Assembly (NCBI GenBank): GCA_002742845.1
Contig: DLUH01000005.1
Coordinates: 620,553-684,552, forward strand
Direction of reading: 5' to 3'
Source of the DNA: Sulfurovum sp. UBA12169
GTDB taxonomy: Bacteria; Campylobacterota; Campylobacteria; Campylobacterales; Sulfurovaceae
Length of the DNA stretch: 64,000 nucleotides
The notes under the pieces are model-generated. The model searched no databases and was not told where the DNA came from. It saw only the letters and a list, made by a program, of their open reading frames with translations. Below, one piece after another: positions 1-64,000 of the stretch. A program made the translations under genes and the position numbers. The stretch's first letter is position 1. Every line of letters starts with the position of its first letter.

Positions 1-335
1 ATATACGGCATGTGATTTTCAGTAAAGAATGGATGGTGCATGCCGGAAGCCAGCTTGGCCAAAAAGAAAGTCAAGGTCGCAAAGAAATTGTCTCTAAGCA
101 GTTTTTGAGAGAGATTAGACCACTCATACAGCCGATTATTGCTGAGATATATCATCGCTTGGGCTTGGATTATTTTGGTATAGATTGCAGTATTGACAAA
201 GAGATGAATCTTTTGGTTTTTGAGATCAATGCCAATATGAACGTTTTTATCCAAACAAAAAATTCTCTCTTTGCAAAGCATATCGAAATGATTCGTACGG
301 CCTTGATTAAAATGCTGATGAAAAATGAGAAATGA
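1..335 (+). CDS. ATP-grasp ligase, C-terminal part (cut by window start)
   Basis: The reading frame is open from the first bases (codons begin at position 3), so this is the 3' end of a longer gene; the GTG at 12 is internal. The visible part has the ATP-grasp C-terminal core: LDYFGIDCSID followed by LLVFEINANMN, where the acidic and Asn residues bind Mg-ATP in this fold. It closely resembles the C-terminus of the ATP-grasp protein at 1408-2400 (LDYFGIDCAID, ILFEANANMN), so the two are paralogues. ATP-grasp enzymes join a carboxylate to an amine through an acyl-phosphate. The substrate is unknown. Its stop overlaps the next start as ATGA (332-335), which indicates translational coupling to the GCS2-type ligase. 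Confidence 0.85.
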   Translation, partial: IRHVIFSKEWMVHAGSQLGQKESQGRKEIVSKQFLREIRPLIQPIIAEIYHRLGLDYFGIDCSIDKEMNLLVFEINANMNVFIQTKNSLFAKHIEMIRTALIKMLMKNEK

Positions 336-1381
336 ATATGATACAAATTGGCATAGAGCACGAGTTTGTCTTTAAAGATAACAAGGGAAATTATATAGAT
401 TTTGAAACGGCGGATTGTTCTGTATTTCAAAAAATGGCTAATGATTTTCCTTATAGTGAAGGTAATGATGCGGTTTTTGAATGTAAGTCATTGGAGAAGC
501 GGCCTAAACGATGTTATGTCGAAGGGTTTGAGCGTTATAACCTTTCGGGAGAAGTCACCAAAACTATTCCAAAAGGGCTCGAGATCAGAACACTGCCTCA
601 TGAAAATGCAGATGATGTCATCAATGATTTTGTTGAGTCCTATACATATACCATGAAGATCGCAAACAAGTTTGGTTTTTCTCCTTTGTTGACAAGCATG
701 CATCCTTTTAAGACAGCCGTTGTTATGAAAGAGTCATTTAATGATACCGAGATTGCTTTGCGTACAGAGGAACAGTTGGCTGTTGCAACCAATGCACTGT
801 TGTGGCACGGCCTTCATGTGAATGTATCCATGAGCCATCTTTCAAGAGAAGAGATGACAGACCTTGTGCAAAAGGTAAACTATTATACTCCCTATATCAT
901 CCCTTTTAGTTTTTCATCACCTTTTTATAGCGGAAGGGCATTTGAGGGATTGTCGTGCAGGGCTTACCTAAAAGCCAAAACAAGAAAGACGGTTGAACTG
1001 CAAAACAGAAACGGAGTTGATGTGCTTGAGTTTAGAGGGTATGATTCTTGCGGTGATGCTGCACTACTCAAATCGTTAATTTTGCTTTTTAAGGGGTTGC
1101 TTTTGGATGAAACGTTAAAAAAACGCGCAGTGTTTCAAGATCCCGAAATGTTGGAGCGGTGCGCACTTAAAGGTTTTGAAGATGAGACGATTAGGCAAGA
1201 AACATTGTATATTTTGCAAGCAGTAAAAAATACGATGAAGGAAGAAAAAAACACATGGGAGTACCTTCAAAAAATGCTTCTGGCCAATGATTCTTATGCA
1301 GCGAGGATGAAACAGGATTATCAAAAAACAGGCGATATCATGCAGTGTATTTCAAACAGATATTGCTATGGCGTACAATAA
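332..1381 (+). CDS. GCS2-type carboxylate-amine ligase (glutamate-cysteine ligase-like)
   Basis: A 349-aa protein with the signature of the glutamate-cysteine ligase family 2 (YbdK/EgtA-like, glutamine-synthetase fold). GIEHEF is at residues 7-12, EIRTLPH at 84-90, HGLHVNVSMSH at 149-159 and VLEFRGYDSC at 231-240. These acidic, His and Arg elements form the metal-ATP and amino-acid site in the family. Members make gamma-glutamyl or other amide bonds from an amino acid and an amine with ATP. The start overlaps the upstream ATP-grasp stop (ATGA), and 26 bases separate it from the next ATP-grasp gene. Alternation with two ATP-grasp ligases argues against a glutathione role and for a dedicated peptide-like product. 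The exact substrate cannot be read from the sequence. Confidence 0.8.
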   Translation: MNMIQIGIEHEFVFKDNKGNYIDFETADCSVFQKMANDFPYSEGNDAVFECKSLEKRPKRCYVEGFERYNLSGEVTKTIPKGLEIRTLPHENADDVINDFVESYTYTMKIANKFGFSPLLTSMHPFKTAVVMKESFNDTEIALRTEEQLAVATNALLWHGLHVNVSMSHLSREEMTDLVQKVNYYTPYIIPFSFSSPFYSGRAFEGLSCRAYLKAKTRKTVELQNRNGVDVLEFRGYDSCGDAALLKSLILLFKGLLLDETLKKRAVFQDPEMLERCALKGFEDETIRQETLYILQAVKNTMKEEKNTWEYLQKMLLANDSYAARMKQDYQKTGDIMQCISNRYCYGVQ

Positions 1382-1407
1382 ATAGAACTAAAGAAAGAGG
1401 ATCAATA

Positions 1408-2400
1408 ATGCCCAAAAAAACCATCCTATTCATAGACGGCATACCCGATGATCGAAAAGTAAGAGTGCGCAAGATCGAGCAAGACGGAACTCTTAGATGG
1501 CGGGGCAGCGGCAGTGCCAATCTGGTCAGCTTTCTTCAAAGCGATCTCTTTGGCCGCTCCAATATCGTGTTTGATACCAACCGTGATCAAGAACTCCCCA
1601 AGCAAATGATCCACGCCGTGTTCAATCAAATCTCTGATCCCGACACCCACAAGATCACACTGCAAAAAGCAGACGAATTTTACAAGCACATCCCAAAGCA
1701 CATCCCTTTTTTCAATATCCCTTCTCAAGTGATGAAAACCACACGCGACAATATCTATAGGCTGCTGCAAGGCATTGACAAGCTTCATGTTCCCAAGACA
1801 GTAAAAATTCAGCCAAAATCACCCGCAGATATCTATGAGGTGATCAAAAAAGAAGGTTTCAGCTTTCCTGTAATCTTCAGGCAGGCAGGCGATCATGGAG
1901 GTATCAGTACGATCAGAGTGAATGATGAAACAGAACAGTTCTATGCCTTTGCGCTGGATGGAAGAGACTACTACCTGACACAGTTTGTAGAGTATGCCAA
2001 CGAAGAGGGCATCTATGCCAAATACCGATTGGTCGTTGTGGACGGCGAAGTGTATATACGGCATGTGATTTTCAGCGACAGCTGGATCATCCACAGCGAG
2101 AGCAGAACTTTTATGGAAAGAAATAAACACTATCAGCAAGCAGAAAAAGACACTTTCAAAACATTTGACAAACAGATCAAACCAAAGATTCAGCCTATGA
2201 TCAAAGAGGTTTACGACAGGGTAAAGCTTGATTATTTTGGGATTGATTGTGCGATCGATGAGGCATTTGATGTGATCTTATTTGAAGCCAACGCCAATAT
2301 GAATATCCTTCTTAACAACGCCAAAAGCAAAGATAACATATGGACCAAACAGATCGATATGATTATTCGAGCTATTATCAAGATGATCCTAAAGAGGTAA
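1408..2400 (+). CDS. ATP-grasp ligase (RimK/glutathione synthetase-like)
   Basis: A 330-aa protein. I place the start at 1408 because AGAGG lies 7 bases upstream; a longer frame from 1345 has no such site and would overlap the preceding gene. The N-terminal third (MPKKTILFIDGIPDD) looks like the pre-ATP-grasp domain. The central ATP-binding strand-loop is FPVIFRQAGDHGGIST (about 154-169), where R and the Gly-rich loop hold the nucleotide. The Mg-binding end is YFGIDCAID and FEANANMN (about 276-299). It is a paralogue of the partial gene at the window start; both even share 22 identical bases (1-22 and 2054-2075). The likely reaction is ATP-dependent amide bond formation. It lies 3 bases upstream of the GNAT-BKACE fusion, so all four genes probably form one transcript. 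Confidence 0.8.
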   Translation: MPKKTILFIDGIPDDRKVRVRKIEQDGTLRWRGSGSANLVSFLQSDLFGRSNIVFDTNRDQELPKQMIHAVFNQISDPDTHKITLQKADEFYKHIPKHIPFFNIPSQVMKTTRDNIYRLLQGIDKLHVPKTVKIQPKSPADIYEVIKKEGFSFPVIFRQAGDHGGISTIRVNDETEQFYAFALDGRDYYLTQFVEYANEEGIYAKYRLVVVDGEVYIRHVIFSDSWIIHSESRTFMERNKHYQQAEKDTFKTFDKQIKPKIQPMIKEVYDRVKLDYFGIDCAIDEAFDVILFEANANMNILLNNAKSKDNIWTKQIDMIIRAIIKMILKR

Positions 2401-2403
2401 AAG

Positions 2404-3753
2404 ATGCAATTTAGCATACAGCCCGCCAAGCCCGGCGACTTTGAACAAATCCTTGCAGTACTTAAACCGTGGAATATGCATCATATCCCTTCACCTGAAA
2501 TGGAGATGATCGATTTTGATACTTTTTTTGTCGCAAAGATGGACGGCAAAATCGTAGGCGTATCGGGGTATAAGATGCTTTCTAAAGAGGAAGGCAAAAC
2601 CACTCTTTTGGCGGTCTATCCGGAGTTTCAAGGCTCCGGCATCGGCAAGGCGCTGCAAGATAAGCGGCTTGAAGCGATGCACCAAGCAGGCATCAAAAGT
2701 GTCACTACCAATGCAGACCGCCATGATATTATCATATGGTACAAAAAGCATTACGGCTACAAAGAGATCGGCAAGATAAAAAAGGTTGCCTCTTTTGGGT
2801 TAGACGATGTGAAAGAGTGGACGACTTTGCAGATGGATGTGAAAGCATATTTTGTGCATAAAAAAGAAAAAGAAACAAACAAGCAGCGCTATATCCTCCA
2901 AAACGATCCTTATCCGCTCTCTCCTTATCCGCCGCTGATCATCAATGCCTGTCTTACCGGTATGGTGCCGACAAAAATGAGTACACGGTATGTGCCTATC
3001 AGTGTCGATGAGATCGTTCAAGATGCTATCAGGGTGTATGATGCGGGGGCCAGGATCGTGCATTTGCATGCGAGGGATAAAGAGGGAAAACCTGCCCATG
3101 AAGCGCGTTACTATGAAGAGATGATCACCGCCATTCGCCAAGAGCGGCCTGAACTTATCTGCTGCGTGACTACTTCAGGACGCAATATTAAAGGGATAAA
3201 AGAGCGTTCACAAGCACTTTACCTAAGCGGCAAGGCAAAACCTGATATGGCAAGCCTGACGCTGGGCTCTTTAAATTTTCTAAGCGGTCCGAGCATCAAT
3301 GCGCTAGATACCATCCAAGAACTTGCCATGATCATGAAAGAGCAGGGTATCAAGCCTGAGCTGGAAGTGTTTGATGCAGGGATGATCAATGTCGCCAAAT
3401 ACCTTGAACGCCACAACATGATAGAGGGCAAAAAGTATTTTAATCTTTTGCTGGGCAATATCAACACCGCGCCTGCCACGATCGGGGATCTTGCGCATCT
3501 TTCGGGCGCTTTGCCTGCTGATTCTGTCTGGGCTGCTGCGGGGTTGGGGGGATTTCAGCTGCCGATGAATGTTGCAGGCATCGTTGCGGGGGGACATGTG
3601 AGGGTGGGCATAGAGGATGCCGTCTATTATGACTATAAGCAAACCGTATCGGCAAGCAATGCAGAACTGGTCAGCCGCATCGTACGCATCGCCGATGAAT
3701 TGCAAAGGCCTATCGCCACGGCAAGCCAGACAAGAACAATGCTGGGAATTTGA
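2404..3753 (+). CDS. GNAT acyltransferase fused to a BKACE (DUF849) beta-keto acid cleavage domain
   Basis: A 449-aa two-domain protein. Residues 1-150 are a GNAT N-acyltransferase with the acyl-CoA loop VYPEFQGSGIGKAL (71-84) and IWYKKHYGYKEIG near 111-123. A charged linker (about 150-168) joins it to a complete BKACE domain starting at PLIINACLTGMVPTK (177-191). BKACE landmarks are HLHAR (220-224, zinc-binding His pair), GSLNF (288-292) and HVRVGIED (398-405, with the third zinc ligand E404). BKACE enzymes react a beta-keto acid with acetyl-CoA to give a CoA ester and acetoacetate (for example Kce in lysine fermentation). The fused GNAT could pass the acyl-CoA to an amine. AGAGG lies 7 bases before ATG, directly after the ATP-grasp gene. 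The fusion looks genuine because no stop or frameshift separates the parts. Confidence 0.85.
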   Translation: MQFSIQPAKPGDFEQILAVLKPWNMHHIPSPEMEMIDFDTFFVAKMDGKIVGVSGYKMLSKEEGKTTLLAVYPEFQGSGIGKALQDKRLEAMHQAGIKSVTTNADRHDIIIWYKKHYGYKEIGKIKKVASFGLDDVKEWTTLQMDVKAYFVHKKEKETNKQRYILQNDPYPLSPYPPLIINACLTGMVPTKMSTRYVPISVDEIVQDAIRVYDAGARIVHLHARDKEGKPAHEARYYEEMITAIRQERPELICCVTTSGRNIKGIKERSQALYLSGKAKPDMASLTLGSLNFLSGPSINALDTIQELAMIMKEQGIKPELEVFDAGMINVAKYLERHNMIEGKKYFNLLLGNINTAPATIGDLAHLSGALPADSVWAAAGLGGFQLPMNVAGIVAGGHVRVGIEDAVYYDYKQTVSASNAELVSRIVRIADELQRPIATASQTRTMLGI

Positions 3754-3800
3754 TGATTTTTATTTTAAAAAAGGTGTTTGAAAAAATAAGATAAAAAAGA

Positions 3801-3825
3801 CTCCGCCAGGCGTGAAGCCTGAGGG
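3801..3825 (-). terminator. Hairpin between convergent genes
   Basis: CAGGC (3807-3811) pairs with GCCTG (3817-3821) around GTGAA, with further CC/GG pairing outside a small mismatch. On the minus strand the stem is followed by a T-rich stretch (complement of 3785-3799), so it can terminate the outer-membrane protein gene. It could also act for the plus-strand cassette, though the following sequence is A-rich there. Confidence 0.5.
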
Positions 3826-3834
3826 ATAAAAAAG

Positions 3835-4554
3835 TTAGAATTTGTAGCTTAAGCCAAGGTTGACCGTATAAATTGAATGTTCCCAATTATATACATAATC
3901 ATAGTCCCCGCTTTCTTGAGTGTAAGAACCGTCTTCGCCGTTGCAAAGCTGTACATAGTCAAGGAACAAAGAAACATTCTCTGTGATGCCATAAGAAGCA
4001 CCAAGTCCCCATTGGAAACCGTTTTCATCTAGCGCAGTATCACCCCAATACTCATCATCTGACTCTACATTACCGTATCCCAGCAATGCATAGACATTTA
4101 GCGCTTCGGTGACAGGGTACATCGGTTTGACATAGATTCCCCATGCCTCAAACTCACCGTCGCTCCATTCTCCATTATCCTGTGTTTCTTGATCTGGATA
4201 TCTATACCAATAATCTTGAGATCTTTGAGAGATGGAGTTCCAGTATCTTCCCTCTATCGCAACGTACTGGTTGAATTGGTATCCTGCCTGAAGCATAAAT
4301 GCATCATAGTCCCTGTCATACGTTCCGCCCCATTGATAATAAAGCTCATCATAGTGATACTCATCTGCTTGGTAATCCATTTCTGAATTCACAAAACTGT
4401 ATGCACCACCGATATAAAACCCGCTGTCGCTTACTGCTACCGGCGCTTCTACTTCAACTACCGGTTCTACCGGCGCCTCGATGTCTCCGCCCGCCATGGC
4501 AAATGTTCCCATTGCCACTACTGCTGCCAGTGAAAGTGTAAATCTTTTCATCAT
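3835..4554 (-). CDS. Outer-membrane beta-barrel protein, paralogue 1
   Basis: A 239-aa secreted protein. It has an N-terminal signal peptide (MKRFTLSLAAVVAMGTFAMA, cleavage likely after AMA) and a Pro/Glu/Val-rich segment (IEAPVEPVVEVEAP). An eight-strand-type barrel follows, with alternating aromatic strands (GFYIGGAYSF, AFMLQAGYQFN, YVAIEGRYW, WGIYVKPMYPV) and the C-terminal Phe typical of Bam-dependent barrels (VNLGLSYKF). Extracellular loops are Tyr/Asp/Glu rich. This matches OmpA-like/Opa-type barrel families; the ligand is unknown. Two adjacent ATGs (4554 and 4551) are possible starts, and the second matches the paralogue. The gene has its own promoter, shared in sequence with paralogue 2 at 4748-5479. 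Signal peptide and strands are almost identical between the two, while the loops differ. Confidence 0.85.
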   Translation of the reverse strand: MMKRFTLSLAAVVAMGTFAMAGGDIEAPVEPVVEVEAPVAVSDSGFYIGGAYSFVNSEMDYQADEYHYDELYYQWGGTYDRDYDAFMLQAGYQFNQYVAIEGRYWNSISQRSQDYWYRYPDQETQDNGEWSDGEFEAWGIYVKPMYPVTEALNVYALLGYGNVESDDEYWGDTALDENGFQWGLGASYGITENVSLFLDYVQLCNGEDGSYTQESGDYDYVYNWEHSIYTVNLGLSYKF

Positions 4555-4573
4555 GTGTTCTCCCTGTTAAATA

Positions 4574-4609
4574 AAATTGAACTACATGATAGCCTATAAC
4601 TGCTTAAAA
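4574..4609 (-). promoter_or_regulatory. Promoter of OMP paralogue 1, conserved with paralogue 2
   Basis: This 36-base block matches 5500-5535 at most positions. On the minus strand both read TTTTAAGCA, one variable base, TTATA, then a spacer and TTCAATTT. A -10-like element lies at 4591-4596. Conservation upstream of two diverging genes suggests a shared promoter or operator. Confidence 0.45.
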
Positions 4610-4704
4610 TATTTTATGTAGAGAGATGTTAAAAATTATTTTGATGAATTTTTGAGATTTTTTGATTGCCAAGACAGACAGATAAAGATTTATAACTATG
4701 AGTC

Positions 4705-4728
4705 TATGGGGCTTGGTTGAGCCCCATA
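4705..4728 (-). terminator. Perfect 9-bp hairpin after OMP paralogue 2
   Basis: TATGGGGCT (4705-4713) pairs perfectly with AGCCCCATA (4720-4728) around a 6-base loop, 20 bases past the stop codon of the gene at 4748-5479. No long U tract follows on the minus strand, so it may be a weak terminator or a 3'-end stabilising stem. Confidence 0.5.
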
Positions 4729-4747
4729 CAGTATGTTAGACAAAAGG

Positions 4748-5479
4748 TTAAAATTTATAGGTTAAACCGACGTTGATCGTATAGACGGTATCTTCCCAGC
4801 TCTCTTCACCAATATAGTCATACTCTTCCCATGATTCTGAGCTGTCCGCATCACAAAGCTGCACGTAGTCTGCAAATACGGAAATTTTGTCAGTCAATGC
4901 ATACGAAGCACCAAGACCCCATTGGAAGCCGTTTTCATCTACAAAGTCGTCATGCCATTCATTACTTAGCGTTACGTTACCGTACCCCAGCAAGGCATAC
5001 ACATCCAACTCTTCCGTGACAGGGTACATCGGCTTGACATAGATCCCCCATGCTTCAAAGTCAAAATCCCCATCCGATCCGCTATCGTGACCTGAATAAG
5101 GATCATCGTTGTATGTTCCCGATACGCTGTAAGACCAATCACCATCGCTTAGGGATTTCCAGTATCTGCCCTCTAGTGCAATGTATGGGTTGAACTTATA
5201 CCCCGCTTGAAGCATAAACGCATCATACTCTACCTCATTACTTCCACTCCACTCTTCATAGACGCCATCGCCGCTATCTAACTCTTCTTCCCATCCGCTG
5301 AAATCTTCATCGAGTTTTGCCGCACTGTACGCAACCCCGATATAAAAACCGCTGTCGCTTACTGCCGGCGGAGCTTCTACTTCAACTACCGGTTCTACGG
5401 GCGCTTCGATGTCTCCTCCTGCTATGGCAAATGTTCCCATTGCCACTACTGCTGCCAGTGAAAGTGTAAATCTTTTCAT
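4748..5479 (-). CDS. Outer-membrane beta-barrel protein, paralogue 2
   Basis: A 243-aa protein with the same plan as its neighbour at 3835-4554. The signal peptide is MKRFTLSLAAVVAMGTFAIA, followed by the acidic Pro/Val stretch and barrel strands GFYIGVAYS, AFMLQAGYKFN, YIALEGRYW, WGIYVKPMYPV, VYALLGYGNV, GFQWGLGASY and the terminal VGLTYKF. The first 35 residues and the strands are nearly identical to paralogue 1. The exposed loops are Ser/Asp/Gly rich and divergent, as expected for surface-exposed parts evolving after a tandem duplication. The start is clear: AGGAGG lies 5 bases before the ATG. It probably folds in the outer membrane via Bam; transport or adhesion role unknown. Confidence 0.85.
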   Translation of the reverse strand: MKRFTLSLAAVVAMGTFAIAGGDIEAPVEPVVEVEAPPAVSDSGFYIGVAYSAAKLDEDFSGWEEELDSGDGVYEEWSGSNEVEYDAFMLQAGYKFNPYIALEGRYWKSLSDGDWSYSVSGTYNDDPYSGHDSGSDGDFDFEAWGIYVKPMYPVTEELDVYALLGYGNVTLSNEWHDDFVDENGFQWGLGASYALTDKISVFADYVQLCDADSSESWEEYDYIGEESWEDTVYTINVGLTYKF

Positions 5480-5499
5480 CGTATCCTCCTTATATAAGT

Positions 5500-5535
5500 A
5501 AATTGAATTTCACAATATCATATAATTGCTTAAAA
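5500..5535 (-). promoter_or_regulatory. Promoter of OMP paralogue 2
   Basis: Counterpart of 4574-4609. On the minus strand it reads TTTTAAGCAATTATATGAT then a spacer and AAATTCAATTT. TATGAT (complement of 5517-5522) is the likely -10 box, and the preceding T-rich stretch is typical of sigma-70 promoters in this phylum. Confidence 0.5.
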
Positions 5536-5651
5536 CAATATAAATTTAAAAACCTGTGAACTTGCGGCATAAAAAATAGCAAAAAAAGAAGTATATTTCT
5601 AAAAGGATACGACACTTTAATCTTTATTGGAGTGCATTGTGTTAAATAGAG

Positions 5652-5675
5652 AAAATAGCCCGTGCTTTAGGGGCT
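5652..5675 (-). terminator. Probable tmRNA terminator
   Basis: On the minus strand AGCCC and GGGCT pair around a 9-base loop and are followed by ATTTTCTCTATTT. It lies about 36 bases past the tmRNA CCA end. The stem is short (5 bp), so the call is tentative. Confidence 0.4.
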
Positions 5676-5711
5676 TAAATGATATTTGCTGCAGTGTGTT
5701 AAATGAGTATT

Positions 5712-6085
5712 TGGTGGAGGTGTGGGGGATCGAACCCCAGTCCTAAAACAGCTAGAACTATGACTCTACATGCTTAGATGATGTTGTTTATTCTCGTCTT
5801 GCTTCGTACTACACCCAAAACTATGCAAGACCAGCCTAAAGGTTCATCCGAAGGTTAGGCAGCCTTCAGGTATAGTCATCAGATATGATACCTCAAACTC
5901 TAGCTAAGATGACACTCACTAGCGAGGCAGTCCTCCGCGTTAGCGGGGTTAAATACTTACGCTACTGCGTAAGCTGGACGATAATCTGTATTGTTTGCGT
6001 TTATTCGCGTTGGGCCGCGTAACGGAATTGCCCAGTCCGACATGCACATAGCCCCGACTACTCCAGTCGAAACCAAGTCACCCCC
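5712..6085 (-). ncRNA. ssrA: Transfer-messenger RNA (tmRNA)
   Basis: The mature RNA is about 374 nt on the minus strand. The 5' end GGGGGTG (6079-6085) pairs with CACCTCC just before the encoded ACCA end (5712). This gives a 7-bp acceptor stem whose third pair is G-U, the alanine identity signal. A T-arm with GGTTCGATCCC is visible. The tag reading frame begins at GCA (5996-5998) and reads ANNTDYRPAYAVA, ending at TAA (5957-5959). Pseudoknot-like GC stems follow on both sides. tmRNA, with SmpB, rescues ribosomes stalled on broken mRNA and tags the product for proteolysis. The tag resembles Campylobacterota tags in its ANN and PAYA parts but ends in AVA instead of the more usual KAA-type end. 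Confidence 0.95.
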
Positions 6086-6126
6086 ATAGTGTAACAACAG
6101 GTAATTAAAATCAACCATTGTTATTT

Positions 6127-6143
6127 GTAATGCTTGGCATTAC
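6127..6143. promoter_or_regulatory. Palindrome upstream of tmRNA
   Basis: GTAATGC (6127-6133), TTG, GCATTAC (6137-6143): a perfect 7-bp inverted repeat 42 bases upstream of the tmRNA 5' end. It may be an operator or a hairpin in the precursor transcript. No T tract follows, so a terminator is unlikely. Confidence 0.3.
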
Positions 6144-6239
6144 CTCTAGTCATAGAGTAAGAGAATTCTAACACTTTTGGGTGAGTTTGTCAATAGGTCA
6201 GATTCAAGAGAGAAAGGAGGGGCAGCAATCTTAAGGCAG

Positions 6240-7763
6240 CTAAAAGATTTTAAGATGAAGACTCTGTATCAATCGCGCGGCACTGCCTGCTTTGTTAGCT
6301 TTTGGCTGATAGAGATAGCAGTGTATTTTCGGTGGAATATATGGGGGTATATCAAGTGACTCAAACTCTTCTTTGGCAGCCTGTTTGGCTTTAAACAAAG
6401 CCATTTGTACTCTGGAGTAAAAGTTTGCCGCACCTTCTCCTGAGGTTTCTATGGCAAGGAAATTGGCCGACGGAAAGCGGCTTGTGACCAGGGATTGGAT
6501 GCCGTCTGAGACACAAGAGGAGGGCATGCAGCCAAAAGGTTTGACGGAGATGACCAGGTGGGCAAGATTTTTTTTAACGCTTTCTATGAGGTGGGCTACT
6601 TCCATATGCCCCTCTCCTCCGCTTGATTCAAGAGGATAGTATGCTTTGCTCAGGTCGGCCAATTTTTGGATATCGGGTATTTCAAAATCATGAAGCCCTA
6701 TGGCTTTGGCATACAGGGTAAAATGTGTTTTGAGTGCAACTTTTGCTGTTTTGATAAGCAGTTTGTTTTTGAGATTTGAAAAATCGATCTTTTTTCGATC
6801 GGGTTTTTCTGTATCCTGAGTTTTTTCCAATGCAAACTCAGCTTCCCATATACTGAGCATCAGACGGTTGATGAGAGGCTGAGGGATACACTCTGCGCCT
6901 TCTTCTTCTAGAAACCGATGCAGGTTATAGTTGCCGTCTCCCTCGGTCATAGCCGCCCAAAATTCACCCATTACCATCACTTTTGGTTTGGGCTGCAAAC
7001 GGTCAAGACCTACTTTCTCAAATATGTCTCTGCATTTCCACATGGCTTTTATAAGATTTTTTTTCTGCATGAACGCTTCAGAAATGATCTCTCTGCACTT
7101 CTCTATGGCTTTGTTTGTTGCACCTTTTTCAAGTTCATAGGGGCGTATTTTATAGCCCAGGATATTGATAATATCTCCGATGATCACAGCTTTTGCAAGA
7201 GTGATAAAAAAGATAGGCGTAAAGTTGATTGCACTTTGGTCATTGATAGCCTGAAAAATGCCTTTATTGTGCTCAAAGCTCATGATCCTGAAACCTTCAA
7301 ATCCTGCATCCCGAAGTGCTTTGCGATACTCAGTAATATACATCCCAAAGCGACAGGGTCCGCATCCTCCGGCGGTCACAAAGAGATACTTTTGGATGAT
7401 CTCTTCGCTGCTTAAGCCTTTTTCGTCACGCAGTTTTTGAAGGTATTTGATGAGGTTGCCGACATTGAAATAGGTCGGATTGCACTGCCCGCGGTTTCCG
7501 AAAGCTTTGCCCAATTGAAATGATTCAAAATCGGGATTGGGCATGGCCGCATACCGTTCTCCTAAAGAGTGCAATGCTGAAGCGATCAGTTTATCTTGGA
7601 GTAAAGTCAAGCCCCCAAAAAGAATGGTTACTCCAGGTTTTTCCTCTATGGTAAACGTGTACCGGGTGTGATCTTTCCACTGTTTTTTTTCTTGATGGAT
7701 AAAGTGGAGATTGTCAGGATTGCTGCCGGGTTGAAAACCGCTGCATGAAGGGGAAGTGCTCAT
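6240..7763 (-). CDS. HgdB-like Fe-S protein (2-hydroxyacyl-CoA dehydratase component family)
   Basis: A 507-aa protein that resembles the HgdB/BcrB-C superfamily often encoded next to activases (COG3581 type). Candidate cluster-binding cysteines are in GQCNPTYFN (about residue 95), TAGGCGPCRFG (about 131-141) and FGCMPSSC (about 413-420). A predicted helical region follows GVTILFGG. In the family such proteins hold a [4Fe-4S] or double-cubane cluster and receive a low-potential electron from an ATP-driven activase. The start ATG overlaps the stop of the activase gene (ATGA, 7760-7763) and has GGAG 6 bases upstream. No dehydratase substrate genes (CoA transferase, acyl-CoA dehydrogenase) are near, so the substrate is unknown and may not be a CoA ester. 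Confidence 0.7.
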   Translation of the reverse strand: MSTSPSCSGFQPGSNPDNLHFIHQEKKQWKDHTRYTFTIEEKPGVTILFGGLTLLQDKLIASALHSLGERYAAMPNPDFESFQLGKAFGNRGQCNPTYFNVGNLIKYLQKLRDEKGLSSEEIIQKYLFVTAGGCGPCRFGMYITEYRKALRDAGFEGFRIMSFEHNKGIFQAINDQSAINFTPIFFITLAKAVIIGDIINILGYKIRPYELEKGATNKAIEKCREIISEAFMQKKNLIKAMWKCRDIFEKVGLDRLQPKPKVMVMGEFWAAMTEGDGNYNLHRFLEEEGAECIPQPLINRLMLSIWEAEFALEKTQDTEKPDRKKIDFSNLKNKLLIKTAKVALKTHFTLYAKAIGLHDFEIPDIQKLADLSKAYYPLESSGGEGHMEVAHLIESVKKNLAHLVISVKPFGCMPSSCVSDGIQSLVTSRFPSANFLAIETSGEGAANFYSRVQMALFKAKQAAKEEFESLDIPPYIPPKIHCYLYQPKANKAGSAARLIQSLHLKIF

Positions 7764-10700
7764 TGTATCTCCTCTTGGGCAATTTTTTGATATATTGTAT
7801 CTTTCAAAAAAGCGGACAGGCTGCTGCGTTTATTGTCAGCAAGCGTTTTTTGGTACTGTTCAAGGGTATAGACAAAAGTTTTAACCCGTATCTTGATGGA
7901 TCCGCCGGGTTTGTTGGCATCGACATCGTGCAACGTGAGGTGAGGAGTGTGGCTGCTGCCGAGTATTTTGTCGATGATGGCATAGGTAGGCGCATCGTGT
8001 CCGCACTTGAAGCTGGAAAGGTCTATTACTGCAACATTGGGGTGGCGTGCCGCAAATTTGGCTGCCCAGACTTTTTGTGCCGAATTGGTAGAAAAATTTT
8101 CCGGCCATACATCTGTGATATCAAAAACGTCCTCGATAAATCCTTGTGTCAAATCCTCTTGAAAATAGGTGCGAAGATAGGTTTCGTCTTTGGGTATGGA
8201 TCGCATCGAAAGGGTTTTGTAGCCCAAAGACTGGAATTCATCCAGCAGGTCGTGGTTAAGTCCGGGGTCTGTATGGTAGGGTCTGGCCAAAAGCAAAAGC
8301 ACCACTTCGCTATTTTTTTCTGCTGCATCCAAGATAGCGCGTCCTTTGTCCATCAAAAGCTCCTCATTTTTTTTGAGCGCTTTAAGGGCTTGTTCTGCTG
8401 CCCAGTTGTTTTCATCTTTGGTGATGCGAAGTTTTTTCCCCCATGTATCAAAAAGTTGTTTTTTAAGCAATGAGAGGTTGTCAAAGTTGAGTGCATCATC
8501 GACATACTGCAATCCTTTGGCCTCAAAGAGATCCCTTTCTTTGGTAAAGGCCGAATAAACCACCTTGGGTGTTCCGGAGACAACGGGGCATGCCGTTTGC
8601 CCCATTGTGTGTGTTACATGCCCCGGCAGTTCGGTCACGGAAGGAAACCAGAGATAGTCAAAATGCTTTTTGCTAAACTTTTTGCTAAACATCAGTGCGT
8701 AGACATGGGCTTGAGCCACTTTTGCAGGATAGCAAGAGTCCACAGAACCGTATTTGGCCCCCTCTAAGAACATATCTTCGTTGGAAAATCCTGAGAACTG
8801 GATATGCAGCGGATTGATATCAAGCGCTTCAAGATAGGTGCGCAAAAAAGGTGCAAGACTATAGATGTTGAGCACTTTGGGAATGGCTATTTGAAGCGTT
8901 TGCCTGTAGGCTTTATCTGCCGGGCCGCTGCCAGCAAACGCTCGTGTGACAGTTTTGCATAGCGTTGGCCCCCACCCTTTGAGTGTGACTTTGATCTGCT
9001 GTTCGCATACGGTGTCACTTGAAGTAGGTTTGGGCTCAAGTGTATAGGTCGGCGCAAAAAGTGCATGGGATTCTGTTTTGACAAGGTTGGGCACTTTTGT
9101 TTGCAGTTCTTTTCTTTGGTTTTTAACCTCCTGAAGCGCCTGTACAGACTCTACGGTGCCGTTTTCGCAGGCAAATCCTGCGATATAGCGAACACTGTGA
9201 GAGCCGGGAGTGCGGGTGTCGATAAAGGTGCGTGAACAGTTGATGGAGCAAAAATGACATCGTGTGCTTTCATCAGTACGTGACGTATAGCTCAGTTCCA
9301 AAGCCTCCTCTAGACCCACAAAAGTGGCATAGCCACGCTCTTGTATCGTATGGCATGCCTCTATGGCTGCCCCGTATGCTCCTGCTTCTCCGGGGTAAGG
9401 ATGAACATCGACTTTGGCATGGGGCGCGGCATTTTTGATATAGTCCACCTGTGCTTTCAGCGCAGCCTGGTTGTATTGGGTTCCGCCTTGAAGCACAAAA
9501 TGTTTGCCCAATACAGAAAGATTTTGTGCTTGTACGACATACTGCCAAACATTTTTGGGCAAAACCTTGGCAATGCCGGCAAAAAGCTCTTCTTTGGTAT
9601 AGCCTTCTTTTTGGAAATTGACCCTGTCTGTATCTAAAAATACCGCACATCCGTAGTTGAATTTTGGTGACTGGGTTGCAGCAAAAGCGACATCGGCAAA
9701 ATCTTCGACCAGAACGCCGAATTGTTTTGCCATGCTTTGAAGCAGGGTGCCGTTTCCTGCACTGCATTGGTTGGAGAGGCGAAAATTTTTCATCATACCG
9801 TTTTCCATGAACAGTACTTTGATATCCTGCCCTCCGATATCGCAGATGACATCGATACTTTTTCCAAAGACTGCCTGAGCACTTTTCATATGTGCAATGG
9901 TCTCTACAGTATTGGCATCGGCTTTGAGCGCACCCTCGAGTACATCAGCGGCATATCCTGTCACTCCCAGACCCTTGATATCATAAAAATGATGCGTGTC
10001 GTGTGCCTTGATCTGCCTTAAAAGCTCTAGAGTGTCTTGTATAGGGTTGCCTTTGGAGAGCTGATAGACCTTTAGCAGCAATCTTCCCTCCTCATCGACC
10101 AAAACCGCTTTGGAGCTGGTTGAGCCCCCGTCTATACCCAGGTAACAGATCGTCTTTCTGATAAGCTTTGGAGGAGTGAATGCAGAAATAGTGTAGACTT
10201 TTTTGAAAGCTTCGAGTTCTTTCTTGGAATGACAAAGCGGCATATCGGTGCGCACATTTGCCTCTTTGCCTCCTGTATCGACAAGAGTTTTAAGCGCTGT
10301 GAGTCCGCCAAATGTCCGACTATGGTTTGATTCTCCTTCCCCAAAAATGACTGCACCCAAAGCCGCATAGTATTGAGCGTTTTCCGGAACGATGATAAGC
10401 GCTTCAAGTGCTTCTTTATCATAGGCTATGCTTCTTTCGTCCCAAAGTTCACTGATGCGATTACGCCAGCACTGCTGTAAAAAAGGAAGATAGGTATTTG
10501 GACCGCCCAAAAGCAACACTTTTGGCATGAGCGTGTTGCCTCTTGTAAGTACCGTAAGATTTTGCATCACAATAGCATCGGCAAGAGAGTTCATGATCTC
10601 ATGCGGAGGGATGGAATTTTTTACCAGGTTGACGATATCCGTTTCAGCAAATACACCGCATTTGGCAGCGACATGATGCAGTTTGGCTGCATCAAAAGAG

Positions 10701-11188
10701 AGTTGCCGCAGCTCTTCTGTCTCCATGCCTACTTTCATAGTGCATTTCTCGATGGTGGCTCCCGTTCCGGAGGCACATTTGTCATTCATGGAGGTTAGTA
10801 CGGTTTTTTGCCCGTTCTCTCCCTCTTTGAAATGGATGATTTTGGCATCCTGTCCCCCTAACTCAATGACGGCGTTGACTTCAGGGTGCAGATGTTCTAC
10901 GGCTAAGACCACAGCATTGACCTCTTGGACAAACCGTGCATTGAGCGCGGGAGCGATTCGGCTTGCACCTGAGCCGGTGATATAGACTTTTTTTATTGCA
11001 TTATAGGCTTGGGGGGAGGTTTTAGAGAGTTCCTCCAAAAGCGAAAGGAGAGTGGCTGCCTGTTTAGTATTGTGCGGGGTGTAGGCTTTGGCGATGATCC
11101 TGAAAGTTTCATCGCACAGCACATATTTGACCGTGGTGGAACCTATGTCGATACCCAGGGTATAGGTGGGCAGATAAGAAGCGGTCAT
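7760..11188 (-). CDS. Double BcrA/BcrD-type ATPase activase fused to a DUF2229/HgdB-like domain
   Basis: About 1142 aa. I start it at 11188, where ATG overlaps the lgt stop as ATGA; the longer frame to 11221 would overlap lgt by 37 bases. Two ASKHA ATPase domains lie in tandem. The first begins GIDIGSTTVK, with GGQDAK, NDKCASGTGA and AAKCGVFAETD. The second begins GIDGGSTSSK, with GGQDIK, NQCSAGNGT and YGCAVFLDTD. Each pair of Cys would bridge a [4Fe-4S] cluster; in classical HgdC this takes two identical subunits, so here one chain may form its own pseudo-dimer. The C-terminal half has a CX2C-type start (CHFCSINC), FSGFSNEDMFLEG and SCYPAK-like cluster motifs of the DUF2229 family. ATP hydrolysis should drive electron transfer to the HgdB-like partner encoded directly downstream. 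Confidence 0.8.
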   Translation of the reverse strand: MTASYLPTYTLGIDIGSTTVKYVLCDETFRIIAKAYTPHNTKQAATLLSLLEELSKTSPQAYNAIKKVYITGSGASRIAPALNARFVQEVNAVVLAVEHLHPEVNAVIELGGQDAKIIHFKEGENGQKTVLTSMNDKCASGTGATIEKCTMKVGMETEELRQLSFDAAKLHHVAAKCGVFAETDIVNLVKNSIPPHEIMNSLADAIVMQNLTVLTRGNTLMPKVLLLGGPNTYLPFLQQCWRNRISELWDERSIAYDKEALEALIIVPENAQYYAALGAVIFGEGESNHSRTFGGLTALKTLVDTGGKEANVRTDMPLCHSKKELEAFKKVYTISAFTPPKLIRKTICYLGIDGGSTSSKAVLVDEEGRLLLKVYQLSKGNPIQDTLELLRQIKAHDTHHFYDIKGLGVTGYAADVLEGALKADANTVETIAHMKSAQAVFGKSIDVICDIGGQDIKVLFMENGMMKNFRLSNQCSAGNGTLLQSMAKQFGVLVEDFADVAFAATQSPKFNYGCAVFLDTDRVNFQKEGYTKEELFAGIAKVLPKNVWQYVVQAQNLSVLGKHFVLQGGTQYNQAALKAQVDYIKNAAPHAKVDVHPYPGEAGAYGAAIEACHTIQERGYATFVGLEEALELSYTSRTDESTRCHFCSINCSRTFIDTRTPGSHSVRYIAGFACENGTVESVQALQEVKNQRKELQTKVPNLVKTESHALFAPTYTLEPKPTSSDTVCEQQIKVTLKGWGPTLCKTVTRAFAGSGPADKAYRQTLQIAIPKVLNIYSLAPFLRTYLEALDINPLHIQFSGFSNEDMFLEGAKYGSVDSCYPAKVAQAHVYALMFSKKFSKKHFDYLWFPSVTELPGHVTHTMGQTACPVVSGTPKVVYSAFTKERDLFEAKGLQYVDDALNFDNLSLLKKQLFDTWGKKLRITKDENNWAAEQALKALKKNEELLMDKGRAILDAAEKNSEVVLLLLARPYHTDPGLNHDLLDEFQSLGYKTLSMRSIPKDETYLRTYFQEDLTQGFIEDVFDITDVWPENFSTNSAQKVWAAKFAARHPNVAVIDLSSFKCGHDAPTYAIIDKILGSSHTPHLTLHDVDANKPGGSIKIRVKTFVYTLEQYQKTLADNKRSSLSAFLKDTIYQKIAQEEIQ

Positions 11189-11976
11189 GCACTTTTTTCT
11201 CCAGAAGACCTCAGTGCCCAAACAATCCAGACCGCACCCGCGATGATATAAGGAATGCTCAGCATTTGTCCTGCGGTAAAGGGCAGATTTATGACATAGT
11301 CTTCTTGGCGTGTTTTGGTATATTCAAGAAAAAATCGTGCAGTAAATAACAAAACTAGAAAAATTCCCGGTAGAATTTTTGTAGCAAAGAGAGGACTGAC
11401 TTTTCTATAAATACCCAGCAGTATCAAAAAGATAATAAAGTAGCTGATTGCCTCATAGAGCTGTACGGGATGGCGGGGGATCATATCGACGCGCGCAAAG
11501 ATGATCGCCCACGGTGCCTCGCTGGGCAGTCCAAGAATTTCAGAGTTGAAAAAATTTCCGATACGCACAAACATTGCTGTCAAAGCCCCCGGTATCGCGA
11601 TACGCGAAAGCAGCCATATGTAAGAAGTGTTGTAGCGTTTGGAAAAGAGGTAAAATGAGACAAGTACGCCTGCAAGTCCTCCATGGCTGGCAAGCCCGCC
11701 TTCCCACACCTTGAGTATCTCAAGCGGATGAGAGAGATAAAAATCAGGCTCATAAAAAAAGCAATGTGCCAAACGCGCTCCGACGACAGCACCCACTAAC
11801 GCATAAACAAGCAAATTGTCAAGCACTGAGGGGTCTTTTGCTTCACGTTTGTAGATCCATTTTGCTATCATTAGTCCCACAAAAAACGATCCTACAAAAA
11901 GCACACCGTACCACCGCAGCTGCAAAGCGCCGAAAGTGAAGATGCTCGGATCGGTATTCCAAATGAAATGTTCCAT
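11185..11976 (-). CDS. lgt: Prolipoprotein diacylglyceryl transferase
   Basis: Inner-membrane enzyme that moves diacylglycerol from phosphatidylglycerol to the lipobox Cys of prolipoproteins. About seven membrane segments are visible. Family landmarks are HGGLAGVL, RIGNFFNSEILG and RHPVQLYEA, which hold the conserved His, Arg, Asn and Glu. Length (263-266 aa) is normal. Two starts are possible. ATG at 11985 has AGG only 1 base away, whereas ATG at 11976 has AAAGG about 10 bases upstream and gives MEHFIWNTDPSIF, so I prefer 11976. The stop overlaps the activase start (ATGA), placing lgt first in a three-gene operon. Lipoproteins in this window (lptE, 18547, 30291) would be its substrates. Confidence 0.92.
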   Translation of the reverse strand: MEHFIWNTDPSIFTFGALQLRWYGVLFVGSFFVGLMIAKWIYKREAKDPSVLDNLLVYALVGAVVGARLAHCFFYEPDFYLSHPLEILKVWEGGLASHGGLAGVLVSFYLFSKRYNTSYIWLLSRIAIPGALTAMFVRIGNFFNSEILGLPSEAPWAIIFARVDMIPRHPVQLYEAISYFIIFLILLGIYRKVSPLFATKILPGIFLVLLFTARFFLEYTKTRQEDYVINLPFTAGQMLSIPYIIAGAVWIVWALRSSGEKSA

Positions 11977-12091
11977 AAAATGCATACCTTTAAGGGATTT
12001 GATTGAGGAGTATTATACTCTAATTTATTTTTATTTTTTTATGCGCCTTTTTACAAACAACACGCCTTAAGCAATGTTGCAGCAAAAATGA

Positions 12092-12097
12092 TATAAT
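12092..12097 (+). promoter_or_regulatory. -10 box of the HIRAN gene
   Basis: TATAAT followed by TTTTTTAC. It lies 41 bases upstream of the ATG at 12138, with no recognisable -35, as is usual for this phylum. Confidence 0.5.
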
Positions 12098-12137
12098 TTT
12101 TTACTGTCTGCGAATATAAATCATGAAGAGGGATTAG

Positions 12138-12509
12138 ATGATAAAAGATTTTTTACGGTCTTTAAAAAGCATATTTTCGGTATCACTTTTCTTTTTGAAA
12201 CAAAACACCAAGCGTTTAAATCTGGGTACTTTTAGGGTTGCAGGACTGCAGTACGGTGAGGCTGAATATATTGCATTGCTTCAGGGCGAACCCGCAGCGC
12301 TTAAAAGAGAGGCCAAAAATCCCCATGATCCCAAAGCAATCGCCGTGTATATTCGCGGTATCAAAGCAGGATATCTCCCTCAGCATGAAAACAAAACTCT
12401 TTCTTTGTTGATGGATCAAGGAGTAATTTTGGAAGCAATAGTTTATGCCTATGATTATGAAAAACCGCCATGGGAAAGAGTTGTGGTAAAGGTATGGAAG
12501 AAGAGATAA
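12138..12509 (+). CDS. Stand-alone HIRAN-domain protein
   Basis: A 123-aa protein. After a short basic/hydrophobic N-terminus (residues 1-28) comes a HIRAN domain (about 30-120): FRVAGLQYGE, then KREAKNPHDPKAIAVYI and GIKAGYLPQHENKTLS. The NPHDPKAIAV...AGYLP pattern is the domain signature. HIRAN domains in Rad5/HLTF bind single-stranded 3' DNA ends; bacterial stand-alone forms are mostly uncharacterised and have been proposed to sense DNA damage or stalled forks. It is a single gene with its own promoter, between divergent lgt and convergent gdhA. GAGGG lies 6 bases before the ATG. The N-terminal stretch FSVSLFFL might be a weak membrane or amphipathic segment. Confidence 0.8.
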   Translation: MIKDFLRSLKSIFSVSLFFLKQNTKRLNLGTFRVAGLQYGEAEYIALLQGEPAALKREAKNPHDPKAIAVYIRGIKAGYLPQHENKTLSLLMDQGVILEAIVYAYDYEKPPWERVVVKVWKKR

Positions 12510-12603
12510 AGGGCTCGAGCAAGAATCAAAATACACTCAATCATTCAAAACATAAGTGCAATTTCACCCCAATCAAGTATTTGGTGTTGAGATATAAGCT
12601 TCC

Positions 12604-12656
12604 GACCGGATGACTTTTGGTTTCGGTCAGTCTCTCCCTCCGGATGAGGAGGGGGA
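12604..12656. other. Two hairpins between convergent genes
   Basis: GACCGGA (12604-12610) can pair with TTCGGTC (12622-12628). CCCTCC (12636-12641) pairs with GGAGGG (12648-12653) around GGATGA and extends by three more pairs. They lie between the HIRAN gene and gdhA and probably shield both 3' ends. Neither is followed by a U tract. Confidence 0.4.
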
Positions 12657-12703
12657 AATAAATCACCTTACTTGTGAAGCTTTCTCTTTTAGGGGATGTA
12701 AAA

Positions 12704-14068
<1,365 letters not shown>

Positions 14069-14328
14069 TTAAATTAAAAATGACGAAGAGTATAACACAT
14101 TTTTGGAATATAAAAGACTTAAAAAAAGACATATTTTGTTACTTTTAGTTATTTTTTTTAAAATAAAAAATAAATGTTTTTTTTATGCTTAAGATCTCAA
14201 TTAACATAAAATATAATAACAGTTTTTTAACTTTTTTAGCAAAATGGGTTAAATAGAAGACTAAATTCATACAAACATCAATTAATTCATGTAAAATTCC
14301 AGTTTAATTTATTTTCTGGGCTGGAATC

Positions 14329-15213
14329 ATGGAGCAGATATTTTTTATACTTTTTTTATTGTCGGTCGGATATAGTTTAAAATTTTTTAGTTTCCCGCAC
14401 AATTTTTCACAAAGTCTCAACCTTTTCATTATTTACGTTTCTTTTCCTGCGACCATCTTGCTCCAGGTGCCGAAAATCAATTTTAATAGTTCATTGATAT
14501 TGCCTGTGGCAGTGCCCTATAGTGTACTTTTTTTATCACTTATTTTTGTCTATCTCTTTTTCAAAAATGAATCCAGAAACACAAAAGCAGCGCTTCTTTT
14601 GCTTCTGCCTTTGGGTAATACTTCGTTTTTTGGTTTTCCGGTGCTTGAAGCGCTCGTAGGGACAAGCGCCATACAGTATGGGATTGTATATGATCAGTTT
14701 GGAAGTTTTGTACTGCTTACGACGTACGGAGCCTTTATTATTGCCTATTTTAGCGGCAGCTCCGTGAGCACTAAGCATATCATGAAAAAAATAATCACTT
14801 TTCCTCCTTTTATATTTTTGTTTCTTTCCTTTATAGTCGGAGATTTCCCGCCTGTGACGCTGCCTTATATTGAGCTTCTTTCCAAAACACTGGTTCCTTT
14901 GGCGATCATTAGCGTCGGGTTTTCGATGCAGTTAAAACTTGATGGGCAAAAAGATATATTTTTTAAAGCAATGGGTATCAAATTGTTTTTGATTCCCTCT
15001 GTTGTGTTGATAGTTTTTAAAATATTCGGGTTTACTGATGAGGTGGCCTTAACCACGCTGCTTGAGTCTGCCATGCCCCCTATGATAACGGCCGGTGCTT
15101 TGGCTATCAATGCCGGATTTGCTCCAAAACTTAGCGCTGCGCTTGTAGGTTACGGGATTGTCTTTGCGCTTTTTTCATTACAGCTTTTTAAGTATCTGCA
15201 CTCTTTGGTTTAA
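14329..15213 (+). CDS. AEC-family (auxin efflux carrier-like) transporter
   Basis: A 294-aa polytopic membrane protein with two halves of about five segments. MEQIFFILFLLSVGYSLKFF is the first helix, and the conserved crossing region contains LPLGNTSFFGFPVLEALVG in the first half and LLESAMPPMITAGALA in the second. Bacterial members export or exchange organic anions such as malate; substrate unknown here. GGA lies 5 bases before the ATG. The 272 bases upstream (14057-14328) are very AT-rich with runs of T and A and hold no gene; they likely contain promoters for this gene and for the divergent gdhA. Confidence 0.8.
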   Translation: MEQIFFILFLLSVGYSLKFFSFPHNFSQSLNLFIIYVSFPATILLQVPKINFNSSLILPVAVPYSVLFLSLIFVYLFFKNESRNTKAALLLLLPLGNTSFFGFPVLEALVGTSAIQYGIVYDQFGSFVLLTTYGAFIIAYFSGSSVSTKHIMKKIITFPPFIFLFLSFIVGDFPPVTLPYIELLSKTLVPLAIISVGFSMQLKLDGQKDIFFKAMGIKLFLIPSVVLIVFKIFGFTDEVALTTLLESAMPPMITAGALAINAGFAPKLSAALVGYGIVFALFSLQLFKYLHSLV

Positions 15214-15392
15214 ATTATAAAACAGTGCTGTTCTTGGTTTTTATGGGCATCTTATGCAACGTTCGGTAAAATCCGCTTCTTTTTATACGCGGCAATTTCT
15301 TTGATTTTTGGATTTTTCTTCGTTTTTGTCTGTTTGTTACTGTATGCATGGGCTGGAATAAAAAATATATTTAGGTACATTAAGGAGTAGGA

Positions 15393-16889
15393 ATGTTATT
15401 GTTGTCTACCAAAGAAGAGTGGTTTGGCAATATCCGGGGGGATATCCTTGCGGGCATTGTGGTGGCATTGGCGCTTATTCCTGAGGCGATCGCATTTTCG
15501 ATTATTGCAGGGGTTGACCCCAAAGTGGGGCTATATGCGTCATTTTGTATCGCAACGGTAATCGCATTTGTCGGAGGGCGTGCGGGAATGATTTCGGCAG
15601 CTACGGGAGCTATGGCTTTGCTTATGGTGACTCTGGTAAAAGAGCACGGACTGGAGTACCTTCTTGCTGCCACGATTTTGACAGGCGTATTGCAGATCGT
15701 TGCGGGATACTTGAAGCTGGGCGTATTGATGAGTTTTGTCTCTCGAACGGTGGTAGTGGGATTTGTGAATGCATTGGCGATCTTGATCTTTATGGCGCAG
15801 CTGCCGGAACTGACCAATGTCACGTGGCATGTCTATGCTCTTACCGCGGCAGGCCTTGGAATTATTTATCTTTTTCCCTATACCCCTGCTGTCGGAAAAC
15901 TGATCCCGTCCCCGCTGGTGACGATCGTGGTTCTTACTGCAGTTGTGACGGCGATGGGAATCGATGTACGTACTGTCGGGGATATGGGCTCTATGCCTGA
16001 TACATTGCCGATATTTTTGTGGCCTGATGTTCCGCTCAATTTTGAAACACTAGCTATTATTTTTCCCTATTCGGCGGCATTGGCGGCAGTGGGGCTGCTC
16101 GAATCTTTTATGACAGCAACAATCGTTGACGATATGACCGATACCGATAGCGATAAAAACCGTGAGGCTAAAGGGCAGGGGATCGCCAATATTGCTTCGG
16201 GTTGTATCGGCGGGATGGCCGGTTGTGCGATGATCGGACAATCGGTTATCAATGTTAAATCCGGCGGCCGTGGCCGTCTTTCGACATTGATGGCAGGCGT
16301 CCTGCTTCTTATTATGGTGGTGTTTATGAGTGATTTGATCAAACTTATCCCGATGGCTGCATTGGTTGCTGTGATGATCATGGTTTCTATCGGAACGTTT
16401 AGCTGGCCTTCGGTCAAAGGGCTTAAAACACTTCCGCTTTCGACCAACATTGTCATGATCGCTACAACAGCAGTGGTTGTCTTTACTCATAATCTTGCAT
16501 TAGGCGTTTTGACGGGCGTATTGCTGGCGTCGTTGTTCTTTGCCAATAAAATCAGTCACTTGATGTATTGGGAAACATCATATGCGAAGGAGAGCAGCGC
16601 ACGAATTTACAAATTTTTTGGGCAGATTTTCTTTAACTCTGCAGATCGTTTTGCTGATGCATTTGATTATAAAGAAGAGGCAAATCAGGTTATCATCGAT
16701 GTTACCCATGCGCATTTTTGGGATATTTCAGCAGTGTATGCTCTGGATAAAGCAGTGATTAAACTTCGCAAAATGGGTAAAAAAGTGGAAGTTGTCGGAC
16801 AAAACGAGGCCACTCAAACCATTATAGACCGTTTTGGCATCCATGACAAGCCCGAAGAGATAGAAAAAATGATGGGCGCAGGGCATTAA
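15393..16889 (+). CDS. SulP/SLC26 anion transporter with STAS domain
   Basis: A 498-aa inner-membrane protein. The N-terminus has the SulP signature: [31 protein letters not shown] and [11 protein letters not shown], followed by about 12-14 membrane segments (to about residue 390). A C-terminal STAS domain (about 400-495) has [21 protein letters not shown]. The substrate may be sulfate, bicarbonate or another anion. [20 protein letters not shown] is the second conserved core. AAGGAG lies 6 bases upstream of ATG. The gap before it (15214-15392) contains no ORF. It is convergent with trpA at 15 bases distance. Confidence 0.88.
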
Positions 16890-16903
16890 AAACCCTCATC
16901 GTT

Positions 16904-17644
16904 TTATTCGTTGATTTTTGCCTTGATTTCTTTGGCTAAAGCAGAGATTTTGTCTATTTTTTGAGTATGGTTGAAATTGGCATCAAGCAAAATTTTGACA
17001 AATGCAGATCCTACGATTACGCCGTTGGCACCTTCGGCTTTTTCTTTGGCGGTATGCTCGTCTACGCCAAACCCTACATATACCGGTGTGTTTGTAAAAC
17101 TTTTGATCTGTGCGATAATGTTTTGCAAATCTTCACTTTTTCCTGCGCCGGTGATTCCGGCATAAGCGACAAGATAGATAAATTTGCGCGCATGCGCAGC
17201 GATCTTTTCAATCCGCTCTTTGGAATCTGTGGGAGCGATGAAATCAATAAGGCTCAATCCTGCTGTCTCCACCTGTTTTTTGTAAGGTGCTGCTTCTTCA
17301 AAGGGAAGATCAGGGATAATGAAGCCATTGACGCCTGAGCGTTTTGCTTGAGCGATGAAAGTCTCTATGCCTCTATGATAAAACGGATTAAAGTATCCCA
17401 TCCATAATGTATCGATATGGGGAGCTATTTGGGTGGATATTTCGAAAAGCTGATCAAGCTTAAATCCGTTTTGCAATGCTAAGAGGTTTGCTTTTTCGAT
17501 GATCGGACCATCTGCAACAGGGTCTGAAAACGGCATACCAAGTTCTAATGTATCCACGCCTGCTTCTGCCAGTGACAGCGCCGCATCCACAGTAAATTCT
17601 AATGAAGGATAACCTGTAGTAATGTACGCAACTAATTTTTTCAA
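16904..17644 (-). CDS. trpA: Tryptophan synthase alpha chain
   Basis: TIM-barrel subunit that cleaves indole-3-glycerol phosphate to indole and glyceraldehyde 3-phosphate for TrpB. Key sequence: LELGMPFSDPVADGP holds the catalytic Glu and Asp, with GVNGFIIPDLPFEEA, VAYAGITGAGK and PVYVGFGVDE downstream. There is no ATG. Two TTG starts are possible: 17662 and 17644. The promoter -10 (17674-17679) would put transcription start about 5 bases from the first, and AGAG lies 7 bases before the second, so I prefer 17644 (MKKLVAYITTGYPS). The gene is away from other trp genes. It shares a divergent promoter region with panB. Confidence 0.92.
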   Translation of the reverse strand: MKKLVAYITTGYPSLEFTVDAALSLAEAGVDTLELGMPFSDPVADGPIIEKANLLALQNGFKLDQLFEISTQIAPHIDTLWMGYFNPFYHRGIETFIAQAKRSGVNGFIIPDLPFEEAAPYKKQVETAGLSLIDFIAPTDSKERIEKIAAHARKFIYLVAYAGITGAGKSEDLQNIIAQIKSFTNTPVYVGFGVDEHTAKEKAEGANGVIVGSAFVKILLDANFNHTQKIDKISALAKEIKAKINE

Positions 17645-17673
17645 TGTATACTCTTGTCTCAATAATTTTTGTT

Positions 17674-17688
17674 ATTATATGATAAAAT
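17674..17688. promoter_or_regulatory. Overlapping divergent promoters trpA/panB
   Basis: ATTATA at 17674-17679 is TATAAT on the minus strand (trpA). TATGAT at 17678-17683 or TAAAAT at 17683-17688 serves as -10 on the plus strand (panB). The boxes overlap, so polymerase at one should exclude the other. Confidence 0.5.
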
Positions 17689-17716
17689 GAGTAAAAATAT
17701 ACACAGTAGGAAAATG

Positions 17717-18529
17717 ATGAGTATTCATACACCCAAGATAGATAAAAAGGTGTCATTAAGCACGATAGCCAAAATGAAAGCATCAGAGCTTATCACAATG
17801 GTGACGGCGTACGATGCGCTTTTTGCAAAGCTGTTTGATGGTGAGGTTGAAATGATTCTGGTGGGCGACAGCCTTAATATGAGTTTTATGGGAAAAACAG
17901 ATACCCTTTCGGCGACGCTGGATCAAATGATCTATCATGCTCAGGCAGTATGCAACGGTGCAAAATCTTCGCTTGTGGTGGTTGATATGCCTTTTGGTTC
18001 TTACGTCACAGAAGAACAGGCGATAGCCAATGCAACCAAAGTTTATCAACAGACTGATGCGCAAGCAGTAAAGATAGAGGGTGGCAAAGAGAGGGCGCAT
18101 ATCGTCAGGGCATTGACTCAAAATTCGATTGCTGTATTGGGGCATATCGGATTGATGCCGCAGTTTGTACGCAGCGAAGGAGGGTACAAGGTGCGCGGTA
18201 AAGATCAGGCAGATATCGACGCACTCATCGAAGATGCCAAAGCATTACAGGAAGCTGGAGCTTTTGCTCTTGTGATTGAAGGAGTAAAAAGCCAAGCGGC
18301 GCAGGCTGTCACCAAAGCGGTATCTATCCCGACTATAGGAATAGGCGCGGGTAACGGTACGGATGGACAGGTGCTTGTGTGGAGTGATATGTTTGGCTTC
18401 TTTGAAGCTTTTAAGCCCAAATTTGTCAAACAATATTTTGAAGGTGCAAAATATATTCGTGAAGGATTGCAGTCTTATCGCGACGAGGTTAAATCCAGAG
18501 CATTTCCCGACGAAGCGCATAATTATTAA
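17717..18529 (+). CDS. panB: 3-methyl-2-oxobutanoate hydroxymethyltransferase (pantothenate synthesis)
   Basis: First committed enzyme of pantothenate/CoA synthesis: it adds a hydroxymethyl group from 5,10-methylene-THF to alpha-ketoisovalerate. A 270-aa TIM barrel. MVTAYDA and LVGDSLNMS hold the metal and substrate site, VVVDMPFGSY the second Asp, VKIEGG the Glu, GHIGLMPQ the family signature and LVIEGV the catalytic Glu. Of the tandem ATGs at 17714 and 17717, the second has better spacing from AGGA; a longer frame to 17669 lacks an RBS. It heads the transcript panB / lipoprotein / ruvB / transporter / two-component system. The panB-ruvB proximity is also known from Helicobacter (from memory). 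Confidence 0.93.
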   Translation: MSIHTPKIDKKVSLSTIAKMKASELITMVTAYDALFAKLFDGEVEMILVGDSLNMSFMGKTDTLSATLDQMIYHAQAVCNGAKSSLVVVDMPFGSYVTEEQAIANATKVYQQTDAQAVKIEGGKERAHIVRALTQNSIAVLGHIGLMPQFVRSEGGYKVRGKDQADIDALIEDAKALQEAGAFALVIEGVKSQAAQAVTKAVSIPTIGIGAGNGTDGQVLVWSDMFGFFEAFKPKFVKQYFEGAKYIREGLQSYRDEVKSRAFPDEAHNY

Positions 18530-18546
18530 AAGAGGTATGGATACAG

Positions 18547-18846
18547 ATGAAAAAATGTTTAATGGCAGCAAGTGTCATAGGTATGATCTTGTTAAGCGGG
18601 TGTGCTGACAATAAGGATGCGGCTCCCAAGGAAAAGTATGGTTTTTCTCCTTCTTCTTCACCGGTAAGTCAAAAGCTTGCACAGACAAAGGGACTAAAAA
18701 ATACCTATATAGTGGTTAAAAACGAAGACGGAAAAACAATTCTTCAAGGAAGGGTGCATACCAAAAAACAAAAATTTCTTGCAGGCACAGTGGCAAGGTC
18801 TGTAGAGGGCTCGGGAATGGTTGTCAATCGTTTGGCGGTTCGATAA
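18547..18846 (+). CDS. Small BON-like lipoprotein
   Basis: A 99-aa protein with a lipoprotein signal (MKKCLMAASVIGMILLSGC, lipid-modified Cys at 19). The mature part has a Ser/Pro-rich linker followed by TYIVVKNEDGKTILQGRV, ARSVEGSGMVVNRLAVR. That alternation of strand-helix-strand ending in VNRLAV looks like a half or minimal BON domain, a fold that binds phospholipid or peptidoglycan-associated surfaces. Asp and Lys follow the Cys (ADNKD), so sorting between inner and outer membrane is uncertain. It lies between panB and ruvB with short gaps, in the same operon. The function is not known. Confidence 0.65.
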   Translation: MKKCLMAASVIGMILLSGCADNKDAAPKEKYGFSPSSSPVSQKLAQTKGLKNTYIVVKNEDGKTILQGRVHTKKQKFLAGTVARSVEGSGMVVNRLAVR

Positions 18847-18849
18847 TTC

Positions 18850-19857
18850 ATGGAAAGAATGATCCAGATAGAACGCTTTGAAGGTGAAAGCAATGAGGAG
18901 TTTACACTGCGCCCCAGCTCATGGAATGAGTATATAGGACAGGAAAAGATTAAAAAAAATCTCAAAGTTTTTATAGAAGCGAGTAAAAAAAGAGGGGAGG
19001 CGCTTGATCATATTCTTTTTTTTGGACCTCCCGGGCTAGGAAAAACGACGCTTGCCAATATTATTGCTTTTGAAATGAATGCCAATATCAAAACAACCGC
19101 TGCACCGATGATAGAAAAAGCCGGGGATCTCGCCGCGCTGCTTACCAATATTGAAGAAGGAGATATCCTTTTTATTGATGAAATTCATCGTATGAGTCCG
19201 GCCATAGAAGAGATACTCTATCCGGCCATGGAAGATTTTCGTCTGGATATCATTATAGGCAGCGGTCCGGCCGCCCAGACAGTCAAAATAGATTTGCCTC
19301 GTTTTACACTGATCGGTGCAACGACAAGAGCGGGGATGTTGTCAAATCCTCTTAGAGAACGTTTTGGGATGCATTTTCGGATGCAGTTTTATACAACCGA
19401 AGAGTTGGCACAGATTGTCATGCAGGCTTCCCATAAACTTGAAAAGGCGGCACTAAAAGAAGCTGCAAGTGAAGTTGCAAAGCGAAGCCGCGGCACACCG
19501 CGTATCGCGTTAAGGCTTTTGCGTCGCGTGCGTGATTTTGCTGAAGTGGAAGATGAGGAGCAGATTACTTTGCACAGAGCCAAGTATGCTTTGGATGAAT
19601 TGGGCGTAAATCATTTGGGTTTTGATGAGCAGGATATTCGTTTGCTTGAATTATTGGTAAGCGCAAAAAACAAACCAATGGGGCTGGGTACCATTGGAGC
19701 CGCACTTAGTGAAGACGAGGGTACGATAGAAGATGTTTTGGAGCCCTATCTTATTGCCAACGGCTATATTGAAAGGACTGCCAGAGGACGCATCGCCACA
19801 CAAAAAAGCTATGAACATTTTAAGCTTGGCGGGGGCAGGGAGGGTCTTTTTGAATAA
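18850..19857 (+). CDS. ruvB: Holliday junction branch-migration helicase RuvB
   Basis: A 335-aa AAA+ motor that, with RuvA, drives branch migration in recombination repair. Walker A is [14 protein letters not shown] (about 57-70, K65) and Walker B is [11 protein letters not shown] (D110-E111). Sensor 1 is [21 protein letters not shown] with the arginine finger, and sensor 2 and the winged-helix C-terminus carry [18 protein letters not shown] and [15 protein letters not shown]. Length is normal and the C-terminus GGGREGLFE is complete. The last 15 bases fall inside a 62-bp direct repeat that is copied 105 bases downstream, and a small ORF overlaps its end. Confidence 0.95.
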
Positions 19858-20009
19858 AAAGAGACTCCCTGAGTCGCAAGACGAAGCTTTAGTGAGAGGA
19901 ATTGAAAAGGGGCTTTGCTCGTTTTCAAGGAGAAATAAATTAACTAAGGTCTTTTTGAATAAAAAGAGACTCCCTGAGTCGCAAGACGAAGCTTTAGTGA
20001 GAGGAATTG
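19843..20009 (+). repeat. 105-bp segmental duplication: two perfect 62-bp direct repeats
   Basis: Bases 19843-19904 are repeated exactly at 19948-20009, with a 43-bp spacer. The unit length of 105 is a multiple of three. Copy 1 includes the ruvB stop codon; copy 2 supplies the GAGAGGA ribosome site of the next gene. Each copy contains GACTC-CCT-GAGTC (a 5-bp hairpin). The spacer contains TTGAAAA...TTTTCAA with an inner GGGC/GCTC pairing (19902-19928). No transposase or target-site signs are visible. Confidence 0.9.
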
Positions 20010-20014
20010 TGTAA
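19850..20014 (+). CDS. Possible 54-aa protein with internal 35-residue duplication
   Basis: A short frame starting at TTG (19850), with AGGGAGGG 5 bases upstream, overlapping the end of ruvB by 8 bases. Its stop overlaps the next gene start as TAATG (20012-20016). The predicted peptide is basic and reads [17 protein letters not shown] twice, separated by [15 protein letters not shown]. The duplication keeps the frame open, which is expected if translated but could be chance. No membrane segment, signal or known domain is seen. It may instead be only a translated spacer that couples the transporter to ruvB. Low confidence. Confidence 0.3.
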
Positions 20015-21063
20015 TGTCTAAAACAAATTTAATGATCACAGCATTGTTTGTTTTAGCAATTGTGGGAGCCTATAGCATCTATAAACCTTTTTTGCTCGCA
20101 ATGATCGTGGCTGTATTGTTGACTATGGCAACTTTTAATTTGACAAAAAAACTTATGAATTTTACCAATTCGTCCAAATTAAGCGCAGGCATCTCGTCGT
20201 TGCTTTTGACGTTGCTTCTTTTTGTGCCCATTGTTTATTTGACAACCACCGGCGTAACATACATAACAAAACTTGATTCAGTGACAGTCAAAGAAATGAT
20301 AGGAACGATTAGGCATTCAGTAGAAAACATTCCTCTGCTTGGCCGGCTAGGAGAGGAGTATTTGGATGATGAGAAGATTGCAGGCTATGTGAAGGAGTCA
20401 GCCTCTTACTTTGCTACAGCCGGGAGTGCAGGGCTTGGATTTATTAAAAATATATTTTTGGTTATCGTGTTTTATTTTTTCATCAATTACTACGGAAACC
20501 GTTTTTTTGAAGTGATTTTAACTTTGCTGCCCGTATCTCCTGCAAAAGGCACTAAGATGATACAGGAAGTTTCAGCGACGATGGAGGTTGTGCTTTATTC
20601 TGTTGTCGTAACCGCTATTTTTGAAGGTTTTCTATTTGGGGTGATGGCAAGTTTTTTTGGATTCAACGGTCTGCTTTTGGGAATCGTTTACGGATTTGCT
20701 TCTTTGATACCTGTTGTGGGAGGAGTTGTTGTGTGGGGTCCTGTAGCACTTTATAGTTGGACTAACACCGATGAGTACGCTGCGATTTTTATCATGGTTT
20801 ATTCAATTGTTGTAATTTCTGTGATCGCCGATACGTTTATTAAGCCTATTATCATTAAAATAATCAAAGAGAATTTACTCAAAAGCACGTTTGAGGTTAA
20901 TGAGCTTATCATCTTTTTCTCTATCCTGGCAGGGATGGGGACGTATGGGTTTTGGGGTATGATTTTGGGTCCTGCAACAACCTCTTTTCTTATAGCTATT
21001 ACCAAAGTCTATTTGGATTATAATGAAAATGATACCTCGTATCATAAAAAAATAAAGGATTAA
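20014..21063 (+). CDS. AI-2E family (PerM-like) membrane transporter
   Basis: A 349-aa polytopic protein of the AI-2E/PerM family. The first helices are FVLAIVGAYSIYKPFLLAM and SLLLTLLLFVPIVYL, followed by a soluble stretch (about 85-145) and a C-terminal membrane block. The family core is FGFNGLLLGIVYGFASLIPVVGG, and FWGMILGPATTSFLI lies near the end. Members were named for autoinducer-2 export, but others move Na+/H+ or unknown compounds; nothing here decides. The ATG at 20014 uses GAGAGGA, which lies inside copy 2 of the repeat. It is followed 2 bases after its stop by the response regulator start. Confidence 0.85.
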   Translation: MSKTNLMITALFVLAIVGAYSIYKPFLLAMIVAVLLTMATFNLTKKLMNFTNSSKLSAGISSLLLTLLLFVPIVYLTTTGVTYITKLDSVTVKEMIGTIRHSVENIPLLGRLGEEYLDDEKIAGYVKESASYFATAGSAGLGFIKNIFLVIVFYFFINYYGNRFFEVILTLLPVSPAKGTKMIQEVSATMEVVLYSVVVTAIFEGFLFGVMASFFGFNGLLLGIVYGFASLIPVVGGVVVWGPVALYSWTNTDEYAAIFIMVYSIVVISVIADTFIKPIIIKIIKENLLKSTFEVNELIIFFSILAGMGTYGFWGMILGPATTSFLIAITKVYLDYNENDTSYHKKIKD

Positions 21064-21065
21064 AG

Positions 21066-21746
21066 ATTATTAAGATACTTATTATTGAGGATGACCCCGA
21101 ATTGGCACTCATCTTGACTAACTACCTTACAAAGTTTGATATGGAGGTAGTAAATGCCGAGGATCCTTATATCGGTCTTTCTTTGCTTACGCAGCATGCA
21201 TTTGATTTGATCATATTGGATCTTACTTTGCCGGGAATGGACGGGCTTGAAGTGATTCCAAAGATACGGGAAGTAACAAGCATACCGATTATCATCTCTT
21301 CGGCCAGGGATGATATAACCGACAAAGTCATAGGAATGGAGAGAGGCGCAGATGACTATATGCCAAAACCCTATGATCCAAGAGAACTTGTTACGCGTAT
21401 CAAGACCATCCTAAGGCGGACCAATCCTCCCGAAGAGAAAGCGCAAAAACCGGTAAATCTTTTTGTAGCCGATCCAAAAGCGCATACGATTACCTTTAAA
21501 GAAGAGCTGCTTGAATTGACTGCTGCAGAATATGATGTATTGCTGATGCTCATACAGCACAAAAACGGATCAGTTTCCAGAGAACAGTTGCTTTATGAGA
21601 GTGAACACATCGACGACGAGAGTTCTATTAAAAATATTGATGTAATCATTTCCCGCATCAGACAAAAAATTGCTAAAATCGACCCTGAGCATGTCTATAT
21701 CAAGCCGATTCGAGGCGTAGGGTACCTTTTGACTGACCGAGTATGA
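21066..21746 (+). CDS. OmpR-family response regulator with probable AUU start
   Basis: Transcription factor paired with the kinase at 21743. With the start at ATT (21066) the protein has 226 aa and begins IKILIIEDD. This restores strand 1 and the acidic pair at 9-10. The phosphoacceptor is D52 in LILDLTLPGMDG; S79 and K101 (MPKPYDP) complete the switch. The C-terminal winged helix (about 128-224) contains LTAAEYDVLLMLI and RQKIAKIDPEHVYIKPIRGVGYLL. AGGA sits 6 bases upstream of the ATT, and no ATG, GTG or TTG exists in frame until TTG at 21102, which would delete the Asp pair. So either translation begins at AUU or the base was misread. The promoter is the upstream operon. Confidence 0.88.
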   Translation: MIKILIIEDDPELALILTNYLTKFDMEVVNAEDPYIGLSLLTQHAFDLIILDLTLPGMDGLEVIPKIREVTSIPIIISSARDDITDKVIGMERGADDYMPKPYDPRELVTRIKTILRRTNPPEEKAQKPVNLFVADPKAHTITFKEELLELTAAEYDVLLMLIQHKNGSVSREQLLYESEHIDDESSIKNIDVIISRIRQKIAKIDPEHVYIKPIRGVGYLLTDRV

Positions 21747-23002
21747 AAAATCTATCCGTAACCACGTTTATCCATATACTTTTTTCTGTTGCTATTACAA
21801 TTTTGATAGCAACTTTTTTGCTTTTTCTTTCTTGGGATAAGAACCGCTACAAGATAGAAGAATTTAAACGTTATCAGCTTATCTCTATTACGTTTCTTTC
21901 AAATTTGCAGCTCAATCCGGACAAAGAAACGCTCGAAAAACTCTATAAAGAGCTCTATCTGAAGCCTGTATCCGAAAAAAAAATAGTAGAGGTTAAAGAA
22001 AAGATAGCAAAAAGCGGGCAAACGATATTTTCGGGGGGATCCACTCTTGGGCAGGTAAGGGTCTTTAAGATCGGTGAGATCCAATATGTCTATGTGCAAC
22101 GCCTGAAATACAACCTGATGCTCATAGATGACAGACCTGAAAATTATTATTTTGAGATCGCGTTGGCTTCGGGTATTTTTCTTATAGGACTCTTATTGCT
22201 TCTTTATCTGGCAGTGCTTAAAAAGTTGTTTCCTTTAAGAAAACTCCATAAGCAGATACAGCAATTTGCCAAAGGGGATACGAAGACACGCATTACTTAT
22301 GTCCATGATGATGAAATCGGCAAAATAGCCAAAAGTTTTGATGATGCCATACGCTATATCAATGCCTTGAGTGCTTCGAAAAATCTTTTTATGCGTAATT
22401 TGATGCATGAGCTTAAAACACCTATTACTAAAGGGCGCATTATTGTGGAGATGATGGAAGAAGATGATCCTACGAAAAAAATACTTGTCCGTGCCTTTGA
22501 ACGTATGAATGAACTTATCTTGGAGCTTGCACAGATCGAGAGAGTAACGACACAGGGTTTTGAACCTGTATTGGAAAAGACGACGCTCCACGAAGTGCTT
22601 AAAAAGGCGCAGGAGCTGCTAATGGCGGAAGAGAAGCATACTGTCCATATTCAAGCAGATAATCAAGTGATTTTTACAGATATCAAGTTGCTTGCATTGG
22701 CAATCAAAAATCTTTTGGACAACGGTATCAAATACAGCAAAAATAAACAGGTTTGGCTAAAAACCATCGGCGAAAATATTGCGGTTATCTCAGAGGGAGA
22801 AGCCCTGAAGCAACCCCTTTCCTACTACATAGAACCTTTTACGCAGGAAGAAAAACGCAGTTCGGGTTTTGGATTGGGGCTTTATATTGTCAATAGTATT
22901 TTAGACAAATTAGACTATTCGCTTGCCTATAAACATGTGGAAGGTAAAAACGTCTTTGTGATACATATGGAGAAAAGCCACTCTGCCGCACAAAAAAAAT
23001 AA
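21743..23002 (+). CDS. Sensor histidine kinase (ArsS-like architecture)
   Basis: A 419-aa inner-membrane kinase. TM1 is at about 8-30 and the periplasmic sensor at about 31-136 (small, Lys-rich, no known ligand fold seen). TM2 is at about 138-160 (IALASGIFLIGLLLLLYLAVL), followed by a HAMP-like linker to about 212. In the dimerisation helix the phosphorylated His is H222 in LMHELKTPITKGRI. The ATPase domain has an N box NLLDNGIKYSK and a G box SSGFGLGLYIVNSILDK. The start overlaps the regulator stop (ATGA). The domain plan resembles the acid-responsive ArsS of Helicobacter, but the sensor part is too variable to claim the same signal. It is convergent with the Fe-S gene at 23011. Confidence 0.9.
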   Translation: MKNLSVTTFIHILFSVAITILIATFLLFLSWDKNRYKIEEFKRYQLISITFLSNLQLNPDKETLEKLYKELYLKPVSEKKIVEVKEKIAKSGQTIFSGGSTLGQVRVFKIGEIQYVYVQRLKYNLMLIDDRPENYYFEIALASGIFLIGLLLLLYLAVLKKLFPLRKLHKQIQQFAKGDTKTRITYVHDDEIGKIAKSFDDAIRYINALSASKNLFMRNLMHELKTPITKGRIIVEMMEEDDPTKKILVRAFERMNELILELAQIERVTTQGFEPVLEKTTLHEVLKKAQELLMAEEKHTVHIQADNQVIFTDIKLLALAIKNLLDNGIKYSKNKQVWLKTIGENIAVISEGEALKQPLSYYIEPFTQEEKRSSGFGLGLYIVNSILDKLDYSLAYKHVEGKNVFVIHMEKSHSAAQKK

Positions 23003-23010
23003 TGACAATC

Positions 23011-24309
23011 CTATGCTTTAAGTGCTTCTGCAATTAACTCTAAAGGATTTTTAAAGACCGTCTCGAGTTGGGCATTATTCATTGCTTCTGAGAGCTGTAC
23101 TCTGCATGCCGAGCATTCCGCGGAGACATAGTGTGCTTTTGTTTCTTTGATCATTGCGGCCTTTGGTTTGCCTGCAGCTTCAGCAAAATAAAACTTTTCT
23201 GTCTGCATTGTAACTCCCCCGAATCCGCAACAGCGATTAGGATCGCTCATCTCCACCATGGGATAATTTGGCGCAAGAAGATTTCGCGGTTCTTTGTAGA
23301 TGCCCTGTACTTTTCGTGCATGGCAAGGGTCGTGATAGGTTACGAGCTCATTAAATTTTTTGCCTTTTTTCTCAAGCATTTCTTTAAGATGCGTATGGTC
23401 ATGCAGCCATGCCGTTGCCATATGTATTTTTTTACCGACTTTTGCTGCCCTTTCTTTCCATTCTGGCATATCATGGTTTTCAAAAAAAACCTGCCAATCG
23501 TGCTTTACCATGGCTGAGCAGGTTGCTTCAGGGATAAGCATTGCATCGCACTCATCCATAAAACTTTCAAAATATGCTATATTTTTTTTGGTCATATATT
23601 CTACACTGTTCACATCCCCGGTGAAATAAGCAGGCGCGCCGCAGCAAAGCTGTTTTTTGGGAATAAACACATCAATATCGAGTTTTTCCAAAATTTCTAC
23701 AAGGCTGTCGCCGATACTTGTATAATTGTAGTTTGCCAAACACCCGATAAAAATAGCAACCCTTGGTTTTTTGCCCTCTTTTTTGGCAAGGATTTCTTCC
23801 GGGTAGCTGTTAAGAAAACTTGTTTTGGCCATAGAAGGAAGAAGCCTTCCTTTTTTAACCATGGGCAAAGAGAATCTGGCTTTTAATCCTCTGCCTTTTT
23901 CATCCTGAGCCAAGGCACACGTCTTAAACATAAAACCGAATTTCATCACAAGATCCATGATCCTGCGATGACGCAATAAGAAAAAGAAGCCTCTTTTAAA
24001 CCAAGCGATACCGAACTTATCGGCGATATCCGCACGCACCTCTTCTATCACCATATCGGTAGCCAATGAATTGGGGCAGACATCAACACAATTGGTACAT
24101 AAAAAACAGCTTTCAAAAATATTTTTAGTTGTTTTATCCAGCTCTAGCTCCCCTCGTTTATAGGCCCCCAAAAGATCGATAAAACCGCGAGGAGAGGTTG
24201 TTTCATCCGGATTGATCTGGTGTATGGTGCACACAGGGATACATTTTCCGCATTTAATACAGGCATCGCTGGTAGCGGTGAAGTTAAAAATATCTTCAGG
24301 TTTTTTCAT
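23011..24309 (-). CDS. Fe-S oxidoreductase with two CCG domains (GlcF/HdrD-like)
   Basis: A 432-aa soluble protein. N-terminal ferredoxin part: CIKCGKCIPVC (about 17-27) and CFLCTNCVDVCP bind two [4Fe-4S] clusters. Two CCG domains follow: IFIGCLANY...QLCCGAPAY, then TYHDPCHARK...RCCGFGG...SAECSACRVQ, which in HdrB/D bind an unusual Fe-S cofactor. Related proteins are the GlcF subunit of glycolate oxidase, LutA of lactate oxidation and the succinate/thiol enzymes. No GlcD-type flavin partner is in the window, so the substrate is open. It lies 8 bases after hemN in the operon argF-hemN-FeS, an order also found in Campylobacter (from memory), which suggests an old link to haem metabolism or simple co-transcription. 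Confidence 0.82.
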   Translation of the reverse strand: MKKPEDIFNFTATSDACIKCGKCIPVCTIHQINPDETTSPRGFIDLLGAYKRGELELDKTTKNIFESCFLCTNCVDVCPNSLATDMVIEEVRADIADKFGIAWFKRGFFFLLRHRRIMDLVMKFGFMFKTCALAQDEKGRGLKARFSLPMVKKGRLLPSMAKTSFLNSYPEEILAKKEGKKPRVAIFIGCLANYNYTSIGDSLVEILEKLDIDVFIPKKQLCCGAPAYFTGDVNSVEYMTKKNIAYFESFMDECDAMLIPEATCSAMVKHDWQVFFENHDMPEWKERAAKVGKKIHMATAWLHDHTHLKEMLEKKGKKFNELVTYHDPCHARKVQGIYKEPRNLLAPNYPMVEMSDPNRCCGFGGVTMQTEKFYFAEAAGKPKAAMIKETKAHYVSAECSACRVQLSEAMNNAQLETVFKNPLELIAEALKA

Positions 24310-24317
24310 AGGCTCTC

Positions 24318-25685
24318 TTAGACTGTTTTTGAAAATGTTTTTTTGCTTTGCGCATATTTGTTCATGTACGCATCAAACGGCATAGCAATATTTCGTATGA
24401 GAAGTGTGCCGGTCGGGCTTACGCGTATGAATTCCGGAGTCATGGTTAGCAGCTCAGCCTCCTCAAACTCTTTAAGGGATTCTATCGCATCGGCAAAATA
24501 ATCGCCAAATACAATGCCGTGTTCTTTTTCAACACGCTTAATATCGACAGAGAAATTTGCCATAAGTTCCATAATGACCGCCTTACGGATAAAATCATCT
24601 TCACTTAAGGCTATTCCGCGCTCAAACGGCAGTTTTCCTGCATCAAGCGCAGCCTCATAGGTTCCCATTTCTTTAGTGTTCTGAGCATAATACCTGCTTC
24701 CCTCTCCAATACTTGTCAGTCCAATACCGATAAGATTGGCCCCTCCTTTGGTAGTATATCCTTGAAAGTTTCGATGCAGTTCTCCTTTTTCAATAGCGGT
24801 AAAAAGTTCATCTTCAGGTTTAGCAAAGTGGTCCATACCTACCATTTTATATCCATTGCGTTCAAAAAAATCAATCGTATATTGAAAAATTTGAAGTTTG
24901 ACTTCAGGGGACGGAAGGGTCGTTTCATCGAATTTTCGCATGGTTTTTTTCAGCCAAGGAACATGCGCATAGTTAAAAACAGCCAGTCTGTCAGGCGCAA
25001 GACTAAAAGCAAGTTCTAATGTTTTTTTGAAACTTTCAAAGGTTTGATAAGGCAGACCGTAGATCAGATCGATATTAATGCTTTTTATGCCGTAGTTTCG
25101 TGCCAGGTCAACAGCTGATTTTGTGAGATCGTAAGGCTGAATACGATGGATTTCTTCTTGCACTTTGGGATCAAAATCCTGCACCCCAAAACTGATACGG
25201 TTAAAGCCGTGCGCGATAAATACTTTCATTTGTTCTTCATTGAAGAAGCGGGGATCGATTTCACAGCTGATCTCGGCGTTTTGGCTCCAGTTGGGAAATT
25301 TTGACTTGATATAGGTGACAATCTCATCAAGCTCAAAAGCTTTGTAAAAGGTTGGGGTTCCTCCCCCAAAGTGAAACTGTATCACTTCTCTTGAAGTATC
25401 AAGAGACAAAGCCAAAATGTCAATCTCTTTTTTAAGATAATCTACATAACGGCTTAGTTTATCTTCTTTGGAAGTGAAGACCACATTGCATCCGCAAAAA
25501 TAGCAGGCACTGCGGCAAAAAGGCAAATGCACATACAAAGAGAGCTTTCCTTGTTCTGTTTTAAGGCATTGAAGATAGTTTTCGTAGGAGAATGCTTCAT
25601 TAAACTCCAACGCAGTAGGGTAACTGGTGTAACGAGGACCGGGCTTGGAGTATTTGCTGAATTTTTCTAAATCAATTTGGCTCAA
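24318..25685 (-). CDS. hemN: Oxygen-independent coproporphyrinogen III oxidase
   Basis: A 455-aa radical-SAM enzyme that converts coproporphyrinogen III to protoporphyrinogen IX without oxygen. [15 protein letters not shown] holds the CX3CX2C cluster motif plus the extra Cys of true HemN. GGGTPTF and [18 protein letters not shown] are the SAM-binding elements, and GLPYQT and YAHVPW are substrate-side motifs of the long HemN type. The C-terminal HemN_C domain is present. The start is TTG at 25685, overlapping the argF stop as TTGA, with AAGGA 7 bases upstream. It works with hemB in this cluster and fits a microaerobic or anaerobic life. Confidence 0.94.
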
Positions 25686-26626
25686 TTTATTTTCCTTGTT
25701 TCTTCATTGCGATGATTGTTCAGCCACACCATAATCCCTTTTTGTGCATGAAGCCTGTTTTCTGCTTCGTTGAAGATCTCTTCCGCGTGCGCTTCAAAAA
25801 CCTCTTCGCTTACCTCATGCCCCCTATAGGCAGGTAAACAGTGCAAGAAAATAGCATCTTTTTTCGCTAAAGACATCATCGTATCATCTACCATATAGCC
25901 CTCAAACGCCCTAAGTCGGATCTCTTTTTCCTGCTCTTGTCCCATGGAAACCCAGGTATCTGTAGTTACCACATCGGCATTTCTGACTGCCTCTTTGGGA
26001 TCATTTCCAAAAATGATTTGGGCTCCGCTTTCTTTGGCTATGCTGAGTGCCTTCTGGGTGACGGCTTTATCGCATTCATAGCCTTGAGGTGTGGCTATTC
26101 GCAGTTCAAATCCAAGTTTTGCAGCAAGCATCAGCCAAGAGTGTGCCATATTGTTTCCGTCCCCTATATAAGCCACAACAGGGTTTTTGTCTTTACCAAA
26201 CTCTATCATCGTCAGATAATCTGTCATGAGTTGCACAGGATGGTAGGAATCGGTTAATCCGTTGATGACAGGCACTTTGGAGTAAGAGGCAAATTCTTCA
26301 AGCTTGCTTTGCTCAAAGGTGCGTATCATCACCATGTCCACCATGCGGGAGATTACTCTGGCTGTATCCTTCATCGGTTCTCCCCGCCCCAGCTGGATAT
26401 CATTGGCAGAAAGAAAAAGTCCCACCCCACCCAGCTGATAGATGCCCGTTTCAAAACTTACGCGTGTACGTGTAGAGCTTTTTTCAAAGATCATACCTAG
26501 CGTCTGGTGTTCCATGTAGGGAACAAACTGTTTTTGTTTGGTTTGCGCTTTGATCTTTTGTGCCAAAGCGATCATCTCTAGAAGCTCATCTTTGGTGAAA
26601 TCTGCCAATGTTAAAAAATGTCTCAT
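25682..26626 (-). CDS. argF: Ornithine carbamoyltransferase
   Basis: A 314-aa enzyme making citrulline from ornithine and carbamoyl phosphate. Carbamoyl-phosphate loop [12 protein letters not shown], second loop [12 protein letters not shown], ornithine loop DTWVSMGQE and [11 protein letters not shown] with the catalytic Cys. The frame is open to 26704, but ATG at 26626 ([15 protein letters not shown]) has AGGA 8 bases upstream and fits the family N-terminus, so I use it. Its stop overlaps the hemN TTG start. It is separated from hemB by about 130 bases containing a promoter-like AT stretch. Confidence 0.95.
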
Positions 26627-26756
26627 CTGTGTATCCTCGTACCGGAACCATAGCGGTGAAAATTTAAAAGAAATCATTTTACCATAAAAGGTTTGAAAGT
26701 CCAATAGGGTTAAACGAAGAAGTTTAGTCTCCCCCCGGACTCAAGAAGAAAACTAT

Positions 26757-27728
26757 TTATTTTTGCAGCAAGAGAGCCGCCTCTTTTGCATGGTAAGTAA
26801 TGATGATATCCGCTCCGGCACGTTTAAATGCGATCAATGTTTCCATCATCACCTTTTCATAGTCTATAACACCTGCCTTGGCAGCCATTTTGAGCATAGC
26901 ATATTCGCCTGAGACATTATAGACAGCCAAAGGCAGATTGGTATTGTTTTTGATATCTCTGACTATATCAAGATAAGCAAGGGCGGGTTTGACCATCAGG
27001 ATATCTGCTCCCTCTTTTTCATCCTCCATGCTTTCGGCGATCGCTTCACTTCTGTTGGCAGGATTCATCTGGTAGCTTCTTCTGTCTCCAAAGCTTGGGC
27101 TTGATTCTGCTACGTCCCGGAATGGACCATAGTAGGCCGAGGCAAATTTAGTAGAGTAGCTCATTACAGGAAGATTTTCATATCCGGCCGCATCAAGTCC
27201 TTTTCTGATTGCGGTGATCATTCCATCCATCATTCCGCTTGGGGCAATCATATCTGCGCCCGCCTTCGCATGTACGACTGCTTGTGCGGCAAGGTTATCA
27301 AGCGTAATATCGTTGTCAACAGTATGCAAAACAGGATCAAGCACGCCGCAATGCCCGTGGTCCGTGTACTCGCAAAAACAAAGATCTGTCACAATAAACA
27401 TTTCAGGGTGTGCACTTTTGATCGCCCTGATCGTCTGAGCGATGATTCCGTGTTCGCACATCGCGTCGCTGCCTACGCTGTCTTTGACGTCAGGTATTCC
27501 AAAAAGTATGATGGCGTAAATTCCCAGTTTCTTTAGCTCTTCACACTCTTTGATGATTTCATCAATGCTCATTTGGTAAACACCCGGCATCGAGGCCACT
27601 TCGTTTTTAATTCCTGTGCCGTTTCTTGCAAAAAGCGGATAGATAAAATCATCTATACGCAGATGCGTTTCTTGGAGCAGGTCTCTTAAAACCGGATTGA
27701 TTCTTCTTCTTCTAAAACGTGTAAACAT
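26757..27728 (-). CDS. hemB: Delta-aminolevulinic acid dehydratase (porphobilinogen synthase)
   Basis: A 323-aa TIM-barrel enzyme that condenses two 5-aminolevulinate molecules to porphobilinogen. The N-terminal arm has [25 protein letters not shown] is the metal-binding region with Cys. The two Schiff-base lysines are in [15 protein letters not shown] and [26 protein letters not shown] is the family signature. It reads divergently from ribA, and its promoter lies in the AT-rich 90-base gap. With hemN and perhaps the Fe-S protein it forms the haem part of the region. Confidence 0.95.
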
Positions 27729-27806
27729 GATAATAACCTTACGATGATATTAAAAGTATTTTACAATAATTATCAATTATTCATTATTAATTATTCATTC
27801 TTGATG

Positions 27807-27812
27807 TATAAT
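27807..27812 (+). promoter_or_regulatory. -10 box directly before ribA
   Basis: TATAAT ends 6 bases before the ATG of ribA (27819). The usual 6-8 base distance from -10 to transcription start puts +1 at or next to the A of the ATG, so the mRNA may have no leader. Confidence 0.55.
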
Positions 27813-27818
27813 TCTGCC

Positions 27819-28385
27819 ATGAATAGTATCAAAATATCAAAAGTCGCACAGCTTCCTACAAGCTACGGCACGTTTAAAATTCAAGCATTTAGAGAGCATG
27901 AGAAAGAGCATTTGGCTATTTTTACTGAACCTCTGCCGGAAATTCCGGTGGTGCGTGTACATTCTGAATGCCTGACAGGGGATGCGCTTGGTTCTTTAAA
28001 GTGCGATTGCGGGCAACAGCTTCAAGCAGCATTGAAGTATATTGCCAAAGAAGGCGGTATGGTTATTTATCACAGGCAAGAAGGCAGAAATATAGGGCTT
28101 CTTAACAAAGTCAATGCCTATGCGCTTCAAGATCAAGGGTATGATACTGTCGCAGCCAACCATCAGCTTGGATTTAAAGCTGATGAGCGTACCTATGAGG
28201 TGGTTGAGTTTATTTTGAATTTTTTTGGAATTAAAAAAATGAAACTTCTTACCAACAATCCTAAAAAAATAGAAAGCCTCGAAAATATTGAGATCGTAGA
28301 GCGTTTACCCATACAAATGGAGTCTAATCCTTATAATGAAGGGTATTTGAAGGTCAAAAAAGAACAGATGGGACATTTGCTTTAG
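27819..28385 (+). CDS. ribA: GTP cyclohydrolase II
   Basis: A 188-aa enzyme opening GTP for riboflavin synthesis. Zinc is held by Cys in [20 protein letters not shown] (C-X10-C-X-C). [21 protein letters not shown] carries the catalytic Arg/Asp region, and [14 protein letters not shown] is the C-terminal signature. It lacks the RibB domain found in bifunctional RibBA. The start at 27819 ([13 protein letters not shown]) fits the family; an ATG at 27804 overlaps the TATAAT box. No Shine-Dalgarno is present, so leaderless translation is likely. Its stop overlaps the rsmG GTG by one base. ribA-rsmG opposite hemB is a conserved Campylobacterota arrangement (from memory). Confidence 0.93.
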
Positions 28386-28981
28386 TGAAAAGTGATACTC
28401 TTGAAAAATTATTAAGAAATGAAGAGATCAAGATTGATGAAAGTGCAGCAGAAAAACTTGTTCGTTTTGCCAATCTGCTCCACGAATGGAATCAGATACA
28501 TAACTTTACCGGCGCCAGAACGATAACCGATATCTATAGAAATATCGTTGACTCACTGTATCCTCTCACGTTTATCTCTCTCCCCAAAACATTATTGGAT
28601 GTAGGTACCGGAGCAGGGTTTCCGGGTCTTGTATTGGCCGTTGCTCTGCCGGACACCTTGGTTTTGCTCGCCGAGCCTCTTAAAAAAAGAGTCTCTTTTC
28701 TTAAATATGCGATCATGGATTTGGGACTTGATAATGTAACCGTGGAAGCTAAAAGGGTAGAAAATATAGAGCATGAGCCTTTCGAGCTCATCTCTTCCCG
28801 CGCTGTGACAAATACTAGATTGCTTTTGGATTTGACGCAAAAGGTTAGTGATCAAAAAACAGCTTATTTGTTTTACAAAGGAAGCCGTGTTTTTGAAGAA
28901 GTCGGAGAGGTGCAACATCAGTTAAGTTATGATATAGTTCAAAAAAACCAACGCAATTATTTATATATTAAAGGGCAGTGA
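28385..28981 (+). CDS. rsmG: 16S rRNA (guanine527-N7)-methyltransferase
   Basis: A 198-aa SAM enzyme that methylates G527 of 16S rRNA in the small-subunit decoding region. Motif I is [15 protein letters not shown], followed by [14 protein letters not shown] (motif II) and the family N-terminus [22 protein letters not shown] is the C-terminal catalytic stretch. GTG start at 28385, overlapping the ribA stop by one base. The stop overlaps the next ATG (TGATG). Confidence 0.94.
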
Positions 28982-29193
28982 TGGTAGTGAAGCTTCTTAT
29001 TTTTCTTTTAGTGGGACTGGCCATCTATAAATTTTTTGGCGGTAAATTTCCTGCATTTGGCAAAACAAAAGAAGAAAAAAAAGTGGAAGAAGACACGCTT
29101 GTGGAGTGTGAAAAGTGCGGTACATACGTGACACTCAAAGAAAGTATCGTTGTGCAAGGAAAGCACTACTGTTCCAAAGAGTGCGCCAGATAA
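28981..29193 (+). CDS. PP0621-type membrane-anchored zinc-ribbon protein
   Basis: About 70 aa: one N-terminal membrane helix (LLIFLLVGLAIYKFF), a Lys/Glu linker and a C-terminal ribbon VECEKCGTYV...KHYCSKECAR with CX2C and CX3C. The family is widespread in proteobacteria and uncharacterised. The ATG at 28981 overlaps the rsmG stop (TGATG). It is likely co-transcribed with ribA-rsmG and the following genes. Confidence 0.7.
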   Translation: MVVKLLIFLLVGLAIYKFFGGKFPAFGKTKEEKKVEEDTLVECEKCGTYVTLKESIVVQGKHYCSKECAR

Positions 29194-29218
29194 AATATTG
29201 CAGGAAAGTGGAGACAGT

Positions 29219-29599
29219 ATGATTATTATAGGTCATCCGTGGATAAAAAGCAGTCGTTTTCGATATGCATTTTCACAAGAAGACATCAAGCAGACGCAGG
29301 CAGATGACATTGTTTTGCTAGAACCGTTATCGGACTCACATGGACATGCCAGATACTGTCAGGCAAACCACATTCCTTACGGCGTGGTCGTCAGCACCGT
29401 AGAGGATGCCGTTTTGGCAAATGCCCTGGGGGCTTCCTATATTATCTGTGAAGAAGATGATGCCCTAGAGATACAGCCTGTGGCGCAAGCATATCTTTTT
29501 GATACCCGTGTGCTGGTGCTTGTGTATGATCCTAAAAAAATCAGCAAGCTCGCAAAAGAAGGGATTGACGGTGTTCTTTTTGCAGAAGCTATCTACTGA
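29219..29599 (+). CDS. Conserved-looking small protein of unknown function
   Basis: A 126-aa cytosolic protein. The start at 29219 has GGAG 6 bases upstream; the longer frame from 29150 overlaps the preceding gene. Sequence: MIIIGHPWIKSSRFRYAFS, then DIVLLEPLSDSHGHARYC, GVVVSTVEDAVLANALGASYII, ending KEGIDGVLFAEAIY. The alternating strand/helix pattern with a repeated GV/GA-DG suggests a small alpha/beta (Rossmann-like or half TIM barrel) fold. No catalytic motif recognised. It lies 14 bases before the rhomboid gene in a likely operon. Confidence 0.7.
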   Translation: MIIIGHPWIKSSRFRYAFSQEDIKQTQADDIVLLEPLSDSHGHARYCQANHIPYGVVVSTVEDAVLANALGASYIICEEDDALEIQPVAQAYLFDTRVLVLVYDPKKISKLAKEGIDGVLFAEAIY

Positions 29600-29613
29600 T
29601 AAAAGTATGTCCA

Positions 29614-30294
29614 TTGCGTGAATTTGGTCAATTTAAACTCACCTATACGATCATTATCCTCAATTTTTCAGCTTATCTTTTTACTTCTTTTTTGAGTGGC
29701 AGTATTGCAGAGATGGATTTGCAAAAACTGGTTGATGGGGGCGCATTGTATGGTCCTTATGTGGTATTCAAAGAGGAGTGGTGGCGTTTGGGAAGCGCGA
29801 TGTTTTTGCACGGCGGAATGACGCATTTTTTGATGAATATGGTCTCTTTGTATCTTATAGGAAGAGGTGCGGAGATCTATTTTGATGCCAAGTCGTATAT
29901 GGGGATTTACTTTTTTTCAGGGATTATCGGATCGCTTGTTTCTTTGACAGTGCATCCTCAGAGTGTGGGTGTCGGGGCATCGGGTGCGGTATTTGGTCTT
30001 TTTGGGGCCTTGGCAGGATTTTTCCTGGCACATCGTGACAAGATTGCCCCGCAAAGCAAAGCGTTTATGAAAGATTTCGGAATAATCATTCTTGTTAATG
30101 GTATATTTGGATTGGCCATCCCAAGTGTGGACATGAGCGCGCATATTGGAGGGCTGGTCGTAGGATTTGTTGGCGGATTTATGATTCAGCGAAATGCACA
30201 ATGGTTTATATTTTATGTCATAGCGATGGCAGCAGTCATCTTCTTTTTTTATGCCGCTCTGCCAGGGGTGTATAGGGATATATTCAGGCCATGA
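29614..30294 (+). CDS. Rhomboid-family intramembrane serine protease
   Basis: A 226-aa membrane protein with about six segments. The catalytic Ser is in GVGASGAVFGLFGAL and the catalytic His in DMSAHIGGLVVGFVGG; the conserved HGGMTHFLMNM and ERW-like EEWWRLGSAMFLH are in place, so it should be active. Rhomboids cut membrane-anchored substrates within or near the helix. There is no ATG: TTG at 29614 is the only usable start (an ATG at 29607 is out of frame and stops after four codons). The stop overlaps the next ATG (ATGA), coupling it to the Cys-His-Asp lipoprotein. Confidence 0.87.
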   Translation: MREFGQFKLTYTIIILNFSAYLFTSFLSGSIAEMDLQKLVDGGALYGPYVVFKEEWWRLGSAMFLHGGMTHFLMNMVSLYLIGRGAEIYFDAKSYMGIYFFSGIIGSLVSLTVHPQSVGVGASGAVFGLFGALAGFFLAHRDKIAPQSKAFMKDFGIIILVNGIFGLAIPSVDMSAHIGGLVVGFVGGFMIQRNAQWFIFYVIAMAAVIFFFYAALPGVYRDIFRP

Positions 30295-30818
30295 AATACT
30301 TTTTGGGCTTCATTTTAATTTACTTTTTTTCCGGATGCAGTGTCAAGCCTGCGACTTCCCCTTCTCAAGCGAAAGTAACGCAGCTTACACAGCAATTTGT
30401 CCGACTGGATCGAAGCGTTTCATATGCGGAAGCACAAATGCTTGCTTTGGATATTTTTGATTATACGACCCAATTGGCACAAAAGTACGATTTGGTTTCT
30501 CCTCCGATGTTCCATAACTTTTTAGTCAACACGGGCATGCGCGAAGGAGGATTGTGCTACCAGTGGAGTGATGCGCTCTATGAGCATTTGCTCGCAAAAA
30601 AATATCCCGGCTTTGAGTTTCATTTGGCCGTAGCGAATGAGGGAGAGTATTGGAGCGAACACAATGCCTTGGTTGTTGTACAAAAAGGAGGAAAGGCCGA
30701 GGAGGGGATTATTGTTGATCCATGGCGTCATTCGGGCAAACTCTTTTTTACAAAATTCAAAGAAGACCCCCTGTATCAATGGCAGCACAGGCTCAATAGA
30801 TGTCGATGCAAAGAGTAG
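30291..30818 (+). CDS. Lipoprotein with a Cys-His-Asp hydrolase-like triad
   Basis: A 175-aa protein with a lipoprotein signal (MKYFLGFILIYFFSGC, Cys at 16). A helical region (about 28-70) precedes REGGLCYQWSDALY (C89), then YWSEHNALVVVQKGG (H124) and GIIVDPWRHSG (D143). The order Cys...His...Asp, with His followed by strand residues and Asp near a DPW turn, is that of transglutaminase/NlpC-like cysteine hydrolases. I infer an envelope amidase, peptidase or transglutaminase; no exact family recognised. It overlaps the rhomboid stop (ATGA), so the two are co-translated. It ends convergent with pabB, 10 bases away. Confidence 0.65.
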   Translation: MKYFLGFILIYFFSGCSVKPATSPSQAKVTQLTQQFVRLDRSVSYAEAQMLALDIFDYTTQLAQKYDLVSPPMFHNFLVNTGMREGGLCYQWSDALYEHLLAKKYPGFEFHLAVANEGEYWSEHNALVVVQKGGKAEEGIIVDPWRHSGKLFFTKFKEDPLYQWQHRLNRCRCKE

Positions 30819-30828
30819 TCGTTTTGAT

Positions 30829-31824
30829 TTAGAGGGGAAGATAAATTTTGTCTATCAACTCTTGGTATTCGCTGGACGCCTCACTGTCTAGAGTGATGCC
30901 TCCGCCACTTTTATAGAAAAGTTTTTTGTTCTCTTGTTCTATAAAGCGTATCATTACACTTGATCGCACGGTCGCATTGTTATAGATGCCAAAAATACCG
31001 GTATAAAAACCTCTATCATAATCTTCTATACGGTTGATGATACCGACAGTGCTTTTTTTAGGTGTGCCTGAGACTGAGCCTGCAGGCAGAATTTTAGACA
31101 GAAGTGCACCAAAATGATCCTGCCAATTCTCAGGAAGTTTGGCTGTGATCTTTGAGCTAACCTGTAAAAGCTCTTTTTCTCCGGCTTGAATTTTCTCAAT
31201 GTAGCGGAATTTCTCTACATTGACTTCTGAGGCGATCATCCCAAGATCGTTGCGCATCAGATCTACGATCATCACATGTTCGGCCATCTCTTTTTCATTA
31301 TTAAGGATTGTTGACCGGGCATTGGAGAGATTGGCATCTATGGTGCCTTTCATAGGATATGTTGCAATAATGTTTTCTTTTATCTCTATAAAAGGTTCGG
31401 GTGAAAAACAGATAAATTCATCTTTGAAATAGAGCTTGAATTTGGCGTTTGCATGGGTAAAAATTTCTTTGAGAGTAAGATTAGTATTTATGGGGGTTTT
31501 GAAGGTAAGATTGAGCAAATAGGTATTGCCCGCGCGTATCTCTTCTTGTATGTGTTCTAGTGTTTTTTTGTAATGGGCAAAATCAACAGGAAATGCATCA
31601 AAAAAGATTTTGTGTGCAGATTTTTCTGGAGGATAATTACGCCAATCTCCCAATTTGTAGTAAATTTCCTTTTCCAGCGATTCTAAAGGGCTGGCAAAGA
31701 TTTTTTGTGTATCAAAGGAGATGACAAAGAGGAAAGGAGTTTTTGTCCGGGTCAAATCGGTAATTTTTTTGAAGCCGTTTTCTTTATTGAACCACATAGT
31801 CTGCAACTCTTCCTCTAAATACAT
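30829..31824 (-). CDS. pabB: Aminodeoxychorismate synthase component I, short form
   Basis: Chorismate-binding enzyme for p-aminobenzoate (folate) synthesis. A 331-aa form lacks much of the N-terminal half of E. coli PabB (about 450 aa) but keeps the catalytic core: YPMKGTID, VDLMRNDLG, LLSKILPAGSVSGTPK, YTGIFG and the final GGGITLDSEASSEYQE. PMKGTID with Lys is the PabB pattern, where anthranilate synthases have PIAGTR-like motifs. The ATG at 31824 has no ribosome site. The ATG at 31797 (MWFNKENGF) has GAGGAAGAG upstream and is a fair alternative. No PabA or PabC is adjacent. It is convergent with the lipoprotein gene. Confidence 0.85.
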   Translation of the reverse strand: MYLEEELQTMWFNKENGFKKITDLTRTKTPFLFVISFDTQKIFASPLESLEKEIYYKLGDWRNYPPEKSAHKIFFDAFPVDFAHYKKTLEHIQEEIRAGNTYLLNLTFKTPINTNLTLKEIFTHANAKFKLYFKDEFICFSPEPFIEIKENIIATYPMKGTIDANLSNARSTILNNEKEMAEHVMIVDLMRNDLGMIASEVNVEKFRYIEKIQAGEKELLQVSSKITAKLPENWQDHFGALLSKILPAGSVSGTPKKSTVGIINRIEDYDRGFYTGIFGIYNNATVRSSVMIRFIEQENKKLFYKSGGGITLDSEASSEYQELIDKIYLPL

Positions 31825-31888
31825 GAACAGTTTGTTTCTTTACCGATGCAGCAAAATGCTCTCTTTGCTTTGTTTTCAAAATGAATAG

Positions 31889-32764
31889 TTAAGAATCCAA
31901 AAGCAATAGCTTTAAGACAGCCATACGGATATAGACGCCGTTATTGACCTGGGGCAGGACTTTGCACCTTGGATCGTTGAGTACCTCATTAGAGATATCG
32001 ATATTGCGCATCACAGGTCCTGGGTGCAATATGAGGATTTCTCTGTCTTGCAGTCTTTCGTTGGTAATACAGTAGTGTTTGGCATACTCTTGATAATCAT
32101 CAAAGATCGGCGAAGCATGACGTTCAAGCTGCGCTCTAAGGCTCATAATAATATTGACCTTGTCCAGCACCTCTTCAAGAGACTCGTATTGCGGCAGATC
32201 ACTGTGAGGCATGAAAGGTTTTGGTGCGACAAGGATTACGTTCATTCCCATACGCGTAAAGAGCCGGATTCCGGAGCTGGCTACCCGTGAACTGACAATA
32301 TCGCCGACGATCGCAATGGTTTTGCCTTTTAGATCGCCAAAATGTTCCTGCATGGTAAAAAGGTCAAGAAGGGCTTGGGTAGGGTGTGCGTAGTTTCCTG
32401 CGCCCGCATTGATTACTGAGGTCATTTTTTTGTCTGCCAAGAGTTGCGGCGTATCATTTTCCCAGTGGCGTATAATTACACCATCAGGCTCCATAGCACA
32501 AAGATTGGCAAAAGTATCTTCAAGCGTTTCGCCTTTATTGGTCGAACTTCTCGAGGGGTCAAGATGCACTACTGTAGCCCCGAGTCTTTTGGCTGCAACT
32601 TCAAAAGAGCTTCGTGTGCGCGTGGAATTTTCAAAAAAAAGAGTGATAAGAAGTTTGTCACGAAGCAGGTGCGGAGGGCGTTGATGCTTAAAGCGTTTCG
32701 CATCTTCCAATATTTGAATTATCTGCTTGTCTGAGAGATCGGTAGTATCTAATAAATGCTGCAT
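31889..32764 (-). CDS. pyrB: Aspartate carbamoyltransferase catalytic subunit
   Basis: A 291-aa enzyme of pyrimidine synthesis: carbamoyl phosphate + aspartate to carbamoyl aspartate. Carbamoyl-phosphate loop FFENSTRTRSSFEVAA, 80s-loop-like LDPSRSSTNKGETLEDT, HPTQALLDLFTM, and VMRNIDISNEV with HPGPV before it. The ATG at 32764 has AAAGGG 6 bases upstream; the GTG at 32770 is less likely. No pyrI regulatory subunit is near, so it is probably an unregulated trimer or DHOase-associated type. Confidence 0.95.
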   Translation of the reverse strand: MQHLLDTTDLSDKQIIQILEDAKRFKHQRPPHLLRDKLLITLFFENSTRTRSSFEVAAKRLGATVVHLDPSRSSTNKGETLEDTFANLCAMEPDGVIIRHWENDTPQLLADKKMTSVINAGAGNYAHPTQALLDLFTMQEHFGDLKGKTIAIVGDIVSSRVASSGIRLFTRMGMNVILVAPKPFMPHSDLPQYESLEEVLDKVNIIMSLRAQLERHASPIFDDYQEYAKHYCITNERLQDREILILHPGPVMRNIDISNEVLNDPRCKVLPQVNNGVYIRMAVLKLLLLDS

Positions 32765-32790
32765 GAACACCCTTTAAAATAATTTTGTCA

Positions 32791-33429
32791 TTATAGCAAA
32801 TAGCTGCTAATAAATGTGTTGAGATCTGTCTGAACGCTCCACCATGAGGGAAATACTTCGTCATAAAAGGGTTTGCTGACCGTATCAAAATACTCTTTCT
32901 CTTGATGCAGATTGACACACCAGTCAAAGGGGATATTTCGAGACCGTAGGGCTTCCATTGAAAGTAAAGTGTCATTGATGCACCCCAGACGACTGGGTGT
33001 AATCAAGAGCATTTTGGCCTGAAACTGTTTGATGAGGTCTATCACCATGAAATCTTTCATTATGGGCACCATCAGTCCCCCTGCGCCTTCAATTAAAAGC
33101 AAGTCGCAAAGTGCTGAGAGCTGATGATATTTTTTCATGATTTGATTTTTTTGTATAGTATGCCTTGTGTCCGCACAAAATGGTGCAGCAGGGAGAGCAA
33201 AAGTGTATGCAGTGACCTCTTTTGGGGTAAGGGTTTTAAACATTGGATTTACTTTTTGGCAGGCTTTAAGAAGAAGAGCCGCATCTTGCGGTTCTTCTTC
33301 TACTCCTGTTTCAATAGGCTTAAAAACACCTACTTTTACCCCTTGTTTGGCAAAGCCTTCGATAAGCAGAAGCGTGGTGTGTGTTTTGCCTACATTGGTT
33401 CCTGTGGCACCAATAAAAAGTGTTTGCAC
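32791..33429 (-). CDS. bioD: Dethiobiotin synthetase
   Basis: A 212-aa ATP-dependent carboxylase closing the ureido ring of dethiobiotin from diaminopelargonate and CO2. P-loop FIGATGTNVGKTHTT (about 5-19), VFKPIETGVEE with the substrate Lys, and LLIEGAGGLMVPI with the second Mg/ATP motif. GTG start at 33429 with GGAG upstream. Other bio genes are not in the window. It reads divergently from clpS. Confidence 0.93.
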   Translation of the reverse strand: MQTLFIGATGTNVGKTHTTLLLIEGFAKQGVKVGVFKPIETGVEEEPQDAALLLKACQKVNPMFKTLTPKEVTAYTFALPAAPFCADTRHTIQKNQIMKKYHQLSALCDLLLIEGAGGLMVPIMKDFMVIDLIKQFQAKMLLITPSRLGCINDTLLSMEALRSRNIPFDWCVNLHQEKEYFDTVSKPFYDEVFPSWWSVQTDLNTFISSYLL

Positions 33430-33451
33430 TTGAAAATCTCCAATTTTTATG

Positions 33452-33471
33452 TATAATTAAAATCGTATAAT
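33452..33471 (+). promoter_or_regulatory. Two TATAAT boxes before clpS
   Basis: TATAAT at 33452-33457 and again at 33466-33471, 42 and 28 bases before the clpS ATG. Either can serve as -10, giving two start sites 14 bases apart. Confidence 0.5.
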
Positions 33472-33498
33472 GATATCGATAGAGGATTTTAACATAAG

Positions 33499-33798
33499 AT
33501 GCCAAAGTTTGAAGAAGAGTTAGATTGTCCGGTCGAATTAAAAGAACCGGCACGATACAAAGTATTGCTGCATAATGATGACTATACAAGTATGGATTTT
33601 GTGGTAGAGATACTCGTGCGCATCTTTTATAAAAATCATAGCGAAGCCGAACGCATTATGCTCCAGATTCATGAAAAAGGAAAAGCCATATGCGGGATCT
33701 ATTCTTTTGAAATAGCACAAACCAAGGCACAGCAAGTAAAGCAGCTTGCCAAGCAAAACGAGTTTCCTTTACTTGCTACAATTGAAGAGGATGTCTAG
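33499..33798 (+). CDS. clpS: ClpA adaptor ClpS
   Basis: A 99-aa N-degron adaptor: it binds proteins with N-terminal Leu, Phe, Tyr or Trp and hands them to ClpAP. Core: YKVLLHNDDYTSMDFVVEIL with the DD pair that binds the amino terminus, IMLQIHEKGKAICGIYSFEIA including the His of the pocket, and a C-terminal AKQNEFPLLATIEE. Followed by clpA after 154 bases, which hold only a 34-codon ORF of doubtful reality. The L/F transferase gene aat follows clpA, so the whole pathway is encoded here. Confidence 0.93.
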   Translation: MPKFEEELDCPVELKEPARYKVLLHNDDYTSMDFVVEILVRIFYKNHSEAERIMLQIHEKGKAICGIYSFEIAQTKAQQVKQLAKQNEFPLLATIEEDV

Positions 33799-33952
33799 AT
33801 GATAAGATCATTCATTGTCAGACTGATAGAAGGTTTTTCTTGGCGAAAAGTTTGTGCAATCTGTTGCATATCAGAACAAAAAGTACATACGGCAAAGAAT
33901 TGATTTATATGGGACAGATATCACTGAAAGACAGACAATAAAGGAGAACAGG

Positions 33953-36142
33953 ATGATAAGTTTAGCACTCAATGATGTATTTAAGCATGCCGTAGCCTAT
34001 GCCAAAGAGAATAGACATGAATATCTCACAGTTGAACATGTGTTTTTGGCGATCATAAGAAGCGAAGAAGGCAAAGAGATACTCCTGGCGCTCGGCGCAA
34101 ATGTGACGGCACTCAAACAGGGAATCGCAGAGCACATTAACAAAACAATTCCCATACTCAAAGAAGCCGTCGAACCGTTTGAAACCGTGGCGCTCTCTCG
34201 GGCGATCAATGATATGATGACGCATATTCACAGTTCAGGGAGGACGGAGGCCGGTATTGGGGACATGCTCGCTGCTATTTTTATGCAAGAACACTCTTAT
34301 GCGGTTTATTTGATGAAAAAAGAGGGAATTGCCAGGGTAGATGTTCTTGAAGTTATTTCGCATCGCGGCATAGCACGCAAATCAGATCAAAAGGCTGAGC
34401 CAAAAGAAGAGACATTGCTGGATCAATTTACCACAGAACTTGTCGGGCTTGCAAAAAAAGGAAATATTGATCCTGTTGTGGGGCGCGCAGAGGAGATTGA
34501 ACGCGTTATGCAGACGTTATGCAGACGCAAAAAAAACAATCCTCTGTTGGTGGGAGAACCCGGCGTAGGAAAAACGGCTATTGCTGAGGGTTTGGCGCTT
34601 AAAATTTCCCAGGGTGAGGTTCCTGAAGTACTGAAAAATGCAAAGATATTTGCATTGGAGATGGGAGCACTGGTTGCCGGAACGAAATATAGGGGAGATT
34701 TTGAGAAACGGCTCAAAGGAATTATTGCCGAACTTGGAACGATAGAAAATGCTATTTTGTTTGTCGATGAGATTCACACCATGGTTGGTGCGGGTGCAAC
34801 AAGCGGAGGAAGTATGGATGCTTCCAATCTGCTTAAGCCTGCTCTTGCCCGAGGAGAGCTGAAATGCATCGGTGCAACCACTTACGCAGAGTACAGAAAC
34901 TTTTTTGATAAAGACAAAGCGCTAAGCAGAAGATTTGCCAAGATCGATGTGGAGGAGCCAAGCGCGGAAGATACAATGATCATCTTGCAAGGCATTAAGC
35001 ACAAATATGAATCTTATCACGACATTCGTTTTACCGACGAAGCTCTGCAAAGTGCTATTGATTTGAGCGTCAAATATCTGCATGATAGATTTTTGCCGGA
35101 TAAAGCAATGGATATCATCGATGAAGTGGGAGCACACTTTATGCTTAAGGGAAAAAAAGGCGTAGTGATACAATCTGAAGATATTCAGCGGAGTGTCGCA
35201 AAGATGCTTAAGCTTCCTTCATCCATCATAGGAACGGATGAAACAAAAAAACTTGCAGCGCTTCAAAAAGAGTTGGCATCACACATTATAGGCCAAGACG
35301 AAGCTATCAAGGCATTAGTGGGGGCCATTAAGCGATCCTATGCAGGACTTAATGTCCCCGATAAACCGATAGGATCATTTCTTTTTGTGGGTCCGACAGG
35401 CGTGGGAAAAACAGCATTGGCTACACAGCTGGCAAAATCTATGGGTGTGCATTTTGAGCGTTTGGATATGAGTGAGTATATGGAAAAACACTCTGTAAGC
35501 CGTTTGGTGGGTGCGCCTCCGGGGTATGTGGGGTATGAGCAGGGAGGATTACTTACGGAGATGATCAAAAAACATCCCCATACAGTACTGTTGCTTGATG
35601 AGGTAGAAAAAGCGCATCCGGATATTATGAATATTTTATTGCAAGTGATGGATGGTGCAAAGCTTACGGACAACAATGGAATAGTAAGCGACTTTAAAAA
35701 TGTTATCTTGATCATGACTTCCAATATCGGCACCAAAGAAGCCAATGTGATGGGTTTTACCAAAGATGTTTCAATGAAAACAGATAAAGCTTTGGCAGAT
35801 TTCTTTAGTCCGGAATTTAGAAATCGTCTGAGCGCAACGATTTATTTCAATTCGCTCTCCCTGGATGTGCTGACAGGGATCGTAGATACAGAAATTGATA
35901 AACTTAATAGGTTGCTAAAAGCAAAAAAAGTCACAGTCAAGCTTGATAAAAAAGCGAAAGAATATTTGGCTAAAGAGGGCTATGATGAGCGTTACGGCGC
36001 AAGACATATCGCGCGAGTGATTGAAGAAAAAATTAAAGAAACACTTACCGATGAAATTCTTTTTGGAGCACTCAAAAATGGGGGTGAAGCAAAAGTAAGC
36101 TATAAAAAAGAGAAGTTAAATTTTTTATTTGAGGGAAAATGA
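33953..36142 (+). CDS. clpA: ATP-dependent Clp protease ATP-binding subunit ClpA
   Basis: A 729-aa AAA+ unfoldase that feeds ClpP. The N-domain (1-140) includes [13 protein letters not shown]1 has Walker [14 protein letters not shown] and Walker [16 protein letters not shown]2 has [14 protein letters not shown] and [14 protein letters not shown], with the ClpA-type arginine finger [14 protein letters not shown]. The start at 33953 ([11 protein letters not shown]) has AAGGAGA 6 bases upstream; the open frame from 33854 lacks one. No IGF/IGL-like ClpP loop position was checked in detail. It is followed by aat. Confidence 0.95.
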
Positions 36143-36236
36143 TTCAAAACATTGTGTCAAATGACTCTATCTATAAGAAAATTTATATAGTCAAATTTTG
36201 TTAAAGTACGAACAGTGATAATAAAGAGGAGTTCGA

Positions 36237-36965
36237 ATGGCTTCGATGTTTGAGGAGGGGTACTGTGTTCCTCCATTGGGGGATTCTTATATTTTTCCAA
36301 ACCCGCGGCTTGCTTCAGATGAAGGACTGCTTGCGTATGGGGGCGATCTTTCGGTAAATCGTCTTTTAACTGCATACCGTAAAGGTATTTTTCCTTGGTA
36401 TAATGCAGGGGATCCGATACTGTGGTGGTCTCCTAACCCTAGACTTTTACTCTATCCTGATCGCTTCAAAGTAAAAAAATCTTTCCATCGTGTGCTGCGA
36501 AACGGACAATTTACTGTAACTTTTGACAGGCAGTTTGCCGATGTAATCAATCTGTGCGCAACCGTTCCAAGAGAGGGACAAAGAAGTTCCTGGATTATTC
36601 CGGAAATGCGAATGGCCTACCTGGAACTTTATCGGCATGGATTTGCCCATAGTGTCGAGGTATACAAAGAGGGCAAATTGGTAGGAGGGCTTTATGGCAT
36701 TGCAATGGGAAAAGGTTTTTTTGGCGAATCAATGTTTTCGTTGGTTTCTAACGCATCCAAGGTCGCTTTTAAGGCACTAAGTGATGTTTTAGGCTCTAAA
36801 GGCTATGATTTTATAGATTGCCAAATGAAAACAGGTCATTTGGTAAGTTTAGGCGCCCAGGTAATTACAAGGGATAGATTCTTGGATGAACTTGAGCTTA
36901 CTTTACAAAAACCTAGCGATTTAGGGCATTGGCATCATTTTTTTTGGGAGTATAATAATGGTTAA
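36237..36965 (+). CDS. aat: Leucyl/phenylalanyl-tRNA-protein transferase
   Basis: A 242-aa enzyme that adds Leu or Phe from aminoacyl-tRNA to proteins with N-terminal Lys or Arg, creating ClpS substrates. Family motifs: YRKGIFPWYNAGDPILWWSPNPR, FGESMFSLVSNASK, and DCQMKTGHLVSLGAQ. AGGAG lies 5 bases before the ATG. It ends 8 bases inside the tal gene. With clpS and clpA it forms the bacterial N-degron pathway in one place. Confidence 0.95.
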   Translation: MASMFEEGYCVPPLGDSYIFPNPRLASDEGLLAYGGDLSVNRLLTAYRKGIFPWYNAGDPILWWSPNPRLLLYPDRFKVKKSFHRVLRNGQFTVTFDRQFADVINLCATVPREGQRSSWIIPEMRMAYLELYRHGFAHSVEVYKEGKLVGGLYGIAMGKGFFGESMFSLVSNASKVAFKALSDVLGSKGYDFIDCQMKTGHLVSLGAQVITRDRFLDELELTLQKPSDLGHWHHFFWEYNNG

Positions 36966-37953
36966 CACGGAAATCGGTTTTTCGTTGTGGTTGGATTTTG
37001 TGGAGAGGGATTTCCTTAGAAATGATTTTATAAATTTGATTGAATCGGGCACCATTAATGGCGCAACTAGCAATCCTTCTATTTTTGCCTCAGCTATTAC
37101 AACTTCTGACGCTTATAAAGAGCAACTGGAGCTTCTTTTTGGAAAAAGTGCCAAAGAGAAGTATGAAGCGCTTGCGATTGCAGATATTAAAATGGCTGCA
37201 ATTGAACTCAGAGGTATTTATGATGAAGGCAGAGACGGTTATATTTCTATCGAAGTAGACCCTTTTTTATCCAACGATACACATGCAACGGTCGAAGAAG
37301 GAAAAAGGCTTTTTAAGGCGATAGGCGAACCCAACGTTATGGTGAAAGTGCCTGCGACAGAAGCAGGATATGCCGCGATGACGGAATTGCTTAGCACCGG
37401 GATATCAGTCAATGCAACATTGATCTTCTCTCCTGAACAAGCCAAAAAATGTCTGTCTGCGATGAAACAAGGATTGGATATTTTTGAAAATAGCGGCGGG
37501 AGAAGAGCTGAAGCGGTTATTTCAATTTTTGTAAGCCGTTTTGACAGACTGCTTGACCCTCTCTTAAAAGAAAAAGGGTTGCCTACGGCAAAAACAGGTA
37601 TTTTAAATGCAGCAAAAATCTATAACCTTATCGAGGATAATCGTACACCAAGCATCCGCACTCTTTTTGCGAGTACAGGAGTAAAGGGTAATGATCTGGA
37701 TGCAGATTATTATATCCGTGAACTTCTGGCACCGCGTTCTGTCAATACGGCGCCTTTGTCTACCATAGAATCCTATATCAAATCCAAAGCTACACCGCCA
37801 AAATTGCCTATTGCCGATGAAGAGATCGATGCATATTTTGATGCACTTAAAGTTGCCGGCATTTCTATGGAAGAAGCATACGATATATTGCTCCGCGAGG
37901 GACTGGAAGCATTCGAAAAAGCATTTCAAGAGATGCTGGAGACACTTGGATAG
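36958..37953 (+). CDS. tal: Transaldolase
   Basis: A 331-aa TIM-barrel pentose-phosphate enzyme transferring a dihydroxyacetone unit. The Schiff-base Lys is in NVMVKVPATEAG; TSNPSIFASAI near the N-terminus and NATLIFSPEQA and SIFVSRFDRLLD are family signatures. It is the longer Campylobacter/actinobacterial-type transaldolase. The start lies within the end of aat (8-base overlap), with GGGAG 8 bases upstream. It is followed by pilT 11 bases later. Confidence 0.92.
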   Translation: MVNTEIGFSLWLDFVERDFLRNDFINLIESGTINGATSNPSIFASAITTSDAYKEQLELLFGKSAKEKYEALAIADIKMAAIELRGIYDEGRDGYISIEVDPFLSNDTHATVEEGKRLFKAIGEPNVMVKVPATEAGYAAMTELLSTGISVNATLIFSPEQAKKCLSAMKQGLDIFENSGGRRAEAVISIFVSRFDRLLDPLLKEKGLPTAKTGILNAAKIYNLIEDNRTPSIRTLFASTGVKGNDLDADYYIRELLAPRSVNTAPLSTIESYIKSKATPPKLPIADEEIDAYFDALKVAGISMEEAYDILLREGLEAFEKAFQEMLETLG

Positions 37954-37964
37954 GGAAAAAAGTA

Positions 37965-39101
37965 ATGGAAGAAAAACTCAAGCTATATCTTCGTACAATG
38001 ATCAGCAACAAAGGAAGCGACCTTCATGTAAAATCAGGCGCAATTGTAAGAGTGCGGATAGATGGTATCTTGAAGTTGTTGGGAAAAGAGGCTGTGAGTG
38101 CCCCCGAAGTAGATACCATTGCTCAAGAAATCATGACACAAGAGCAGTACGAGAAACTCAAATCAGACAAGAGCCTTGATTTTACCTATGTTTTGAGCGA
38201 AGAGTATCGTTTTCGTGTAAACTTCTTTTATCAAATGGACGGCTTGAGCGCTGTTTTCCGTGTGATTCCGGTAAAAATAGCTTCGCTTGACGAGCTAAAC
38301 CTTCCTGAAGTAATTAAAACATTTACGCAAATACAGCGCGGATTGGTATTGGTCACAGGGGTCACGGGAAGCGGCAAGTCAACCACGTTGGCAGCACTGC
38401 TTGATAAAATAAACAATGAACAAAAAAAACATATTATTACCATCGAGGATCCTATAGAGTTTATCCATAAAGATAAAGGATGCTTGATCAATCAGCGATC
38501 CATAGGCCAGGATACTCGCTCTTTTTCTGACGCGCTTAGGGGTGCGCTCAGAGAAGATCCTGATATCATACTGGTGGGAGAGATGAGGGATTTGGAAACC
38601 ATAGATATCGCATTGCATGCAGCCAATACGGGCCACTTGGTTTTTTCTACTTTGCACACACTTGATGCCAAGGAAACCATAGACAGAATCATAGGTATGT
38701 TTGAAAAAGAAGAGCAAAACCGTATTCGGGGGTCTTTAGCTTCTGTGCTGGAGGGAGTGATTTCTCAGAGATTGATTCCCACTAAAACAGGGGGAAGGAT
38801 TGCGGGCATTGAAATTCTTAAAAAGACAGCCAGAATTCAACAGCTTATTATGGAAAACCGTGACTATGAAATCCCCGATGCGCTCTCTGAGGGAAAAGAA
38901 ATATATGGGACACAAACTTTTGATCAGGCCCTTTTGGATCTTGTGCGTTTTGATACTATCTCTCAGGAGACAGCATTGGAGTATGCCAGCAATCCGTCTG
39001 ATTTGAAATTGAAAATGCAAGGCGTTGGAAAAGGTGCGCTTGTAGATGAAAATGCATACATGCGCAAAACAGAAGTATTTGATTTTAAAGAGGTAGAGTA
39101 A
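37965..39101 (+). CDS. pilT: PilT-like type IV pilus retraction ATPase
   Basis: A 378-aa hexameric secretion-family ATPase. The N-terminal PAS-like domain (1-105) has KGSDLHVKSG. Walker A is VTGVTGSGKSTTLA (K138). The Asp box follows in IITIEDPIEFIH, Walker B is DPDIILVGEMRD and the His box is TGHLVFSTLHT. The PilT C-terminal AIRNLIRE motif is replaced by ARIQQLIMEN, so it could also be a PilU-like or more diverged retraction motor. No pilus assembly gene is nearby; it sits behind tal and ends in a hairpin. It would permit twitching in a cell that lacks the flagellar genes at their usual place. Confidence 0.87.
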   Translation: MEEKLKLYLRTMISNKGSDLHVKSGAIVRVRIDGILKLLGKEAVSAPEVDTIAQEIMTQEQYEKLKSDKSLDFTYVLSEEYRFRVNFFYQMDGLSAVFRVIPVKIASLDELNLPEVIKTFTQIQRGLVLVTGVTGSGKSTTLAALLDKINNEQKKHIITIEDPIEFIHKDKGCLINQRSIGQDTRSFSDALRGALREDPDIILVGEMRDLETIDIALHAANTGHLVFSTLHTLDAKETIDRIIGMFEKEEQNRIRGSLASVLEGVISQRLIPTKTGGRIAGIEILKKTARIQQLIMENRDYEIPDALSEGKEIYGTQTFDQALLDLVRFDTISQETALEYASNPSDLKLKMQGVGKGALVDENAYMRKTEVFDFKEVE

Positions 39102-39109
39102 GCGCTATT

Positions 39110-39131
39110 GCAGCAAACGGCTGTTTGCTGC
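39110..39131 (+). terminator. Hairpin after pilT
   Basis: GCAGCAAAC (39110-39118) pairs perfectly with GTTTGCTGC (39123-39131) around GGCT, 9 bases after the pilT stop. There is no U tract behind it, so termination may need Rho or be partial. Confidence 0.5.
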
Positions 39132-39212
39132 TGGGGAGCAGTGAAGAAAAGCGGGTTGGATGAGAAGGTTTGGGCAGTGTTTTTCTTCAAGATTATTTTA
39201 ATAAAAATTCGA

Positions 39213-39218
39213 TATAAT
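39213..39218 (+). promoter_or_regulatory. -10 box of rplY
   Basis: TATAAT preceded by an AT-rich stretch, 75 bases upstream of the rplY ATG. Confidence 0.5.
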
Positions 39219-39292
39219 CCCCCTCTATTTTACAAATCCTAAGATGAGTACGAAGTTTTTGTGAGAAGAATTTATTTACAAGGAAACAGATT

Positions 39293-39829
39293 ATGTTAGA
39301 AGGTATCGTTAGAGAGAGTATCGGAAAGAGCAATGCAAAAAAGCTTAAAAGAGATGGTTATCTAATCGCTAATATTTATGCAAACGGCGTTGAAAATATT
39401 GACGCTGCATTTAAACGCGGGGAATTTGCAAGAACAGTAAGAAACAAAAATACACTTGCATTCCCGGTAAAAGTTGGCGACAAAGAACTTAATGTAGTGG
39501 TGCAAGAGTATCAATTGCATCCGGTAACCGGAGATGTGGCTCATGTTGATTTGAGAGTGGCAGTACCCGGTCAGGTAACAAATTTCCTTGTACCCGTCAA
39601 AACAAATGGAATACCTAAAGGTCTTAAAAATAAAGGTGTTTTGATTATTTCTAAAAAAAGAATCAAAGTAAGAGGGGCTATCGAGAATATGCCTGCAAAT
39701 TTTGACCTTGACGTATCTTCTCTTGATAGAGATGACAGCATCTTGATTAGAGATATTCAGGTGCCGGCAGGATGTCGTTTGATGGATAGACCAGACGTTG
39801 CTATTTGCGGTGTGATTAAAGCAAAATAG
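39293..39829 (+). CDS. rplY: Ribosomal protein L25 (Ctc form)
   Basis: A 178-aa two-domain 5S rRNA-binding protein. The N-terminal L25 domain (1-90: [25 protein letters not shown] and [21 protein letters not shown]) is joined to the Ctc/TL5 C-terminal domain (about 91-178: [22 protein letters not shown]). Ctc proteins are general-stress forms in several bacteria. AAGGA lies before the ATG. It starts the conserved series rplY-pth-lptG-lysA. Confidence 0.94.
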
Positions 39830-39856
39830 TAAAAACAAGTAAAAAGTAAAGTCGTG

Positions 39857-40426
39857 ATGCTTTTCGTAGGTCTAGGCAATCCGGGATCACAATACGAAAA
39901 CACACGGCACAACATCGGCTTTAAAGTAATCGACGCACTAGTCGAAACATTTAAAACTATGGATGTCTCCAAAGCCTCATTTCAAGGCACTCTTTACAAA
40001 GCCACTTCAGCACTTTTTTTAAAACCAACTACATTTATGAATCTTTCCGGTAAAAGTGTTCAGGCGGTCAAACAGTTTTACAAAATAGACTTAGAAAATA
40101 TTATTGTGGTGCATGATGATATTGATTTGCCTTTTGGCGCAGTTCGTTTTAAAAAAGGTGGAGGACACGGAGGGCACAATGGACTTAAATCCATTGATGC
40201 CCATATCGGAGAATCGTATGTACGCGTAAGAGTAGGGGTGGGCAAACCCAGTCACAAATCTCAAGTAGCTGATTATGTTTTGCATGATTTTCATGTTGAT
40301 GAGGCGTTGTATTTAAGCGCATTGATTGACCATGTTGCTCAAGCATGCAAGGCTTTGCTTTCAGAAGATTTTAATGAAATAAAATCCAAATACAGTCTCA
40401 AGTCAATAGAAAGTTTAAAAGCTTAA
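39857..40426 (+). CDS. pth: Peptidyl-tRNA hydrolase
   Basis: About 189 aa. Cuts peptidyl-tRNA released from stalled ribosomes. LFVGLGNPGSQYENTRHNIGF has the catalytic His and Asn region, KPTTFMNLSGKSV the second Asn, and HDDIDLPFG plus GGGHGGHNGLKSI the tRNA-binding loops. ATG at 39857 is the likely start; GTG at 39854 is just before it. Shares the translation-quality theme with tmRNA in this window but not its locus. Confidence 0.95.
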   Translation: MLFVGLGNPGSQYENTRHNIGFKVIDALVETFKTMDVSKASFQGTLYKATSALFLKPTTFMNLSGKSVQAVKQFYKIDLENIIVVHDDIDLPFGAVRFKKGGGHGGHNGLKSIDAHIGESYVRVRVGVGKPSHKSQVADYVLHDFHVDEALYLSALIDHVAQACKALLSEDFNEIKSKYSLKSIESLKA

Positions 40427-40430
40427 GTTT

Positions 40431-41504
40431 ATGATGCCTTCACTCTATTTTTGGTATTTGATAAAACTCTACACCAAAAACCTTTTAGCGATATTGTTTG
40501 GTCTTTCTTTTTCTTTTGCCGTTATTGATTATTTTCAGCACATACGGCATTTTGATGTCTCTTTCAACTATAAAGTACTTTATATTTTTTATATATGGCA
40601 GGAAGCATTGGGGCTGCTTTATCCTTTGGCCATTGTTTTTGCTCTCATTGTGACAAAATTTCATTTGATAAAAAACAATACGATGGGGGCATTGCATGCA
40701 TTTGGATATGACAAAAAGAGACTTTCCGTACCGTTTGCAACGGCGGCTTTTGCGACCTATCTTCTTTTTGTCGCATTGCATACCACGGAATTTTCTTACG
40801 CCAAAGAGAAAGCGGAACATTTGCTTAAAAATGAGATCCATGCGTATAATCTTAATGATCTTTTTTTTAAATATAACGATACGTTTGTCTATATCAAAAA
40901 ACTTGATCCCGTGACTAAAACGCTTGAGGATATCACTATTTTTAGAGTTAACGGCTTCCAGGTAGACTACACTATTCATGCACAAAGTGCAAGTTTTGAC
41001 GGTACTCAGTGGAATGCCCATAATGCAACCTTAAAAACACATATTTATAAAAATGGTGTGCTAGAAAGATATACCGTCGAACATAAAACGCTTATTAAAA
41101 CACTGCAGGGATATAAACCTAAAATCATTCAATCTCTTTATGAAGGCGAAGAGCTTAATATTATTGATGCTTTCCACGCGTACAGGCTGTTGCAAAAACA
41201 ACAGCTTGATTCTCATAAAATACGTGCAGTATTTTATGAGAAAGCCGTTGTACCGCTTTTTGCTCCCGCATTATTGCTGATTTTATTTTTTAAGCTGCCT
41301 TTTCATGCACGATTTATGCATACCGGCAAGACAATCTCTCTTTCGTTGGGAGCCACATTTGTGACGTGGGGGGTACTGTTTGGATTAAAGCAAATAGGTC
41401 AAAGCGGCATAGTGTTGCCTGAATTTACCGCTCTTTTTCCTGTCGCATTGTTATGGGTATATGCTCTGTATGTGTATGCTACCGATGAAAAAAAAATTAC
41501 GTAA
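40431..41504 (+). CDS. LptF/LptG family LPS export permease
   Basis: A 357-aa inner-membrane protein. Three N-terminal helices (about 13-30, 57-77, 98-117), a periplasmic beta-jellyroll domain (about 120-275), and three C-terminal helices (FAPALLLILFFKLPF, TISLSLGATFVTWGVLFGL, FTALFPVALLWVYALYVYA). This is the YjgP/YjgQ plan. It forms with LptB the ABC engine that pulls LPS to LptA. Position between pth and lysA matches the Campylobacter LptG-like gene (from memory). The lptE gene of the same pathway is at 58354. Confidence 0.88.
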   Translation: MMPSLYFWYLIKLYTKNLLAILFGLSFSFAVIDYFQHIRHFDVSFNYKVLYIFYIWQEALGLLYPLAIVFALIVTKFHLIKNNTMGALHAFGYDKKRLSVPFATAAFATYLLFVALHTTEFSYAKEKAEHLLKNEIHAYNLNDLFFKYNDTFVYIKKLDPVTKTLEDITIFRVNGFQVDYTIHAQSASFDGTQWNAHNATLKTHIYKNGVLERYTVEHKTLIKTLQGYKPKIIQSLYEGEELNIIDAFHAYRLLQKQQLDSHKIRAVFYEKAVVPLFAPALLLILFFKLPFHARFMHTGKTISLSLGATFVTWGVLFGLKQIGQSGIVLPEFTALFPVALLWVYALYVYATDEKKIT

Positions 41505-41583
41505 CTGCCTTCTTATCATTTTTTAGATAAAATCTCTCTAAATATTATCGCCCCCATAAGAAGGCAAAAGTAGGACAATATAG

Positions 41584-42795
41584 ATGAACATCGACTATAG
41601 AGCATTGGTTCAAAAGTACGGTACACCCTTGTATGTATATGATTTTGATTTTATAAAAAACAGATATGAAATGCTTAAATCTGCATTTGGCGGCCGTAAA
41701 TCATTGATTAATTATGCAGTAAAAGCAAACTCAAATCTTTCTGTAATTGCACATCTTGCAAAGCTCGGTGCGGGCGCAGATTGCGTGAGTATCGGCGAGG
41801 TTAAAAGAGCACTGAATGCAGGAGTAGACAAGTATAAAATAATCTTTTCAGGTGTAGGAAAACGTGATGATGAGATCAGAACAGCACTGGAATATGATAT
41901 ATTATTGCTTAATCTAGAGAGCGAAGCTGAGATGAAACGCGTGGAAATGATAGCAAAAGAGCTGGGAAAAGAGGCAAGAATTTCTATTCGCGTCAATCCG
42001 AATATTGATCCGCAAACACATCCTTATATTTCAACCGGACTGCATGAAAATAAATTCGGAGTAGAGATAGATATGGCAAAGCGTATGTATATCTATGCAA
42101 AAAAATCGCTATTCCTCAATCCCGTGGGTACCCATTTTCATATTGGTTCTCAGCTAACCAACCTTGATCCCATTAGAGAATCGTGCAACATTGTTGCGGA
42201 TTTGGTGCGGTCTTTATATGCGATCGGTATTGAGATTAAATTTTTTGATGTGGGCGGGGGTATTGGTGTAGTGTACGATAATGAAAAGACCATATTGCCA
42301 ACAGAATATACTCAAGCAATTTTTGAAGCAACAAAAGGATTGGATGTTACTTTGTTGTGTGAACCCGGTCGCTACATGGTGGCAAATGCCGGAGCGTTTT
42401 TTACCAAAGTGCTTTATGAAAAACAAAATGGCCATAAACGTTTTGTTATTGTAGACGGCGCAATGAATGATTTGATACGGCCAAGTCTTTATAATGCTTA
42501 TCATAAAATTGAAGCAGTGGGCACAGAAGGTGAAAAAACACTTGCTGATGTTGTGGGTCCCGTATGCGAAAGCGGCGATTTTTTGGGCAAAAATGTATCC
42601 CTTCCTCCATTGAAACATGATGATCTTCTTATTGTGCACAGTGCCGGAGCGTATGGATTTACAATGGCAAGCAACTACAACACCCGAAATAAAAGTGCGG
42701 AAGTGGCTATAGAAGAAGGAAAAGACAGATTGATTCGGAAACGTGAAAGCTATGAAGATCAGGTGCGTTTAGAGCTAGAATATTTGGAGAAATAA
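41584..42795 (+). CDS. lysA: Diaminopimelate decarboxylase
   Basis: A 403-aa PLP enzyme making lysine from meso-diaminopimelate. The PLP Lys is in NYAVKANSNL; HFHIGSQ, DVGGGIG, EPGRYMVANAG and GPVCESGDFLGK are the fold type III landmarks, the last holding the catalytic Cys. A promoter-like GATAAAAT lies at 41525-41532. It starts the amino-acid series lysA-pheA-hisC, with pheA following without a gap. Confidence 0.95.
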   Translation: MNIDYRALVQKYGTPLYVYDFDFIKNRYEMLKSAFGGRKSLINYAVKANSNLSVIAHLAKLGAGADCVSIGEVKRALNAGVDKYKIIFSGVGKRDDEIRTALEYDILLLNLESEAEMKRVEMIAKELGKEARISIRVNPNIDPQTHPYISTGLHENKFGVEIDMAKRMYIYAKKSLFLNPVGTHFHIGSQLTNLDPIRESCNIVADLVRSLYAIGIEIKFFDVGGGIGVVYDNEKTILPTEYTQAIFEATKGLDVTLLCEPGRYMVANAGAFFTKVLYEKQNGHKRFVIVDGAMNDLIRPSLYNAYHKIEAVGTEGEKTLADVVGPVCESGDFLGKNVSLPPLKHDDLLIVHSAGAYGFTMASNYNTRNKSAEVAIEEGKDRLIRKRESYEDQVRLELEYLEK

Positions 42796-43878
42796 ATGGT
42801 AAAAATGACACTGGATGAGTTGAGAAAAAAGATAGACGGCATTGATGATATGTTACTTAAATTGTATAATGAACGCATGGAGTATATACATCAAGTAGGT
42901 GAATTGAAAAATACGAGCGGAGAGCCTATTTACCGTCCTGAACGTGAATCGGCTATTTTAAATCGCTTAAAGCAGCAAAATAAGATTGTTGGCGGAAAGC
43001 TTACGGATGGGGCAATTGACGCACTTTTTTTAGAACTTTTTGCAGTAGCAAGAAATCTTGAATTGCCAGAAGCGGTTGCTTATCTTGGACCTGAAGCAAG
43101 CTTTACGCATCAGGCGGCAGAGAGCAAGTTTGGTGCGACGAGTACTTATCTGCCCATGAATTCAATTCGCGGTATTTTTAGGGAAGTTGAAAAGGGAACG
43201 GCAAAATTTGGTGTGATTCCGATTGAAAACAGCTCCAACGGCATCGTCAGCGATACAATCAATTGTCTTGATGAGTATCCTTTAAAAATCGTAGCAGAGG
43301 TTATTATAGATATTCATTTGGCATTTGCCACATTAAGTGAAAACATTAAAGAGATCAAGACGATCTACTCTAAAGATATCGCCTTTGGGCAGTGCCGTAA
43401 CTTTTTGCAGGATTTGGGTCTGGATGAGATTGAACATGTTCCTATAGAATCCACAGCCAAAGCAGCCAAACTTGCCCTGAAAGACAAAACCTCGGCAGCC
43501 ATATGTCCTGCAGTTGCGGCAAAGCTTTACAATTTGCCTATACGTTTTGACAACATAGAAGACAGCAGCAACAATCGTACACGTTTTTTTATCATTAGCA
43601 ATTTTGAAAACCAGCCATCAGGCAATGACAAAACGTCTTTGTTGGTAAAACTTTTAAATAAACCCGGAAGCCTGGTGGAATTTCTCAACGATTTTGAAGA
43701 GGCCAGTGTTAATTTGACAAAAATAAAATCACATATTATTGAAGGAAAATCAATATTTTTTATTGAGTTTAACGGACACCAGAAAGATGCGCATATTCAG
43801 CCCATTTTAGAAAAGCACAAAGATGTGATTAGGGTGCTGGGTTCTTATGTAAAGCAAACAGAGGATATCTATATTTAA
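42796..43878 (+). CDS. pheA: Chorismate mutase / prephenate dehydratase (P-protein)
   Basis: A 360-aa bifunctional enzyme leading to phenylalanine. The chorismate mutase domain (1-85) has ELRKKIDGIDDMLLKLYNERM and Arg/Glu of the AroQ site. The prephenate dehydratase domain (about 92-270) has YLGPEASFTHQAA, GVIPIENSSNG and the TRF motif NNRTRFFI. A C-terminal ACT domain (about 278-355) has TSLLVKLLNKPGSLVEFL and ESRPS-like KIKSHIIEG for feedback by Phe. The start is directly after the lysA stop, with GGAG 7 bases upstream. Confidence 0.95.
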   Translation: MVKMTLDELRKKIDGIDDMLLKLYNERMEYIHQVGELKNTSGEPIYRPERESAILNRLKQQNKIVGGKLTDGAIDALFLELFAVARNLELPEAVAYLGPEASFTHQAAESKFGATSTYLPMNSIRGIFREVEKGTAKFGVIPIENSSNGIVSDTINCLDEYPLKIVAEVIIDIHLAFATLSENIKEIKTIYSKDIAFGQCRNFLQDLGLDEIEHVPIESTAKAAKLALKDKTSAAICPAVAAKLYNLPIRFDNIEDSSNNRTRFFIISNFENQPSGNDKTSLLVKLLNKPGSLVEFLNDFEEASVNLTKIKSHIIEGKSIFFIEFNGHQKDAHIQPILEKHKDVIRVLGSYVKQTEDIYI

Positions 43879-43905
43879 GCAGAGCAAGCAGAAAGAAGGA
43901 ATAAA

Positions 43906-45000
43906 ATGAAATTTAATAAAGTATTGGAAGATATCCAGCTCTATGAAGCCGGGAAACCTATCGAATTAGTGGTTCGCGAGTTTGGTATTGCGCCTCAAGA
44001 TGTTGTAAAACTTGCATCTAATGAAAATCCCATCGGTACCAACCCCGCTGTGGCCGAAACGATCGTGCGTAATGCTACCAAAGCACATCTCTATCCTGAT
44101 GACAGCATGTTTGAACTTAAGGCCGCTCTTGCAAATCTTTACGCAGTAGAGGCAGAAAATATTATTATCGGCGCAGGAAGCGATCAAATATTAGAATTTA
44201 TTTCTCATGCACTTTTAAATGAAACAAGTAGTGTGCTGATGAGCCAAATAACTTTTGCAATGTATGAGATTTACGCCAAGCAAGTGGGCGCAAAAATAGT
44301 GCGAACATCCAGCTATGCACACAAACCAGAAGAGTTTATCGAGGCATACAATAAGCACCATCCCAAGGTGGTTTATATATGCACGCCTAACAATCCCACA
44401 GGAGATGCAACAAGCAAAGAAGATGTGCTGCGTATCATCAAAGCGGTTGATAGCGATACGCTGGTTGTTGTCGACGGCGCTTACATGGAGTATGCTGCAG
44501 CAAAAGAGGAAAAGTATGCAATCGCACCCAGAGATTTGCTGGAGTATGATAATGTAATCTATCTGGGCACATTTTCTAAAGCCTATGGGCTTGGCGGTAT
44601 GCGTATAGGATATGGTATTGCGCAAAGCGGTTTGATCAGAGTGCTGCATAAGATGCGCCCTCCCTTTAATGTCACAACACTTTCTTTAGCAGCAGCCTTG
44701 GAGGCAAGCAAAGATAGGACATTTGTTGAGAAATCCATAGCGTTGCACCGGGAGCAGATCAAGCGTTATGAGGCATTTGCAAAAGAGCACAATATAGAAT
44801 ATATTGACAGTTATACCAATTTCATCACTTATGTATTCAATGAAAAATTTGACTCAACACAAATTGCTGATGCATTACTTAAAAAAGGTGTAATTATCCG
44901 CAATCTTGCCTCTTATAAAATGAATGCCATACGTATCACCATAGGAACAGCAAAGCAAAACGATACTTTTTTTAAGTATTTTACAGAGATAATAGCTTGA
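43906..45000 (+). CDS. hisC: Histidinol-phosphate aminotransferase
   Basis: A 364-aa fold type I PLP enzyme of histidine synthesis, often also acting on aromatic precursors, which fits the neighbour phe[11 protein letters not shown] and [11 protein letters not shown] bind the substrate and PLP phosphate, TPNNPTGD and DGAYMEY hold Asn and Asp, and [17 protein letters not shown] has the PLP Lys. AAGGAA before the ATG. The stop overlaps the TTG of the 71-aa ORF. Confidence 0.95.
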
Positions 45001-45212
45001 GAAAAATTCAAGTCGTCAAAGCCCAAGAGATTCAAACCAAACCTTTTGCAATAGAGGATTTTTATCAAAAAAAACCTCTTGCGTCTTTTGAGTCAAATAT
45101 AAAAAATAAAGACCTCGAAGAGCTGGCGCAAAGGTTGGGCTTGGTGCATAAAGAAGAGGAGATTGAGTTTGCAAAAAAACTTCTCGCAGCCTATATCAAA
45201 CAAAAGAGATAA
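44997..45212 (+). CDS. Small unknown protein at the site of missing fliFGH
   Basis: A 71-aa, charged, probably helical protein ([20 protein letters not shown]...[29 protein letters not shown]). TTG start overlapping the hisC stop (TTGA). No membrane segment or known motif. It lies exactly between hisC and dxs, where flagellated relatives carry fliF, fliG and fliH. It might be a remnant or regulator left from that region, or an unrelated gene; similarity to FliH cannot be shown here. Stop is 9 bases before the dxs ATG. Confidence 0.55.
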
Positions 45213-45221
45213 GAAAAAAAG

Positions 45222-47021
45222 ATGAATATACAATCCTATTCTATAGAAGAACTCAAATTATTATCCGAAGATATCAGACAAAAGATATTGTATACGGTAA
45301 GTAAAAACGGGGGACACTTGAGTTCAACTATGGGGGCAGCCGATCTTATTGTGGCAATGCATAAAGTTTTCGATGTAAATAAAGACCCTTTTATTTTTGA
45401 TGTCAGCCATCAGGCTTATGCGCATAAATTGATTACGGGCCGATGGGACAGTTTTGATACTTTGCGCCAGTTCGGAGGGATCAGCGGGTACACCAAACCC
45501 AAGGAGTCAAAATTTGATTATTATATCGCAGGACACAGTTCTACCTCAATTTCGTTGGCAGTAGGCGCGGCCAAAGCTATCGCATTAAAAAAAGAAGACC
45601 GTATACCGGTAGTTTTGATTGGTGATGGAAGTATGAGCGCCGGAATGGTATACGAAGCACTTAATGAATTGGGAGACAGAAAGTATCCGGTTGTTATTAT
45701 TCTTAATGATAATGAAATGAGTATCGCCAAGCCCATAGGCGCTATCAGCAAACTGCTTTCTCAGACAATGGCAGGATCATTTTATCAAAAATTTAAACTG
45801 AAAGTCGAAAAGGTATTGGACCATTTTCCTGAGAGCGCAAGCTATATGGCAAAAAAATTTGAAGAGTCGTTTCGCTTGATTACTCCTGGGATTTTGTTTG
45901 AAGAGATGGGGGTTGAGTATATCGGTCCAGTGGATGGCCATGATATCGGTTCGCTGATCGAAACGATGAAAATCGCTAAAAATCTTAAAAAACCTGTGAT
46001 TATTCATGCGCAAACGACAAAAGGAAAAGGTTACGAGATAGCTGAAGGCAATAAAGAACATTGGCATGGAGTGGGTGCTTTTGATCTCAAGACGGGCCAA
46101 TCAATCAAAAAAAGTACATTAAAATCAGCCACCGCTATTTTTTCAGAAACATTGCTGTCTTTAGCGCAGAGCGATGAGAAGGTTGTCGGTGTTACTGCGG
46201 CAATGCCAAGCGGTACCGGCATGAGTGCGGCTATGGAAAAATATCCCGACCGCTTTTGGGATGTTGCTATCGCCGAACAGCACGCTGTCACTTCGATGGG
46301 ACCGCTTGCCAAGGAAGGATTTAAGCCGTTTTGTGCAATTTATTCTACCTTTTTGCAAAGAGGATATGATCAAGTTATCCATGATATTGCACTGATGGAT
46401 CTTGGAGTGACATTTGCTATAGACAGAGCCGGCATCGTCGGAGAAGACGGAGAGACGCATCAGGGAGCATTTGATATTTCATATCTTAGAGCGATACCCA
46501 ATATGACGCTTTGTGCCCCATGCAATGAAACGACAATGAAATTTGTGATGGAGTTTGCCAAAGAGTACCATAAGCCTTGCGCATTTAGATATCCCAGGGG
46601 CGCTTTTTTGGCTAAAGAAAGAAAAAGCAAACCTTTCGAGCTGGGAAAATCAGAATTGCTCCAAGAAGGAGAAAAAATTCTTTTTATCGGATACGGCAAT
46701 GGAGTGGGACGAGCAGAACAAACTGCAGCTTTGATTGAGCAAAGGGTGGGCATTCTGGATTTACGTTTTGTGAAGCCCTTGGATGAAAAGATGCTTTTGG
46801 CATTGGCGCGCACCTATAGAAAGTGGTATGTCTTTTCAGACAGTGTAGCACAGGGGGGAGTAGGTTCTGCGTTGTTGGAGTTTTTAAGCCAAAACAAGAT
46901 ACAAGATGTAGCGCTTACTACTTTTGAGTACAACGATTCTTTTATTGCGCATGGCGATACAAAAGAAGTTGAAGCATCTTTGGGAATTTTACCCGAACAG
47001 CTGGCAAAAAAAATAGTATAA
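45222..47021 (+). CDS. dxs: 1-deoxy-D-xylulose-5-phosphate synthase
   Basis: A 599-aa thiamine-diphosphate enzyme, first step of the MEP isoprenoid pathway. SKNGGHLSSTMGAADLI, GHSSTSISLAVG, the TPP motif GDGSMSAGMVYEALNELG...ILNDNEMSIA, AEQHAVTSMGPLAKEG and DRAGIVGEDGETHQGAFD. Slightly shorter than E. coli Dxs (620) but all domains are complete. It ends before a large inverted repeat and metK. Confidence 0.95.
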   Translation: MNIQSYSIEELKLLSEDIRQKILYTVSKNGGHLSSTMGAADLIVAMHKVFDVNKDPFIFDVSHQAYAHKLITGRWDSFDTLRQFGGISGYTKPKESKFDYYIAGHSSTSISLAVGAAKAIALKKEDRIPVVLIGDGSMSAGMVYEALNELGDRKYPVVIILNDNEMSIAKPIGAISKLLSQTMAGSFYQKFKLKVEKVLDHFPESASYMAKKFEESFRLITPGILFEEMGVEYIGPVDGHDIGSLIETMKIAKNLKKPVIIHAQTTKGKGYEIAEGNKEHWHGVGAFDLKTGQSIKKSTLKSATAIFSETLLSLAQSDEKVVGVTAAMPSGTGMSAAMEKYPDRFWDVAIAEQHAVTSMGPLAKEGFKPFCAIYSTFLQRGYDQVIHDIALMDLGVTFAIDRAGIVGEDGETHQGAFDISYLRAIPNMTLCAPCNETTMKFVMEFAKEYHKPCAFRYPRGAFLAKERKSKPFELGKSELLQEGEKILFIGYGNGVGRAEQTAALIEQRVGILDLRFVKPLDEKMLLALARTYRKWYVFSDSVAQGGVGSALLEFLSQNKIQDVALTTFEYNDSFIAHGDTKEVEASLGILPEQLAKKIV

Positions 47022-47077
47022 GCGCAGCGGTTGTGTTCGGGGGCACTTGTATCCCAATTAAACACAACAGAAATAAA

Positions 47078-47124
47078 CACTGAACTTAAAAAAGTACCAT
47101 TTAGATATTTTTTTAAGTTCAGTG
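47078..47124. promoter_or_regulatory. 16-bp perfect inverted repeat between dxs and metK
   Basis: CACTGAACTTAAAAAA (47078-47093) is exactly complementary to TTTTTTAAGTTCAGTG (47109-47124), loop 15 bases. It ends 29 bases before the metK ATG. The T-run is the arm itself, not a tail, and CAGTGAAC follows directly (47126-47132). It could be a dxs terminator, an operator or an mRNA structure for metK. It does not resemble any SAM riboswitch class I know. Confidence 0.75.
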
Positions 47125-47153
47125 ACAGTGAACAAATATTTTAAAGGAAAAAA

Positions 47154-48311
47154 ATGGCTAACGAATACATTTTTACAAGTGAATCGGTAACCGAAGGGCA
47201 TCCTGACAAGATGGCCGATCAAATCTCTGATGCAATTTTAGATTATATCATTGAAAATGATCCACAGGCCAGAGTGGCATGTGAAACGTTACTGAGCAAT
47301 GGTTTTTGTGTTATCGCAGGAGAATTAAAAACACATACCTACTGCCCTATGCAAGAAGTTGCCAGGGAAGTAATAAGAGAGATTGGTTATACCGATGCAA
47401 ACTATGGGTTTGATTATCGAAGCGCAGGCGTACTTAATGGTGTTGGTGAGCAAAGTCCTGATATCAATCAAGGTGTCGATCAGGCCTCCGGTGAAATCGG
47501 GGCAGGAGATCAGGGGTTGATGTTTGGATATGCATGCAATGAAACCAAAGAATTGATGCCTTTGCCTATTTCTTTGGCGCATAAGCTTACTTCAAAATTG
47601 GCAGAAGTCCGCAAAAACGGCACAATACCGTTCTTGCGTCCGGATGGCAAAGCACAAGTAAGCGTTAAGTATGTTGACGGAAAACCTGTGTCGATCGATA
47701 CGATTGTTGTCTCGACCCAGCATCATCCTGAAGTAAGTTTGGAAAAAGTGCAAGAAGCTGTACTTGAAGAGGTTATCAAAGCGGTGATACCTGGGCATTT
47801 AATGAATGATGACGTCACTTATCATATCAACCCTACGGGTCGATTTGTCATTGGGGGGCCGCAGGGAGATGCGGGACTTACAGGCAGAAAGATTATTGTT
47901 GACACGTATGGCGGCTCATGTCCTCACGGCGGCGGTGCATTTTCAGGAAAAGATCCTACAAAAGTAGACCGTTCAGGTGCCTATGCAGCAAGACATGTTG
48001 CCAAAAATCTTGTAGCTTCCGGTATTTGCGATAAAGCCACTATTCAAATAGCGTATGCAATAGGCATAGCCAATCCTGTTTCTATTTACATAGACACTCA
48101 CGGGACGGCAAAAGTAGAAGAATCAAAAATCACCGAGTGTGTCAAAGCATTGTTTGACCTTACCCCAAAAGGAATCATAAAGAGTTTGGATTTGCTTAGA
48201 CCTATTTATAGAAAAACAGCGACTTATGGACATTTTGGCAGAGAAGAAGAAGGGTTTACTTGGGAAAAATTGGATAAAGTTCCTCAGATAAAAGCCTATT
48301 TTCATATCTAA
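47154..48311 (+). CDS. metK: S-adenosylmethionine synthetase
   Basis: A 385-aa enzyme forming SAM from Met and [20 protein letters not shown] has the catalytic His, [19 protein letters not shown] is the ATP signature, and [21 protein letters not shown] and [16 protein letters not shown] are the P-loop-like and catalytic Lys motifs. AAAGGAAAAAA before the ATG. It is preceded by the inverted repeat at 47078-47124. Confidence 0.96.
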
Positions 48312-48374
48312 TTAAAGAATAATTTAAATAAGTTTGGTTATAGTTTGTAAACTTTAAAATTAAGGAGTTAAAAA

Positions 48375-48737
48375 ATGGCGGTAATAATTACTGATCTGTG
48401 TATCAATTGTGCAGCTTGTATCGATGAGTGTCCGGTGGAGGCGATTGTAGACGAGGATGATAATCCAACAGGAGAAGAGTGTTATTATGTGTATCCTGAT
48501 AAATGTGTTGAGTGTGTAGGTTATCATGATACGCCGGCATGTGCGGAAGCATGCCCGACAGAAGGCTGTATCACATGGGATATGCCTTTTACGTCTGAAC
48601 ACAAAGATTTCTTTTCGGGAGCAAATTATGTGGGCGGACATAACTACGGCGTAGAGGATGCAGATGCTGAAATGCCTTTCAGAAAAGAAGTTAGCATGGA
48701 CGATAGACAGGCCAGAAAACCGGTTATTGAAGACTAA
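48375..48737 (+). CDS. 2[4Fe-4S] ferredoxin, Allochromatium type with extension
   Basis: A 120-aa electron carrier. First cluster: CINCAACIDECP (C9, 12, 15, 19). Second: CVECVGYHDTPACAEACP with the longer CX2CX8CX3C spacing typical of the Alvin ferredoxins. The acidic tail (about 75-120, AEMPFRKEVSMDDRQARK) is longer than average. It probably serves low-potential oxidoreductases of an anaerobic or microaerobic metabolism, perhaps including the activase/HgdB operon, but that is inference. It stands before ndk and ends in a strong hairpin. The Campylobacter equivalent adjoining ndk is named fdxA (from memory). Confidence 0.9.
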   Translation: MAVIITDLCINCAACIDECPVEAIVDEDDNPTGEECYYVYPDKCVECVGYHDTPACAEACPTEGCITWDMPFTSEHKDFFSGANYVGGHNYGVEDADAEMPFRKEVSMDDRQARKPVIED

Positions 48738-48743
48738 TATTTT

Positions 48744-48768
48744 ATTCATTGGGTTTTACCCAATGAAT
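48744..48768 (+). terminator. Terminator after ferredoxin gene
   Basis: ATTCATTGGGT pairs over 11 bp with ACCCAATGAAT around TTT, followed by a pyrimidine-rich stretch (CCACTCCTTCTTTGTTATTC). Starts 7 bases after the stop. Confidence 0.7.
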
Positions 48769-48896
48769 CCACTCCTTCTTTGTTATTCTTAATTTTCTTT
48801 TAATATCTTTTTTGATAAAATCCCCCCGAATACTTTTTCGTCAAAAGCATTAAATCTTTGCTGACAAAAGTAAATTTTGTGTGTAGGAATCATCAT

Positions 48897-49310
48897 ATGG
48901 AACAAACATTATCTATCATTAAACCTGATGCAGTCGCTAAAAACGTAGTAGGAAAAATTCTTGACAGATTTGAAGGGGCAGGACTTAGAATTGCTGCTAC
49001 TAAAAAAATCAAACTAAGCCAAGAGGATGCAGAAGCGTTTTATGCTGTTCATGCGCAAAGACCTTTTTTTAAAGATCTTGTAGATTTCATGATTTCCGGT
49101 CCGGTTGTAGTGACAGTGCTTGAAGGCAAAGATGCAATGGCTAAAAATCGAGATCTTATGGGAGCAACCAACCCTAAAGAAGCGGCTCCCGGGACAATCA
49201 GGGCAGATTTTGCTGAAAGTATTGATGCCAATGCAGTTCACGGAAGCGACTCTTTGGAAAATGCGGCAAATGAAATCAGCTTCTTTTTTTCTCAAAGAGA
49301 GATTTGCTAA
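48897..49310 (+). CDS. ndk: Nucleoside diphosphate kinase
   Basis: A 137-aa enzyme balancing NTP pools. [11 protein letters not shown] (Lys11-type), [36 protein letters not shown], and the phospho-His in [12 protein letters not shown]. The ATG at 48897 ([13 protein letters not shown]) has AGGA 7 bases upstream; the longer frame from 48858 is not needed. GATAAAAT at 48811-48823 is a likely promoter. Confidence 0.96.
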
Positions 49311-49419
49311 CCGTCTATACTGCAAAAGAGCATTCAAAAGACTCTATACAGAGGAGTGAGAAGGGATCTTTTTGCAAGTTAGAAGTTTAAGTAAATTTGT
49401 TTTTTAAAAAGAGGCGTTA

Positions 49420-49794
49420 ATGAAAATAGATTTTGAAAAAGTAGGGACCACACCAAAACCCTTCAAGGTCGAGTTTGAAGATGCCAAGCTTGAAGGCAAT
49501 TTACAAAAAAGCGGTTATCATCGTGTTATCCTTGACGCAAAACTAAGCGGAGAAGTGGCATTGGATTGTGATAGGTGTGGCAGTGCATTCGGCTACACGT
49601 TAGAAAATTCCTTAAAGCTGACAATTAGTGATCAGGCAATGGAAGATAAAGATGATTTGGATATAATTGAATTTTTAGATGGCAGGATAGACCTGTCTTA
49701 TATTCTAGAAAGCGAAATTAATGCGCTCAAGGGCTCTTACCATTATTGCAGCGAATGCAGTAAGAGTGATGAAGTTTTTGAGATAGAATTTTAA
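49420..49794 (+). CDS. YceD/DUF177 family protein
   Basis: A 124-aa protein of the YceD family, whose plant and E. coli relatives support 23S rRNA accumulation. Typical pattern: GEVALDCDRCGSAF with CX2C, DLDIIEFLDGRIDLSYILESEINAL, and a second pair SYHYCSEC near the end, which may bind zinc. The pairing yceD-rpmF-plsX-fabH is widely conserved. Starts with AGAGGCG upstream of ATG. Confidence 0.85.
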   Translation: MKIDFEKVGTTPKPFKVEFEDAKLEGNLQKSGYHRVILDAKLSGEVALDCDRCGSAFGYTLENSLKLTISDQAMEDKDDLDIIEFLDGRIDLSYILESEINALKGSYHYCSECSKSDEVFEIEF

Positions 49795-49819
49795 ATAAAT
49801 TTACATAAAAGGATATACA

Positions 49820-49978
49820 ATGGCAGTACCTAAGAGACGTGTGAGCCACACAAGATCAGCAAAAAGAAGAACACATTATAAACTGACACTACCAATGCCG
49901 GTAAAAGATGCAGATGGTACATGGAGAATGCCTCACCATATGAATATGACTACCGGTGAATATAAAACAAAAGCGTAA
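49820..49978 (+). CDS. rpmF: Ribosomal protein L32
   Basis: A 52-aa protein reading [20 protein letters not shown], followed by [19 protein letters not shown] and a final GEYKTKA. The basic N-terminus is the L32 signature. It lacks the four zinc Cys, so it is the C-minus form. AAAGGA lies 7 bases before the ATG. The gap to plsX is 3 bases. Confidence 0.96.
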
Positions 49979-49981
49979 TAC

Positions 49982-50971
49982 ATGATTAAAATTGCAATAG
50001 ATGCAATGGGTGGGGATTTCGGTCCCGAACCCATCATTGATGGTGTGGTTCAGGCACTTGAAAGTGAAAAGTTCCTTCCTATACTGGTTGGAAAAAAAGC
50101 AGAAATACTCGCACTTCTTCCACAATATTATCATGAAAAAGTCCAAATTGTTGAGTCATCTGATGTTATCTCTATGAGTGACCAAGCGACCAATGCACTC
50201 AGAAGGAAAGAGTCCTCTATCTATAAGGCAGTCGAATTGGTGCGCGATCATGAGGCGGATGCAGTTGTTTCTGCGGGACACAGCGGGGCCACAATGTCTT
50301 TGGCTACCTTGAGAATAGGACGTTTGCCTCATATTTCAAAACCGGCACTTGCCACATTGATGCCAAGTGTAATTCAGACAAAGACGCTTGTACTTGATGT
50401 TGGCGCCGTGGTGGACTGCACACCAAAAAACCTTTATGAGTTCGGTGTTATGGGAGAGGCTTATGCCAAAGAGATACTCAAAGTTGCTTCTCCAAGAGTA
50501 GGGCTTCTTGCTAACGGAGAAGAAGACAGCAAGGGAAATGCTCTCACAAAAGAAGCCTTTAAGCTGCTTAAGGGATTAAACGGTTTTGTGGGTAATGTCG
50601 AAGGGCGTGATATTTTTAACGGCCATGTCAACGTTGTCGTGTGTGACGGTTTTACCGGAAATATTTTACTCAAGACAAGCGAAGGGGTTGTTTCTACTAT
50701 TTTTGCATTGATGAAACAGCATATTCGAAAATCGCTGCCTGCCAAAATAGGCGCTTTGATGATGAAGAAAAAAGTATTTGGCAATATGAAAAAACAAGTT
50801 GATTATGCCGAGTATGGCGGAGCACCGCTTTTGGGTATAAACGGATGCGTGATTATCAGCCATGGAAGTTCAAACTCAAAAGCAATTAAAAATGCAATAT
50901 TCCAAGCCATAAGATATACTGAATCCAACGTAAATAAAACGATAGAAGCTCTTCTAGACGAAAATAAATAG
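49982..50971 (+). CDS. plsX: Phosphate acyltransferase PlsX
   Basis: A 329-aa enzyme making acyl-phosphate from acyl-ACP for phospholipid synthesis. [56 protein letters not shown], and [16 protein letters not shown] are family landmarks. It directly follows rpmF and is separated from fabH by 88 bases with hairpins. Confidence 0.95.
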
Positions 50972-51008
50972 CCCAAGAAAACTTTCTTGGGTTTGCCCCC
51001 CCAAACTC
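50972..51008 (+). terminator. Two competing hairpins between plsX and fabH
   Basis: CCCAAGAAA (50972-50980) pairs with TTTCTTGGG (50983-50991). Alternatively GGGTTTG (50989-50995) pairs with CAAACTC (51002-51008) over a run of C. The shared GGG makes them mutually exclusive. A TTTATC stretch follows at 51012. Could be a terminator or an attenuator before the fabH promoter. Confidence 0.45.
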
Positions 51009-51059
51009 CCCTTTTATCTATTTATGGTAAAATAGCACACTTTATATTCAAGGACGATC

Positions 51060-52079
51060 ATGTCACAAGCAAAGCAGAAATATGCTTCTTTCAGGTCAAT
51101 AGGCGCGTATGTGCCTAAAAAGATCTTAAGCAATGCAGATCTTGAAAAAATGGTAGATACCACAGATGAGTGGATTGTGAAACGCACAGGAATAAAAGAG
51201 AGGCATATCGCGGCAGAAGACGAGTTTACAAGCGATATGGGAGCTAAAGCCGCACAACTTGCAATCGACAGGTCGGGAGTCTTAAAAGAAGATATTGATT
51301 TGATTTTATGCGCGACTGTTACGCCGGATTATTTTAATATGCCTTCAACTGCATGTATCATATCTAACAAATTGGATATTCACAACGTGCAGGCTTTTGA
51401 TATTTCGGCCGCATGCAGCGGATTTGTCTATCTGCTTAGTATCGCCAAAGCATTTATAGAGTCCGGTATGAAAAAAAATGTATTGATTATCGGAGCTGAA
51501 AAATTCTCTTCGATTGTAGACTATACCGATAGAAGCACTTGTATTCTTTTTGGAGACGGTGCAGGAGCAGCAATGATCTGTGCTACCGAAAATAAAGCAG
51601 AAGCTCTCATAGATATCCATGCCAGCGCGGACGGCGCGTATGCAGATTTTTTAGTTACTCCTGCACCCGGAGCAGTGCATCCTGCGAGTCAAAAAATGAT
51701 TGACGAAGGGCTTCAGTTTGTGCAAATGAAGGGAAATGAAACTTTTAAATTGGCAGTAAAAACATTAACAAAAGATGTCCAGGAGATATTGGAGACCAAT
51801 GGCATAACCGCCGAAGATATTCCTCACTTTATTCCCCATCAAGCAAATTACCGCATCATTAAAGCAGTAGGCGATGCTTTGAAGATGAGAGAAGATCAGG
51901 TTGTTCTTACGGTAGGAAAATACGGCAATACCTCAGCCGCTTCTATCCCTATGGCAATCAACGATATTTATGAAGAGGGAAGACTTAAAACGGGTGATTT
52001 GATGCTGCTGGATACTTTTGGCGGAGGATTGACTTGGGCGAGCGCCTTGCTTCCTTTTGCCGGCAAAGCAAAGCAATAA
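51060..52079 (+). CDS. fabH: 3-oxoacyl-ACP synthase III
   Basis: A 339-aa thiolase-fold enzyme starting fatty-acid elongation from acetyl-CoA and malonyl-ACP. Catalytic triad: Cys119 in [11 protein letters not shown], His in [10 protein letters not shown], Asn in [21 protein letters not shown] and [13 protein letters not shown] are conserved. AAGGAC precedes the ATG; GGTAAAAT at 51026 is a promoter-like box. Confidence 0.96.
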
Positions 52080-52097
52080 AATAAAGGGAAGTGGTTT

Positions 52098-52907
52098 TTG
52101 AAAATCGGTTTTATCGGAGATATTGTAGGTAAACCCGGCCGTCTTACGGTAAAGCGCCATCTTGAGCGCTTAAAACAAGAGCACTTTCTTGACTACGTGA
52201 TAGCGAACTATGAAAATGCAAGTCACGGCTTTGGTCTCACAGAAAAAAACTGCGTAGAATTGCTAGGTTGCGGCATAGATATGATGACCGGCGGCAATCA
52301 TAGCTTTGACAAGAAAGAGGTTTTGCCACTTTTTGATACCTATCCTCTTATTCGCCCCATTAACTATCCTCAAGAAACACCGGGAAAAGGGGTTTATGAG
52401 ACTACTATATCAGGTCAAAAAATAGCCATACTAAACCTTATGGGTTACTATACTATGCCTATGGTGGACAATCCGTTTACTGTAATCTCGCGAGAAATTA
52501 AGCGGCTTAAAATGAAAAATATAAAGCATATAGTGATAGATATGCATGCTGAGGCGAGCAGTGAAAAGCAAGTACTTTTACATATGCTCAAAAAGGATGT
52601 AAGCGCTATACTCGGAACGCATACCCACGTAGGCACAGATGATTTGCAAATCGTAGAGGGATGCTGTTATGTTACCGACGTAGGGCTTACCGGCTGCAGA
52701 GACGGTGTGATCGGTATGCACCATGATGTACCCATAAAACGGTTTTTAACGGGATTGGGGGGGCATTTTAGCGTGCCTGAGACCTGTAAAACACTTTTGC
52801 AGATGGTGATATTTGAGCTTGATGATGAGGGGCGCTGCAGGGACGCAAAAAAAATAAAGATCTATGACAATACCCCCCAGATCGTCACAGATGCTTGGAC
52901 AGATTGA
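52098..52907 (+). CDS. YmdB-family metallophosphoesterase
   Basis: A 269-aa enzyme of the YmdB/TIGR00282 family. Metal ligands are seen in FIGDIVGKPGR (Asp), ANYENASHGFGL (Asn/Glu), TGGNHSFDKKE (Asn-His), DMHAEASSEK and GTHTHVGTDD (His pairs) and VGLTGCRDGVIG. Bacillus YmdB is a 2',3'-cyclic-nucleotide phosphodiesterase that influences biofilm and motility choice. TTG start at 52098, with GGGAAG upstream. It is convergent with dnaX, 2 bases apart. Confidence 0.9.
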   Translation: MKIGFIGDIVGKPGRLTVKRHLERLKQEHFLDYVIANYENASHGFGLTEKNCVELLGCGIDMMTGGNHSFDKKEVLPLFDTYPLIRPINYPQETPGKGVYETTISGQKIAILNLMGYYTMPMVDNPFTVISREIKRLKMKNIKHIVIDMHAEASSEKQVLLHMLKKDVSAILGTHTHVGTDDLQIVEGCCYVTDVGLTGCRDGVIGMHHDVPIKRFLTGLGGHFSVPETCKTLLQMVIFELDDEGRCRDAKKIKIYDNTPQIVTDAWTD

Positions 52908-52909
52908 TG

Positions 52910-54742
52910 TTATGAATTGAGTTTAATGCGTACTTTTTTAGGATCTAGAAGTGCAATCGCTTCTTTTATCATGGGTTCTTCCAAGATGGTGGAGGGGTCT
53001 TTTTCTTTGGCTGCCTCTGTTTCCCCGGCTTCTGAAGAAACACAGGAGTTTTTCATTTCAATTTCTTCTATCATGGAAGAAAAATTACTGCATTCTTCTG
53101 ATTCTTTATCGTAAGATGAAGTAATATTTTTTTTCATTTCGCTGCTATGCAGGTTCGGCAGATTTTCTTTGGCGATATTGATAATTTTTGTCTCAAGTCC
53201 AAACAGCTCTTTAACAAACATATTGATAACCCCCCAATGAGCAATAAGGAGTTTTTTCTCCTCCCCCTCTGCCGTAGAAGCCCATGTGAGTTGATTGTTT
53301 TGAAAGCTTTCAAAGGTGATATTGGCCTCAAAACATGCACCCAGCTCATAATTTCGGTCAAATATTTTTTCAATGAGTGTCTCGAAACTATTTTGATAGG
53401 GATTTGCCTCGGTAATTTGGGCTGTTTGTTCATTGAATTCCTGCAAAGAAGGCAAAGATGCTTCTTGTGTTTCGGGAATAGGCGCCATTTTGTCGGCAAC
53501 AAGCATTCTGTTCGTTTGTTTTTCTGTTTTTTCTTCAAGAGAGACAGTTGTTTTTTGAATTTCTATTTTTGAAGGCAAAGAGGAAACAATCTCTTCTTGG
53601 GTAATGGTAATGACTTCGGTGGGAACAATGATTTCTTCTTTGTTTGCACAAGCAGATGTCGACACAGAGATCTGCACCCCCTTGAGTTCATTTTTTAAAG
53701 ATTTGATCATCGCATCAATCTCTTTAATTTCTAACGCTTCTATCATTTTGAAGAGTGTTAAAGTCAGCACAAACTCACCATCGCTTCCCAGAGCAAGTAA
53801 ATTTTTCGCATCGGCGATCACTCTAAAAAAACGTTCTATGATCATTGCCGAAAATATTGTATTTTGTGCAAGAAGCAACTCTTTGAGATAAAGAGTGAGT
53901 TCATCAAGTATCATTTCTGCTTCATACCCCGATGCCATATGGATAAAGGTAAGTATTTTTGAACGGTCTTTGTGCAGGATGTCTTCAAGCAGCTGGCCTA
54001 AAATGCTTGGGTTTATAATGCCAAGCATTCCCGTAACCGTACTGATATCAACAAAATTTTTAGAATAAACAATGGCTTGGTCAAGCAGTGTCAACGAATC
54101 TCTTAGGCTTCCTGCACCGCTACGGGCGATGATATCTAGAGCCTCTTTTTCGTATTCTATATTTTCAAGATTGAGAATATGCTCAAGATGCCCAAGCACA
54201 AGATTGTGAGATATTTTTTTAAATCTAAAGTGCTGTGTTCTTGAAAGAATGGTTGCGGGTAATTTCAGCGGATCGGTTGTAGCTAAAATAAATTTTACAA
54301 AGCCAGGAGGTTCCTCGAGCGTCTTAAGCAGTGCGTTAAATGCTTGCGGGGTTAACATGTGGACTTCATCGATAATGAAAATCTTATACCTTGCCAAACT
54401 TGGTTTGTATTTGGTGTGTTCGATAAGATCTTTAATGTCGTCAATTCCACGATTAGACGCAGCATCCATCTCAACAATATCTATATGGCGATTTTCATTT
54501 GCCATAACACAATGAATGCATTCTCCGCAGGGGTGTGAAGTTGTTCCTTTTTCACAAAGCAATGCCTTGGCAAAAATTCGTGCCGTAGAGGTCTTTCCGC
54601 TTCCGCGCAGCCCTGAAAAAAGATAGGCATGAGAAAGTCTGTCGCCGTCAAGAGCAAGTGAGAGTGTCTGAGAAACCGCCTCTTGACCGATCAGGTCATC
54701 AAAAGTGGCAGGCCGGTATTTTCTGGCAAGGGCTAAAGACAC
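52910..54742 (-). CDS. dnaX: DNA polymerase III subunits gamma and tau
   Basis: A 610-aa clamp-loader ATPase. Walker A is LFSGLRGSGKTSTAR (K50) and the zinc site is CEKGTTSHPCGECIHC (C63, 72, 75, 78). Walker B is KIFIIDEVHMLT, and the SRC-type motif appears as LSRTQHFRFKK. The region after about 370 is variable (Glu/Thr/Ser rich) and the last part is a tau-like tail (TLIEKIFDRNYELG...). GTG start with AAGGAG 5 bases upstream. I see no clear slippery heptamer; a shorter gamma form is not predicted from sequence. Confidence 0.94.
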   Translation of the reverse strand: MSLALARKYRPATFDDLIGQEAVSQTLSLALDGDRLSHAYLFSGLRGSGKTSTARIFAKALLCEKGTTSHPCGECIHCVMANENRHIDIVEMDAASNRGIDDIKDLIEHTKYKPSLARYKIFIIDEVHMLTPQAFNALLKTLEEPPGFVKFILATTDPLKLPATILSRTQHFRFKKISHNLVLGHLEHILNLENIEYEKEALDIIARSGAGSLRDSLTLLDQAIVYSKNFVDISTVTGMLGIINPSILGQLLEDILHKDRSKILTFIHMASGYEAEMILDELTLYLKELLLAQNTIFSAMIIERFFRVIADAKNLLALGSDGEFVLTLTLFKMIEALEIKEIDAMIKSLKNELKGVQISVSTSACANKEEIIVPTEVITITQEEIVSSLPSKIEIQKTTVSLEEKTEKQTNRMLVADKMAPIPETQEASLPSLQEFNEQTAQITEANPYQNSFETLIEKIFDRNYELGACFEANITFESFQNNQLTWASTAEGEEKKLLIAHWGVINMFVKELFGLETKIINIAKENLPNLHSSEMKKNITSSYDKESEECSNFSSMIEEIEMKNSCVSSEAGETEAAKEKDPSTILEEPMIKEAIALLDPKKVRIKLNS

Positions 54743-54827
54743 AGTGACTCCTTCATTTTGACTTTTATTTTAATTTTTAAACGATTTTTATAGTAATATA
54801 TTGTAGTGAAATTTTACTTTTGATTGG

Positions 54828-54833
54828 TATAAT
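54828..54833 (+). promoter_or_regulatory. -10 box of the zinc metallopeptidase gene
   Basis: TATAAT, 36 bases upstream of the ATG at 54870, in a 127-base gap shared with the divergent dnaX promoter. Confidence 0.5.
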
Positions 54834-54869
54834 TGATGAGGCGATCTATTATTTTATAAAGGGGGCAAA

Positions 54870-55754
54870 ATGAAATGGGAAGATCGGCGCCAAAGTGATA
54901 ATGTAGAAGACAAGCGCAACAGTTCTCCCATAGGAGGGGGCACTCCTTCGATGGGTACGATTATGATGATCTGGCCTCTGATTAGACCTTTGCTTAGAAC
55001 CAAGTTTGGCTGGGTGCTGATCTTTCTTGGGGTGCTTGCCTATATAAACGGATTCAATCCTCTTTCAATCTTGGGAATCAGCGAGCAGGGGAGCACTCAG
55101 ATTGTCGATCAGGCAAAAGATGACCGTCAGGCTGCCTTTATTTCTACGGTGCTTGCAGATATTGAAGAGGTCTGGAAAGAGACGCTTCCCAAATACGGCA
55201 TTCGGTATAAAGAGCCAAAAGTGGTACTTTACCGTAATGCAACCCAAAGCGGATGCGGATTTGCCAGTGCACAGATGGGGCCTTTTTATTGTCCTGCTGA
55301 TCAAAAAGTTTATCTTGATCTTGGTTTCTTTGATGAGCTGGCCAAAAGACACGGCGCACCGGGCGATTTTGCTCAGGCTTATGTTTTGGCACATGAAGTA
55401 GGGCATCATATCCAGAATCTCCAAGGAACACTCGATAAGGTGCAGCAGGCAAAACAACAATGGGGCAGCAATAGCGTCAAAGCAAATGCACTGCAGGTCA
55501 AAGTAGAGCTTCAGGCAGATTGTTATGCTGGTGCATGGGCACATCATGCACAAAAGCGTTTTGATATCCTTGAGCCTGGAGATGTGGAAGAGGCGCTTAA
55601 GGCAGCGAGTGCGATCGGGGATGATACCCTTCAAAAAAAAGCGCAGGGCTATGTCGTACCCGATGCCTTTACGCATGGGAGTTCCCAGCAGCGCGTAGAA
55701 TGGTTCAGGCGCGGTTTTCAAAACGGAGACCTTCGTGAGTGCAATACTTTTTGA
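54870..55754 (+). CDS. YpfJ-type neutral zinc metallopeptidase
   Basis: A 294-aa protein of the YpfJ/PF04228 family. Soluble basic N-terminus, a membrane helix at about 44-66 (KFGWVLIFLGVLAYINGFNPL), then an exported domain. The zinc site is HEVGHH (175-180), with ELQADCYAGAWAH (Glu ligand) further on; RNATQSGCGFASAQMGPFYCPADQKVYLDL is the family core. Cys in GCGFA and FYCP may form a disulfide. The catalytic residues are intact. Substrate unknown. It is a single gene before leuS. Confidence 0.88.
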   Translation: MKWEDRRQSDNVEDKRNSSPIGGGTPSMGTIMMIWPLIRPLLRTKFGWVLIFLGVLAYINGFNPLSILGISEQGSTQIVDQAKDDRQAAFISTVLADIEEVWKETLPKYGIRYKEPKVVLYRNATQSGCGFASAQMGPFYCPADQKVYLDLGFFDELAKRHGAPGDFAQAYVLAHEVGHHIQNLQGTLDKVQQAKQQWGSNSVKANALQVKVELQADCYAGAWAHHAQKRFDILEPGDVEEALKAASAIGDDTLQKKAQGYVVPDAFTHGSSQQRVEWFRRGFQNGDLRECNTF

Positions 55755-55791
55755 TAAACAACGGCCTTGTTGGAATTAATGACTACTTGGG

Positions 55792-55797
55792 TATAAT
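55792..55797 (+). promoter_or_regulatory. -10 box of leuS
   Basis: TATAAT 37 bases before the leuS ATG (55835), after the end of the metallopeptidase gene. Confidence 0.5.
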
Positions 55798-55834
55798 CCT
55801 GCCAAGAAAATATAGACCAACCAAGTGAGAAAAA

Positions 55835-58282
55835 ATGAGTTACAATCCAAAAGAGATTGAAGCCAAATGGCAGAAAACATGGGAAGATGAAGAAGCATTT
55901 GAGCCTTCAGATTCTTTGGAGCAAAAGAAAAAATATATTTTAAGTATGTTTCCCTATCCAAGCGGACGTATCCATATGGGACATGTGCGTAACTATGCTA
56001 TAGGCGATGCTTTTGCCCGTTATTATCGTAAGCAAGATTATAACGTATTGCATCCTATCGGGTGGGATGCCTTTGGAATGCCTGCTGAGAATGCAGCAAT
56101 CAAACATAAACTTCATCCCAAAAAATGGACTTACGAAAATATAGAATATATGCGTAAAGAATTGGCTTCTTTGGGACTTTCGTTCTCCAAAACCCGTGAG
56201 TTTGCTACCTGTGATGAACTCTATACAAGGTGGGAACAAGAGTTTATTATCAAAATGTATGAAGAGGGATTGCTTTATCGCGAATCCACTACGGTCAACT
56301 GGTGTGAGACGTGCCATACGGTATTGGCTAATGAGCAGGTAGAGGAAGGATGCTGTTGGCGTTGTGATAATCCCGTACAGCTCAAGCAAATGCCGGGGTA
56401 CTATATTGATATCATTAAGTATGCAGATGAACTCTTGAGCGATCTTGAGAAGCTTGAAGGCAAATGGCCTTCCCAGGTTCTCACAATGCAAAGCAATTGG
56501 ATAGGAAAATCCCAAGGTTTGGAGCTTGAATTTAAACTGAGCCAAGAGAGTAGGAAAAAACTTGACGGAAAGTTTGAAGGATACACCGTCTTTACTACAC
56601 GCCCGGACACTATTTACGGTGTGACGTATTCGGCACTCGCCGCAGAGCATCCCATTACAAAATATCTTATAGAAAATAACCTGCTCAAGACGGATACGGC
56701 TCAAAAAATTACAGCCATTGCCAATATGACAGAAAGAGAAAGAGCACAAGCAGACAAAGAAGGATACGCCCTTGGCATCACGGTGATTCATCCTCTTACG
56801 GGCGAAGAGATCCCTGTGTGGACGGCAAACTTCGTGTTGGCTTCTTATGGCGGGGGTGCTGTAATGGCAGTGCCTGCACATGATGAGAGAGATTTTGAAT
56901 TTGCCTCAAAATACGATCTTCCCATAAAGCGAGTAATACACGGAAACGATGACATTCTTCCCTATACCCAAGAGGGTATATTGGAAAATTCTGACGTTTT
57001 TACGGGAATGAAAAATATAGAAGCCAAAGCAGCCGTTATCGCGCTTTTCGAAGAGAACAAACAGGGCAAGGGAACCACAAACTATAAGTTGAGAAATTGG
57101 GGAGTAAGCCGTCAGCGCTATTGGGGCGCTCCTATACCTTTTGTCCATTGTGAAAAGTGCGGGCTTGTGCCTGAAAAGATAGAAAATCTACCCATTGCGT
57201 TACCCGAAGATGTCCAAATTACAGGCGAAGGCAATCCTTTGGAGAATCACCCCGTATGGAAACACTGTATTTGCCCAAAATGCGGAAATGATGCTTTGCG
57301 TGAAACCGATACGCTTGATACCTTTGTGCAATCAAGCTGGTATCAGTTTCGATATGCAACCAATCCTAAGAAATGGAACGAGGTGGGTATTGACAAAGAA
57401 GAGGCAAATTATTGGCTGGCCGTGGACCAGTATATCGGCGGAATAGAACATGCCATCTTGCATCTGCTTTATGCACGATTTTTTACTAAAGTGTTACGGG
57501 ATTTGGGTTATCATGATATTGATGAGCCGTTTGAGCGTCTTTTGACGCAGGGAATGGTGCTTATGGACGGTGCAAAGATGAGCAAATCCAAAGGCAATAC
57601 GGTTGACCCCGATGCATTGATAGCAAAATACGGAGCCGATACCGCCAGGCTTTTTACTCTTTTTGCCGCGCCTCCCCAAAAAGAACTTGAATGGAATGAT
57701 TCTGCGGTGGAGGGTGCATTTAGGTTTATCAAAAAACTTTATGACAGAAAAGAAAAAGTTACACATAATGCGCTTCGGGACATAGATCAAAAGGCCCTGG
57801 GAAAGGAAACTAAAGCCGCAAGAGCAAAAGTATATGAAGCTTTACAAAAATCTACGGATGTCTATGAAAAAACGTTTGCATTCAACACCCTTATTGCGGC
57901 ATGCATGGAAGCACTTAATGCGCTGGACAAACAAGACAATGCGGAGGTGTGGAGTGAAGGAATGTATATTATGCTTAATCTTTTGGAGCCGATCATTCCG
58001 CATGTTGCAACAGAGTTAAGCGATGTTTTGTTTGATCGCAAAAATCTCCAGTCCATTCTTGAAGTTAAAAGCGAGGTTTTTGTGCAGGATGTGATCGTGT
58101 ATGTCGTGATGATCGGAGGTAAAAAGCGTACCGAGATTGAAGCGGATCCAAATATGGGCCAAGAAGAGATTCTCTCTTTGGCTAAAGAGGCCGGCAGCAA
58201 ATGGCTCGAGGGAATGAGTATCATCAAAGAAGTTGTGGTTCCGGGCAAGCTGGTGAATCTTGCTGTGAAGCCGGCTTCTTAG
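55835..58282 (+). CDS. leuS: Leucyl-tRNA synthetase
   Basis: An 815-aa class I synthetase. HIGH motif as [19 protein letters not shown] (about 40-58). The CP1 editing domain is present, with [12 protein letters not shown] and the Asp of the editing site in [26 protein letters not shown], the catalytic-domain KMSKS in [15 protein letters not shown], and a C-terminal domain ending near [12 protein letters not shown] are also seen. Length is typical. Followed by lptE after 71 bases; leuS-lptE-folC-mfd is a conserved order in the phylum. Confidence 0.96.
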
Positions 58283-58353
58283 TGAATAAATAATAATAAA
58301 TAGTGAATGTATGCGGCATGGTGGCCGCTTTTATAAAAAAGGAGAGTGCGAGA

Positions 58354-58911
58354 ATGGAAATCAAAGGTTTTTTGCTAAAATACAAACCAAAACTTTTCAC
58401 TTTTCACTTTTCGCTTTTCGCTCTGTTGCTGCTTATAGCAGTAACGGGTTGCGGTTATAAACCTTCTTCTCATGCGATAGAAAATATATTTTCCGACACC
58501 GTGTATGTGGAAGTATATGTTGACAGGGCCGAGCCGGAAAATGCACCGTTTATTAAAGATGAAATGAATCGGATGGTCTATACGCGCTTTAAGGGTAAAA
58601 TAGTATCTAAAAAGCAAGCCCAAAGCCAGATTATTGTTTCGTATGCCGGAACGACATTTACTCCTTTGGCCTACAAAAACGGATATGTAACGCGTTATCG
58701 TGCCGATGTTCGTGTCACTTTTGATATGATTACCAAGCAAGGCAAACTTAAAAAGACTATTACTGCGATACAAGAAGGAGATATCCAAGCCAGCTCCCTT
58801 CTCTCCTCTACGCTGAGAATCCAAGCGATTCGCAGAGGACTGGAAAAAGCTATGAATGAGTTTTTGGCTTATGCAAGCGCCAAAGGAACGAAAGTGGGCA
58901 GCAGTGAATAG
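58354..58911 (+). CDS. lptE: LPS-assembly lipoprotein LptE
   Basis: A 185-aa lipoprotein: signal then lipobox IAVTGCGYKPSSH. The mature domain has alternating strands (VYVEVYVDRAEPENAPFI, GTTFTPLAYKNGYVTRYRADVRVTFD) and a long helix (RIQAIRRGLEKAMNEFLAYA), the LptE fold. It plugs the LptD barrel for LPS insertion. Three candidate starts exist (58303 GTG, 58318 ATG, 58354 ATG). The last, GGAG 11 bases upstream, gives the most usual signal peptide. Its end overlaps the folC start. Confidence 0.85.
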   Translation: MEIKGFLLKYKPKLFTFHFSLFALLLLIAVTGCGYKPSSHAIENIFSDTVYVEVYVDRAEPENAPFIKDEMNRMVYTRFKGKIVSKKQAQSQIIVSYAGTTFTPLAYKNGYVTRYRADVRVTFDMITKQGKLKKTITAIQEGDIQASSLLSSTLRIQAIRRGLEKAMNEFLAYASAKGTKVGSSE

Positions 58912-60088
58912 CACCGCCGCACCCTCTTTTACAAGTTTTTTAGCCAATAAACCTCTTTATTATAAAGAGATAGACCACAGCAGGATATTTGCAGCATATG
59001 AAAAACTAAAGCCGCATCTCAAGCATCCTCAAACCGTTCATATCGTAGGAACAAACGGCAAAGGTTCAACCGGCAGGATTATTGCTCATTTGGCTCATAA
59101 AAGCGGCCACAAGACGGGACATTTTTCCTCTCCACACATCATAAAATTCAATGAACGCATATGGATCAATGGGGCGGATGTGCAAGATGCAGTACTTCAA
59201 GCGGCACATGAAAGACTTTTTGGTATCTTGGGAAAAACTGTATGTGAAAACTTGAGCTATTTTGAATACACTACGCTTTTGGCTTTGGTTGTTTTTGAAA
59301 ATCTTGATTTGATCGTTTTGGAAGCCGGGCTTGGCGGAGAGCATGATGCAACCAATGTATGCGATAAAGCACTGAGCGTCATCACACCCATAGGCATAGA
59401 CCACCAGGTTTTTTTAGGCGATACCGTTGAAGAGATCGCAAGCACAAAAATACGAAGCATTCAAAGGCGGGTTTTGCTGGCGCCTCAACCTTTTAAAGAA
59501 GTGGTTGATGTGGCTCAAAAGATTGCCAAGCAAAAAGGGGCGGAACTTTTTTTGAACCGGGATATATGCATAGATGACAGACGGATAAAACTAAAAGAGA
59601 TTGCCAAACAAAAAGCCTGGGGCAACTATCTTATAGACAATGCTTTAGTTTCTTTGCAGGCGCTGGATATTTTGGGCATCTCTTACAATGTGGATGATTT
59701 AAGATCTCTTGAACTCTTTGGGCGTTTTTATCTTTGGAGAGAAAATGTTCGGATTGATGTGGGCCATAATCCTTTAGCTGCAAGCGTTATAGAAAAAGCT
59801 TTAAATAAAAAGACGGTGCTTATTTACAACAGCTTGAATGATAAAGATTACGAAGAGGTTTTGCGTGTACTTAAGCCCAAAGTGAAACGGGTAGAGATAA
59901 TTCCGATTCATTCCGAGCGCGCTGCAGTCCTTGGACAGATAGAGGGAGCACTCAAAAAAACGGGACTGGAGTACACTTATTTTAATGGAAAGATCAACAA
60001 AGAGGAAAACTATCTTGTATTCGGATCATTTCATGTAGTCGAAGCATTTCTTAAAAAAATGGACAAAAATAAATATGTATCAAAGTAA
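58904..60088 (+). CDS. folC: Folylpolyglutamate / dihydrofolate synthase
   Basis: A 394-aa ATP-dependent amide ligase adding Glu to (dihydro)folate. P-loop VHIVGTNGKGSTGRI, FSSPHIIKFNERIWING, LEAGLGGEHDATNV, VITPIGIDHQVFLG and the C-terminal VRIDVGHNPLAASV. GTG at 58904 is the best start (MNSTAAPSFTSFL-type N-terminus); the frame runs open to 58856 inside lptE. It overlaps lptE by 8 bases and mfd by 14. With pabB and panB it serves the cofactor supply. Confidence 0.92.
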   Translation: MNSTAAPSFTSFLANKPLYYKEIDHSRIFAAYEKLKPHLKHPQTVHIVGTNGKGSTGRIIAHLAHKSGHKTGHFSSPHIIKFNERIWINGADVQDAVLQAAHERLFGILGKTVCENLSYFEYTTLLALVVFENLDLIVLEAGLGGEHDATNVCDKALSVITPIGIDHQVFLGDTVEEIASTKIRSIQRRVLLAPQPFKEVVDVAQKIAKQKGAELFLNRDICIDDRRIKLKEIAKQKAWGNYLIDNALVSLQALDILGISYNVDDLRSLELFGRFYLWRENVRIDVGHNPLAASVIEKALNKKTVLIYNSLNDKDYEEVLRVLKPKVKRVEIIPIHSERAAVLGQIEGALKKTGLEYTYFNGKINKEENYLVFGSFHVVEAFLKKMDKNKYVSK

Positions 60089-63053
60089 TATCTACGAATA
60101 TCTGGAAAACTTAAAAGAAAATAAACTTCTTATTTGTAAAGACGACAAAGAAGCTGTAAAGATACGCGATGTAGCGTATTTATTGGGATATGACACTTTT
60201 GTGCTGCCTGATTTGCGTATAAATGTCGGAGAAGATTTACGCACCTATAATGATGATATTCAACAATTTTTTGTCCAACTTTCAAGATACCATGAAAGTC
60301 AAAATAAAAAAATAATTGTCTCACCGATAAGAACCTTGCTTATTCCTTTTCCTAAACCGCAGTGGTTTGCTTCCAAGACGGTCGCGTTTGGAGATACCCT
60401 TGATTTACATTCATTGAAAGATACCCTATATCACTGGGGATATCACTTTACAGATATTGCAGCAAGCAGGGGAGAGGTTTCTTTTCGCGGAGACATAGTA
60501 GATATTTTTCCTATTCACGCACCAAATCCTTATCGTATCTCATTGTTTGACGAAGAGATAGAAGCTATTCATCCTTATGATGAAGGAACGCAAAAAAGGC
60601 TGAGCGAAGAGTTGGAGTCTCTAACGATACTTCCGGCATTTTTAGCCCTGCCTCAAAAAGAATATGAAGCACTCCGGCATAGAGTAGAGCAGAGCAGCTA
60701 TGATACTTTTGTTAAAGATATTGACTCCCTTGGGCTTTGGCATCTTGCAGAGTTGGGCGAAAGTGCATTTGAACAGTTTTCTGCAATCTGTACCGGGAAT
60801 TTAGATGAAGAGCTCAAGGAGATCTACGAGCTAAGCGAGCCGCTTATTCCCTATGAGTCTTTTTTGCTTCCTGTTATTTCTCAGCAAAGCAGATACCGTG
60901 ATCTCGAAGTGATTGATCCCAATAAGCTCCTGCATGCACACAAAGATAAGCAGATCACTGTTATTGCCAAAAACGAGAGCATTGTGCGCGGTTCACAATT
61001 GGATTCTTTTGAAAATATCACTTTTGTTTATCAAGAAGGAATAGTGAATCTTCTTGGCCCGGACAAGCTTATCCTCTCTCTTAACAAGCCGCTTAAATCC
61101 AAACGTGTTAAAAAAGCGACTTTGATCCTTGATGAGCTTAAGCAGGGTGACTATGTCGTGCATGAGAATCATGGAGTAGGAATTTTTAAGGGCATTGAAA
61201 AAAGAGATGTGCTGGGCGCCACAAGCGAATTTGTGGTCATGCAATACCAAAATGAAGATACACTCCTCATCCCTGTTTCAAATCTTGAGGTGATAGACCG
61301 ATATGTGGCCGAAGGAGGCGCGCTGCCTGTTCTTGACAAACTTGGAAAGGCAAGTTTTAGAAGTCTGAAAGCCAAAGTGCGCGAAAAGCTCTTTGCCATT
61401 GCTTCCCAAATCATTAACCTTTCTGCCCAGCGTCATCTAAAAAAAGGGATAATTTTAAGATCGGACATGGAAGAGCATAGTCTTTTTATGGCAAAAGCAG
61501 GTTTTATGCATACCGAAGATCAGGAAAAGGCTATTCATGAGCTTCTCATCGATATGGGCAGCGGACGCATGATGGATAGGCTTCTGAGCGCAGACGTAGG
61601 ATTTGGAAAAACCGAAGTGGCAATGAACGGGATATTCGTTGCGGTCAAAAACGGTTACCAAGCCATGATGATAGCCCCTACTACTTTGCTGAGTTCTCAA
61701 CACTATAAAAGCCTTAAAGAACGTTTTTACGAATTTGGCATCAAGACGGCTAAGCTCGACAGGTTTACTTCCGCCAAAGAAAAAAGTGCTATACAAAAAG
61801 GGCTTATGGAGGGGACGATCAATGTGGTCGTGGGAACGCACGCATTGCTTAAGGCTAAGTTTAAAAACCTGGCCTTGGTGGTGATCGATGAGGAACACAA
61901 GTTCGGGGTCAAACAAAAAGAAGCGCTTAAAGAGATGGCTATTGATGTGCATCTTTTGAGTATGAGTGCAACGCCGATACCAAGAAGTCTCAATCTCGCC
62001 CTCTCTCAGATCAAAAGCTTTTCAGAGATACTTACGCCGCCGATTGAGAGAAAAGGGGTGCGCACGTTTGTAAAAAGCTATGACGAGAAGATCATTAAAG
62101 AAGCTATTGTGCGTGAACGTCGTCGGGGAGGACAGATTTTTTATGTCTTCAATTCTATTGCGGGCATTGATGAGAAGAAAAAAGAGTTGCTGCACATCCT
62201 TCCGGGTATACGTATAGCGGTGCTTCATTCTAAAATTTCAGCCAAAGAGACCGAAGATGAAATGATGAAATTTGAAGAAGGAGAGTATGATGTACTGCTT
62301 TCTACCTCCATTGTTGAATCGGGTATCCATATGCCTCACGCCAACACGATGATCGTTGACGGGGCAGACAGCTTTGGCATCGCTGATCTTCACCAGCTTA
62401 GAGGACGTGTAGGACGCGGCGGCAAAGAAGGGTACTGCTACTTTATGGTCGCAGACAAAGAGCGTCTTACTGACAATGCCAAACGAAGGCTGCTTGCGCT
62501 GGAATCCCACTCCGATCTTGGCAGCGGGGCAGTGCTTGCTTTTCATGATCTTGAGATCCGCGGAGGAGGCAATATTATAGGGGAAGCACAAAGCGGGCAC
62601 ATCAAACAGATCGGCTATTCGCTTTATCTGCGCATGCTTGAAGATGCGATACGTGAACTAAGCGGAGAACACAAAGAAGCAGAACAGCATGTGGATATGA
62701 AACTGTCAGTAGATGCTTATCTGAGTGCAGAGCTTATTGAAGAAGACAGGTTGCGGTTGGAACTTTACCGTCGGCTCTCTCTTTGTGAAACTGCAGGCGA
62801 AGTGTATGAGATTGAATCCGAGATTGCAGATCGTTTTGGCAAACTTGACAGGATCACAAGACAGTTTATCGATATCATGGTCATGAAGGTGCTTGCAAAA
62901 GAAAAAGGCATTGCCAAAGTCTCTTCGTATGGCGAAAATGTTTTTATCGAGTTTAAAGATGAACGCAAAGCGCGTGCGGTTTTGAAGTCATCAAGCAAAG
63001 ATGATGATGACATTATAGCAACAGCGATGACCTATTTGAAAGCATCTTTATAA
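60075..63053 (+). CDS. mfd: Transcription-repair coupling factor Mfd
   Basis: A 992-aa superfamily 2 translocase that removes stalled RNA polymerase and recruits UvrA. The UvrB-homology N-terminus (about 1-280) is shorter than in E. coli (1148 aa in total). The RNA-polymerase-interacting CarD-like part has GDYVVHENHGVGIFKGIEKRD. The RecG-like motor has SADVGFGKTEVAMNG, VVIDEEHKFGVKQKE, LSMSATPIPRSL, VVESGIHMPHANT-like STSIVESGIHMP and QLRGRVGRGGKEGYCYF. A C-terminal regulatory domain follows. The start lies in the folC end, so the two are co-translated. Confidence 0.94.
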   Translation: MYQSNIYEYLENLKENKLLICKDDKEAVKIRDVAYLLGYDTFVLPDLRINVGEDLRTYNDDIQQFFVQLSRYHESQNKKIIVSPIRTLLIPFPKPQWFASKTVAFGDTLDLHSLKDTLYHWGYHFTDIAASRGEVSFRGDIVDIFPIHAPNPYRISLFDEEIEAIHPYDEGTQKRLSEELESLTILPAFLALPQKEYEALRHRVEQSSYDTFVKDIDSLGLWHLAELGESAFEQFSAICTGNLDEELKEIYELSEPLIPYESFLLPVISQQSRYRDLEVIDPNKLLHAHKDKQITVIAKNESIVRGSQLDSFENITFVYQEGIVNLLGPDKLILSLNKPLKSKRVKKATLILDELKQGDYVVHENHGVGIFKGIEKRDVLGATSEFVVMQYQNEDTLLIPVSNLEVIDRYVAEGGALPVLDKLGKASFRSLKAKVREKLFAIASQIINLSAQRHLKKGIILRSDMEEHSLFMAKAGFMHTEDQEKAIHELLIDMGSGRMMDRLLSADVGFGKTEVAMNGIFVAVKNGYQAMMIAPTTLLSSQHYKSLKERFYEFGIKTAKLDRFTSAKEKSAIQKGLMEGTINVVVGTHALLKAKFKNLALVVIDEEHKFGVKQKEALKEMAIDVHLLSMSATPIPRSLNLALSQIKSFSEILTPPIERKGVRTFVKSYDEKIIKEAIVRERRRGGQIFYVFNSIAGIDEKKKELLHILPGIRIAVLHSKISAKETEDEMMKFEEGEYDVLLSTSIVESGIHMPHANTMIVDGADSFGIADLHQLRGRVGRGGKEGYCYFMVADKERLTDNAKRRLLALESHSDLGSGAVLAFHDLEIRGGGNIIGEAQSGHIKQIGYSLYLRMLEDAIRELSGEHKEAEQHVDMKLSVDAYLSAELIEEDRLRLELYRRLSLCETAGEVYEIESEIADRFGKLDRITRQFIDIMVMKVLAKEKGIAKVSSYGENVFIEFKDERKARAVLKSSSKDDDDIIATAMTYLKASL

Positions 63054-63280
63054 GCGAATCAAATAAAACTATACAATTGAATACTCCGATTAGATTATAA
63101 GCTAGATTGAGGATTATGCCTGCAATGACGAAAATCACGCTATCTTAAACTAGATTAGGGATCTAAAACGATCATTATCCAGAGAGCCCAATTTCATCTT
63201 AATGCATTTTAAGCAACATTGCACTATGATAGTTCATAATTTTTCCTTATCTGGGAGAGAGTGGAAAAATTCGGATCAAA
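63054..63280. other. Long intergenic stretch upstream of riboswitch-like element
   Basis: No ORF, tRNA or rRNA is visible. CTAGATT occurs at 63102-63108 and 63150-63156 and again inside the riboswitch candidate (63337-63343). GGATCT...GATC and TGCA...TGCA short repeats (63168-63226) are the only structures seen. The stretch probably holds the promoter of the OmpA transcript and the end of the mfd transcript. Confidence 0.5.
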
Positions 63281-63353
63281 CGCGCGTTAAAGCCAAACTA
63301 CCCGCGAGAGTAGGACGGAAAACTACGGGTCTCTAGCTAGATTGCCGAGTTGC
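63281..63353 (+). promoter_or_regulatory. Candidate cyclic-di-GMP-I (GEMM) type riboswitch
   Basis: The order of elements matches the GEMM consensus. AAAGCCAAAC (63289-63298) resembles the conserved GCAAAC entry. A hairpin follows: CTACCC (63298-63303), GNRA-type tetraloop GCGA (63304-63307), GAGTAG (63308-63313). GACGGAAAAC (63314-63323) resembles GACGCAAAGC. A second hairpin follows: CGG/CCG and TCT/AGA (63326-63347), ending with the GTTGC seen after this hairpin in the consensus. The last base lies 54 bases before the OmpA-gene ATG. GTTGC in the element can pair with GCAAC at 63382-63386 near the ribosome site, a possible switch. Two conserved positions differ (GG for GC, AAC for AGC), so it may bind a related dinucleotide or be inactive. 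Confidence 0.55.
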
Positions 63354-63407
63354 ATTGTTAATTGTATTGTTGATTTTTTCAGCAACCAAAAACCTAAAGG
63401 ATGACGA

Positions 63408-63914
63408 ATGAAGCCTAAATGGATACAACAAATTTTAGGATTTTTTGTATTGTTAGCAACAATTTCTACAAGCAGTATGGCCGATAAAACAGGCTATTTT
63501 ATCCCAAGAGTACAAAAAATCATGCTCAATACCACTATTAGTTTAAATACGGATGCGCTCTTTGAATTCAACGAAACAGAGCTAAAAGGAGAGGGCAAAC
63601 GATGTTTAAATCAATTCATATCCAATATCAAAGCGAATAAACTGAATGTAGCCTCCTTTGATATCACCGGATATACCGATAGAATCGGCAGTCGTAACAA
63701 AAATTTAAATCTTTCTCAAAGAAGAGCGGATTCTGTAGCTGCTTATCTCAAGTCACAAGGTGTTCAAAGTGTTTTTAATGTTCAAGGCAAAGGAGAAGCA
63801 AAACCTGTAACTAGAGGCTGCAGTGATAAAATGAAACGATCAGCTCTTATAGCATGCCTGGCTCCAGACAGAAGAGTTGAGATCATACTTCATGGTAAAC
63901 AAAACTTAAAATAA
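63408..63914 (+). CDS. OmpA-family peptidoglycan-binding protein
   Basis: A 168-aa secreted protein. Signal peptide (LGFFVLLATISTSSMA, cleavage near residue 25), a short segment, then an OmpA C-terminal domain (about 50-165): ALFEFNETELKGEGKRCLNQF, FDITGYTDRIGSRNKNLNLSQRRADSV and DRRVEIILHG. The TDRIGS and Arg in SQRRA bind diaminopimelate in the family. No beta-barrel is present, so it is likely periplasmic and bound to peptidoglycan. AAAGGA lies 7 bases before the ATG. Two Cys in GEGKRCLN and RGCSDK may pair. It follows the riboswitch candidate and is 12 bases from the next gene. Confidence 0.85.
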   Translation: MKPKWIQQILGFFVLLATISTSSMADKTGYFIPRVQKIMLNTTISLNTDALFEFNETELKGEGKRCLNQFISNIKANKLNVASFDITGYTDRIGSRNKNLNLSQRRADSVAAYLKSQGVQSVFNVQGKGEAKPVTRGCSDKMKRSALIACLAPDRRVEIILHGKQNLK

Positions 63915-63926
63915 GAGGATTCCAAT

Positions 63927-64000
63927 ATGTCACAAATTAAAATTATAGAACATCTTGGCACTAAGGTTGTAGGTCAGCAAGCCGTTTCTTCTTCCGCTTC
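63927..64000 (+). CDS. Start of a further gene, cut by window end
   Basis: ATG at 63927 with AGAGGA 7 bases upstream opens a frame through the window end: MSQIKIIEHLGTKVVGQQAV then Ser/Ala-rich. 24 complete codons are visible. No signal peptide is present in this part. Start sequences of this kind occur in large type 1-secreted adhesins, but the visible part is too short to assign. It is likely co-transcribed with the OmpA-domain gene. Confidence 0.55.
   Translation, partial: MSQIKIIEHLGTKVVGQQAVSSSA

Follow-up and report, generated by a model that had tools for sequence, protein, structure and literature searches.

Results

An amide-ligase cassette at the start of the window

The first genes of the window (the whole 64,000-nucleotide stretch of Sulfurovum sp. 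UBA12169 analysed here, G000:C5:620553-684552, from a 1.86-Mb host genome) form a compact cassette of amide ligases and a GNAT-BKACE fusion enzyme. Taken with its relatives in other bacteria, we think that it is, on balance, an accessory NRPS-independent cassette making a small N-acylated peptide-like metabolite. A pathway to a peptide-like metabolite had been proposed in an earlier note on this DNA, and the proposal is now supported by the co-occurrence of the core genes, by their adjacency in 8 genomes and by the presence of ligases next to the fusion in six phyla.

The same note had described two ATP-grasp ligases, a GCS2-type ligase and a GNAT-BKACE fusion in tight succession. This description holds: the four genes are all on the + strand, overlap by 4 bases at the first junction and are 26 and 3 bases apart at the next two, and their families are backed by Pfam (Table 1). 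In HMM searches, the GCS2, BKACE and GNAT domains were above cut-off or clear, and the ligase 1 fragment was weak by Pfam. For ligase 2, alignment with 21 homologues favours ATG 1408 as the most likely start, giving 330 aa, over GTG 1345. No dedicated transporter or regulator was found in the window cassette. PADLOC gave no match, so that a defence role is not backed.

Table 1 Features of the cassette and its surroundings in window coordinates
Feature	Position	Strand	Basis
ATP-grasp ligase 1, C-terminal 110 aa only	3..335	+	ORF translation; weak ATP-grasp by Pfam; 46% identical to ligase 2 C-terminus
GCS2/YbdK-like carboxylate-amine ligase, divergent, 349 aa	332..1381	+	Pfam PF04107; PRK13515 47 bits; motifs
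ATP-grasp ligase 2, 330 aa, RimK/LysX/GshB-like fold	1408..2400	+	PF08443; AlphaFold2 model; fold comparison
22-bp match to the sequence just 5' of the assembly gap, left edge of a collapsed repeat	1399..1420	+	exact match
22-bp match to window 1-22, just 3' of the gap, right edge of the collapsed repeat	2054..2075	+	exact match
GNAT-BKACE fusion, 449 aa; acyltransferase ~1-150, BKACE 177-449	2404..3753	+	Pfam; alignments
OmpA-like 8-strand outer membrane protein, 239 aa, possibly associated	3835..4554	-	relatives adjoin other cassettes
Second OmpA-like outer membrane protein, tandem paralogue	4748..5479	-	ORF list; similarity

In G069, G082, G139 and both loci of G410, the closest relatives of the OmpA-like pair (3835-5479) likewise lie beside the cassette. 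The G410 copy matches Pfam OMP_b-brl, and the host genome contains about 11 related matches. Farther along the - strand lie a tmRNA gene (5712-6085), with the tag peptide ANNTDYRPAYAVA, and two genes (6240-11221) whose 507-aa and 1153-aa products resemble, by eye, a 2-hydroxyacyl-CoA dehydratase subunit and activase.

The GNAT-BKACE fusion enzyme

The fusion protein matches the BKACE domain PF05853 with 273 bits over positions 1-274 of the 274-position profile, and the GNAT domain PF13508 with 41 bits, within the same 449-aa chain. Residues H220, H222, E404, R400, D405 and E321 are invariant in 14 homologues and align to Kce (2Y7D) residues H46, H48, E230, R226, D231 and E143, respectively. 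We take Kce H46, H48 and E230 to be the Zn ligands, and R226, D231 and E143 to be the catalytic residues. Both the His/His/Glu Zn ligands and the catalytic Arg/Asp/Glu set of a BKACE are found in the fusion. The acyl-CoA loop motif Q/RxxGxG/A is also present, as QGSGIGKAL at residues 76-84, and the loop QGSGIGK is kept in 14 relatives. A beta-keto-acid step catalysed by the BKACE domain is a plausible prediction.

The resemblance to Kce extends over the whole length of the domain. However, the Kce residue that binds the 5-amino group of 3-keto-5-aminohexanoate, Glu14 (PMC10470551), corresponds to V188 in the fusion and to Val or Ile in its relatives. The substrate is therefore probably not this lysine intermediate. 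In addition, the NCBIfam Kce model scores the fusion at 265 bits, below its cut-off of 382. Also in contrast to Kce, the BKACE domain here is joined to a GNAT domain and stands in a context that appears biosynthetic rather than one of lysine fermentation.

ATP-grasp and GCS2-like ligases

Ligase 2 matches PF08443 (RimK-type ATP-grasp) with 21.9 bits, against a cut-off of 21. The ATP-grasp alignment, used as a profile against the PDB, found no sequence match of note, whereas fold comparison did find matches: the AlphaFold2 model of ligase 2 (pLDDT 88.5) is closest to RimK (VIA Z 18.8), followed by LysX (18.0), ArgX (17.9) and glutathione synthetase (1gsa; 17.2), and also matches MdnC/PsnB. The metal-binding motif E293-x-N295 is nearly invariant in the 21-homologue alignment, and the protein thus combines the ATP-grasp fold with the E-x-N motif of RimK-type enzymes. 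The cassette ligases share this fold (Z 17-19) and motif with RimK, LysX, ArgX and GshB, but are only 10-16% identical to them and constitute a separate family whose genes, mosaic paralogues among them, often stand in tandem arrays. G359 and G511 have tandem pairs in which one of the two proteins no longer has the metal-binding Glu, FExN being replaced by FGLD or FGVN (L048:8994-10007 and L042:8865-9878), as if that subunit were catalytically dead.

The GCS2-like protein matches PF04107 with 31.4 bits (cut-off 21) and PRK13515 with 47 bits, compared with cut-offs of 176 to 437 for YbdK-type models. It carries the motifs GIEHEF, HVNVS and LEFRGYD, of which HxNVS and EFRG are invariant in three homologues. 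Its match to the YbdK structure 1r8g is weak, and a structure model built from 3 sequences (pLDDT 44) was unusable. At the sequence level, it appears to be a member of the GCS2/YbdK group, with both the domain and the G-x-E-x-E motif.

An assembly gap cuts ligase 1

According to the earlier note, the 5' end of the cassette lies outside the window. The first gene is indeed incomplete at the edge, but the cause is an assembly artefact: a 68-N scaffold gap (L002:14486-14553) runs up to the first base of the window and cuts ligase 1. The 22 bp on each side of the gap recur exactly in the ligase 2 gene, 655 bases apart. These matches mark a paralogous repeat collapsed by the short-read assembler, and about 215 N-terminal residues of ligase 1 are missing because they are identical, or nearly so, to those of ligase 2. 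A complete alanine racemase gene (alr) lies 5' of the gap, and ATGCCCAAAAAA, after its stop codon, corresponds to the start of ligase 1. In an intact relative (G139, L008), the order is alr, ligase, GCS2-like gene and ligase, all full-length, with the counterpart of ligase 1 at L008:9280-10260.

Mosaic structure is seen in the five paralogous ATP-grasp genes that G410 carries in two loci (L038, L039): DNA stretches that are 94-100% identical switch abruptly to ~47-70%. Such a pattern is as expected from recombination between modules, and suggests that parts of ligases are swapped.

Insertion at the alr locus

A search with the C-terminal domain identified alr as the sole alanine racemase gene of the host genome. 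About 17 other members of the genus retain the divergent aguA-alr pair, usually along with aguB, and alr is flanked there by no cassette genes. The cassette is therefore an accessory insertion at this locus. We considered alr as a pathway gene and rejected it: as the only Alr of the genome, in a conserved aguA-alr block, it is best read as the place where the cassette inserted. The upstream genes for agmatine deiminase and N-carbamoylputrescine amidase were rejected as pathway genes as well, since they belong to the same housekeeping block.

Co-occurrence and neighbours across phyla

Among 397 Campylobacterota genomes, the ligase family (AGR type) was found in 15, including one weak match (G530), and the GNAT-BKACE fusion in 13. 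With the weak match left out (14 ligase-carrying genomes), both families occur together in 8 genomes, compared to 0.46 expected (hypergeometric P 2.5e-10). They are adjacent in all 8, as read off match coordinates in the case of G460. About 6 AGR-bearing genomes have no adjacent BKACE. In G007, a short ORF near a contig end (L045:9324-9770) joins fragments of a ligase and a BKACE, probably the remains of a decayed cassette.

Scanning genome contigs for the GNAT part yielded 34 loci spanning Campylobacterota, Chlorobiaceae, Pseudomonadota, Bacteroidota, Spirochaetota, Myxococcota, Verrucomicrobiota, Sumerlaeota and others, and GNAT-BKACE proteins with ligase neighbours occur in at least six bacterial phyla. 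An ATP-grasp, either of the AGR type or of a cyanophycin-synthetase-like partner type named LigX, lies at most two genes away in 24 of the 36 distinct GNAT-BKACE loci; counting AMP-forming and TupA-type ligases detected with Pfam (L099, L104, L107) brings this to 27. Ligase-profile matches were obtained for 32 of 129 near genes versus 3 of 245 farther genes, a comparison that somewhat favours the near count because the profiles were built from the neighbours of the fusion. On the GNAT-BKACE tree, the AGR neighbour needs 3 changes and LigX 4, each more clustered than shuffled labels; the starred branches alone force at least 3 and at least 4 changes, respectively. The association with amide ligases is therefore not one inherited event. 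The remaining 12 loci have no profiled ATP-grasp within two genes. One of these, in Thiobacillus (L089), adjoins hem genes, and another, in Sulfurovum (L077), adjoins lipid A acyltransferase and polysaccharide pyruvyl transferase genes. In a plasmid search with GNAT-BKACE as the query, no record covered 80% of the query, and so no fusion was found.

The content of the cassettes varies. The GCS2-like gene was detected in 3 genomes only (G000, G139, G410), with a close homologue in 2 of 175 family genomes, and a genome-contig scan with the protein found no relatives. It is absent from most cassettes, for example that of G069, from the same genus, and L084, and is an optional member. Ligases number from 1 to 5 per genome. 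In G139 and G082, the cassette also comes with a P450, a TauD-type dioxygenase and a 154-aa protein for which Pfam gave nothing above cut-off, all three together at L008:4615-7185 and L040:863-3510. Other relatives add OCD-type dehydrogenases and AMP-binding domains (AMP-forming ligase). As to whether the same four genes recur across taxa, the check proposed in the earlier note, the ATP-grasp/GNAT-BKACE core does, given its excess in Campylobacterota and its spread over six phyla, but the strict four-gene set is rarer. The four genes in the window represent one version of a wider, modular family.

Discussion

In the proposed pathway, the RimK/LysX-type ATP-grasps, together with the GCS2/YbdK-like enzyme in cassettes that have it, would each convert a carboxylate to an acyl phosphate and join it to an amine. 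The number and kind of ligases would then set the length and make-up of the product. We infer that the BKACE domain would work in the direction in which a beta-keto acid and acetyl-CoA yield an acyl-CoA and acetoacetate, and that the GNAT domain would transfer this acyl group to a substrate amine. One polypeptide combines BKACE chemistry with an acyl-CoA-dependent N-acyltransferase, which suggests that the donor is supplied directly, although each domain of the fusion might instead have a reaction of its own. The TauD-type dioxygenase, P450, OCD-type dehydrogenase and AMP-forming ligase of relatives would provide further tailoring. A bolder idea, to which we give rather less than even weight, is that GNAT-BKACE is a so far unrecognised N-acyltransferase with two functions, generating its acyl-CoA donor itself from a beta-keto acid by retro-Claisen exchange and passing it on to the fused GNAT domain. 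With interchangeable amide ligases, it would form the core of undescribed N-acyl pseudopeptide pathways in several phyla, diversified by recombination of ATP-grasp paralogues.

NRPS-free amide-ligase pathways are well known to yield small bioactive peptides. To our knowledge, neither a BKACE nor a GNAT-BKACE fusion has been described for the dapdiamide, cystargolide, tabtoxin or E-64 sets. The literature that we searched, which included few subscription papers, contained none on BKACE with GNAT or on DUF849 with fusion and acetyltransferase; GNAT-BKACE as an acyl-capping step, or such pathways in Campylobacterota, were not found there either. NRPS-free amide-ligase logic is established for these four products, with DdaF/DdaG for dapdiamide, CysC/CysD for cystargolide, TabS for tabtoxin and Cp1B/Cp1D for E-64 (PMC12568646). 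Like these, the cassette is a small accessory cluster with free-standing ATP-grasps, and some of its relatives share with them AMP-forming ligases or a TauD-type Fe/2OG oxygenase (the latter in G139 and G082). Standalone ligases are thus present in the window, whereas tailoring oxygenases are seen only in relatives. In contrast to the known pathways, there is here a GCS2/YbdK-like ligase, along with several paralogous RimK-like ligases and a Campylobacterota host.

The main rival is a compatible solute, namely an N-acylated di- or tripeptide osmolyte akin to N-acetylglutaminylglutamine amide and made by ATP-grasp and GNAT, because LigX is related to TIGR03103 (N-acetylglutaminylglutamine synthetase). 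LigX matches the ATP-grasp regions of cyanophycin synthetase and TIGR03103 with 83-143 bits, which is far below the TIGR03103 cut-off of 569, and the window's own proteins have no match to this model. Both systems comprise an acyltransferase and an ATP-grasp peptide ligase, LigX of Chlorobiaceae and Halorhodospira being related in the ATP-grasp part, but here GNAT is fused to BKACE and not to the ligase, and no asparagine-synthetase-like amidotransferase was seen among the neighbours examined. Carriers include Halorhodospira and marine or saline taxa, and OmpA-like proteins adjoin the cassette, in line with an osmolyte. On the other hand, the distribution is patchy, the 1-5 ligases are divergent, and P450 and TauD tailoring (G139, G082) would be unusual for such a compound. 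Overall, we regard an osmolyte as unlikely.

It is still less probable that a catabolic BKACE and general amide ligases act separately and merely share one mobile island. The patchy insertion at the alr locus would fit, as would the GNAT-BKACE genes and ATP-grasps that occur alone, but different ligase families are repeatedly paired with GNAT-BKACE in six phyla and at different genomic places. A glutathione-like thiol or gamma-glutamyl peptide, with the GCS2-like protein as GshA analogue, an ATP-grasp as GshB analogue and GNAT as acetylating enzyme, deserves similarly little credit and is less likely than the osmolyte. Such a product would account for a GCS2/YbdK-like protein and a GshB-like ATP-grasp (Z 17.2 to 1gsa) in one operon; it is at odds with the rarity of the GCS2-like gene and its low YbdK-type scores (~47 bits), and leaves BKACE, P450 and TauD unexplained. 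Also less likely than the osmolyte, and the least probable of all, is a graspetide-type RiPP or protein modification, in which the ATP-grasps would act as MdnC/PsnB or RimK do and cross-link or tag a protein or a ribosomally made peptide: despite the structural matches to these enzymes, with RimK on top, no precursor gene was found next to an ATP-grasp within the operon, whose junctions leave no room for one (ligase 1 follows directly on alr, and the next gene lies ~80 bases beyond the fusion), and no small conserved ORF lies beside the cassettes among clustered neighbours of at least 70 aa.

If the proposed N-acylated peptide pathway is correct, the fusion would offer a ready way of searching sulfur bacteria and green sulfur bacteria for a metabolite family not yet described, and the BKACE family would gain a biosynthetic role coupled to N-acylation.
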